From contig JAPLEZ010000099.1 of NCBI GenBank assembly GCA_026390935.1, positions 1 to 39,594 of the forward strand: 39,594 nucleotides of DNA, written 5' to 3'. This DNA is from Bacteroidota bacterium (GTDB lineage: Bacteria > Bacteroidota > Bacteroidia > Flavobacteriales_C > GCA-002722245). This document shows, piece by piece, positions 1-39,594 of the stretch. Under the pieces are notes generated by a model. It was not told the origin of the DNA, searched no databases, and was given only the letters and a program-made list of their open reading frames with translations. The position numbers were made by a program, and so were the translations under genes. The first letter of the stretch is position 1. Every line of letters begins with the position of its first letter.

Positions 1-405
1 GATGATCCAGATGTTATCGCAGGTGAAAAACTATTTACGCAAATTGGATGTGTGAGTTGTCACATTGCAACGTTCACAACTGATGAATCTGATATAGAAG
101 CATTGAGCAAGCAAACTTTTCATCCTTATTCCGATTTCCTTTTGCATGATATGGGAGCATCTTTGGACGACAAATATCCTGAAGGCAGCGCCAACAGTAA
201 CGAGTGGAGAACACCACCATTGTGGGGCATCGGCCTGGCAGAAAGTTCACAAGGTGGTTTGTTTTTGTTGCACGATGGCAGGGCGAGTTCTTTTGAAACG
301 GTAATTAATTTGCATGGCGGTGAAGCTGCCGGAAGAAGAACGGCTTTCAATGCTTTATCGGATGTGGAAAAAGCGCAACTCATTAAATTCCTAAAATCAC
401 TGTAG
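1..405 (+). CDS. Di-haem c-type oxidoreductase (DUF1111 family), 3' part only
   Basis: The reading frame is open from base 1, so the start lies outside the window; only the last 134 residues are seen. They hold a c-type haem attachment motif, CVSCH (residues 17-21 of the visible part, bases 49-63), then RTPPLWGIGL and FLLHDGRASSFETVINLHGGEA, ending in a short helix (DVEKAQLIKFLKSL). This order of CxxCH, PPLWG, LHDGRA and HGGEA is that of the C-terminal haem domain of the DUF1111 'thiol oxidoreductase' family, related to di-haem peroxidases and expected in the periplasm. The stop is one base before the start of the Rieske gene, so the two are almost certainly co-transcribed. Substrate and electron partner cannot be told from this fragment; the adjacent Rieske protein is the natural candidate partner (inference). 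Confidence 0.8.
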   Translation, partial: DDPDVIAGEKLFTQIGCVSCHIATFTTDESDIEALSKQTFHPYSDFLLHDMGASLDDKYPEGSANSNEWRTPPLWGIGLAESSQGGLFLLHDGRASSFETVINLHGGEAAGRRTAFNALSDVEKAQLIKFLKSL

Positions 406-406
406 T

Positions 407-847
407 TTGGAAAGAAGGGATTTTATAAAAGATTGTGGAATGCTTTGCTTGGGCGTTGTTGGTATGGCTGCAGCTTTGCAAGGATGCACCAGTGCTAATT
501 ATTTTGCGAAAATCGAGGGTGATGCAAAAAAAATAAGCATCAAAAAATCGGAATTTACATTTACCGATGGGGAAAAAACAAAGGAGAGGAAATATGTTTT
601 GGTAAAATTGACCCAATCGGAATTCCCTATTTGTTTATACAAACACAGTGAAACAGAATATTCGGCTTTGCTGATGTATTGTCCGCACAAAGGTTGTGAA
701 TTGCTTGCGCAAGGCGATTATTTGGTTTGTCCTTGTCACGGCAGCGAATTCACCAACAAAGGTAAAGTGTTGAACCCTCCGGCTGATCAGGATTTGCAGC
801 AATTTAAAACTACAGTCGACAATGAAAATATTTACATTCAACTATAA
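407..847 (+). CDS. Rieske 2Fe-2S lipoprotein with Tat-type signal
   Basis: 146 residues from a TTG start one base after the upstream stop. No ATG precedes the signal-like N terminus, which begins ERRDFIK (twin-arginine type, RRxFxK) and continues into a hydrophobic stretch ending LQGC, a lipobox with Cys27. The Rieske cluster motifs are complete: CPHKGC (C92, H94, with C97) and CPCHGSEF (C108, C110, H111). C92, H94, C108 and H111 would bind the 2Fe-2S cluster and C97-C110 would form the usual disulfide. The protein should therefore be a periplasm-facing, membrane-anchored one-electron carrier. It is short for a bc1-type subunit and has no cytochrome b neighbour, so a role as partner of the upstream di-haem protein is more likely than respiration complex III (inference). 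Confidence 0.87.
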   Translation: MERRDFIKDCGMLCLGVVGMAAALQGCTSANYFAKIEGDAKKISIKKSEFTFTDGEKTKERKYVLVKLTQSEFPICLYKHSETEYSALLMYCPHKGCELLAQGDYLVCPCHGSEFTNKGKVLNPPADQDLQQFKTTVDNENIYIQL

Positions 848-850
848 GTG

Positions 851-2077
851 ATGATGAAAGGTATTTGCAAAATTGTTTTATTGATTCTTCTGTTTAGCTC
901 CTCTTTAAAGGCTCAGGACAGTAGTTTAATAAAACGCATTCCTCAGGACACTTCTAAAATGGTGATGAACAGTGACGCGGTTTACAACCGTCCGTTTTTA
1001 ATGATAGGCAAAGCGCCCATTGCCATCGGTGGATATTTGGAAGCGAATACTCAATACATGGGAACCGATGGTGTCACTGATGGATTTTCATTTCAATTCC
1101 GACGTTTGACTTTGTTTTTTTCATCAACCATTGCCAAAAGAATTAAGTTTTTGTCGGAAATGGAATTTGAGGATGGTACTAAAGAAATCAATTTAGAATA
1201 TGCTGCCATCGACCTGGAATTTCATCACCTGTTAAATTTTAGAGGGGGAATTATTATGAACCCAATTGGTGCTTTCAATCAAAATCATGATGGTCCGCGT
1301 TGGGAATTTATTGATCGTCCGCTTTCGGCCACTACTATTTTACCAGCCACGCTTTCCAATGTAGGATTTGGTTTTCACGGCAAACTATTCGCGCACAATA
1401 TTTCACTGGCTTATGAATTATATCTCACCAATGGTTTTGATGGAAATATTGTCGACAACAGTGAAAACAGAACATCGCTTGCTGCAGGGAAATCAAACGT
1501 GGAAAAGTTTGAAGAGAGCAACAGCGGAATGCCTATGTTCTCTGGGAAAATGGCATTGAAGCATCGTAAATACGGTGAGCTGGGCTTGTCTACCATGGCT
1601 GGTGTTTACAACAAATGGAATTTGGATGGAGTGGTGGTAGATTCCAAAAGAAGTGTTAGCGCTTTTGCAGTTGATTTTAATGTCAGTGCTTTTAAAAAAA
1701 CCAATATTGTTGGCGAAATTACCTGGGTGAATGTTGATCTTCCGGCTGGAATATTGCCTCAGTTTGGCAGTCGGCAAATGGGAGCATATATGGATATCGT
1801 TCACACGCTGTATCAAGGCAACGTGTTGAAATTTGAAAAATCAAAAATCAATGCATGTATGCGATTGGAGTATGTGGATTACAATGTTGGAACTTTCGCA
1901 TCAACTCAAAAAAATATTGGTGATGATATTTTTGCGATAGTGCCAGGCGTATCTTTTCGCCCTTCAGCACAAACTGTTTTAAGATTGAATTATCGTTACC
2001 TAAGTCAACACGATTTTATTAATAATCCTCCTTCATTAACGTCGGGATTACAGTTTGGTTTTTCAACTTATTTTTAA
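851..2077 (+). CDS. Outer-membrane porin-like beta-barrel protein
   Basis: About 408 residues. The frame also allows GTG at 848 and ATG at 854; I chose ATG 851. A signal peptide (MKGICKIVLLILLFSSSLKAQ) is followed by a barrel-like sequence with alternating hydrophobic residues and aromatic girdles, for example GYLEANTQY, FQFRRLTLFFSS and a C terminus ending in GLQFGFSTYF (terminal aromatic, typical of outer-membrane barrels). The segment FRRLTLFFSSTIAKRIKFLSEMEFEDG resembles the phosphate-selective porin O/P type. It starts at the stop of the Rieske gene, so the three genes form one unit: periplasmic di-haem enzyme, Rieske carrier and outer-membrane channel. The transported substrate is unknown. 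The gene converges with the large secreted protein on the other strand with only 35 bases between them and no clear terminator. Confidence 0.75.
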   Translation: MMKGICKIVLLILLFSSSLKAQDSSLIKRIPQDTSKMVMNSDAVYNRPFLMIGKAPIAIGGYLEANTQYMGTDGVTDGFSFQFRRLTLFFSSTIAKRIKFLSEMEFEDGTKEINLEYAAIDLEFHHLLNFRGGIIMNPIGAFNQNHDGPRWEFIDRPLSATTILPATLSNVGFGFHGKLFAHNISLAYELYLTNGFDGNIVDNSENRTSLAAGKSNVEKFEESNSGMPMFSGKMALKHRKYGELGLSTMAGVYNKWNLDGVVVDSKRSVSAFAVDFNVSAFKKTNIVGEITWVNVDLPAGILPQFGSRQMGAYMDIVHTLYQGNVLKFEKSKINACMRLEYVDYNVGTFASTQKNIGDDIFAIVPGVSFRPSAQTVLRLNYRYLSQHDFINNPPSLTSGLQFGFSTYF

Positions 2078-2112
2078 GATTTTATTTTTTGCTTCAAACG
2101 GAAAAGCGAGTG

Positions 2113-5100
2113 CTACCTTATCACCGTCACTGATCCCAAAATATTTTTGCCGCCTTTTTTTGTGTCGCACAAATTCTTCACGTTGATTTTATATACGTAC
2201 ACATCTTCCTGTACGAGATTGTTTTTTGTGATGCCATTCCAACCGTCACCAGCGTCATTCCACTCAAAAATTAGTTCACCCCATCTGTTGTAAATACTTC
2301 CATTGAATTCGGTAATTCCTTCACCAGCAATTTTAAAAATGTCGTTAGTGCCATCGCTGTTTGGTGTGAAAGCATTGGGAATAAAAAGAGTAGGGGCTTC
2401 AAGGGTTGAAATGAGGACGGTGTCAGTCACGCCATCCGGACAAGCACTGTTTCTCGCGTTAACAACATAGACGCCTCGTTCTTTTATTTTTGCTTTTGGA
2501 TTTGCTTCGCTGGATTTAAAATCATCATCTACAGAAATCCACGAATAAGTTTGATTCCCGTTGGTGTTTTGACCTAAAATTATTTCGCTTTGCGGACAAA
2601 CAACTTGATCCTCTCCAGCGTTGACTTCGGGTTTAGGAGAAACGTTAATAGTGATAGGAGTTGCTTTGGAAACACAACCATTGGCAGTGGCTGTTACTGA
2701 AAAAACCGAACTTCCCAATTTAGGCGATACAGCAATTTCCGCAGAATTTTCGCCGCTTAGCCATTGATATTTTGCGTTGGAAGGATTCGCCACAGCAGTG
2801 ATGGTAGCCGTTTGTCCCACACAAATCGTCAATCGATCTGCTGAAGCAGAAACAATAGTTGTATCTACTTTCAAGATTGCTGCTTTACTAAAAACCGGAT
2901 CGCAATTTCCCAACACTTGCACTCTGTATTGAAAACCATTCATGCCTGTGTTTACATTTTGAAGGATTAATGTAGCAGTGTTTTCATTGGCAATATTTGT
3001 AAAAGTTTTGCCTTCATCTTTACTCACTTGCCATTTGTAAGAAGTGGCGTTGGGTGCTGCGACGGCAAATGTTGCGGCGCTGGTAGCGCAAATTTTTTGA
3101 TCCTCAAGATCTTTTGTAATAGTTGGAGATGACAGCACAGTTAATTTTGCGTTTTTAGAACTGGCGTCTTGTATACAACCAATCACATGTGCTCTAAATA
3201 AGTATCCATCCATATTTTTTGTTGTGCCGTTAATGAGCAAAGTGGGGAAGTGTACATTTTTAAAAACCGAATCTTCTAGCACCGTTGCGTATGTTGTTCC
3301 ATTGTCGCTGCTGAACTCCCATGACATTGATTTCATACCTACAGGCACAACAGTAAATGAAGTATTTTTTCCTTCGCATATTGTTTGTGGTGATGGATCG
3401 TTCACTGAAGTTAGAGAACTAATAGTAAGCAATGCTGCAGTAGAAGTATCAATACAAATTCCTGCAGAAAGCACACAACGATATTGATAGCCGTCCATGA
3501 TTTGCGTAACATTTGAAAGATTCAGTTGATCGTTATTTGCGCCATTGTAATTAGCTCCATTCACAATATCAGAAAATACTTCGCCCGTTTTTTTCTCCTG
3601 CCATTGATAAACACCAACTCCGCTGGCCGTAATTTTAAAAGAAGCATTGCCTCCGCAAATACTGATGGGATCAGGATTTTTCTGAATGACAGGCGTAGGA
3701 TTAATAGTGACTAAATCCTGAGCGGTATCGGGACACAAACCTTTAGTGACATATTGAACAGTATAAGTAGTTCCTCCTTTTCCGTTTGAAATATTTCCCG
3801 TGGAAGGATTTATTGAAGTGTTGCCTAATGCTGTTGGACTCACTATTGAAAATGTTCCACCAGAAGTAAATCCGCTTACTTTTATAGGTGAAGGAGAAGC
3901 CGAATAATCACAATAATCATCGATGGTAAAATCAGCAACATCAATTGGATCAACGGTAACGTTGACAGTGTCGCTGTTTTTACAATCGTTGCCATCGGTT
4001 ATGGTAACTACGTAATCGCCACCTTTTGTCACCAATAAATTTTGAGTGCTGCTGTTACTGGGTGTCCATAAATATTTTAACGCAACATTTTTATTGATGG
4101 GATCGGTGGCCACTCCTGAAGCTTTCAGAATAGCACTTTTTCCTTCGCAAAAATGTACTTGTGTTTTGTTAGTTCCAATATTTACTTGTGGTAAAGAGTG
4201 GAAAGTAATTTTTGCTGTATCCTTCATGATACAACCATTGGCGTCGGTGACGGTGAGGTAGTAATCACCGGGAATCGTCACCGTTATTTTTTGTGTCTTT
4301 GCACCGCTGGGTGTCCATAGGTAAGAGGTGAAACCACTGCCAGCATCCAGCGTGATGTCTTGCTTGTTACAACTTCCTGTATCATTAAGGATGTGTGTTT
4401 TAGAAGAAGGGAGGATCCATAAAATCATTTCGTCGGCATCGCTATTGCACGATCCTTTTCCACTCATGCTCAGTTTTACAAATCCTTTTTGCACATCGTT
4501 GTTGCCGGGAGTGTAGGTGGCGTTGGATTTGGTGTCGTCGCTGAAAGAGCCGTCGCCAGTGCTTGTCCAAAGGATGGAAGGAAATGATTTTGCATCACCG
4601 GAAAGCGTATATTTTTTCCCGGCGCAAATGGTATCGTCACTTCCTGCATCAGGTGGCGATAATTTTGCGTTGATGTTGATCCATTTAAAGTCTTTTTCGC
4701 TTAAATCAAAACACAATCCTGTATCTTCTTTGGTGTAAATTATTTGAACTTCAACAAAGGCTTTTGGAGGATGGAAAGCGGAAGCGAGAGGGGTGAAGGA
4801 ACCTGTAGAATTTTGTCCGATTTTAACGCCATCCACATAAAAAACATAAGTTGCGTTGGCATTCACATTGGGAAAATTAGTTTTGTCGATGGTGTGTGAA
4901 GTATTCAATACCGTTGTTCCTCCGTCACAAATTTCGGAAGGCTGCACCAATGTTGCTACTAATTTTCCGAGGGGTGGAGTACAATTTATTTTAAAGATGT
5001 TAGAGAATTCGGAAGAGTTGTTGATGCTTGTTGTTGCGTGCGCTACCACAGCGCCTGTTATGCCTGATCCGCAAGGGAAAATCCATTTTCCTGAGGCATC

Positions 5101-6600
5101 AGCATCAACACTTCCTACATAAGTTTTTCCCTGATTTTCATTGGCAGCGCCGCCACCTGCGCAGTTGAAACAATTGGGGTCCACCATGTACAAATCTACT
5201 TTTGAATTGGCAGGAGCGCTGCCTACAATTTTTACCGGACTCGCGGTGCTGTTCACTAAATCAATTACAGGAGTAGCAATCGCATTGTTACTTCCACTGG
5301 CAATGGCAATTCCTTTTCCACCGTTGCAAAAAATGCTGTTGATGCGAAAAGGAATATTGTTTGGACCACCTGTGCCATAATTTTCTAAATGAATTCCATC
5401 TTTGGTATTGTAGGAAATAATGTTTTCGTTGCCCACGCCATTGATGTCTTTCCCAACACGCACGTTGCTGTTGTTGCCACCCGAAATTTCAACGCCATTT
5501 CCTTTGTTGTTGCTGATGTTGTTGTTTTCAATAACAATGTTTTTGTTGCTTCCGCCGGTACCGTGCCATACCGCGATGCCATTTTTTTCGTTGGGCATTT
5601 TAGTAATTCCGTCGGCACCAACTCCAATGAAATTATTGGAGATCGTAATGCCCGTGCTGTTGGAAATGTCAATGCCATTGGTTCCGCTCTGATTGGCTTT
5701 CGGATCGCTACCATTGTAACCAATAATATTTCCTTTGATTTCAATATTTCCTGTAGCGCCGTTGATGTTGATTCCTGTTCCTTTGTTGCCGTATTTCGGA
5801 TCGCCTTTGGTGCCTGTAATATCAGTGCCTATCATGTTTCCAATGATGTGAATGTCGTGCGGCGTGCCCATTGTTTGTGTGAGCTGATTGGTGCCAGGAT
5901 TCATTTCAATGGCGTTTAAATTGGCGCCTGAAAAAACATTGTTTTGCACAGTGATGTTGTTTGCGCCATCACCAATGTGAATTCCTTTTTGCAATCCTGT
6001 ACTTGCTGAACCATCAGTGTTTACGCCAACATAATTGTCTTCAATCAAAACATCATGAACAGATGAGACATAAAAAGCATGATTTTTTGTGTTGATCACA
6101 CCAGTGCCGCGTATGTGTGTTCCTGATGCATCTCCATAAGTTTTGTGTGCTGATATTTGCCAGGTGTCGTTGTCGGTTCCGGTGATGTAAATCATGGGAT
6201 TTCCTTTGGAAGCGCCTGGTTGCGAAAATCCGTCGATAAACACTTTGTCGTACAATTGCACGCCTTGCGACAGTGTTAAAACGTAAGGACCTTTTGTTTG
6301 TCCGCCAGCATATTTCGGATTAATATCAAACAAAATTGTATCGGCACCACAGTATTGTTTGTAGCGCTGATCACCTGGAGAAGCGCATAAATTAGCGCCA
6401 CTCGTTAACCAAATAGCAACAGGTAAGCTCATTTCATCGGAAATAAAATTACCGTTGGCATCAAAGTGCGCGCCCGACAGCGCACCGTAATTGCCAGTGG
6501 GGTTCATTGAGTTTACTATTACGGTTTTTGCTTCTGCAGACAAAGCAACAAGCAGTAAATAAAGTAGACTTATGTTATTTTTTAAATCCGCGATTTGCAT
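2113..6600 (-). CDS. Very large secreted beta-helix / Ig-like protein with type B T9SS sorting domain
   Basis: 1495 residues. A signal peptide at the N terminus (hydrophobic LLYLLLVALSAEA) is followed by a right-handed parallel beta-helix region (roughly residues 130-470) rich in IxIxNN steps such as ITISNNFIGVG and IVIENNNISNN. From about 560 there are several Ig-like/PKD-like modules with repeated CAGKKYTLSG, ICGGNASFKIT and ICEGKNTSFTV type openings. The last ~85 residues are the CHU_C/gliding-motility type C-terminal domain (IPNAFTPNSDGTNDIFKI, NRWGELIFE, GDGWNG, DVYVYKINV), the type B signal for the type IX secretion system. The product should be secreted or attached to the cell surface; the beta-helix suggests polysaccharide contact but I see no catalytic signature. 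It begins one base after the stop of the upstream glycosidase gene, so both are one transcript. Confidence 0.9.
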   Translation of the reverse strand: MQIADLKNNISLLYLLLVALSAEAKTVIVNSMNPTGNYGALSGAHFDANGNFISDEMSLPVAIWLTSGANLCASPGDQRYKQYCGADTILFDINPKYAGGQTKGPYVLTLSQGVQLYDKVFIDGFSQPGASKGNPMIYITGTDNDTWQISAHKTYGDASGTHIRGTGVINTKNHAFYVSSVHDVLIEDNYVGVNTDGSASTGLQKGIHIGDGANNITVQNNVFSGANLNAIEMNPGTNQLTQTMGTPHDIHIIGNMIGTDITGTKGDPKYGNKGTGININGATGNIEIKGNIIGYNGSDPKANQSGTNGIDISNSTGITISNNFIGVGADGITKMPNEKNGIAVWHGTGGSNKNIVIENNNISNNKGNGVEISGGNNSNVRVGKDINGVGNENIISYNTKDGIHLENYGTGGPNNIPFRINSIFCNGGKGIAIASGSNNAIATPVIDLVNSTASPVKIVGSAPANSKVDLYMVDPNCFNCAGGGAANENQGKTYVGSVDADASGKWIFPCGSGITGAVVAHATTSINNSSEFSNIFKINCTPPLGKLVATLVQPSEICDGGTTVLNTSHTIDKTNFPNVNANATYVFYVDGVKIGQNSTGSFTPLASAFHPPKAFVEVQIIYTKEDTGLCFDLSEKDFKWININAKLSPPDAGSDDTICAGKKYTLSGDAKSFPSILWTSTGDGSFSDDTKSNATYTPGNNDVQKGFVKLSMSGKGSCNSDADEMILWILPSSKTHILNDTGSCNKQDITLDAGSGFTSYLWTPSGAKTQKITVTIPGDYYLTVTDANGCIMKDTAKITFHSLPQVNIGTNKTQVHFCEGKSAILKASGVATDPINKNVALKYLWTPSNSSTQNLLVTKGGDYVVTITDGNDCKNSDTVNVTVDPIDVADFTIDDYCDYSASPSPIKVSGFTSGGTFSIVSPTALGNTSINPSTGNISNGKGGTTYTVQYVTKGLCPDTAQDLVTINPTPVIQKNPDPISICGGNASFKITASGVGVYQWQEKKTGEVFSDIVNGANYNGANNDQLNLSNVTQIMDGYQYRCVLSAGICIDTSTAALLTISSLTSVNDPSPQTICEGKNTSFTVVPVGMKSMSWEFSSDNGTTYATVLEDSVFKNVHFPTLLINGTTKNMDGYLFRAHVIGCIQDASSKNAKLTVLSSPTITKDLEDQKICATSAATFAVAAPNATSYKWQVSKDEGKTFTNIANENTATLILQNVNTGMNGFQYRVQVLGNCDPVFSKAAILKVDTTIVSASADRLTICVGQTATITAVANPSNAKYQWLSGENSAEIAVSPKLGSSVFSVTATANGCVSKATPITINVSPKPEVNAGEDQVVCPQSEIILGQNTNGNQTYSWISVDDDFKSSEANPKAKIKERGVYVVNARNSACPDGVTDTVLISTLEAPTLFIPNAFTPNSDGTNDIFKIAGEGITEFNGSIYNRWGELIFEWNDAGDGWNGITKNNLVQEDVYVYKINVKNLCDTKKGGKNILGSVTVIR

Positions 6601-6601
6601 A

Positions 6602-9535
6602 TTACTGTTTTACAATTTTCATTGTTTGAACTTCATTGTTTTGAGTGATTTGTACCAAGTACATCCCTGATTGTAAATTTTGTCCGAAAGTGATTTTCGC
6701 GTTTTCAATTTTTACATTTTCGTTAAATACTTCTCTTCCGCTCAAATCGTAAATCACTAGGTGAGTGGGGGTGTTATTGTTTCCATCGATTGTTATTGAA
6801 GTTTCAGTGGAAAAAGGATTTGGAAAAACACTGTGCATGTTCGTTTGCTGCACTTCTTCCACACCTGTCCATACATTCGCGCAACCTGTTGAATCTCCAA
6901 GTATCACAAACTCTACATCAATGGTTCCTTTGAAGGCAGAGGTGTAACCAAAAATCGGATTGGATGCAAAAGCCGGATTCGGACGCAAAGTAATTTTGCT
7001 GATTTTTGTTACATCTAAATTTCCTTTGCTGAACCAGGTTCCTACTAATTTTCCGGTATAATCAATTTTAAAAGTCTGCCAAGAAGTAGTGATCTGTTTA
7101 TCGAAGATTGCCGGCAAATTATTGTTTCCAGCTTCAATATCATTGATGTCGATTAACGAAATTCTTACTCCCATAGCACTTGATGCTTTTATTTTTATTT
7201 CCAGTGTTTGCGCAGTGGTCATATCAACAGGAGAGGCAATCACACCATCGTTGGCTTGAATTTCAATGTGATCAAATTCACCATGTCCGGTAGAGGTGAT
7301 GGTCATCACATTAGCAGCTTCGGCTAAAGTGAAAACACCACTTGAGTTGGACGTAACAAAAGACGAAACTTTATTGTTGTCAAACTGATCGCTGTACAAT
7401 CCGCAGCTGGCCGATTTAGCAATTACGTTGATGTAATCGGTACGAGTTTTAGTGTCGTTGCTGCTTCCGCCAGAAATGGTAAGTGATACGGTTTTTAATC
7501 CGTAGGATGAATATTTAACTGTGTGCGGACCAACGCCAGTGGCTATTGCAGGAATGGCGCCTGCACCAAAATTCCATGCATAAGCCGAAATAGTTCCGCT
7601 GGATGCGTTGGAGAAAATTACGTTTTGATTTTTGTCGACAGATAAAGTGTTGGCTGTAAAATCAGCCAGCACAATATTATCACAACCATCGCCAAAAGAA
7701 ATTACGTCAATTAAAATATCACCTTTGAATGCCTTGTTAAATGTTTTAGAGTTGAAGGTAATAGGGTAAGATACAAATCCCGGATTCACCGAAAACTGCG
7801 CGCCTATGATGTTGTACAAATCTACCGGTCCGCAACCCGCCAATGCACATCCGTATTTGTTGACCAAAAAATTAGTGAAATCAATTTTTATGGTTTGATA
7901 ACTTTCTGTCAGTACTATTTTATTGCTAAAGCTACCATCAGTGGAAGAAACCTGATCGTACAAATCAATTTTCAATAAAGCATCAGCATTAGAAACTCCC
8001 GCTGCTTTCTTTTTTACACGCAAAGTAACAATGGCTTTGGTAAGGGTTGGATGCGAAAAATTAAATGATTTTGCATTGCTGCCGTCGTTGAATTTGTAAG
8101 TAAAAAAATCCCATTCCCCTTGTCCGGCAGGAGAGGAAATCACCCAATCAGAACCAGATTGTGCATGAGTGTAAGCATTTGGCGGACTAGCGAATTTGCC
8201 AACGGTGGATGAGCTATTGAAATCATCCAGCAGCATGCATGAGGAACTTGGAACTGCTTCTACAGTGATGTAAGAAGCTTTGGTGATAACGTTGGACAAT
8301 CCTCCCGGACCGGTTACTGTTAGTTTTACCGTTTTCAATCCTGTGGATGAATACGATACGCTTACAGGTGCAGATGATGTTGAAGTGGCCGGAGTTGCTC
8401 CTGCACCAAAATCCCAGGAATAACCTGTAATATTTCCTGAGGAGTGACTGGTAAAAGTGAGCGATCTTCCGCTGTAAACTCTTTGCGTATTGGATACAAA
8501 ATCAGCGGTGATACTTCCCGAGCAACCGTTTTGCAAAGTTGAAAATAAGGTGCTGCTCGCATGCAACCAAAAAGAAGTATTTACTTCTGCGATCCATTTT
8601 GTTTTTAATGTAGCATTGGCCTGAATGCGGGAATCACCAAAAGTACCTTGCCAGATTTGTTGCGCATCCCAGTTTTGATTGATATAGCACAAAGCTTTAA
8701 TAACATCGTTGTTGCTGTGAATTTGCGAGAATAGTGGAGAGTACCAATTGTTCCAAAGCGAGTTGCCATCTTCACTAGCTGTTTTATGTCCTTGCGGAGT
8801 AGCTTCTGCAATCATGCAAGGTTTTTTGTGTGTACGCGCGAAGGAAATCATTCCACCGCCGTTGCCTAAAAATCTGGAGAAGGCAACCCAGTCAACATAA
8901 TTATCACCTGGATACCATGCTGCCAAAGGCCCTTCAGCCATGCCGCTGTCATCGGCCTGCCAAACAAATGCTACGTTGGTAACGTTGGCTGCGCGGAACA
9001 TATCTACAATTCTTTTCCATGCTTTAATGAAAGTAATGCCGTTGTAGTTGTTGTGGGTAGCATTGAACTCATAACCTATTCGTAAAAATATCGGACGAGG
9101 ATTTTTGGTGTTGATCCAATAAATTAAATTATTGATGTTGCCATCCAATTGTCCGTTGGCAGCTTGATCCAGCTGTCCGCTTTGCAAATCCAAACCAATT
9201 GAAATCACAGTATTGTTAAAGTCGGCATCTTCAATGTATGATTGCGCACGCAAGGGTCCGGCACCATAATCCGTTTCATTGTACAATCCTAAGTTGTAAG
9301 TTAAGTCGGTATAAGTAGTAACACCTCCTGGAAAAATTGCTGTTGTAGTTCCAACTACATTTTCAACGTAACCGTTTTTTCTGCTTGATAATCCACCCAC
9401 AGCATCTAAATCTTGTCCCACAATTAATAATGCTTTTCCCGAAGGAGGTTCAAATTTTGCACATTGCGCGAAGCCCGTTGAAATTTGCAGTAGTAAAGTG
9501 CAAACCACTAAAAAAGTACTTTTGATGAGTTTCAT
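6602..9535 (-). CDS. Secreted multidomain GH26-like glycosidase with PKD modules and type A T9SS signal
   Basis: 977 residues. Signal peptide 1-23 (cleavage after GFAQ). Residues ~35-330 read as a GH26-like TIM barrel: RIGYEFN carries the candidate acid/base Glu156 and MIAEATPQG the candidate nucleophile Glu244, with VWQADD and WYPGDNYVDWVAFS between them, the order found in GH26 beta-mannanase-like enzymes. Two PKD-like modules follow (about 342-426, YSWDFGAGATP; about 640-720, YAWNFGAGAIP), each followed by a beta-sandwich (about 435-625 and 725-870) that could bind carbohydrate. The last ~85 residues (FPNPFSTETSITID ... GMYLVQITQNNEVQTMKIVKQ) are a type A T9SS sorting domain. Expected role: extracellular glycan hydrolysis, mannan being the best guess from family alone. 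It heads a two-gene unit with the beta-helix protein. Confidence 0.85.
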   Translation of the reverse strand: MKLIKSTFLVVCTLLLQISTGFAQCAKFEPPSGKALLIVGQDLDAVGGLSSRKNGYVENVVGTTTAIFPGGVTTYTDLTYNLGLYNETDYGAGPLRAQSYIEDADFNNTVISIGLDLQSGQLDQAANGQLDGNINNLIYWINTKNPRPIFLRIGYEFNATHNNYNGITFIKAWKRIVDMFRAANVTNVAFVWQADDSGMAEGPLAAWYPGDNYVDWVAFSRFLGNGGGMISFARTHKKPCMIAEATPQGHKTASEDGNSLWNNWYSPLFSQIHSNNDVIKALCYINQNWDAQQIWQGTFGDSRIQANATLKTKWIAEVNTSFWLHASSTLFSTLQNGCSGSITADFVSNTQRVYSGRSLTFTSHSSGNITGYSWDFGAGATPATSTSSAPVSVSYSSTGLKTVKLTVTGPGGLSNVITKASYITVEAVPSSSCMLLDDFNSSSTVGKFASPPNAYTHAQSGSDWVISSPAGQGEWDFFTYKFNDGSNAKSFNFSHPTLTKAIVTLRVKKKAAGVSNADALLKIDLYDQVSSTDGSFSNKIVLTESYQTIKIDFTNFLVNKYGCALAGCGPVDLYNIIGAQFSVNPGFVSYPITFNSKTFNKAFKGDILIDVISFGDGCDNIVLADFTANTLSVDKNQNVIFSNASSGTISAYAWNFGAGAIPAIATGVGPHTVKYSSYGLKTVSLTISGGSSNDTKTRTDYINVIAKSASCGLYSDQFDNNKVSSFVTSNSSGVFTLAEAANVMTITSTGHGEFDHIEIQANDGVIASPVDMTTAQTLEIKIKASSAMGVRISLIDINDIEAGNNNLPAIFDKQITTSWQTFKIDYTGKLVGTWFSKGNLDVTKISKITLRPNPAFASNPIFGYTSAFKGTIDVEFVILGDSTGCANVWTGVEEVQQTNMHSVFPNPFSTETSITIDGNNNTPTHLVIYDLSGREVFNENVKIENAKITFGQNLQSGMYLVQITQNNEVQTMKIVKQ

Positions 9536-9622
9536 TTTTTTTCGTTTTTAGGTTAGTGAATAGTTTTGTTTCACCTTTTGTTGTTCTTGTAATGCCCGAT
9601 TTTGTAGTATAACAATTCAAAG

Positions 9623-9637
9623 GTGTAAAAGTTACAC
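9623..9637. promoter_or_regulatory. Small perfect inverted repeat upstream of the glycosidase gene
   Basis: GTGTAA-AAG-TTACAC, 86 bases before the start codon of the minus-strand glycosidase gene, inside the 266-base divergent gap 9536-9801. It could be an operator for that unit, but it is short and nothing else in the gap confirms it. I found no convincing TAnnTTTG element for the minus strand here. Confidence 0.25.
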
Positions 9638-9713
9638 TATGTGTGTTGTTGTGAATTTAACACTTTAATAATTTAAATGCAAATTTTCTTTAGCGGAGGT
9701 CATTGCTTGTCTT

Positions 9714-9742
9714 TTTGATGTACACTATTTTTCTTAAGTTTG
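9714..9742 (+). promoter_or_regulatory. Bacteroidota-type promoter of the DUF1016 gene
   Basis: TTTG at 9714-9717, then 17 bases, then TAAGTTTG at 9735-9742, which matches the -33 TTTG / -7 TAnnTTTG pattern known for the primary sigma factor in this phylum. The predicted transcript start is about 9747-9750, giving a leader of about 50 bases before the ATG at 9802. Confidence 0.55.
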
Positions 9743-9801
9743 AAATATAACTCTGGATAAATTCGCTTTAGACATGCTATTAAAGCAGTAAAAGAAATAA
9801 T

Positions 9802-10821
9802 ATGAGTAAAAAGCAAAATATTCAAAAGCCAAATCAAAATTTGTTGCTTGCAATAAAGCAAATTATAGAAACAGCACGCGCAAAAGCCTATCGTGCTGTA
9901 AATACATATTTATTAGAAAGCTATTGGCATATTGGTAAATTGATCGTGGAACATGAGCAGCATGGGAGCAAACGCGCTGATTATGGTAAATCATTGCTGA
10001 AAGAATTAGCTGCCGAACTTACCAGAGAGTTTGGAAGAGGCTTTGACGATAGTAATTTAAGAAATATGCGCACGTTTTATTTGGCTTTTCCAATTTGTGA
10101 CGCGCTGCGTCACGAATTGAGTTGGACGCACTATCGCACTATTTCGAGATTGGATAGCGAGGAAAAACGACTGTATTATCTTAATCAATCCATTGATAAC
10201 GGATGGAACAGCAGAGAATTGGAAAGAAACATCAACACGCTTTATTTCGAAAGAACCGTTGTTACGAAAAGTCTTCCTTCTAAAAAACAAGCAGCAGAAA
10301 AAGCAATTGTAAAAGATCCTTACATATTTGAGTTTTTAGGATTAAAGCAAAACGAAAAACTGAATGAGCGCAAATTAGAAAGCTCTTTAATTAACCACAT
10401 TCAAAAATTTTTACTCGAATTGGGTAAGGGCTTTGCTTTTGTGGAAAGACAGCAACATATTTCTACCGATACTTCTGATTTTTATATTGATTTGGTTTTT
10501 TACAATTATCATCTAAAATGTTTCGTGCTGATAGATTTAAAAACAGGTAAACTCAGTCATCAGGACATTGGACAAATGGATATGTATGTGCGTATGTATG
10601 AAGATTTAAAGAAGGGAAAGGATGACAATCCCACTATAGGAATTGTTTTGTGCGCTGAAAAAGACGAGGCGGTAGTAAAGTATTCGGTTTTAGCAGAAAA
10701 CAAAAGATTGTTTGCTTCTAAATATTTAATGTACTTGCCTAAAGAAGAAGAGTTGAAACAATTGATTGAAAAAGATCGCGCGCTAATTGAAGGAAAGAAA
10801 AAAAATGTAGCGAAAAAATAA
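9802..10821 (+). CDS. DUF1016 / PDDEXK nuclease domain protein (YhcG-like)
   Basis: 339 residues. The N-terminal half (about 10-150) is the alpha-helical DUF1016 region (ESYWHIGKLIVEHEQHG, YGKSLLKELAAELTREFGRGF, LSWTHYRTISRL). The C-terminal half is a PD-(D/E)xK nuclease fold: Glu193 in KLESSLINHI, Asp230 in DFYIDLVFYN and D245-L-K247 in IDLKTGKL, spaced as in the active sites of that superfamily. The family (YhcG-like) is common and often accessory; its members are linked to DNA-processing or defence, but no biochemical role is firm. Here it stands alone with its own promoter; no methylase, toxin or restriction subunit is adjacent. The tail is lysine-rich (EGKKKNVAKK). Confidence 0.9.
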   Translation: MSKKQNIQKPNQNLLLAIKQIIETARAKAYRAVNTYLLESYWHIGKLIVEHEQHGSKRADYGKSLLKELAAELTREFGRGFDDSNLRNMRTFYLAFPICDALRHELSWTHYRTISRLDSEEKRLYYLNQSIDNGWNSRELERNINTLYFERTVVTKSLPSKKQAAEKAIVKDPYIFEFLGLKQNEKLNERKLESSLINHIQKFLLELGKGFAFVERQQHISTDTSDFYIDLVFYNYHLKCFVLIDLKTGKLSHQDIGQMDMYVRMYEDLKKGKDDNPTIGIVLCAEKDEAVVKYSVLAENKRLFASKYLMYLPKEEELKQLIEKDRALIEGKKKNVAKK

Positions 10822-10984
10822 TGTGACCATTTAGCTTTTAAACCTCAGTAATTTCTCCTTGAAATAAAATCCTACCCGTTTTTTTAAGTCTGCACTTTTT
10901 ATTTAAATTCGTTTTCATGCAGTGTTTTATCATCTGCATATAGGGCAATTAACTCATGAACTTAATCGAACTTAAATTTTACTT

Positions 10985-12031
10985 ATGACAAAATTAATTA
11001 GAGTACTTTCTATTGATGGGGGAGGAATACGAGGAATTATTCCTGGACAGGTTTTGGTGTATCTTGAAAAACAATTGCAAATCAAATCGGGAAATGCCAA
11101 TGCGCGCATTGCCGATTATTTTGATTTTGTTGCTGGAACCAGCACTGGAGGAATTTTAACTTGTGCTTTACTTACACCAGATGCGCCTGGAAGCACTAAA
11201 GCAAAATATACTGCCACTGAAGTTTTGGGTTTTTATAAAGACAGAGGTACCGATGTTTTTAATCTTCCTTTTTGGCACAAAATAAAAAGTGCCGATGGTG
11301 TGGTGGATGAAAAGTATCCTTCCGACGGAATTGAAAGTGCTTTGAAAGATTATTTTGCTGACGGACAATTTAAAGATTTAATAAAACCATGTTTAATTAC
11401 TTCTTATGATATAGAAAGACGTCGCGCACATTTTTTTACGAGTATTGATGCGAAGGTGGATGCCGACAGTAACTTTAAAGTTGTAGATGTTGCTCGTTCC
11501 ACTTCAGCAGCTCCTACTTATTTTCAAGCAGCATCGGTGAAAGCTATGTCGGGAAAAGAATTTGCTTTAATTGATGGTGGTGTATTTGCGAACAATCCTA
11601 CTTTGTGCGCCTATGCTGAAATTCGTCAGCATGTAAAAAACTTTGCCGACTCTCAAAAAAATGCTACCGCTAAAGAAATGATGATTCTTTCTATAGGCAC
11701 CGGTGTGTCGGAAAAAACATACATGTATGAAGATGCAAAAGATTGGGGTATGGCACAATGGGTGAAGCCTATCATCGACATAATGATGAGCGGCGTGTCG
11801 GAAACTACTGATTTTGTTTTGCAGCAAATGTTTGATTCTGTGGATAAGCCTGAACAATATGTTAGGGTGAATATTGAAATTCCTCAGGGTACAAGCACCG
11901 AGATGGACAATGCTACTCCCGAGAACATTAAAGCATTGATGTTACTGGGAGAAAAATTGGTGGACGATCAAAAACGCACTTTAGATAAAGTAGTTGATAT
12001 GTTGTTGGAAAGCGTTGCGGTTATGGCCTAA
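10985..12031 (+). CDS. Patatin-like phospholipase
   Basis: 348 residues, no signal peptide, so probably cytoplasmic or membrane-associated. All patatin active-site elements are present: oxyanion loop DGGGIRG (11-17), nucleophile elbow GTSTGG with Ser53, and the catalytic Asp197 in DGGVFANNP. Ser-Asp dyad enzymes of this family cut acyl chains from phospholipids or other lipids. It resembles the plant-patatin branch (RVLSIDGGGIRGIIPG), which also includes bacterial defence effectors, but no cyclic-nucleotide synthase or other defence partner is next to it. It ends at a strong bidirectional terminator, so it is a single-gene transcript, yet it faces a metallophosphoesterase, a DUF4239 protein and a GMC-hydrolase fusion, which makes a lipid-related neighbourhood. 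Confidence 0.92.
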   Translation: MTKLIRVLSIDGGGIRGIIPGQVLVYLEKQLQIKSGNANARIADYFDFVAGTSTGGILTCALLTPDAPGSTKAKYTATEVLGFYKDRGTDVFNLPFWHKIKSADGVVDEKYPSDGIESALKDYFADGQFKDLIKPCLITSYDIERRRAHFFTSIDAKVDADSNFKVVDVARSTSAAPTYFQAASVKAMSGKEFALIDGGVFANNPTLCAYAEIRQHVKNFADSQKNATAKEMMILSIGTGVSEKTYMYEDAKDWGMAQWVKPIIDIMMSGVSETTDFVLQQMFDSVDKPEQYVRVNIEIPQGTSTEMDNATPENIKALMLLGEKLVDDQKRTLDKVVDMLLESVAVMA

Positions 12032-12057
12032 GCGAAAAGTATACTAATTCATTTTAT

Positions 12058-12089
12058 AAAAGGCTGTCGTTATTTCGACAGCCTTTTTT
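12058..12089. terminator. Bidirectional intrinsic terminator
   Basis: A perfect 9-bp stem (AGGCTGTCG at 12061-12069 with CGACAGCCT at 12076-12084), six-base loop, extended by AAA/TTT pairs and followed by a T run on the plus strand; the minus strand also ends in a T-rich tract. It lies between the convergent patatin gene and the DUF4239 gene and would serve both. Confidence 0.9.
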
Positions 12090-12094
12090 GTGCG

Positions 12095-12886
12095 CTAATT
12101 TTTCAATGACATTTCAGAAATTTTGAATTGTGTTTCAAATAAAATTTCAAATGGTGTGGCTTTAATTCGTGATGTTCCTTTAAAGGGATGACTCAAATCG
12201 TAACAGATAAACATGCTCATGGAAAACATAAGCGCCATCACGAAATTCATAATCAAATGCAATTTTACGTTTTCTGATTTGTAAAAGAAGCTGATGAAAA
12301 TAGTGACAAAGCTTCCTACAAATAAAATGTACCACACCATTTCGGGCAGGTAGTTGTTGCTGGCGTGCAAGCGTCCTCTTCTGTATTCGGCAAGCTCCAT
12401 GTAATAAGGAATAAGCGTATCGTAAAAGTACCTGTTGTCATCTTTTAAATCGTACAAATTATGCACGTTTTTACGAAGTGCTAAAAATGCTGCAGTAGTA
12501 ATATTGCAATCTGCATTAGTTGCCATGCTCGGCCAATCTTCTTTGATGATAGCTGTGGTGTAGTTTTTTATGGATGTGCGCATGGATTTTTTTACCGAAT
12601 CTGGCAAGTGCGCAGTGTGTATGTACATACTTGCAATGGCATTTGCTTCGCGATCAATATTTGCTTCGGTTACATCCCAGTTTTCCCAAGCAGCAACTAC
12701 CACGAAAGTAATTGTTAATGAAAACAGCACTGCAGAAATATTAAAAGTGGTGATGACTAATTCATTGTTTGATTCATGCGACATCTTTTTTATAAGTTTC
12801 GCAACTACTAAATAACCTACAACGGCAAATGAAGTGTATAGAAGTATCCATGTGAAGAGGTAGTCCCAAATTGAATAAGAATCCAT
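12095..12886 (-). CDS. DUF4239 (bestrophin-like) membrane protein
   Basis: 263 residues with two hydrophobic segments near the N terminus (about 9-30 and 45-66) and two near the C terminus (about 183-203 and 212-232). Between them lies a soluble helical part with the family hallmark VTEANIDREANAIASMY and a KNYTTAIIKEDWPSM segment, typical of DUF4239 proteins. The function of the family is unknown; distant relation to bestrophin anion channels has been proposed for it. It follows the metallophosphoesterase gene by 17 bases on the same strand and is very likely co-transcribed with it, which suggests a membrane partner for that enzyme (inference). Confidence 0.75.
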   Translation of the reverse strand: MDSYSIWDYLFTWILLYTSFAVVGYLVVAKLIKKMSHESNNELVITTFNISAVLFSLTITFVVVAAWENWDVTEANIDREANAIASMYIHTAHLPDSVKKSMRTSIKNYTTAIIKEDWPSMATNADCNITTAAFLALRKNVHNLYDLKDDNRYFYDTLIPYYMELAEYRRGRLHASNNYLPEMVWYILFVGSFVTIFISFFYKSENVKLHLIMNFVMALMFSMSMFICYDLSHPFKGTSRIKATPFEILFETQFKISEMSLKN

Positions 12887-12903
12887 TTTTTTAAATTATT
12901 AAT

Positions 12904-14595
12904 TTATAAATCAATTACTATTGGCTCATCAATAAGCATTGGTGTCATTGGGTTGTTGGTTTTAAAAACCGATCCTACTTTGTGCCATTTTGAGGTTTTT
13001 TTAACGCCTATCGGATAAATAGTAAGCTTATTGTTTTTGATATGAATACGCATAAAATTTTTGTAGCCTTTTATTTTTAAGGAAGAAAAAGCTTCATTGT
13101 CGTGCATTTTAAAAACCAAATTACTGATGACCAAATATAGTCCCACTAAAATTCCTGATACTAATCCTCCTATAACAAACACTTGTAGACCAATGGCAAG
13201 AATTCCCCATTCGGCGCTGCGTATGCCTAAATAAGCTTCTGTGAAATATGCGATGGAGCTAAAGGCTACCAGCATCAAATAAATGTGAACAGCTCCGTGC
13301 AGAGCGCCAAAAAATCCTGCCGATTTGAAGCGCGATGCTTTTTTGTCGGTGAAGGAATAAAAGCCAACAATGAACGTAAGTAAAATTAAAATTGCAGGCG
13401 GACTATAAAAGAAAGTCCACATCAAACGCCTCCAAATTTCTGGAGTGAAAATTTCTGAGGTTTGCGCAAAGTCGCCAAAAAGACTTCCTGGCTCAGGGTC
13501 GAGTAAGCTGGTGGTGTACAGCGCATAAGCCAACACCAAGTGAATGCTTGAAAGAAACAATCCGAATCCAATATTATACCAAGGGAAAAGAAAATTTCTG
13601 AAAGCCAGTCTTTTGGATGTTTTTACTTTCGGAAAAGTTTCTTGTAGTTCAAAATTTCCTTCGTGCATGCCCGACAATTGTTCGGGTAAGTTGTGCGTAG
13701 GATGTAGGAAAGCGCCGCCGCCACCTGCAGTGATTTTGTGTTTGGTCGGTTTGTCGTCAATAAATTGCGTGTAGCGCGCGTAATGATGAAGGTCACCTGT
13801 TAAGGTTAAATTGTGCACCAGTCCGTTGGCCAAAATACATTGCTGTTCAAATTCGGCCATGTTCTTGTATTTTTCGTATTCTTTGCTAACGTTGTAATGC
13901 ACCCAACTAGGTTCGGCAGTGCAAAGAATAACGTTGTTGCCTGCCTTCATTTCGCTTTTAGCTACGTAGTTAAAATATTCAATTTGAAGATCGTCGATAC
14001 TTGCACTTAGTTGAATATCAATTCCCCACAACCAGGTATTGTCGGTTAATTTTATAGCGAAGTAGCTTCTGTTTTGAATGGTTTTGTATCCGCCGATAGT
14101 TTTTCTTCTGCAAAAAATTTCAACAAAATTCGATAAGCCGTCATACCAATCGTGGTTACCTGGGATGGCGTAGAGCTCAGTTTTTTCTTCTCCGATTTCT
14201 GCTGATGCTGCTTCCAGAGGACCGATAAATCGGTTTAAGTATTCTTCCTGCGTAGGTGCCGGATATACCTGGTCACCTCCAAAAACTACTAGATTTCCGC
14301 GCTTTAATTCAAAAGTTCCTTTCTCATTTTCTATCACAATTTTTTCTTGCGCAATTAATTTCATCATAGAAAAGGTAGCGTCAAACCCGTCCCCTGTATC
14401 CGAAATATAATCCAACCAAAGTTCGGGTTGATTCCTATCTAAGTCATAAACTTCCTGCTCGGTGATAGCTGCAAGCGTTTCTCTTTTGTCGGCACGAGAA
14501 CCAAAAATGGAAGAGAGAATGGATCGTATAGCAGTGCCGGCCAATTGCTTAACATTGTACCAGCCAACCATTTTTTGAGGTTGAAAATTTTTCAT
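12904..14595 (-). CDS. Membrane-anchored metallophosphoesterase
   Basis: 563 residues. The N-terminal ~330 residues carry the calcineurin-like metal-binding series in order: DTGDGFDAT (~66), GGDQVYP (~105), PGNHDWYDG (~145) and TGDLHHYARY (~265). The first Asp-containing motif is slightly unusual (SDTGDGFD where DxH is common), so metal ligation at site 1 may differ. After ~330 come five or so hydrophobic segments (LFLSSIHLVLAYALY, PAILILLTFIVGFYSF, GAVHIYLMLVAFSSIAYF, LAIGLQVFVIGGLVSGILVGLYLVI), then a soluble tail. It should therefore be an integral membrane enzyme with a phosphoesterase head, substrate unknown. It heads a two-gene unit with DUF4239 and diverges from the GMC-hydrolase gene across a 251-base gap (14596-14846) in which I see no further gene. 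Confidence 0.85.
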   Translation of the reverse strand: MKNFQPQKMVGWYNVKQLAGTAIRSILSSIFGSRADKRETLAAITEQEVYDLDRNQPELWLDYISDTGDGFDATFSMMKLIAQEKIVIENEKGTFELKRGNLVVFGGDQVYPAPTQEEYLNRFIGPLEAASAEIGEEKTELYAIPGNHDWYDGLSNFVEIFCRRKTIGGYKTIQNRSYFAIKLTDNTWLWGIDIQLSASIDDLQIEYFNYVAKSEMKAGNNVILCTAEPSWVHYNVSKEYEKYKNMAEFEQQCILANGLVHNLTLTGDLHHYARYTQFIDDKPTKHKITAGGGGAFLHPTHNLPEQLSGMHEGNFELQETFPKVKTSKRLAFRNFLFPWYNIGFGLFLSSIHLVLAYALYTTSLLDPEPGSLFGDFAQTSEIFTPEIWRRLMWTFFYSPPAILILLTFIVGFYSFTDKKASRFKSAGFFGALHGAVHIYLMLVAFSSIAYFTEAYLGIRSAEWGILAIGLQVFVIGGLVSGILVGLYLVISNLVFKMHDNEAFSSLKIKGYKNFMRIHIKNNKLTIYPIGVKKTSKWHKVGSVFKTNNPMTPMLIDEPIVIDL

Positions 14596-14846
14596 TTTTC
14601 AGTCTAGTGCTTAGGGTAAGTAAGTTCTGCAAATATGAATAATGTTTTTTTAAAAAGCGGAAGTTAAATAAATGAATTTCGCTGTAAGGCAACAAGGCGT
14701 CCTTTCTTGCTTGAACAATAAACAAAGGAAGGTGGTCAAAATTCAAAGAAAATGTTGCGAAAAGGCAGAAAGAATTCATTTTTATAATTCTGAGATCACA
14801 TATTCAATTATTTTTTTTAAAATTGATTGCACTAATTCTATTATCA

Positions 14847-17800
14847 ATGAAACGAATATCTACCCCTATTACTTTTATCAAAGATTCTTATGATGTGGTT
14901 GTGGTTGGTTCCGGTTATGGAGGATCAATTGCTGCTTCACGTTTAGCGCGCGCCGGACAAAAAGTTTGTTTGCTGGAGCGCGGTGAGGAAAAACTTCCGG
15001 GCGAATATCCCGATACTTTGTTGAAGTCGCAAAGGGAATTTCAAATCAATACACCTGCGCGAAGAATAGGGCCGGAGACCGGACTTTTTGATATGAATGT
15101 ATTTGATGACATTCAGGTTTTAGTGGGTTGCGGATTGGGTGGAACATCGTTGATCAATGCCAATGTTTCTATTAAACCCGAAAACAGAATTTTTGAAGAT
15201 GCTCGTTGGCCGAAGGAAATTCGTGAAGAATTCGCCAATGAAAAAAGTAAGTTGCACGATGGATTTCGTGCTGCAGAAAGTATGCTTAAACCCACGCCTT
15301 TTCCATCAAAGGTTCAACTAAATAAGTTAGATGCATTGGAAAGAGCGGCTAAGGCCGTCAATGAAAAAATGTACAGAACGCCCATCAATGTGAACTTTGA
15401 TATTGATGGTAAAAATCAAGTTGGTGTTGAACAAAAACCTTGCAACAATTGTGGTGATTGCTGCAGTGGGTGCAATTATAGCGCTAAAAATACTTTGTTG
15501 ATGAACTACTTGCCCGATGCTAAAAACAACGGCGCAGAAATTTATTGCGAAACCAAAGTGAGTCACATTGTAAAAACTGCAGATGGATATGATGTTCATT
15601 TTCATTTAGTGGGCAAAGGCGCCGAAAAATTTAAAGCACCAACAACTTTCATCAGTGCAAAAAAAGTGGTGATTGCTGCCGGTACTTTGGGATCAACAGA
15701 AATTATGTTGCGTTCAAAAGAAGCGGGATTGGATGTTTCAGCAAAATTGGGACAGCGTTTTTCGGGCAATGGTGATGTGTTGGCTTTTGCTTACAACACC
15801 AATTCAGATATCAATGGAATTGGATCGGGAGATTCTGAAAGATTTAAAGAACGTCCGGTTGGTCCTTGTATCACAGGGGTGATAGATGCCCGCGAAAAAA
15901 ATAACTTGGAGGAAGGAATGGTGATTGAAGACGCTGCAATTCCTGGAGCGTTATCTGCAGTATTGTCGGGAGCACTTGGTGCACTCGATAGTATCATGGG
16001 GGAAGAAGTGAATGAAGATGAAACTTTCAAATACAAACTAATTCAAGGAAAACGAAAATTAGAAAGTCTGGCGTTTGGTGCTTACCATGGCGCAGTGCGC
16101 AACACACAAACTTTTTTGGTGATGTCAACCGATTCCAGTAAAGGTGAAATGTCGTTGGAGGAAAACAGATTGCAGTTGAAATTCCCGGGAGTAGGTGGTG
16201 AAGAAATTTACAAGCTGGTAGACGAAAAATTAAAAAAAGCCACTGCTGCGGCACAAGGCGATTTTATAAAAAATCCGGTGTGGTCCGAAACTCTCGGTCA
16301 AAACTTAACCACCGTGCATCCTTTAGGAGGTTGTTCCATGGGTGAAAATTACGCTTCTGGTGTGGTGAATCACAAAGGTCAGGTTTTTTCTAAAGATGGT
16401 GTGCATGAAGGATTGTATGTTTTGGATGGATCAATTTTGCCAAGAGCCGTTGGTGTTAATCCTTTAATTACAATTTCTGCTTTGTCGGAAAGAGCTTGTG
16501 CTTTTATCGCAGAGGAGAACAAATGGTTGGTAAGTAAAGAGTTTTTACATCAAGATGGAAACGTAGGAACAGAAACCAAAGTAGGCGTTCAGTTTACCGA
16601 AACCATGAAAGGTTTTTTCTCTAAAGAAGTAAAGAACAACGATTATTTAAAAGGGAAAGAATTGGGTGAAGACAGTGGCGACAATTTTAAATTCACGCTC
16701 ACTATTTTAAGTTCTGATGTGTACGACATGATTGAAAATCCTGATCATACCGCACAAATGATTGGAACGGTGATTGAGCCAACATTATCCAAAGAACCAT
16801 TGTCGGTAATGAACGGAACCTTCAATTTGTTTGTGGACGATCCCAACAACGTATCAACAAAATTGATGAAATACCGAATGATTTTAAATTCTGTGGAAGG
16901 AAATGATTTCTTCTTCAACGGATTTAAATTGGTTCAAAATCAAAAAAATAAGTTGGACATGTGGCCCGATACTTCCACTTTGTTCATCACTATATATAAA
17001 GGCAGAGACGACAAAGGCGAAATCGTTGGTCAGGGCATCCTTAAAATTCACATGGCCGATTTTGCAAAACAAATGACTACCATAAAAGCAGTCAACGCAA
17101 AATCAAAAATGGAAGGATTGAAAGCGGTATCTGATTTTGGTATTTTCTTCGGCAAGTCCTTGTTTGATATTTATGGTAGAGCCTTAGTGCCTAACAAATG
17201 GTTTGATGAAAAAGCGGAACCACGAGTGAAAAGAAAATTAAAAACCAATGATCCAGAATATTATCCACTACTTGCTGATGACGGCGAAGAGCTATTGTTA
17301 ACTAGGTACAAAGGCGGTGAGAAAGGACCGATATTAATGTTGCACGGCTTTAGTGGAAATAGATATACGTTTAGCATCGACACCATTGATACCAATGCGG
17401 TGGAATACTTCTACCAAAAAGGATACGACGTTTGGTTGCTGGATTATCGCTTAAGTAGTTTAGTGGGAGGTTCCAAAGAACAACATACTTTGGACGAAGT
17501 GGCTTTGTTGGATTTTCCGGCAGCAATCAATAAAATTCGTGCGGTTGCCAACGTTGAAGAAATTGATGTTTTAGCACATTGCGTAGGTTCTATTGCCATG
17601 TTTATGGCTTTGATGAGCGGCGTGAAAGGTGTGCGTTCCATGGTGAGTGCACAAATTGCAATTGATTTTAAACCACAGTTGCAAGTGAAATTAAAAACAG
17701 GTTTGCATATTCCAACTCTTCTAGAAAAGTTGGGTGTTGATTCACTGTCGGCATACACTGATACTAGCGCGGGATTTGAAGAGAAACTATACAATTCTTT

Positions 17801-18272
17801 CATCAAGTTGTATGCTGATCATACTGCCGAATTTTGCACCGATCCATCTTGTCAGCGCATGTGTTTTATGTTCGGACCACTCGTTGAACACACTCAAATG
17901 AATGATGCTACGCACAAAGCTACCATTGAAATGTTTGGTACTGCCAACATTACCAGCTACAAACATTTGTCGATGATGATAAGAGAAAACAAAGTGCTTA
18001 AAGCCAATGGCGCTGACGATTACTGCGCTGGAATTGCTAATTTGTCGTTTCCAATTACTTTTATTCACGGTGAAAAAAATGGTTTGTTTGCGGTAGACAG
18101 CACTCATGATACTTACAAGAGATTGTGTGAGGCAAATGGAGAAAACTTGTATCAGCATCACATCATAAATGATTACGGCCACAACGACTGTATGTATGGT
18201 AAAAACGCGGTGAACGATGTTTTTCCACTGATATTAAATCATTTTGAAAGCGTAACAGTTTTAAGCAATTGA
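14847..18272 (+). CDS. GMC oxidoreductase fused to alpha/beta hydrolase (cholesterol-oxidase-like)
   Basis: 1141 residues from the ATG at 14847; an in-frame TTG at 14823 would add eight poorly supported residues. Residues 1-~560 are a GMC flavoenzyme: FAD-binding G21-S-G23-Y-G-G26 after DVVVV, the Cys-rich motif at 199-209 (CNNCGDCCSGC) and HPLGGCSMG with the active-site His491, the pattern of cholesterol-oxidase-like GMC members. A ~250-residue linker domain follows. From ~820 to the end is an alpha/beta hydrolase: LMLHGFSGNRYTF (oxyanion HG), LLDYRLS, LAHCVGS (nucleophile elbow with Cys912 instead of Ser), HGEKNGLF and DYGHNDCMYG with the likely catalytic His. Such fusions could oxidise and hydrolyse or transfer one lipid-type substrate. 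The downstream sensor gene overlaps its stop by four bases. Confidence 0.9.
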   Translation: MKRISTPITFIKDSYDVVVVGSGYGGSIAASRLARAGQKVCLLERGEEKLPGEYPDTLLKSQREFQINTPARRIGPETGLFDMNVFDDIQVLVGCGLGGTSLINANVSIKPENRIFEDARWPKEIREEFANEKSKLHDGFRAAESMLKPTPFPSKVQLNKLDALERAAKAVNEKMYRTPINVNFDIDGKNQVGVEQKPCNNCGDCCSGCNYSAKNTLLMNYLPDAKNNGAEIYCETKVSHIVKTADGYDVHFHLVGKGAEKFKAPTTFISAKKVVIAAGTLGSTEIMLRSKEAGLDVSAKLGQRFSGNGDVLAFAYNTNSDINGIGSGDSERFKERPVGPCITGVIDAREKNNLEEGMVIEDAAIPGALSAVLSGALGALDSIMGEEVNEDETFKYKLIQGKRKLESLAFGAYHGAVRNTQTFLVMSTDSSKGEMSLEENRLQLKFPGVGGEEIYKLVDEKLKKATAAAQGDFIKNPVWSETLGQNLTTVHPLGGCSMGENYASGVVNHKGQVFSKDGVHEGLYVLDGSILPRAVGVNPLITISALSERACAFIAEENKWLVSKEFLHQDGNVGTETKVGVQFTETMKGFFSKEVKNNDYLKGKELGEDSGDNFKFTLTILSSDVYDMIENPDHTAQMIGTVIEPTLSKEPLSVMNGTFNLFVDDPNNVSTKLMKYRMILNSVEGNDFFFNGFKLVQNQKNKLDMWPDTSTLFITIYKGRDDKGEIVGQGILKIHMADFAKQMTTIKAVNAKSKMEGLKAVSDFGIFFGKSLFDIYGRALVPNKWFDEKAEPRVKRKLKTNDPEYYPLLADDGEELLLTRYKGGEKGPILMLHGFSGNRYTFSIDTIDTNAVEYFYQKGYDVWLLDYRLSSLVGGSKEQHTLDEVALLDFPAAINKIRAVANVEEIDVLAHCVGSIAMFMALMSGVKGVRSMVSAQIAIDFKPQLQVKLKTGLHIPTLLEKLGVDSLSAYTDTSAGFEEKLYNSFIKLYADHTAEFCTDPSCQRMCFMFGPLVEHTQMNDATHKATIEMFGTANITSYKHLSMMIRENKVLKANGADDYCAGIANLSFPITFIHGEKNGLFAVDSTHDTYKRLCEANGENLYQHHIINDYGHNDCMYGKNAVNDVFPLILNHFESVTVLSN

Positions 18273-20425
18273 GTTTGATAGGCAGGTATTCTATAGTCGC
18301 AATTCTTTTATCGGTTTTCGTTTTATCTACTAAAACGGGATTCGCAAAAGTGGCGCCCAACGAGAAGGTTTTGGTGCTCAACGACAACATGTCGGGAGAG
18401 TTCATTGGCGATTATTTTTACATCGTTAAAGACACTAATTACAAGTGGAATATTAATACTGTAACTGATCCGGCTTTCGATAAAAACTTTGTAAGAAGTG
18501 ATTTGAAGCGCTCCAATTTCGGCAACGAAGAATTAGCGATTTGGAATAAGTTAACAGTGACCAATCAAAGCGATCATGAATGGTTGTTTGATATTGGTGT
18601 TTGGACTTTGGATAGCATTTCCGTTTATTATCCCAATGCCGACGGCTCTTACCGCGTGGTGAACGATGGAAGGGCTTTTCCTTTTGCTGATAAAAAGTAC
18701 AAATCTGATTCCTATCTTTTCGATTTAAACATTCCAAAGGGGGATACCCTTACCATTTATTTCAGGGTGTGTTCTTTCATTATGCAGTACCCAACACAAG
18801 TGTATGTAAAAGAAGGGTACATCAACGAAGCGCACAATAGGGATTTGACTTTAGGCTTGTACATTGGCTTAATCATTTTGGTCATCTTTTATAATTTTTT
18901 CATCTGGTGGTCAACCAAAGATGTTGATTATTTGTACTACACCGTTTACGCAGTTTTTACAGCCTTATTTGTAGGAGAAATTGACGGCTTGGGACATGAG
19001 TTTATTTTCAATGGCATTTTTAGTTTTTTTAGATTGCATGGTCCGCTGTTCGTCGCCATGTCGTCCATATCATCCATAGCGTTTTCTGTAAAATTTTTAG
19101 AAACAAAAAGACGTGCTCGCCGACTTGATAAAGTGTTGCGTTATATTTTTATTCCGGCTTTGATAGTGGTAATCATTATTGATTTGTTGGGTGACAAATT
19201 GCTGGCTTCCTTGCTCAACCAGGGGATTGGTTTCATTGCCATATTTATTTTGATTGCGGCAGCAATTTATTCTTACAGAAGTGGCTTGCTTGCAGCGCGA
19301 TATTTTTTACTGGCAAAAATTTCCTACTTCATTGGCATCATGCTGTTCATTTTAAAAACAGCGGCTGTTCTGCCTTACAACACTTTTTACAATCACGCCA
19401 TTGAAACCGGTTTGTGTTTAGAAATGATTTTGTTTTCGTTTGCCTTGGCTGGAAAACTTAACCAATATGAAAAAGACAAAAACAGGGCGATTGAAAAAAA
19501 TCAAAAATTAATTCGCGAACAAAACACCAAGTTGGAGTTAATGGTGGGGGAGCGCACGCAAGAATTGCAAGCCGAGAAATTGAGATCCGATGAACTGCTC
19601 ATCGACGTGACCGAACAAAAAAAGGAAACCGAAAAACAAAAGTTTATCATTGAAGCAAAGCACAAGGAAATACGAGCCAGTATAAATTATGCCGAGCGAA
19701 TTCAACGAAGTTTATTGGCCACGCATAAAATATTAAGTGAAAATTTGCACGAGTATTTTGTGCTTTTTGAGCCGAAGGATATTGTAAGTGGAGATTTCTA
19801 TTGGGCCAATAAATTAAGCAACAATAATTTTGCCTTAGTTACTGCCGATAGTACCGGTCATGGTGTACCAGGAGCAATTATGAGTATCTTGAATATTTCG
19901 TGTTTGGAGAAAGCAATAGAGGCTGAAAAATTAACGCAACCAGCCGACATTCTCAATCACACCCGAAGAAAAATTATTGAAACGCTTCAAAAGGGCGGTG
20001 TGGTGCACGGAGGAAAAGATGGTATGGATGTTAGTTTGGTTTGCTTCGATTTTGCCAATCGTAAAATGATTTATGCTTCGGCCAACAATCCAATTTGGAT
20101 CATACGCAACAAAACTATTATTGAACTTTCTGTAAATAAAATGCCTGTTGGTAAACACGACAAAGACCACGAGTCGTTTACCCAGCACGAGGTTTCCATA
20201 GAAAAAGGAGATATGATTTACACCTTCACCGATGGAATTCCAGATCAGTTTGGCGGTCCGAAAGGCAAAAAGTTCATGTACAAAAAGCTTAAAGAACTAT
20301 TGCTTTCTATTGCTGATGAATCTTTGGATCATCAAAAGAAAATTATCGCCAATGTGGTGAAGCAGTGGAAGGGCGATTTGGTGCAAACTGACGATATCAC
20401 AGTTGTTGGTGTGCGGATTCAGTAG
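18269..20425 (+). CDS. 7TM sensor with SpoIIE-type serine phosphatase
   Basis: 718 residues from a TTG that overlaps the stop of the GMC-hydrolase gene (TTGA); the frame gives a good signal peptide (YSIVAILLSVFVLSTKTGFA) directly after it. Order of domains: 7TMR-DISM-type extracytoplasmic beta domain (~35-175), seven hydrophobic segments (~190-400), charged coiled coil (~400-475) and SpoIIE/PP2C-like phosphatase (~480-718). The phosphatase motifs are present: SGDFYW, DSTGHGVPGA, GGKDGMDVSLV, FTDGIPDQFGG and TDDITVVGVRI, supplying the metal-binding Asp residues. Such proteins sense an outside ligand and dephosphorylate a Ser/Thr-phosphorylated partner such as an anti-sigma-factor antagonist. 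No such partner is in the window; the tight coupling to the lipid enzyme is what suggests a link. Confidence 0.9.
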   Translation: MSLIGRYSIVAILLSVFVLSTKTGFAKVAPNEKVLVLNDNMSGEFIGDYFYIVKDTNYKWNINTVTDPAFDKNFVRSDLKRSNFGNEELAIWNKLTVTNQSDHEWLFDIGVWTLDSISVYYPNADGSYRVVNDGRAFPFADKKYKSDSYLFDLNIPKGDTLTIYFRVCSFIMQYPTQVYVKEGYINEAHNRDLTLGLYIGLIILVIFYNFFIWWSTKDVDYLYYTVYAVFTALFVGEIDGLGHEFIFNGIFSFFRLHGPLFVAMSSISSIAFSVKFLETKRRARRLDKVLRYIFIPALIVVIIIDLLGDKLLASLLNQGIGFIAIFILIAAAIYSYRSGLLAARYFLLAKISYFIGIMLFILKTAAVLPYNTFYNHAIETGLCLEMILFSFALAGKLNQYEKDKNRAIEKNQKLIREQNTKLELMVGERTQELQAEKLRSDELLIDVTEQKKETEKQKFIIEAKHKEIRASINYAERIQRSLLATHKILSENLHEYFVLFEPKDIVSGDFYWANKLSNNNFALVTADSTGHGVPGAIMSILNISCLEKAIEAEKLTQPADILNHTRRKIIETLQKGGVVHGGKDGMDVSLVCFDFANRKMIYASANNPIWIIRNKTIIELSVNKMPVGKHDKDHESFTQHEVSIEKGDMIYTFTDGIPDQFGGPKGKKFMYKKLKELLLSIADESLDHQKKIIANVVKQWKGDLVQTDDITVVGVRIQ

Positions 20426-20546
20426 AGTGAGAGACTTGCTGCATTCTTAAGGAAGTGGTTTTCTATAAGATAAAAGTCAAAAAAGCATATTTGTTAAGTG
20501 CAATAATTCTCCATTAATCCTATGTTAAATGCAATTATTTGTCTAT

Positions 20547-20582
20547 TTTGTCTTTATAAATGCAGAAATATGCTTAAATTTG
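20547..20582 (+). promoter_or_regulatory. Possible promoter of the Fic gene
   Basis: TAAATTTG at 20575-20582 fits the TAnnTTTG element and a TTTG lies at 20547-20550, but the spacing is 24 bases, slightly long. The hexamer AATGCA occurs twice in the same 187-base gap (about 20529 and 20559), which could be sites for the protein's own antitoxin-like domain. The start codon at 20613 is about 30 bases downstream of the -7 element. Confidence 0.35.
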
Positions 20583-20612
20583 AAAGATGTGTGAAATTAA
20601 GCGCAGAAATTT

Positions 20613-22076
20613 ATGAAATTGGAGTTGCCAGAAATCATATATGGTTCCTCGAATCCAGCAGAATCCAAAAAAATTGGACAATTGCTGAAGGAGGGAAAAA
20701 TAAGAAAAATTTTACCGAAGGCCTATACTTCAAATTTTGATGAAAAGGATGCTGCAATAGTGCGAAAACATTTGTTTATGTTGGTTAACCGACATTATCC
20801 CCATTGTTTGATTAGCCATCGAACAGCCATTGAATATACGCCTTCTCCTGAATCCAATATATATCTTACATCAACTCAAAACAGGGTTGTAAAATGGCCA
20901 GGAGTGACTTTGAAGTTTACTAAGGGAGCTAAAAAAATTGAAAACGACAATCCTTTGTTCAAGGACTTGTGTGTTTCTTCTTTGGAGCGAGCTCTTCTTG
21001 AAAACTTGAGCAGTAGTAGGACAATAGGGGGGGAATCAAGAACAGTAACAGAAGAAGTTATAGAAGAGAAATTGCTGATTTATTTGAATAAGTCGGGAGA
21101 AAAAGGATTGAATGAATTACGGGACAAGACTAAAGCCATAGCTTCTCGTTTGAGAATGAAAAAGGAATTTGAAAAGTTGAATAAAAAGATAAGCGCAATT
21201 TTATCAACCAAACCTTCTCGTTTGCTGAAATCACCTATTGCAATGGCTCAGGCGTTTGGTGAGCCATATGATCCAGAACGGGTAAATTTATTTCATAAGT
21301 TGGCAGGTGTTTTAAGAACGTCGGTATTTGAAACAAGACCGGAGAATGCATCAAATTTGGCTCGGTTTAAAACATTTGCGTTTTTTGAAGGTTATTTTTC
21401 CAATTACATTGAAGGAACCACCTTTGATGTATCTGAAGCTGCGGAGATAATTTTTGAAAATAAAATTATTCGCAATAGGTACGGCGACTCACATGACGTA
21501 AAAGGTACGTATGAGATTTGTTCGGATAAAAAGACCATTAAGCAAACTGCTTCTAATGGAAAAGAATTTATTGAACTACTGCAGTCAAGGCATGCTGTTA
21601 TATTACGGGGTCGACCTGATAAGGAGCCAGGACTTTTTAAGGAAAAACCCAATAGAGCTGGGAATACATGGTTTGTTTCACCTGCTCAGGTAAAAGGAAC
21701 GCTGAAAGCAGGGTTTGATACATTGTCTAGTATTTCTTCACCATTAGGACGAGCTATTTACATGATGTTTTTAGTTAGTGAGGTGCATCCTTTTAATGAC
21801 GGAAATGGAAGAGTGGGAAGGATCATGATGAATTCAGAATTGGTGAATTCAGGAGAACAGAGAATCCTCATTCCTACCGTTTACAGAGAGGATTATGTGG
21901 GGGCATTGCGAAAATTGACTCGGCAGAGAGAACCAGAATCTTTTATTAGAATGCTGGACAGGATTCATAAATACAGTAAATGGTTACAGCCAAATAATTA
22001 TGAATCTATGTTAAGTCAATTGCAAAAATCCAACGCATTTGAAGAACCGGAAAACGAAAAATTAGAATGGGAGTAG
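20613..22076 (+). CDS. Fic-domain AMP-transferase fused to an N-terminal AbiEi-like antitoxin domain
   Basis: 487 residues. Residues 1-~100 read like an AbiEi-type winged-helix antitoxin/regulator (IGQLLKEGKIRKILPKAY, then HCLISHRTAIEY and NIYLTSTQN with a beta-rich end). From ~215 is a Fic region: the core motif HPFNDGNGRVGR starts at His392, matching HPFx(D/E)GNGRxxR, with catalytic His392 and the phosphate-binding NGR. Upstream, SNYIEG (263-268) fits the (S/T)xxxE(G/N) auto-inhibitory helix with Glu267, so the enzyme is expected to be held off by its own N-terminal-side helix. Fic proteins move AMP (or other nucleotide parts) onto target hydroxyls. The gene is monocistronic; no separate antitoxin is seen. 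The identification of the first domain is from pattern only. Confidence 0.88.
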   Translation: MKLELPEIIYGSSNPAESKKIGQLLKEGKIRKILPKAYTSNFDEKDAAIVRKHLFMLVNRHYPHCLISHRTAIEYTPSPESNIYLTSTQNRVVKWPGVTLKFTKGAKKIENDNPLFKDLCVSSLERALLENLSSSRTIGGESRTVTEEVIEEKLLIYLNKSGEKGLNELRDKTKAIASRLRMKKEFEKLNKKISAILSTKPSRLLKSPIAMAQAFGEPYDPERVNLFHKLAGVLRTSVFETRPENASNLARFKTFAFFEGYFSNYIEGTTFDVSEAAEIIFENKIIRNRYGDSHDVKGTYEICSDKKTIKQTASNGKEFIELLQSRHAVILRGRPDKEPGLFKEKPNRAGNTWFVSPAQVKGTLKAGFDTLSSISSPLGRAIYMMFLVSEVHPFNDGNGRVGRIMMNSELVNSGEQRILIPTVYREDYVGALRKLTRQREPESFIRMLDRIHKYSKWLQPNNYESMLSQLQKSNAFEEPENEKLEWE

Positions 22077-22100
22077 GGCAAAAAAATGTGTGTGAAAATA

Positions 22101-22141
22101 GAGAAGCTTTCAGCTTCCTTGTGCTGTTAAGATAAAATCAG
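22101..22141. repeat. Short hairpin repeat, copy 1 (second copy at about 26623)
   Basis: GAAGCTTTCAGCTTC (22103-22117) is a hairpin with 6-bp arms and a 3-base loop. The 40 bases from here to 22140 match 26623-26662 closely (shared CTTTCAGCTTCCTT and AGATAAAATC blocks, with a changed middle). Both copies lie downstream of convergent gene pairs, so they may act as terminators or processing sites, although no T run follows. The rest of the Fic-SRPBCC gap holds nothing else recognisable. Confidence 0.6.
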
Positions 22142-22150
22142 GTACTTAAG

Positions 22151-22609
22151 CTAAGTCTTACTAAAAATGTTCTCTATGCTTTTATACCGATAGTCAAAGA
22201 TGTGTTTTAGTTTTTTCTCAACGATTAACTTAATCATCACATCACCAATTATCCCTAAGGGCAATTGATAATGTACAAGGTCAACCATTTCTACTCCTTT
22301 TGCATGTGGCATGATAAAATGTTCGTGATGCCAAAGCTTATAGGGGCCAACCCTTTGCTCTACTACAAAATATTTTCCTTCTTCAATATGGGTTATCTCA
22401 GTGAGCCACTGCACCGGGATTCCTAATAATGGTTTAACAATATAGTGAATCATTTGTCCCGAATACATCTTTCCTAATTCATCTGAAATAATAGTAAAGC
22501 CAAGTCCTTCAGGGGTAATTGCTTGTAAGTTTTTGGGTGAAGAAATGTAATCCCATAAGGTGCTAACATCGGTGGGGATAATCTGGGTTCTATAAATTTT
22601 ATTTATCAT
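22151..22609 (-). CDS. SRPBCC (START/Bet v 1-like) ligand-binding family protein
   Basis: 152 residues, no signal peptide. The opening IYRTQIIPTDVSTLWDYISSPKNLQAITPEGLGF is the typical start of SRPBCC proteins (polyketide-cyclase/Bet v 1 fold), followed by the beta strands MIHYIVKPLLGIPVQWLTEI and KYFVVEQRVGPYKLWHHEHFI and a long C-terminal helix. The fold makes a hydrophobic cavity for a small ligand; which one is unknown. The gene is divergent from the pterin operon and its start codon is 10 bases from a perfect inverted repeat shared with that operon, which suggests common control. Family members of this type are often found near photolyase and pterin genes (recalled, not checked). Confidence 0.85.
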   Translation of the reverse strand: MINKIYRTQIIPTDVSTLWDYISSPKNLQAITPEGLGFTIISDELGKMYSGQMIHYIVKPLLGIPVQWLTEITHIEEGKYFVVEQRVGPYKLWHHEHFIMPHAKGVEMVDLVHYQLPLGIIGDVMIKLIVEKKLKHIFDYRYKSIENIFSKT

Positions 22610-22618
22610 GTCATTTAG

Positions 22619-22654
22619 TTTTGTTTAACGTTTTGTATTTAAAGTTAAACAAAA
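22619..22654. promoter_or_regulatory. Perfect 11-bp inverted repeat between divergent start codons (operator candidate)
   Basis: TTTTGTTTAAC (22619-22629), 14 bases, then GTTAAACAAAA (22644-22654). It is 9 bases from the SRPBCC start codon and 18 bases from the pterin-enzyme start codon, so a bound regulator would cover both promoters. The plus strand has TTTTG inside the spacer and a near-consensus TATATTTA at 22661-22668. There is no T run after either arm, so it is not a terminator. Confidence 0.7.
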
Positions 22655-22672
22655 ATACAATATATTTACCAC

Positions 22673-23080
22673 ATGAGAACATCAGTATATAGAAAAGAAC
22701 GATTCAATGCAGCGCATCGCTTGCACAATCCATTACTCAGTGATGCGCAAAATCAGGAGATCTTTGGCAAATGTAATAATCCCAATTATCACGGTCACAA
22801 TTACGAAATAGTTGTTAAAGTAACGGGAGATGTTGTTGAACAAACCGGATACGTTATAGATATGAAAATTTTGCATAAAATTTTGCATGAACATATTGTA
22901 GAGAAATTCGATCATTGCAATTTAAATCTCGATACCGAAGAATTTAAAAACGTAAATCCTACCGCAGAAAACATAGCACGTGTGTGTTACGAAATTATTC
23001 GTCCAAAAATAGATGCATCCTTAGACCTTAAAATTTACATATATGAAACAGAAAGAAATTATGTTGAATTCCCTGCTTGA
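22673..23080 (+). CDS. 6-pyruvoyl-/6-carboxy-tetrahydropterin synthase family enzyme
   Basis: 135 residues, the normal length for the family. Zinc-binding His15 (NAAHRL), His40 and His42 (NYHGHNY) and the catalytic Cys34 (FGKCNNPN) are present, together with the Asp80-His81 pair in KFDHCNLNLD. The FGKCNNPNxHGHNY stretch is much closer to animal 6-pyruvoyl-tetrahydropterin synthase than to Escherichia coli QueD, where the corresponding segment is CGRLHGHS. The product acts on dihydroneopterin triphosphate, made by the GTP cyclohydrolase I encoded by the next gene. The outcome could be a biopterin-type cofactor or the queuosine precursor; the closeness to the animal enzyme favours the first (inference). 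It overlaps the next gene by 38 bases. Confidence 0.85.
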   Translation: MRTSVYRKERFNAAHRLHNPLLSDAQNQEIFGKCNNPNYHGHNYEIVVKVTGDVVEQTGYVIDMKILHKILHEHIVEKFDHCNLNLDTEEFKNVNPTAENIARVCYEIIRPKIDASLDLKIYIYETERNYVEFPA

Positions 23081-23747
23081 GGAAACTTATATCAAGTTTA
23101 GCGATGATGAAATAGGCGATGAACATTTCAGCACAGGAATTGAAACGCCTTTGCGTCATGATGCCTTTGCTTTAAGTGATGATGAAAAAATAAAAAAGAT
23201 CGAGCATCATTTTGAGCAAATTATGCAAACAATGGGCTTGGATTTAAATGACGACAGTTTAAAGGGAACCCCGCACCGAGTGGCAAAAATGTACATTGAT
23301 GAAATTTTTAGCGGATTGAATCCTAAGAACAAACCAAAGGTGGCGCTATTCGACAATAAGTATCACTACAATCAAATGTTGGTAGAAAAAAACATTACGT
23401 TTTTTAGCAATTGTGAGCATCATTTTGTGCCCATCATTGGCAAGGCGCATGTAGCCTATATTTCATCTGGAAAAGTGATTGGCTTGTCGAAGCTGAACCG
23501 CATAGTAAATTACTTCGCTAAACGTCCGCAAGTGCAAGAAAGATTAACAGTTCAAATTGGCAGAGAATTGCAAGAAGTACTGGGTACTCAAGATGTGGCG
23601 GTGCTCATTGACGCGCAGCATTTGTGTGTTTCATCAAGAGGAATTAAAGATCGATCATCTTCCACAGTAAGCTCTTTTTACAGCGGTAAATTTGAAGAAG
23701 TAGCAACACGTGAAGAGTTTTTAAAATATATTCAATTGAACGACTAA
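23043..23747 (+). CDS. folE: GTP cyclohydrolase I
   Basis: 234 residues from ATG 23043; ATG 23061 is an alternative that would shorten the overlap with the upstream gene. Zinc ligands Cys124 and His127 (NCEHHF) and the later Cys in HLCVSSRGI are present, as are the signature blocks VIGLSKLNRIVNYFAKRPQVQERLT and DVAVLIDAQHLC, all as in FolE. The reaction converts GTP to 7,8-dihydroneopterin triphosphate and formate. The first ~55 residues are extra relative to the shorter bacterial enzymes. It overlaps the pterin synthase gene before it and the DUF2452 gene after it (TAATG), so it is translationally coupled. Being in a pterin unit and not near folate genes, it may be a dedicated copy. Confidence 0.96.
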   Translation: MKQKEIMLNSLLEETYIKFSDDEIGDEHFSTGIETPLRHDAFALSDDEKIKKIEHHFEQIMQTMGLDLNDDSLKGTPHRVAKMYIDEIFSGLNPKNKPKVALFDNKYHYNQMLVEKNITFFSNCEHHFVPIIGKAHVAYISSGKVIGLSKLNRIVNYFAKRPQVQERLTVQIGRELQEVLGTQDVAVLIDAQHLCVSSRGIKDRSSSTVSSFYSGKFEEVATREEFLKYIQLND

Positions 23748-24196
23748 TGGTGAATCCTATCGACAAAGATAAAACTACTGAAGTGCCATCACTGCTTCCT
23801 TATCCTCATCATATTGGGAGTATTGTGGTGCGTCCCGAAGATCAAGGCAAAATAAAAGGAAGGGCGTATTCGGCCATGATAGAACAAACTTCCCGACAGT
23901 TGATGCAAATACAAAAACAAGCCGAATTATTGGCAGCACAGGCCAATGAAATTAAAAGAAGGGTAGAGGTGAGCGAAAAAATATATCAAGCAAAAATGTC
24001 CTTCGAGCCCTTTATCGGCCATACCTATCATCTCTACCAAAGAGGCGATGAATATGTTTTAATGATGATAGGCCCCGATGAATGGGGAAGGTCAAAGAAA
24101 AATAATTTGGAATTTATATCCTCCGCAACATTGTTAAGCGATCACACTTGGGAGACCGAAAATTTATTTGATTTTTCTCAAGTTGTGAAATTGTAG
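23747..24196 (+). CDS. DUF2452 protein
   Basis: 149 residues. The start ATG shares a base with the folE stop. Features seen: HIGSIVVRPEDQGKIKGRAYSAM near the N terminus, then a long helix (MIEQTSRQLMQIQKQAELLAAQANEIKRRVE) likely to be a coiled coil, then FEPFIGHTYHLYQRGDEYVLMMIGPDEWG. The whole matches my memory of the DUF2452 family, common in this phylum and of unknown function. No signal peptide or membrane segment. Its place at the end of the pterin unit suggests co-expression, but a link to pterins is not shown by the sequence. Confidence 0.8.
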   Translation: MVNPIDKDKTTEVPSLLPYPHHIGSIVVRPEDQGKIKGRAYSAMIEQTSRQLMQIQKQAELLAAQANEIKRRVEVSEKIYQAKMSFEPFIGHTYHLYQRGDEYVLMMIGPDEWGRSKKNNLEFISSATLLSDHTWETENLFDFSQVVKL

Positions 24197-24264
24197 GTAT
24201 TCATCTTTTGACGTCCAATACGTCCTTGCGAGAATTTTGTACTCAAAATTGAAGCGATCTCTCC

Positions 24265-24466
24265 GCCTCTCCAAGTTTAGCTCAGCGAACTTGGAGATTT
24301 CGCGCATGCACATAGAAGCTTTCAGCTTCTTTTCTCGAAGAGAAACATATTGAAATCCGAAGCTGCGCTTCTCCTCTAATATTAAATTTGCAAAAAAAAG
24401 GAAGTTGAAAACTTCCAAGTAAAGCCGTAGTTTCGCAAAGTTCCGCTATCGATTTGCTTCGAGGCG
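24265..24466. repeat. ~200-bp structured MITE-like repeat, copy A
   Basis: Aligns over its full length with 25880-26083 at roughly 90% by eye. It holds a chain of hairpins: CTCCAAGTT/AACTTGGAG (24269-24297), GAAGCTTTCAGCTTC, TTCTCGAAGAGAA, and GGAAGTTGAAAACTTCC. The outer parts (TTTAGCTCAGCGAACTT at the left, AAAGTTCCGCTATCGATTTG at the right) are imperfect inverted copies of each other. No reading frame of note and no obvious target-site duplication. A small hairpin AATTTTG-TACT-CAAAATT (24233-24250) lies just to the left and may end the DUF2452 transcript. Confidence 0.8.
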
Positions 24467-24491
24467 AAGTGCAAATGTAACAGATGACTTT

Positions 24492-25136
24492 ATGATTAGA
24501 CACGTTAGTATATTAATATTCGGTGTGACACTTGGTCTGTTTGCTTGCAATTCGTCAGCCGACAAACAAGAAAGAAATATTGAACAATCTATAGTGATTG
24601 ATAGTGTTCAGTTGATAGAGAGCAAATCGATCAAAGCCGCTACTGAACAAGAGCAAAGTAACAATTGTGTTCGTGGATAAGCAGAACCAATAATCAAAAG
24701 GACGGTATTCCCAAAGACCAAGTTCATATTGAATTCTGACAGTTTAACTGCAACTGAAACTATCGACTTTGATAATGGGGACAAATTGATAATTAAAAAT
24801 TTGGGATGTGAATATTACATACTTACGTTTCGCTTTGAGACTTCACGTTTTCAAGATGACACAAATAATATTCAATATTGGTACAAGAAAACAGTTTTGT
24901 TAGTAAGTGAACTTTACAAAGGACTTGACGCACCAATCGACATAAAAAAAGGTGTCGACAAATTAATAACTCATATTGACGAAGATATGCTCAATAATTA
25001 CGCAAATTTAAAATTCGGACAAGAAATCGATTATGGCGGTGACGAAATTAGGGACTTCTTAACCATTGATAAAGTTGAAAAATTGACTGATAAAAAATTT
25101 GCAATAACTATTTCGTTTTCGACCGGAGCTTTGTGA
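24492..25136 (+). pseudogene. Lipoprotein gene of unknown function interrupted by an in-frame TAA
   Basis: Reading from ATG 24492, a lipoprotein signal (ILIFGVTLGLFAC, lipobox Cys19) is followed at 24678-24680 by TAA. The same frame then stays open to 25136: AEPIIKRTVFPKTKFILNSDSLTATETIDFDNGDKLIIKNLGCEYYILTFRFE and onwards, which reads as a normal folded domain with no start codon better than TTG 24729. Two separate genes in the same frame are much less likely than one 214-codon gene with a nonsense codon. The domain (YWYKK, ELYKGLDAPIDIKKG, KKFAITISFSTGAL) is not one I can name; similar exported proteins occur in this phylum. The gene is flanked by repeat sequence on both sides. Confidence 0.75.
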
Positions 25137-25137
25137 T

Positions 25138-25180
25138 CAGCTTAGCTCAGCGCACTCTCAGGGCGGAGATTTTATTTAAA
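25138..25180. repeat. Fragment resembling the left end of the ~200-bp repeat
   Basis: TTAGCTCAGCG is identical to the left part of copies A and B and is followed at about the right distance by GGAGATTT. It lies right after the stop of the interrupted lipoprotein gene. The match is short, so it may be a decayed third copy or chance. Confidence 0.35.
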
Positions 25181-25190
25181 GTGTAATATC

Positions 25191-25841
25191 ATGAAGACAG
25201 CAGTAACTATATTATTTTTGACTTTCAGCTCATGTTTTTTGTTTGGACAAAAGTATTCTGTGACAATTGACTCGTTGACTAAGACCAACATTGAAAAGCT
25301 ACCGAAGAGCAAACGATTTAAGTTTGACAGCATCTTAAATAAGCGCCTTACAATTGACTTTTTTAGTAGACTTGACACCACAGTCTTTGACTACGCTTTT
25401 ATTGAAGAACGTTTTTGCTATTCTGACACTTCAGGACAAGTGATTGAGAGATATTTTACAGCCATTGACACTATTCCAAAGTATGTTTACATTGATGGAG
25501 TATTTTCGGATCCTAGCAAAATATATGACGGATTCTTAATTTGGTATTCAAAAAATATAACCTGCAATTACACTTTATTTCCACTTATTGGTGCCTATTC
25601 AAAACTCAAACCGACGCAAGAAATTTCTTATGCAAAAAGACAAATATGGTCACACGGTTGTGTTGTTGATGAAAATAGCAAGTCTAATTTTAAGAAAAGA
25701 AGAACAAAAGAATTAAAGTCAACTTACCAGATTATGACTATGATTGATAAGGCAAATAGAAGAATTGTCGTGTCAATTCAATTCCCACCAACAAGACCAA
25801 AATTTGAAACATATAGCTACAACGGAGTTTGGGATTGGTAG
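25191..25841 (+). CDS. Exported protein of unknown function
   Basis: 216 residues. A clear signal peptide (AVTILFLTFSSCFLFGQ) is followed by a mature part beginning KYSVTIDSLTK. The body has TIDFFSRLDTTVFDYAFIEERF, IDTIPKYVYIDGVF and ends SIQFPPTRPKFETYSYNGVWDW. I do not recognise a family; there is no membrane segment after the signal and only scattered Cys. It lies between two repeat copies in the same direction as its neighbours, with its own start and an intact frame, so it is likely to be a real gene. The same island holds the interrupted lipoprotein gene. Confidence 0.65.
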   Translation: MKTAVTILFLTFSSCFLFGQKYSVTIDSLTKTNIEKLPKSKRFKFDSILNKRLTIDFFSRLDTTVFDYAFIEERFCYSDTSGQVIERYFTAIDTIPKYVYIDGVFSDPSKIYDGFLIWYSKNITCNYTLFPLIGAYSKLKPTQEISYAKRQIWSHGCVVDENSKSNFKKRRTKELKSTYQIMTMIDKANRRIVVSIQFPPTRPKFETYSYNGVWDW

Positions 25842-25879
25842 TCCACAATATGGGGACAGCAAGCAACTGCTAATTCCTT

Positions 25880-26083
25880 GCCTCTCCACGTTTAGCTCAG
25901 CGAACTTCGGGATTTCGCGTATGCACTTAGAAGCTTTCAGCTTCTTTTCTCGAAGAGAAACATATTGAAGAACGAAGCTACGCTTCTCCTCTTAATATCA
26001 AATTTGCAGAAAAAGGAAGTTGAAAACTTCCAAGTAAACTCGTAGTTTCGCAAAGTTACGCTATCGCTAAACTTTGCGAGGCG
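25880..26083. repeat. ~200-bp structured MITE-like repeat, copy B
   Basis: Same orientation as copy A. The left hairpin is decayed here (CTCCACGTT against AACTTCGGG), while the right one is perfect (TCGCAAAGT/ACTTTGCGA, 26048-26079). Left TTTAGCTCAGCGAACTT and right AAAGTTACGCTATCGCTAAA form an imperfect terminal inverted repeat. The inner hairpins GAAGCTTTCAGCTTC, TTCTCGAAGAGAA and GGAAGTTGAAAACTTCC are unchanged from copy A, as expected if structure is kept. It reaches to within 26 bases of the next start codon. Confidence 0.8.
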
Positions 26084-26109
26084 GATACGCGGAAAACTTA
26101 AGTGCACCA

Positions 26110-26544
26110 ATGAACGAAAGAAAAATCATTTTAAGAAGTTATAGCGACACGGACTCGTTAAAGCGACTCATTCTTCAAAAGCTAAATCTTGTTGACCATA
26201 AAAAGGATCCTGTTCTTGAATTTGATGAAAGGGTGAAAAGTTACATCGAAAGGAACAAGAACTCTAAACTAGTTTTGCAATATGACAAGGACAAGTTGGT
26301 GAAAGAGTTAGATTTTAATCTCACATTGGCAAGTAGAGCTGGACAACGTTATCCTGACAATTTTGAGTTGGGAAATCCCCACAACCGATGGCAGTTTGAT
26401 CCGGTTGTTAAAACCGAGGAACAAGCGCAGCAAGAGAAACGCGAGTTAAAAAAATTGTTACAAGATAAGTTGACGGAATTAAATAGTTTCCTTGATCAAT
26501 TTAGACAATTGGGTGAAGGCCAAATTGAAATCCAGGAATATTGA
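26110..26544 (+). CDS. Small charged protein of unknown function
   Basis: 144 residues from ATG 26110. The frame runs 12 codons further left into repeat copy B, so I reject a start there. The sequence is hydrophilic: IILRSYSDTDSLKRLILQKLNLV, then LEFDERVKSYIERNKNSKLVLQYDKDKLVKELDF, then AGQRYPDNFELGNPHNRWQF, and a C-terminal helix with heptad-like spacing (EEQAQQEKRELKKLLQDKLTELNSFLDQF), probably a coiled coil. No signal peptide, membrane segment or motif I recognise. It is a plausible cytoplasmic protein, coding-like in composition, sandwiched between repeats. Confidence 0.55.
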   Translation: MNERKIILRSYSDTDSLKRLILQKLNLVDHKKDPVLEFDERVKSYIERNKNSKLVLQYDKDKLVKELDFNLTLASRAGQRYPDNFELGNPHNRWQFDPVVKTEEQAQQEKRELKKLLQDKLTELNSFLDQFRQLGEGQIEIQEY

Positions 26545-26589
26545 TAGGCTCTTCGTTAAGTTTGTGACTTCACGGAGGACGCCCCCTCT

Positions 26590-26677
26590 CCGTTAAGTTT
26601 TCAACTTAACGGAATCTTTTCTTGAAGCTTTCAGCTTCCTTTTGATAGCAAGATAAAATCTTGAAGAAGAGATTCCG
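26590..26677. repeat. Nested hairpin cluster between convergent genes, possible terminator
   Basis: CCGTTAAGTT-TTC-AACTTAACGG (26590-26612) is a perfect 10-bp hairpin. Overlapping it, GGAATCTTTTCTTGAAG (26611-26627) pairs with CTTGAAGAAGAGATTCC (26661-26677) with two mismatches, enclosing GAAGCTTTCAGCTTC. The 26623-26662 part is copy 2 of the short repeat at 22101. It lies between the unknown plus-strand gene and the end of the molybdenum operon on the minus strand, where it could stop both transcripts. Confidence 0.65.
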
Positions 26678-26715
26678 CGAAGCTGAAAGCTACTCGGTGA
26701 ATGAGCTAACAAGCC

Positions 26716-27297
26716 TCACATCCCCCTCAATCTCTCCAAATCATCAAGTGTATCAACATCAAATTCGCCTTCGGGAAAATCAACATAAATTGTGTTGTTG
26801 CTAAATTTTGTGATGATTTTTTTTGCGCCTACATCATCATTCATTTTTGCGATTTCATTAAAAAGTGATTTGTGAAATAGGCAAGGAACACCAACTATTC
26901 CCTTGTATTTTGATGCTACGATAGTGCTTTTGTTTTCTTGAAAATTGGCGATAATTTTTTGCAGATGTTGGGTTTTTAAAAATACTTGATCGCATACTAA
27001 AATGATTACTGCGTCAATATTTTTCTTGTCGAAATAGGTGATTCCTGCTTTGATGGAGGAGCCAATTCCTTGTTGCCAATCGGGATTGTAAATGGTTTTT
27101 GCTGATAAGTGTGCGATGCTCTCGCGATGCGCTTCGGCATTGGCGCCCAGTACTACCAGTACTTCATTGGCGGCTGATGCAAGAGCGATTTTTATGCTGC
27201 GCTGCAACAGTGTTTCGTTATTGATTTTCACCAGTTGCTTGGATTGCCCCAAGCGCGACGATGAACCTGCAGCCAGAATAACAATTCCTATGTTCAT
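26716..27297 (-). CDS. MocA-like molybdenum cofactor nucleotidyltransferase
   Basis: 193 residues. The N-terminal ILAAGSSSRLGQSKQLV is the LAAGxSxRxGxxK nucleotide-binding motif of MobA/MocA-type nucleotidyltransferases; IILVCDQVFL carries the metal-binding Asp, and GVPCLFHKSLF and DFPEGEFDVDTLDDLERL the usual later blocks. In the MocA branch the enzyme adds CMP to molybdopterin to make the MCD cofactor used by enzymes such as the Mo subunit three genes upstream. It is the last gene of the five-gene minus-strand unit, nine bases after XdhC. The choice between CTP (MocA) and GTP (MobA) is inferred from context, as the xanthine-dehydrogenase-type operon needs MCD. Confidence 0.85.
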   Translation of the reverse strand: MNIGIVILAAGSSSRLGQSKQLVKINNETLLQRSIKIALASAANEVLVVLGANAEAHRESIAHLSAKTIYNPDWQQGIGSSIKAGITYFDKKNIDAVIILVCDQVFLKTQHLQKIIANFQENKSTIVASKYKGIVGVPCLFHKSLFNEIAKMNDDVGAKKIITKFSNNTIYVDFPEGEFDVDTLDDLERLRGM

Positions 27298-27306
27298 TTT
27301 ATGGCT

Positions 27307-28464
27307 TTATTGCGCAAGATATACTTGTTTGAAAATTTGCTTGCTCGCCGCATCACGATCGTGAATAGGAACTGCTCTGTTTTTTAATTTTGCTCCTGAA
27401 CGCTGCGCAAATACACTTTGTATTTCGGCAATGATGGAGAGCGCAATTTCTTCGGGAGTTTCTGCTCCAATGTCGAGGCCGATAGGGGAATGGATGCGTT
27501 GTAAAATATTTTCGCTGAGAGGAATTCCTTCGTCGGTCAATTCGGTTTCCATTTTAGCAAAGCGTTTTTTCGGTCCCAAAATTCCTATGTAAGGCGTTGC
27601 GCAGTGCATGATGTTTTTTAAAACATCTTTGTCGTAGTTGTAGTTGTGCGACATTAAAATACAAGCGGTATAGGGCGTTATTTCAATTTCGTTTTTTAAA
27701 AAAGTGCGATCGCAATGCGATAATTTATCGGCCATTGGAAAAAATACCGGAAGAATATGTGCAGCGCATTCATCGGTAACATGCACATTCCAGCCCAGCG
27801 ATTTTGCTAAGTCGCAAACCGGTCGGGCGTCAAATCCTGCTCCAAAAATCAGCAGTGAAATGGAAGGTTGAATGAGTTCAATGAATACTTCGATTTCTTC
27901 GTTGTTGTGAAAATATTTTTTTGTTTCTGATTTTTTAGTGCTGAAAAGTTGAAGCGCGTCGTGTTGAATGAGGGCTAGTAGATTTTTATTTTGAAAATCG
28001 TACAACACCTGTCCTTGCTCGTTGAGCAGGGCTTTGTCGGCAATGCCAGCGCTAGAAGAAAAAACTGTAGCCAGCACCACACTTTCTTTTGTGCCTGCAA
28101 AACTTTGAAAAATGTTGATCGCATTTTTAGCGTCGTTGTGCAGGATGGGTTCAATCAACACTTCAATAACGCCATTGCATCCGAGAGCAAATCCTAGCTG
28201 TTGATTGCTTTCTTCACGGGTGTCGTAAGTGTGTGTGATTGCTTTATTGTCCAGCATCACCATGCGCGCTTTGCGCAAGGCGTCACCTTCTAAACAGCCA
28301 CCACTGATGGAGCCTATCCAGCGGCCGTCATCGGTGATGAGCATGCGCGCTCCCGGACAACGGTACGATGAACCATGCACACGCACCACCGTTGCAAGTG
28401 CTACTTTGCGCAGATTGAAATCGATGCTTTGGTATTTGTTAACGATAGCCTTGATGTCCTTCAT
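27307..28464 (-). CDS. XdhC/CoxI-family molybdenum enzyme maturation factor
   Basis: 385 residues. N-terminal XdhC_CoxI domain: ATVVRVHGSSYRCPGARM and GSISGGCLEGD, then a Rossmann-like C-terminal domain with IFGAGFDARPVCDLAKSLGW and the closing EIALSIIAEIQSVFAQRSGAKL. Proteins of this family bind the molybdenum cofactor, and help its sulfuration and insertion into xanthine-dehydrogenase-type enzymes; they are not part of the final enzyme. The gene sits nine bases from both its neighbours, the cytochrome c gene upstream and the nucleotidyltransferase downstream, so it is clearly part of the same transcript. Conserved Cys in SGGCLEG and GCNGV are visible. Confidence 0.93.
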   Translation of the reverse strand: MKDIKAIVNKYQSIDFNLRKVALATVVRVHGSSYRCPGARMLITDDGRWIGSISGGCLEGDALRKARMVMLDNKAITHTYDTREESNQQLGFALGCNGVIEVLIEPILHNDAKNAINIFQSFAGTKESVVLATVFSSSAGIADKALLNEQGQVLYDFQNKNLLALIQHDALQLFSTKKSETKKYFHNNEEIEVFIELIQPSISLLIFGAGFDARPVCDLAKSLGWNVHVTDECAAHILPVFFPMADKLSHCDRTFLKNEIEITPYTACILMSHNYNYDKDVLKNIMHCATPYIGILGPKKRFAKMETELTDEGIPLSENILQRIHSPIGLDIGAETPEEIALSIIAEIQSVFAQRSGAKLKNRAVPIHDRDAASKQIFKQVYLAQ

Positions 28465-28473
28465 AGCACAGGA

Positions 28474-28884
28474 TTATTTGTTGCGAAGTTTTTTTACTTC
28501 CTCGGGTTTTATGGCGCCACCCTTGTTGCCAAAGGAATTTCTAACGTAGTTTAATACATCGCTGGTTTGCTCATCAGTGAGTTTGATGGCCGCCATTGGT
28601 GTGCTGTATTTTTTGCCATTAACGATCATTTCTCCCTTTGCACCTTCAATGACTTGAAGGATGGATCGGTTTTTGTCGGCCATTAAATAATCGGATTTAG
28701 CCAGCGGTGGGTAGATTTTGTTTAAGCCCTGACCTTGGTCCATGTGACAACTTTGACAGTACATGGTATAAGTTTGTTTGCCTCGGGTGACGCTGGCTTC
28801 CAAATCGAATTTTCCGCCTTTGTTGAAAGAAAGCAGAGTGACAAAAAGTGGTGTCATCACTAAAATGAAAATTAATTTCTTCAT
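28474..28884 (-). CDS. Periplasmic c-type cytochrome of the Mo-hydroxylase operon
   Basis: 136 residues. Signal peptide (LIFILVMTPLFVTLLSF) followed by one haem site CQSCH (at ~44) and a likely sixth ligand Met in STPMAAIKL. The C-terminal helix (LTDEQTSDVLNYVRNSFGN) is typical of class I cytochromes c. Between the Mo subunit gene (15 bases) and XdhC gene (9 bases), it is the probable electron acceptor for the Mo hydroxylase, replacing the FAD subunit of cytoplasmic relatives. Known isoquinoline- and aldehyde-oxidising relatives use such a haem partner. It is short and has only one haem, so it must pass electrons onward to a terminal oxidase or another carrier not in this window. Confidence 0.9.
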   Translation of the reverse strand: MKKLIFILVMTPLFVTLLSFNKGGKFDLEASVTRGKQTYTMYCQSCHMDQGQGLNKIYPPLAKSDYLMADKNRSILQVIEGAKGEMIVNGKKYSTPMAAIKLTDEQTSDVLNYVRNSFGNKGGAIKPEEVKKLRNK

Positions 28885-28899
28885 GTTCGTTCTATTAAA

Positions 28900-31065
28900 T
28901 TAAACTTCGTCTAAATTGAAAGGCAGTTTTCTAATTCGTTTTCCGGTAAGATCAAATATCGCGTTGGTTAAAGCCGGTGCAAAAGCAGGTAGTGCGGGTT
29001 CACCAACACCGCCTGCATTTTCCATGTTATTGATAATTTGAATTTCAATTTCGGGAATGTCGTTGATGCGTGGCATGGCATAAGTATCAAAATTTTGATG
29101 CACTGCTTTGCCATCTTCAAAAAGTATTTCGTGCTTTGTTGCAGCGCCCAAAGCCATGACAATACTTCCTTCAATTTGAGCGCGAATAATGTCGGGATTC
29201 ACATACCAGCCGCAATCCATGACCACCCAAACTTTATCAATTTTTATTTTGCCATCTGCTTTTTTCGACACCTTCACTACTTGTCCCACCAGGGTTTGAA
29301 AACATTCGGTGAGTGCTACACCGTAACCACTTTTTTTGCCTCTGGATTTCCAACCGCTAATTTCTTTTAAGGTGGAAATTACTTCGTTAAATCGCGCGTC
29401 GGGAAGCATCGCTTGTCGGAAATCCAAAGGATCTTTTTCAGCAGCGTGCGCCAGCTCATCCAAAAAACTTTCGTAAGCGAACGCGTTGGTAGAAGAGTAC
29501 ACCGATCGCCACCACATTACAGGAATGGCTGATTCAAGATGTTTGTCGCCAAAACTATAATGAGGAATTGCCTCTAAATAAGGTTTAGGAAAACCTTCGC
29601 CCAAGCTGTGATTGCTTTTTGATTTGTTGGCACCTTTGTTTTGGAGATCCATGTTTTGGCCAGTCATTTTTGTTTCAAACGCAGCAATATTTCCATCGCT
29701 GTTTAATCCGGCTTTGAGTTGATAAGTCATTCCCGGTCGGAAGGGACCAATGGAGGTATCGTCTTCGCGTGTCCACACCACTTGCACTGGAGCATTAATT
29801 TCTTTGGAGATGAGCGCTGCTTCCATTGGGAAATCATCAAAAGCTTTTCGTCCGAATCCGCCACCTAAAAAAGTCATTTTCACGATGACGTTTTCTAAGT
29901 CGATACCTAATTTTTCACTCACCGTATTTTGCACCGAATCGGGTTGTTGAGTGGGGCCCCACAATTCAATTTTATTGTTTTGGTAATGCGCAATAAAATT
30001 GAGCGGTTCCATGCAACTATGCGCCTGGTAAGGAGTTTCGTAAACAGCTTTAATTTTTTTGTTGGATGCGCTAAAGGCAGTATTGAAATCACCTTTGGCT
30101 TTGCTGATGTTCGATTCTTCTTTCAGCATTTCATGCATTTTTTCATACAGTTGTTTGCTGCTGTGGTGTTCAAACTGACTGTCGTCCCACGTTACTTTTA
30201 AAGCTTTTCTGCCTTCCATTGCCGACCATAAGTTTTCGGCTACCACAGCAATACCGTGGCGTTTGCTGCCAAAAACATCTACTTCAATTTTAAATACATG
30301 TTTTACTCCGGCCACTAATTTTGTGGCGCTGTCATCAAAACTTTTTACTGTGCCGGCAAAGCGTGGACAGCGTTCCACCACGGCGTAAAGCATTCCAGGG
30401 ATTTTTTTATCCAATCCGAAAATTGTTTGTCCGCTGGTTTTATTAGGAATATCCTGTCGAAGTAAAGGTTTACGAATGAGTTTGTAATCTTTAATTTCTT
30501 TCAATTGCAAGTCTTTGGGTACTTCCAGCTTCGATGCATCAAGCACCAGTGCGCCATAATTTAATTTGCGTTGTGAGGAGCGGTGCACCACGTGTCCGTT
30601 TTCAGCATAACATTCATTGGTGGGAACGGCCCATTTGGTGGCGGCACTTTGAATGAGCATCATGCGCGCTGCTGCGCCCAAGCTCAACAGCATTTTATAG
30701 GAGCCACGGATGGTTGAACTTCCGCCGGTGGTTTGATCACCATATTTTTTGTGATTTCCAGGTGCAAATAAAATATTAATGTCGCCAAGGTTTACTTCCA
30801 ATTCTTCGGCAATAATTTGTGGAACCGATTGGAATGAACCTTGTCCCATTTCAGCGCGATGGTTGATGATGGTTACTTTTCCGGCGCTGTTGATAGAGAT
30901 CCAGGCATTTAAATCAATGCCTAAATGACTCGCTTCTTCAGCGTTGATAAGCAGAGGTTCCCTGCCCAATGCTGGGATATAATAACCCACAGCCAGAGCT
31001 GCGCTCAGCAATCCGGTGAGTTTTACAAATTTGCGGCGCGAAATATTATTTTCAATATTTTCCAT
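28900..31065 (-). CDS. Tat-exported molybdenum hydroxylase large subunit (IorB-like)
   Basis: 721 residues from ATG 31065; the frame extends 40 codons further but that part is only an off-frame reading of the upstream gene's end. The N terminus has a twin-arginine signal (SRRKFVKLTG plus a hydrophobic run), so the enzyme should be folded before export. Mo-subunit blocks are present: AEMGQGSFQSVPQIIAEEL, FLGGGFGRKAFDDF, the MWWRSVYSS loop and the catalytic Glu in GGVGEPALPAFAPALTNAIF. The family includes isoquinoline 1-oxidoreductase beta subunits and similar aldehyde or N-heterocycle oxidising enzymes; substrate is not readable. It starts one base after the (in-frame-corrected) stop of the 2Fe-2S subunit gene and is followed by a cytochrome c. 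Confidence 0.93.
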   Translation of the reverse strand: MENIENNISRRKFVKLTGLLSAALAVGYYIPALGREPLLINAEEASHLGIDLNAWISINSAGKVTIINHRAEMGQGSFQSVPQIIAEELEVNLGDINILFAPGNHKKYGDQTTGGSSTIRGSYKMLLSLGAAARMMLIQSAATKWAVPTNECYAENGHVVHRSSQRKLNYGALVLDASKLEVPKDLQLKEIKDYKLIRKPLLRQDIPNKTSGQTIFGLDKKIPGMLYAVVERCPRFAGTVKSFDDSATKLVAGVKHVFKIEVDVFGSKRHGIAVVAENLWSAMEGRKALKVTWDDSQFEHHSSKQLYEKMHEMLKEESNISKAKGDFNTAFSASNKKIKAVYETPYQAHSCMEPLNFIAHYQNNKIELWGPTQQPDSVQNTVSEKLGIDLENVIVKMTFLGGGFGRKAFDDFPMEAALISKEINAPVQVVWTREDDTSIGPFRPGMTYQLKAGLNSDGNIAAFETKMTGQNMDLQNKGANKSKSNHSLGEGFPKPYLEAIPHYSFGDKHLESAIPVMWWRSVYSSTNAFAYESFLDELAHAAEKDPLDFRQAMLPDARFNEVISTLKEISGWKSRGKKSGYGVALTECFQTLVGQVVKVSKKADGKIKIDKVWVVMDCGWYVNPDIIRAQIEGSIVMALGAATKHEILFEDGKAVHQNFDTYAMPRINDIPEIEIQIINNMENAGGVGEPALPAFAPALTNAIFDLTGKRIRKLPFNLDEV

Positions 31066-31066
31066 A

Positions 31067-31527
31067 TTATTTAGATTGAAGTGCAGCGGCAGTTTTAATG
31101 GCTTTTCTGATGCGAGGGTAGGCACCACAGCGACAAATGTGGCCTTGCATGGCAGAGTCAATATCATCATCACTTGGATTGGCATTGGCTTTCAACAGCG
31201 CAGCAGCCGCCAAAATTTGTCCCGATTGGAATAGCCACATTGTGGCACTTGTTCAATTATCCACGCTTGTTGAATGGGGTGTGAGTTATTTTCCGACAAG
31301 CCTTCAATGGTGGTGATCTCTATATTTTCAGCAGCAGAGGCAGGGATAGAGCAGGAACGAACGGGCGTTCCTTGCAGGTAAACGGTGCAAGCGCCACATT
31401 GCGCAATTCCGCAGCCATACTTAGTGCCAGTTAATCCAATGTAATCGCGAATGGCCCATAATAGCGGCATCGTGGGATCAACGTCGATGCTGCGCGTTTT
31501 TCCGTTTATTTTCAATTGTATTGACAT
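31067..31527 (-). pseudogene. 2Fe-2S subunit of the Mo hydroxylase (IorA-like), one-base frameshift
   Basis: From ATG 31527: [37 protein letters not shown] (the plant-type 2Fe-2S ligands) and [10 protein letters not shown]. The family motif continues QCGYCQSGQI, but here the codon after TAT reads TCC, and a G appears to be missing between 31229 and 31230. Restoring it gives [43 protein letters not shown] and a stop at 31067-31069, one base before the Mo-subunit ATG. As it stands the frame ends at 31192 and the second cluster is lost (two of its Cys lie after the lesion and the CQSG Cys is altered). It would be about 153 residues intact. Either a sequencing error or a real loss that would inactivate the enzyme. 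Confidence 0.9.
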
Positions 31528-31759
31528 GTTACTTTTGTTTGTTGAACTTATTCGCTAATTCAATAGGAAGTTATCTTCTATTCAGCAAATTGAGTTTAGG
31601 ATTTAGTTTTTTTTATTTAGGATTTTGTTCAGGTGGTATTTTTTCTGTTTTCAGGCTTTTGGGTAATAGTCCAGCAATGTGCATTTTTTGGTAACCTAGA
31701 GGGCGTTTTATTCGTTGTACGTTTCGTGTGCGAACTACTGACAATAAATCAACCTTTTT

Positions 31760-34021
31760 ATGAATAAAATATTTACACTTTTTGTTATCGCTTTTTTAAT
31801 TTCTTTTTCTTCCAAAGCAGGAGCGCTTTCTGGAAATTACACCATTGGAGGGACAACTCCCAACTATAGCACAATTTCCCAAGCTGTTTTTGATTTGAAT
31901 CAATTTGGAATTAGTGGCAAAGTGGTTTTTAACATTCGTCCTGGTTCTTATCCTGAACAATTTACTATTAATAATATCAATGGAGTAAGTGCTATTGATA
32001 CTATCGTTTTTCAATCGGAAACCAATAAGAAGGACGATGTTACAATTGAGCATATTGGAACTCCTGGCGGTACCTTCGTTTTTAAGCTAAACAATGCGAA
32101 AGGCATTACTTTTAAGAATCTTACTTTTAAGAATTATTCACCCACCAACTCTACCATTGGTCAATTTGTAAATGATGTGTCGAATATTCATTTTGTGAAT
32201 AACAGTTTCATTGTTCCAGTAACCAATCAAATTAATGACTCATTGTCGATTTTCTATGCAGCAAACAGCATGGATGTTAACGTGTCTTTTAATGGCAATT
32301 ATTTTGAAGGTGGATCTTACGGACTGAATTTCAAGGGAGATGTGGCAAAAAAATCATACGGGTTACGACTCAATAGCAACCAATTTAAATCGCAATATCA
32401 AAATTGCGCTTCAATGTCTAATTACGCTTCAGGTATTCAGATAACAACTAATATAATGAAGATGGATGGTAGTGCTGGATCCTCTTTGGTTTCGCTGTTG
32501 GGTGTAGACGATATGATTTCAATTACTCAAAATATCTTTGCCTGTAATCAGGGTATGGGAGTGTACCTTAATAGCTGTTACCCTACCAGCACTAATCCTT
32601 TAAATGTTTTCAATAATAAGTTTATGTGCAAAAATGCGCTTGCGGCTTTGTCCATCATGTCTACAAACTGTGTAAAAGTGATTTGTAATACTTTTTACAC
32701 GGAGCATAATGATAATAATCACTTTGCTCTTTCCATGCAGGGCTCAGATTTCATCGACATTGACAATAACTTGTTTTTAAATAATAATGGAGGAACAATT
32801 TTGTTCGTACAAGGTCCGGGTGCTTCTACTGGCTCTGACAAGAATGTGTTTGCCGGAAATTGCAAGGTGGGAGCTATTGGCACATTAGCATTTGCGAGCT
32901 TGTCGGATTGGCAAACTGCCATGAATTATGATGCGCTATCAACGGTGGAAGCATTCCCTATATTTGTAAATGACGATTTGACTTCATTGCGCTTGAGCTG
33001 CGCAAATTCCACTAATTATAAAAAACCTAAATCAACAAAAGCTCCCGTAAGTATAGATTTTGATAATAATTCGCGTGGTGCAATGGTTTGGTGTGGTGCC
33101 CAAGAAGTTCAATATGGAAGCAACAAATCGTATGTAAAAGGACGAGTTAAAGTTGGTTCCGATACCATTAAAGCAGGTAAAGTATACCTGTACGCCAATG
33201 TAACGATAGAACACAAATGGAATATTGTTGATTCAATGGATATTCAATTGGATGGTAGTTTTTCATCAACGGCGGTACCTTTAAGAAAATATATTTTGCA
33301 GGCTGTTCCCAAAGCAATTGATTATCCGGATTTAATTCCTACTTATCAGTCGGGTGATTTCAATTGGGATTCCACTAAAACTTTTTTGTCGGATACCTGT
33401 CATGTGATTTATAAAGATATTGATGTTATTCAGTTATTGTCGAATCCTTCTGGAAGCGCCACAATTAGCGGTTATGTGTACAACGATGGTTCATTTAAAA
33501 CCAATGATCCAATTCCTGGTCTCGATGTTATTTTAGATAAAATTCCACCTTCCAAATCGGTGCAGAAAACAAAAACAGATGCTAACGGATATTATGTATT
33601 TAATAACATTTCGGCAGGGCATTATCAAGTGAATATTGATGTTACCGGAATTGTAGTTGATTCGCTTTATAGTGTGGATGTGGTAGGAAGCGAAACTCAT
33701 GCTACCCTTGATTATTGTATTGACAGCTTGGTGGGATTGTGCTTCGGACAAAGTAGTTCGACTAACATAGTGAAGAAAAGCAATGACTTGATGGTTTGGC
33801 CAAATCCTGTTCAAAATCAATTAAACATTCTATTGCCTCAAAGCAAAGAATTGTATCGCGTGGATATTTTTGATGTCGTAGGAAAACAAATTTATTCAAC
33901 TAGTGCTGTTGGTGGAGCGCAAACATTTAATGTTGATTTAACCGGTGTTACAGAAGGAATTTATTTTGTTAAAATTTCATCTGCTGATATTGTAACAGAG
34001 GTGAAATTGATTAAGCAATAA
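31760..34021 (+). CDS. Secreted beta-helix protein with type A T9SS sorting domain
   Basis: 753 residues. Signal peptide (IFTLFVIAFLISFSSKAGA), then a parallel beta-helix (about 25-400) with steps such as GITFKNLTFKNYSP, IHFVNNSFIVP and NVSFNGNYFEGG. About 570-650 is an SdrD-B/carboxypeptidase-regulatory-like sandwich (ISGYVYNDGSFKTNDPIPGL, KTDANGYYVFNNISAGHYQV), and the last ~75 residues are a type A T9SS domain (VWPNPVQNQLNILLP, IFDVVGKQIYST, GIYFVKISSADIVTEVKLIKQ). The protein is expected on the cell surface or outside. The 232-base gap to the Mo operon (31528-31759) is a divergent promoter region with no gene and no clear TAnnTTTG element. I see no catalytic motif. Confidence 0.88.
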   Translation: MNKIFTLFVIAFLISFSSKAGALSGNYTIGGTTPNYSTISQAVFDLNQFGISGKVVFNIRPGSYPEQFTINNINGVSAIDTIVFQSETNKKDDVTIEHIGTPGGTFVFKLNNAKGITFKNLTFKNYSPTNSTIGQFVNDVSNIHFVNNSFIVPVTNQINDSLSIFYAANSMDVNVSFNGNYFEGGSYGLNFKGDVAKKSYGLRLNSNQFKSQYQNCASMSNYASGIQITTNIMKMDGSAGSSLVSLLGVDDMISITQNIFACNQGMGVYLNSCYPTSTNPLNVFNNKFMCKNALAALSIMSTNCVKVICNTFYTEHNDNNHFALSMQGSDFIDIDNNLFLNNNGGTILFVQGPGASTGSDKNVFAGNCKVGAIGTLAFASLSDWQTAMNYDALSTVEAFPIFVNDDLTSLRLSCANSTNYKKPKSTKAPVSIDFDNNSRGAMVWCGAQEVQYGSNKSYVKGRVKVGSDTIKAGKVYLYANVTIEHKWNIVDSMDIQLDGSFSSTAVPLRKYILQAVPKAIDYPDLIPTYQSGDFNWDSTKTFLSDTCHVIYKDIDVIQLLSNPSGSATISGYVYNDGSFKTNDPIPGLDVILDKIPPSKSVQKTKTDANGYYVFNNISAGHYQVNIDVTGIVVDSLYSVDVVGSETHATLDYCIDSLVGLCFGQSSSTNIVKKSNDLMVWPNPVQNQLNILLPQSKELYRVDIFDVVGKQIYSTSAVGGAQTFNVDLTGVTEGIYFVKISSADIVTEVKLIKQ

Positions 34022-34039
34022 AAGTAAAGTGTAGCTTTG
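34007..34039 (+). promoter_or_regulatory. Possible promoter directly before the Crp/Fnr gene
   Basis: TTG at 34007-34009, 22 bases, TAGCTTTG at 34032-34039, matching TAnnTTTG exactly. It overlaps the end of the secreted-protein gene, and the start codon at 34044 is only four bases away, so the message would have almost no leader. Confidence 0.4.
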
Positions 34040-34043
34040 CTTC

Positions 34044-34630
34044 ATGAACGACACACATCTTTTTTCTAGTATATTAAATTCGGCTGTAAATCTGGCGGGA
34101 CAAATAAAAAACTTTCCGGCGGAAACCGTCATTATCAATGAAGACAGCTACATTAAAAGTATTCCCATTGTTTTGAAAGGAATGAGGATGGAAAGGAAAT
34201 ATTGCTCTATTATATTAAACCTGGAGAAAGTTGCATCATGTCGTTTTTGGGAGGAATGCATCACGAAACCAGCAAAATCAAAGCTGTGGCAGAAGAGGAT
34301 GTGGAAATGCTCATGATTCCTTTAGAAAAGGCGAGTGAGTGGGTGAAGGAATATCCCGAATGGACCGACTTTATTTTTAAATTGTATCACAAACGATTTG
34401 AGGAATTGCTGGGGGTGGTGAATGCTGTTGCTTTTCAAAAACTGGATTCCCGCTTGTTGCAGCTGCTACAACAAAAATCGAAATTGTATAATTCAAAGGA
34501 AATTTCAATTACCCATCAGCAATTGGCTGATGAGGTGGGTACTACGCGTGAAGCTGTATCTCGTGTGTTAAAGCAAATGGAGAATGTTGGACTCATTAAA
34601 TTGGGACGAAACAAACTATTTCTTTTGTAA
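34044..34630 (+). pseudogene. Crp/Fnr-family regulator with an out-of-frame deletion
   Basis: Two frames make up one gene. Frame one (from ATG 34044) gives the start of a cyclic-nucleotide-binding-like domain up to SIPIVLKG (bases 34176-34181 encode KG). Frame two picks up at 34184 with EDGKEILLYYIKPGESCIMSF and continues through LGGMHHETSKIKAVAEEDVEML to a C-terminal winged helix, ITHQQLADEVGTTREAVSRVLKQMENVGLIKLGRNK. In the family about eight residues, in the KGSIxVMRxD style, separate KG from EDGKE; these are missing and the frame is changed, so the lesion at 34182-34183 is a deletion, not a base error alone. The gene leads the rhodanese/OsmC cluster and would regulate it if whole. Confidence 0.85.
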
Positions 34631-34725
34631 ATAAATCACTCTTTATTTTCTTATGTAACATTCATCACTGTGCAGCTTTTAGTTGTACTGTAGTTTTACA
34701 TTGTTAACCAATTAAAACAACTGCG

Positions 34726-34926
34726 ATGAAAAAAAACATGGCCACTGCCGATAGGATAATCAGACTGATTATTTCGGTGCTTTTTATTACCCTTTATTTT
34801 TCTGGAGTCATTGATGGCGCTTTAGGCATAACGCTCATCACGGTGTCGGTGATTTTTACGCTCACATCGCTGATCAGTTTTTGTCCGATTTATAAACTCA
34901 TAGGATTAAAGAAATGGGAAAAATAA
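34726..34926 (+). CDS. DUF2892 (YgaP-like) inner-membrane protein
   Basis: 66 residues with two hydrophobic segments (about 10-30 and 32-55): RLIISVLFITLYFSGVI and LGITLITVSVIFTLTSLISFCPIYKLIGL. The DRIIRLIIS opening and the FCPIYKLIGL end are the DUF2892 pattern, found in the membrane half of YgaP-type rhodaneses. Here the membrane part is a separate gene followed closely by two soluble rhodaneses, so the pair may stand in for a fused YgaP (inference). Its end overlaps the next gene by 13 bases. Confidence 0.85.
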   Translation: MKKNMATADRIIRLIISVLFITLYFSGVIDGALGITLITVSVIFTLTSLISFCPIYKLIGLKKWEK

Positions 34927-35114
34927 ATATGGACTTATTTAAAACCTACGGACTCACCATGGTGGGTGTATTGCTTGGAGCCATTGGAGGTTACTGGTAT
35001 TACGCTAAAGTGGGTTGCGCAACGGGTACTTGTCCAATAACTTCCAATCCGTGGATATCTACTTTATATGGAGCCTTATTGGGCGGATTAGCATTGAATA
35101 TTTTTAAAAAGTAA
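34914..35114 (+). CDS. DUF6132 small membrane protein
   Basis: 66 residues; a single ATG start at 34914 within the previous gene, or ATG 34929 giving MDLFKTYG. There are two hydrophobic segments (LTMVGVLLGAIGGYWYY and LYGALLGGLALNIF) and between them GCATGTCPITSNPW, a Cys-bearing loop typical of this family. The function is unknown; the two Cys (CATGTC) may react with sulfur or metal. It is regularly found next to rhodanese and DUF2892 genes in this phylum, as it is here (from memory). Confidence 0.8.
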   Translation: MGKINMDLFKTYGLTMVGVLLGAIGGYWYYAKVGCATGTCPITSNPWISTLYGALLGGLALNIFKK

Positions 35115-35134
35115 TAACGATAAAACAAATAATT

Positions 35135-35392
35135 ATGGGAACTCAGAAAATGAAAAATGGAACAGTAATCGATGTTCGCTCGGCTGGCGAATTTTATGGA
35201 GGTCATGCGCAAGGAGCGGTGAATATTCCATTGAATGAATTGCCTCAACGTCTCAACGAGGTAAAAGTTTTGAAAACACCCTTGGTGCTTTGTTGTGCAT
35301 CGGGAAACCGTAGCGGACAAGCACAGCAGTTTTTAATGCAACAAGGTATTGAGTGTTTGAATGCCGGACCGTGGACCAATTGCTGCGAATAA
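35135..35392 (+). CDS. Rhodanese-like protein 1 (single domain, 85 residues)
   Basis: DVRSAGEFYGGHAQGAVNIPLNEL is the N-terminal rhodanese signature and LVLCCASGNRSGQAQQFL the active loop, with the second Cys of CCASGNR as the persulfide-carrying residue. It is short, ending WTNCCE with another Cys pair. Single-domain rhodaneses move sulfane sulfur between thiols; here the setting is a sulfide/persulfide-type cluster. It starts 20 bases after the DUF6132 gene and is followed by a second rhodanese after 28 bases. Confidence 0.92.
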   Translation: MGTQKMKNGTVIDVRSAGEFYGGHAQGAVNIPLNELPQRLNEVKVLKTPLVLCCASGNRSGQAQQFLMQQGIECLNAGPWTNCCE

Positions 35393-35420
35393 TATATCTT
35401 CATCTTAAAATTTTATAATC

Positions 35421-35738
35421 ATGATAAAATCACTAAAATCAATACTTGGTCTCGGACCGAAAACGAACTACGCTCAATTAATTAAAGAAGGTGCAATTAT
35501 TTTAGATGTGCGGTCTCAGGGAGAATTCGCCAGCGGACATATTTCTAAGTCGCTCAATATTCCTGTTGATTCATTGAAAAATAATTTGGGTCAGTTAAAA
35601 GATAAAAACAAAGTAATCATCACCTGTTGTGCATCGGGTATTCGCAGTGGAATTGCGAAAGGCGTTTTGAAATCCAGCGGTTATGCAAATGTTATCAACG
35701 GAGGAAGTTGGAGTACTTTGAAAAACAAAATTAAATAA
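35421..35738 (+). CDS. Rhodanese-like protein 2 (single domain, 105 residues)
   Basis: KEGAIILDVRSQGEFASGHISKSLNIPVDSL and VIITCCASGIRSGIAKGVL mark a rhodanese domain; the active Cys is in CCASGIRS. It has a ~20-residue N-terminal extension (MIKSLKSILGLGPKTNYAQL) that the first copy lacks. The two copies are only moderately alike, so this is an old duplication or independent recruitment and not a recent tandem copy. The gene is followed by OsmC after 35 bases. Confidence 0.93.
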   Translation: MIKSLKSILGLGPKTNYAQLIKEGAIILDVRSQGEFASGHISKSLNIPVDSLKNNLGQLKDKNKVIITCCASGIRSGIAKGVLKSSGYANVINGGSWSTLKNKIK

Positions 35739-35773
35739 TCGCCGTAAGGCACTTAATTATTAAACTTGACAAT

Positions 35774-36208
35774 ATGGAAGCACACAATTATAATGTAAAT
35801 CTGCAGTGGACGGGCGACAGAAAAGGAACTTTGAGTTCTCCCGAATTAAACTCGTCGATTGAGGTAGCAACTCCTCCTCAATTTCCTAAAGGGATAGAAG
35901 GAGTGTGGTCGCCTGAACATTTTTATACAGCGGCGATCAGCTCTTGTTTGATGACTACTTTTTTATCGATCGCTGAATTTTCAAAACTAGAATTCAAATC
36001 TTTTTCCTGCAAAGCAAGTGGCAAGTTGGATCAGGTGGATGGTAAATTTTTAATGACAGAGGTTCATTTGGAAGCAACCGTAGTGATTGGTGATGAAGCG
36101 CTGCGCGAAAAAACAGAAAAGCTTTTGCACAAATCAGAAGCGGCTTGTTTGATTTCAAATTCGGTAAAAGCGAAAGTAACAATGACGCCGATTATTGTTG
36201 TGGGGTAA
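35774..36208 (+). CDS. OsmC-family protein
   Basis: 144 residues. The two family Cys are visible: SSCLMTTFLSIAEF (first) and AACLISNSVKAKVTM (second), placed as in OsmC/Ohr-type thiol peroxidases; the start LQWTGDRKGTLSSPELNSSIEVATPPQFP is also typical. Proteins of this family reduce organic hydroperoxides or act on persulfides. It closes the rhodanese cluster and its stop is one base from the end of the convergent methyltransferase gene, without a terminator hairpin. Confidence 0.92.
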   Translation: MEAHNYNVNLQWTGDRKGTLSSPELNSSIEVATPPQFPKGIEGVWSPEHFYTAAISSCLMTTFLSIAEFSKLEFKSFSCKASGKLDQVDGKFLMTEVHLEATVVIGDEALREKTEKLLHKSEAACLISNSVKAKVTMTPIIVVG

Positions 36209-36209
36209 T

Positions 36210-37007
36210 TTATTTTTTCTCTATCAAATAATATCCACAAGTAGTAAAATAATTTCTTAAATATGGAACCGCGCCAATCAATTTAGCTTGTTTGCGCGGT
36301 TTCAGCTTGAACTTGTATTTGTAAATGGGGTTGAACAAATACAATTGCTTGTTTACTATTTTATAATTTTCTGCAGCTACAATTCTTTCAAATCTTTCCA
36401 GCGAAATACCTGTGTCTTTGATGTCGATGAGTTCATCAATAATAGATTGCGGTTCACCAAATAATTTCAAAATACCTTTGTACATAAACTTTGGTAGCAA
36501 ATGAAAATAGGGCAGGAGATGCAAAAACTTACTGTTGCAAATTTGCTGATGACCACCGAAAGGCATTTGCCATGGCGGAAAACCAAAAAATATTTTACCG
36601 CCCGGTGCCAGGAATTTTTTTAATTCGTGCATCACCTTTTCCTGATTGGGAATGTGTTCAATCACATCTTTCAGGATGATGAGGTCGAACAAAAACGGCA
36701 AGTCTTTTTGTGGATCTATGTCGTAAATGTTTTTATTAATGAGGGTAAATTGTTCTTTTGGAATTTCTGCCGATAAATATTGGTTGGCTAAATCTAAGCG
36801 ACTTTGCAATAGTTCAATACCAACACCTTTAGCGCCTTTGGCCAGGAAAGAGCAAAGCACTCCACCTTCGGCACAACCGATTTCTAAAACTTTTAGCGAC
36901 GAATCAATTTTCACGAATTGCTCCACAAAAGGATGGATAAATTCGGTTGCATTGTCTTTTTGCTGCAAGTAGTACTCGTCTTTATTTTTATGGAAATCAA
37001 AGGACAT
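36210..37007 (-). CDS. Class I SAM-dependent methyltransferase
   Basis: 265 residues from ATG 37007; a TTG further left (37019) would add four residues and increase the overlap with the kinase gene. The SAM-binding motif is VLEIGCAEGG (motif I), with GVGIELLQSRL (motif II), FDLIILKDVIEHI (motif IV with the Asp/His) and FLAPGGKIFFGFPP (motif V), a usual Methyltransf_11-type order. The C-terminal part is unusual: FHLLPKFMYKGILKLFGEPQSIIDELIDIKDTGISLERFERIV. It overlaps the upstream kinase gene by 11 bases, so the two are coupled. Substrate unknown. Confidence 0.9.
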   Translation of the reverse strand: MSFDFHKNKDEYYLQQKDNATEFIHPFVEQFVKIDSSLKVLEIGCAEGGVLCSFLAKGAKGVGIELLQSRLDLANQYLSAEIPKEQFTLINKNIYDIDPQKDLPFLFDLIILKDVIEHIPNQEKVMHELKKFLAPGGKIFFGFPPWQMPFGGHQQICNSKFLHLLPYFHLLPKFMYKGILKLFGEPQSIIDELIDIKDTGISLERFERIVAAENYKIVNKQLYLFNPIYKYKFKLKPRKQAKLIGAVPYLRNYFTTCGYYLIEKK

Positions 37008-37842
37008 AATGAAAATCAATTAGTTTCTCCATTGGAGTTTGAATAATGATGCCAACCTGCGTGCCGTACTTTTTGGCTATTTTTTCCAGTTGAGCAGAAA
37101 AATGAAATGCTACAGAACCAATGAAATTGACAGGCAAATTTTTGTAGTTGTTGTACTTGGATACATGTCGTTTAAAAAATTCGTTGAAGCGTTCTTCAAC
37201 GAGTTGTTGTATCACCGGATTGGCTATATGTTTGGCCACAAATTTTGAGTAGGTGGCGCAATAGGCATTAGGATGCTTGGTGCTGTACACTTCACCAACC
37301 AAGCTTTTGCGATTGATTTTGTATTCGTTTTCAAAAGCTTGTTCAATCTCTTTGGGTAGTTCTCCATAGAGATAGTATTTTATTAATTCTCTTCCTAAAT
37401 CGGCACCGCTACCTTCATCGCCCAATAAAAATCCGGCAGAAGTTACATTGGCTACAATTTTTTCACCGTCGTACAAACAAGTGTTTGCGCCAGTTCCAAG
37501 AATGCAGGCAATGCCTGTAGATTTTCCGCAAAGGGCACGAGCTGAACCCAGTAAATCATGAGTGACAAAAATTTCGGCTTTCGGAAAAAAGGGGGTCAGC
37601 GCATTTTTTACCAATTCACATTTTTCTCCAACCGAGCATCCAGAGCCATAAAAATACACATTCGTGATGTCGTTCCAAGGAATGTTTTTGTCGCTAAATT
37701 CGGGTTCAAGCAAAAGCTTAATGTCTTCTGTAGTGTAGAAATAGGGATTGAAACCCTGGGTTTTAATAAGGGTGACATTTTTATCCTTATCAACAAAACA
37801 CCAGTCGGTTTTTGTTGATCCCATATCGGCTACTACAAACAT
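36997..37842 (-). CDS. BadF/BadG-type ATPase, probable N-acetylglucosamine kinase
   Basis: 281 residues. The N-terminal phosphate-binding motif is ADMGSTKTDWCF and the second is CILGTGANTCLY, with GFLLGDEGSGADLGREL as the conserved sugar-binding/adenosine region of the ASKHA fold. The size and the GDEGSGA block fit N-acetylglucosamine kinases of the BadF/BadG/BcrA/BcrD family rather than the iron-sulfur-containing dehydratase activators, since no CxxC-type ligands are seen. The likely reaction is phosphorylation of an amino sugar taken up or recycled from the wall. It is co-transcribed with the methyltransferase. Confidence 0.88.
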   Translation of the reverse strand: MFVVADMGSTKTDWCFVDKDKNVTLIKTQGFNPYFYTTEDIKLLLEPEFSDKNIPWNDITNVYFYGSGCSVGEKCELVKNALTPFFPKAEIFVTHDLLGSARALCGKSTGIACILGTGANTCLYDGEKIVANVTSAGFLLGDEGSGADLGRELIKYYLYGELPKEIEQAFENEYKINRKSLVGEVYSTKHPNAYCATYSKFVAKHIANPVIQQLVEERFNEFFKRHVSKYNNYKNLPVNFIGSVAFHFSAQLEKIAKKYGTQVGIIIQTPMEKLIDFHYVL

Positions 37843-37982
37843 GCTTTGCTTTTAAGTGTGGCTAAGATATTAAATGCAAAGGTGATATTGAAATTATGGC
37901 TTTTTCCACCAGAGGTTTGCTCAAAGTTGACTTTGATAGGAGAAAAACTAATTTTTATTCTTAAAATCTTTTTACTAGATTA

Positions 37983-38010
37983 GTTAAGGTACACTTAACC
38001 TTAACTTAAC
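37983..38010. promoter_or_regulatory. CTTAAC repeat block before the lipoprotein gene
   Basis: GTTAAGG (37983-37989) and CCTTAAC (37999-38005) form a perfect 7-bp inverted repeat, and CTTAAC occurs three times within 17 bases (37994, 38000, 38005). It ends 13 bases before the lipoprotein ATG and could be an operator; no sigma-factor element is clear nearby. Nothing else is seen in the gap 37843-38023. Confidence 0.3.
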
Positions 38011-38023
38011 GAACTTGTCTTTA

Positions 38024-38434
38024 ATGTATTCAAGAAAATTTTTGAATGGTCTCGTCTTTTTATGCACTTTGGTGTTGATTTCATGTGAAAAACCAGCCGG
38101 TCAGGGTGGCACATCTAGCATTAAAGGAAAAATATTTGTGAAGGACTTTAACTCTGCTGCCACTGATGTGGTTGCTGAGTACTATGCTGTTGGGGAAAAA
38201 GTGTATATCTCTTTTGGCGATAGTAAAACGGTGGGCAACGACGTGAATTCGGGTTCTGATGGTTCCTTTGAATTTTTATATCTCACCAAGGGAAAATATA
38301 CCATTTTCGCTGAATCTCGAGATACCAGTATTCATGTTAGTGGTGCAAGTAAAACCGTTGCCAAAGAAATTGAAGTAAATATTACAGAAAATGGCTCTGT
38401 GACTGATGTTGGTGAAATTGTTATTTATAAATAA
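38024..38434 (+). CDS. Small lipoprotein with a carboxypeptidase-regulatory-like sandwich
   Basis: 136 residues from ATG 38024; the frame also opens at TTG 38015, but the ATG gives a normal signal. The signal ends LVLISC (lipobox Cys). The mature part has IKGKIFVKDFNS, then GSDGSFEFLYLTKGKYTIFAES, the pattern of a carboxypeptidase-regulatory-like/CNA-B-type beta sandwich, and ends VTDVGEIVIYK. It is likely anchored in the outer membrane or facing the periplasm. The function is not readable. Confidence 0.75.
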   Translation: MYSRKFLNGLVFLCTLVLISCEKPAGQGGTSSIKGKIFVKDFNSAATDVVAEYYAVGEKVYISFGDSKTVGNDVNSGSDGSFEFLYLTKGKYTIFAESRDTSIHVSGASKTVAKEIEVNITENGSVTDVGEIVIYK

Positions 38435-38485
38435 GAAATCTTAATTCAGCTGCTTATAATGCAGTTTTGTGTATAAACAAACCCT

Positions 38486-39594
38486 ATGAAATCAATAACT
38501 CTACTCTTTTTTACTTTCAGTTTTACATTGGGATTTTCGCAATGGTCTAGCGATTCAACTTTGAATAATGCAGTTTGTACAGAGATATATGACCAACAGG
38601 ACTTAAAAATAACAGAAGATGGTAAAGGAGGTGCCATTATTTCTTGGCTGGATTATCGCAATGATCCTTTATTAAAAGCAGGAGATGTATTTGTGCAGAG
38701 AATTGATGCAAATGGATTTGTTAAATGGACCGCTAACGGCATAGCTGTGTGCACCAATGCGAGTGATCAATACGGAATTGTGATTGAATCAGATGGTGTT
38801 GGTGGGGCATATTTAGCGTGGGTTGACAGACGCAACGGAAATAGGGACATTTATGCTCAGCATCTTGATTCAAATGGTATAGCAAAATGGACTGCTGATG
38901 GTATTGCTGTTTGTACCACTGCTCAAACACAGCAAAATGTTCGCATCGTGAGCAATGGAGTTGATGGGTGCATACTCGTTTGGGAAGATCAGGTAAGTAG
39001 CTTTGATGTGTTTGCACAAAAGATTAACGGCAGTGGTGTTGTGCAATGGAGTGCACAAGGACTTAATGTGAGTTCTTCTTTGGGAGATCAAATTAATCCT
39101 AAAGCAGTTAGTGATGAAGCGGGGGGCGTTATTGTGACTTGGCAAGATAAAAGAAATGGTTCGGATTACGATATCTACGCTCAGCGTGTTTCAACGGATG
39201 GAATTGTACTTTGGACTGCCAATGGAAAGGTGATTTGTAATTACGCAGGAACACAATCGAATCCTAAAATCGCCAGTGATTTTAATGGCGGAGCAGTGAT
39301 TGCTTGGCAAGACAAGCGAAATGGTTTGGATTACGATATTTACGCTCAGTATATCAAGGGAGATGGCGCCACTTCTTGGTTGGCAGGTGGTAAAGCAGTG
39401 AGCACGGCAACAGGTTCGCAATCGGCCATCGATATGACGTCTGAGGCTGGCAGCGGCGTAATCATTGCTTGGAAAGATTCCCGTCAAGGAAATTCAGATA
39501 TTTATGCTCAAAAAATTAATTTTTCGGGTGCTATTCAATGGCTGGCCAATGGAATGGTGGTGGTGAATTCTGTTTTCGATCAAATAAATCCAAA
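38486..39594 (+). CDS. Exported tandem-repeat (beta-propeller-like) protein, 5' part
   Basis: Open from ATG 38486 to the window end, 369 complete codons with no stop. A signal peptide (ITLLFFTFSFTLGFSQ) is followed by about six repeats of 53-55 residues. Each has GGAxIAWxDxRNG, DIYAQxIxxxG, xxWxANGxxVC and a variable link; examples are VIAWQDKRNGLDYDIYAQ and VTWQDKRNGSDYDIYAQR. Such WxDxR...DIYAQ repeats look like blades of a beta-propeller; surface proteins with T9SS domains often have them, so a sorting domain beyond the window is expected but not seen. The first repeat is the most different. Confidence 0.8.
   Translation, partial: MKSITLLFFTFSFTLGFSQWSSDSTLNNAVCTEIYDQQDLKITEDGKGGAIISWLDYRNDPLLKAGDVFVQRIDANGFVKWTANGIAVCTNASDQYGIVIESDGVGGAYLAWVDRRNGNRDIYAQHLDSNGIAKWTADGIAVCTTAQTQQNVRIVSNGVDGCILVWEDQVSSFDVFAQKINGSGVVQWSAQGLNVSSSLGDQINPKAVSDEAGGVIVTWQDKRNGSDYDIYAQRVSTDGIVLWTANGKVICNYAGTQSNPKIASDFNGGAVIAWQDKRNGLDYDIYAQYIKGDGATSWLAGGKAVSTATGSQSAIDMTSEAGSGVIIAWKDSRQGNSDIYAQKINFSGAIQWLANGMVVVNSVFDQINP

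Follow-up and report, generated by a model that had tools for sequence, protein, structure and literature searches.

The closest described relatives of the repeats analysed here are the structured sequences linked to RAYT genes. The account of TnpA_REP subclass 2.6 by Quentin et al. (2018; PMC6006769), corresponding to RAYT group 5 of Bertels, places this subclass in Bacteroidetes and gives it a median protein length of 179 aa and the motifs NH[LIV]H, WQ and YIH[QN]NP; it also describes atypical secondary structures on both sides of the genes, with copies elsewhere in the genome. A further type of element built around a RAYT-like gene, the TIRtron, has been assigned the motif GGGGWSAS (PMC3733652).

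The window, that is, the whole 39,594-nt stretch of DNA analysed here, contains two copies, A and B, of a multi-hairpin repeat (Table 1). Elements A and B are probably non-autonomous copies of a RAYT-linked element whose complete version is a unit on contig C135 of the same genome (G000), a reading to which we assign a probability of about 0.85. The kind of element is already known but little studied, and this example is well resolved.

Anatomy and copies of the repeat

Elements A and B lie in the same orientation, are 88 % identical over 187 nt ungapped (89.3 % over 205 nt) and are each other's best full-length match, bearing out the first-pass annotation in treating them as a real repeat pair. 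The imperfect terminal inverted repeats described there are correct as far as the inverted termini go; these are, more exactly, two arms of ~85 nt with their own hairpins, and the right outer end of A is degenerate. There are three hairpins per arm: the outer one, the inner one (GAAGCTTTCAGCTTC or GAAGTTTTCAACTTC) and a third of small size, visible for example in CCTCGAAGAGG and TTTTTCCGCAGGAAAAA. In an alignment of 66 arms, 98.7 % of the cells in the outer and inner stems were paired, against 34–52 % for control stems slid by 1–3 columns, and double-sided changes in the stems amounted to 124 cells versus 36.5 in shuffles. The third hairpin was left out of this count because its register shifts among subtypes. 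RNA folding gave z scores against shuffles of -3.4 for A, predicted to form mostly local hairpins, and -5.5 for B, predicted to form one long hairpin. Folded as DNA, A was weakly better than shuffles (z -1.75) and an intact relative on C135 was far better (z -12.8).

Table 1. Position of the features discussed in the text; coordinates are those of the window except for the C135 unit, numbered on its own contig.
Feature	Position	Strand	Basis or remark
Element A	24263..24467	+	Inverted hairpin-arm pair, right end degenerate; arm-model limits
Element A, left arm	24263-24345	+	Arm model, 71.1 bits
Element A, left arm, outer hairpin TCTCCAAGTT..AACTTGGAGA	24268..24297	+	Sequence reading; stem covariation, 66 arms
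Element A, left arm, inner hairpin GAAGCTTTCAGCTTC	24315..24329	+	Sequence reading; stem covariation, 66 arms
Element A, right arm	24389-24465	-	Arm model, 47.5 bits
Element A, right arm, inner hairpin GGAAGTTGAAAACTTCC	24400..24416	-	Sequence reading; stem covariation, 66 arms
Lipoprotein-like frame	24492..25136	+	Outside the elements; one in-frame TAA, 24678-24680
Exported protein, 216 aa	25191..25841	+	Outside the elements; no known family
Element B	25878..26084	+	Inverted hairpin-arm pair; arm-model limits
Element B, left arm	25880-25960	+	Arm model, 65.9 bits
Element B, right arm	26004-26084	-	Arm model, 70.7 bits
Second-arm-type element	26582..26691	-	Matches arms of the C106 RAYT
C135 flanking arm	C135:213-297	+	Arm model
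C135 RAYT gene, 181 aa	C135:300-845	-	Arms of the same repeat on both sides
C135 flanking arm	C135:896-981	-	Arm model

The repeat produced 50 BLAST matches at E ≤ 0.01 in its own genome, which merge into about 32 distinct places and include 18 elements with both ends; copy counts combine these matches with an arm model that was seeded with the C135 copies and then iterated across the fetched stretches. In most copies, two ~85-nt arms are paired in inverted orientation; the remainder consist of single or partial arms. Elements with both ends number 29 in two genomes (18 of them in G000), 28 measuring 174–232 bp and one 770 bp. None of 25 examined places in G000 lies within a long gene and all are intergenic where checked, with the element on C48 crossed by a short 243-nt frame; the majority of the copies are situated at the 3′ ends of genes. 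The proposal of a dispersed, non-coding, MITE-like repeat therefore agrees with what was found in these about 32 intergenic places, and the family is not a matter of two copies only, kept at the same place in relatives. A search of the plasmid collection with the repeat returned no match.

Neighbouring elements are clustered above random expectation, with five pairs within 2 kb versus 0.5 expected. On C116 and C135 genes alternate with elements, an arrangement that raised the idea of an integron cassette array with attC core sites, and the region G000:C116:29000-41500 (L045) consists of small genes, mostly on the same strand, interspersed with no fewer than five elements, complete or partial. 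In loci L003, L007, L012 and L013 the right outer hairpin carries a common replacement like AAGCCATTACCTATGGCTTTTCCTCTTAATATCAAATG, as if this variant had spread independently.

The window holds other repeated sequences. Immediately to the left of A (24221-24260) there is another short repeat around GTCCTTGCGAGAATTTTGTACTCAAAATTGAAGC, related copies of which adjoin elements at C23, C84 and C80, on C116 and in G002. A lone inner-hairpin remnant GAAGCTTTCAGCTTC at 22102-22126 is matched weakly by both arm models, and a possible decayed element fragment, TTAGCTCAGCG ... GGGCGGAG, was noticed by eye only at 25137-25175. Imperfect direct repeats close to the end of the window (39138-39521) are possibly inside a repetitive protein gene.

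RAYT genes, arm types and spread of the unit

A search with the PF01797 profile identified three Y1 transposases in the genome. The gene of one of them lies between arms of the A/B repeat, in a unit of ~770 bp (G000:C135:212-981). Its product conserves NHVH, WQ and YIHDNP, with the HUH and Tyr motifs intact, and scored 104.7 bits against NF047646 (NCBIfam, REP-associated tyrosine transposase; cut-off 80) and 22 bits, far under the cut-off of 55, against the IS200 model; a search by sequence among solved structures gave no match for the RAYT. The full-length transposase element with the same ends that the first-pass annotation had recommended looking for was thus found, and this unit is the parent of the A/B-type repeats.

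The second RAYT, on C106 (181 aa; NHVH, WQ, YIHNNP), is flanked by a second arm type that is also dispersed and includes an element of the window (Table 1). Its relatives in G001 and G003 carry the C106 arm type, and the RAYT of G004 and a partial RAYT of G001 have other arms. The motif of the third Y1 protein (C118) is YVELNP, and arms of these kinds did not show up in the sequence inspected around it. We also examined 12 distant Bacteroidota RAYTs with usable flanks from named genomes, taking five shuffles of each as control: 11 were flanked on both sides by inverted sequences scoring above shuffles, and the flanking inverted sequences of the remaining one (L090) were not above the control.

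Between contigs, copies agree in the spacer and not just in the arms (93 % for C23 and C135, 94 % for C48 and C42), and identity drops to a background of about 0.3 outside the element ends; therefore, it is the whole unit that spreads. Target duplications, for which the first-pass annotation had advised checking the ends, were not present in the 29 elements, where the mean best direct repeat of 1.69 nt equals that of shuffled flanks (1.69). Of 58 ends, 45 have C as the second base before the modelled terminus, usually in the combination CC, CT or CA. Since cleavage at CT or CA is known for characterised TnpA_REP proteins (PMC8266576), this C may mark the cut.

The short copies retain both arms, with a short spacer instead of the RAYT gene. 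In the mechanism that we propose, the RAYT would act in trans, recognising the folded arms on single-stranded DNA, such as the lagging-strand template, cutting beside the outer end and joining the ends elsewhere; the entire 174–232-bp unit would in this way be moved or copied without target duplication. By analogy with the literature on TnpA_REP proteins and IS200/IS605 (PMC6006769, PMC8266576, PMC3116915), recognition, cutting and movement are most likely carried out by the C135 RAYT.

Distribution in relatives and alternative origins

The C135 RAYT subtype occurs only in G000 and its sister species G002 among five sampled genomes of the genus, with 96 % identity over 127 aa, the copy in G002 being cut short near a contig end. 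The repeat has 45 matches in G000 and 28 in G002, against 1, 1 and 0 in the three genomes lacking this RAYT subtype. G002 also contains clear full-length elements of the second type, and an intact second-type RAYT was not found there. In these five genomes, which are few, the first-type RAYT subtype and arm type co-occur, and the correspondence is looser for the second type.

Orthologous intergenic intervals of G000 and G002 hold an element in both genomes in four cases (C42, C45, C113, C80) and only in G000 in another four (C140, C23, C85, C108); additionally, C42 has a second-type element in G000 that is missing from G002. These results indicate that copies have been gained or lost, and the common presence at four intervals that some of them are old. 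No base-exact empty site was obtained at the intervals compared, because the remainder of the intergenic sequence is too different. One orthologous pair (L102:1171-1344 and L119:1352-1527), compared between G000 and G002, is 95 % identical in the element and ~83 % in the flanks, for which constraint, conversion or later insertion are possible causes. The stretch that adjoins element c on C135 of G000 is found in G002 next to the RAYT element, suggesting exchange between copies or a deletion between them.

The L102/L119 pair, together with the strong conservation of the stems through compensatory change and the location of most copies at gene 3′ ends, could also be accounted for by a structured RNA or transcription terminator that is kept for regulation and multiplied through duplication without any transposase. 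We consider this very improbable, because compensatory change is equally expected for hairpins that serve as transposase substrate, Rfam gives no family for the repeat, the arms surround a transposase gene, and sister genomes without that RAYT are nearly devoid of copies. A regulatory side effect of the element is nevertheless possible alongside a transposase-linked origin.

The genes between A and B had been proposed to form an island that moved as one unit. The broken lipoprotein of that proposal is real, being a single frame with one in-frame stop, and neither bracketed gene matched any known family. The nine other family genomes yielded neither this interrupted frame nor the gene following B on its right; for the exported protein they yielded one homologue (30 %), located in G001 where the stretch contains no arms. 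DUF2452, the left neighbour, is present only in G003 among four relatives, where the sequence continues differently and similarity stops at 24153, and the MobA-like right neighbour is absent from all four. If A and B were the ends that brought the intervening genes here in one piece, their mutual best match in the same orientation and the near-private nature of the bracketed genes among the ten family genomes would be expected. However, two copies on C116 are as close to A and to B in the aligned portion (91–96 %), the gene to the right of B is equally private, and both arms are present in A and in B, so that each is its own unit. Likewise, the stretch between them could not be tied to a clean empty site in any of the four relatives, other copies sit between unrelated genes, and no relatedness was found among the genes bracketed at different clusters. 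Joint movement, with genes and repeats connected by position alone, is thus unsupported and very improbable. Most likely, the two repeats bracket ordinary accessory genes located in an insertion-tolerant region, and recombination between A and B, as direct repeats, could delete these genes.

A classical MITE, that is, a deletion derivative of an insertion sequence with a DDE transposase, moving by cut-and-paste with target-site duplication, would likewise have short, non-coding, dispersed copies with terminal inverted arms but is mostly refuted, and highly improbable, since the flanks show no such duplication, the enzyme between the same ends is of the HUH/Y1 type and the arms are covarying hairpin chains. 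From the MITE-like idea of the first-pass annotation the many-copied, non-coding character therefore holds, the enzyme being of the HUH/Y1 type that acts on single strands and not a DDE transposase.

For this repeat, the analysis established the limits, the covarying hairpins, the parent copy and the occurrence in related genomes, and it paired two arm types with two RAYTs within one genome. Tests of whether repeats are moved by this RAYT group would thereby have a defined substrate; in other respects, the repeat is an ordinary dispersed one. As a wider and rather doubtful extension, a poorly studied RAYT group might mobilise whole multi-hairpin units of ~200 bp, with several RAYT/arm-type pairs per genome, and the resulting clusters of direct repeats might be sites of gain and loss of small accessory genes by recombination, as at C135 and possibly in the window.

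Comparison with known systems

The repeat differs from DDE-type MITEs in having neither target-site duplications nor a DDE transposase, the element with the same ends encoding a Y1 enzyme. With IS200/IS605 it shares an HUH/Y1 enzyme, hairpin ends and the absence of target-site duplication, although those elements have subterminal hairpins in place of the two inverted multi-hairpin arms seen here. As in TIRtrons/TIRYTs (PMC3733652), a RAYT-like gene is enclosed by long terminal inverted repeats (TIRs), which in the TIRtrons are in part double palindromes, and moderately abundant families of dimeric TIRs occur elsewhere in the genome; the species and sequences are different.

Resemblance to REPINs (Bertels and Rainey, 2011; PMC3116915) lies in the two inverted hairpin units with a spacer, their intergenic and dispersed location, the tie of each repeat type to its own RAYT, and the possibility of both long-hairpin and local-hairpin folds, which the predictions for B and A resemble. 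As expected for a RAYT/REPIN system (REPtron), there are an intact RAYT, inverted repeats flanking it on both sides and many extragenic copies, mostly inverted doublets; however, the single unit is not the 20–40 bp of a REP but an arm of about 85 nt that forms two or three hairpins, and copies number tens rather than hundreds. The GTAG mark is also inconsistent: of 72 arms, 28 have GTAG or GTGG ahead of the inner hairpin and 64 have [GT]T[AG]G there, the last two bases being paired in the stem (columns 56-57).

Compared by motif and length with the published description of subclass 2.6, the C135 protein is likewise a Bacteroidota RAYT, of 181 aa, with NHVH and WQ and with structured flanks that have dispersed copies; its YIHDNP deviates from YIH[QN]NP, which the YIHNNP of the C106 protein fits, and the dispersed copies are here whole two-arm units. 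The repeat is best filed as a non-autonomous REPIN/TIRtron-like element of a Bacteroidota RAYT similar to subclass 2.6, and we label it REPIN/TIRtron-like and RAYT-linked because its arms exceed the length of a REP and the GTAG/GTGG mark is limited to the fraction of arms given above.
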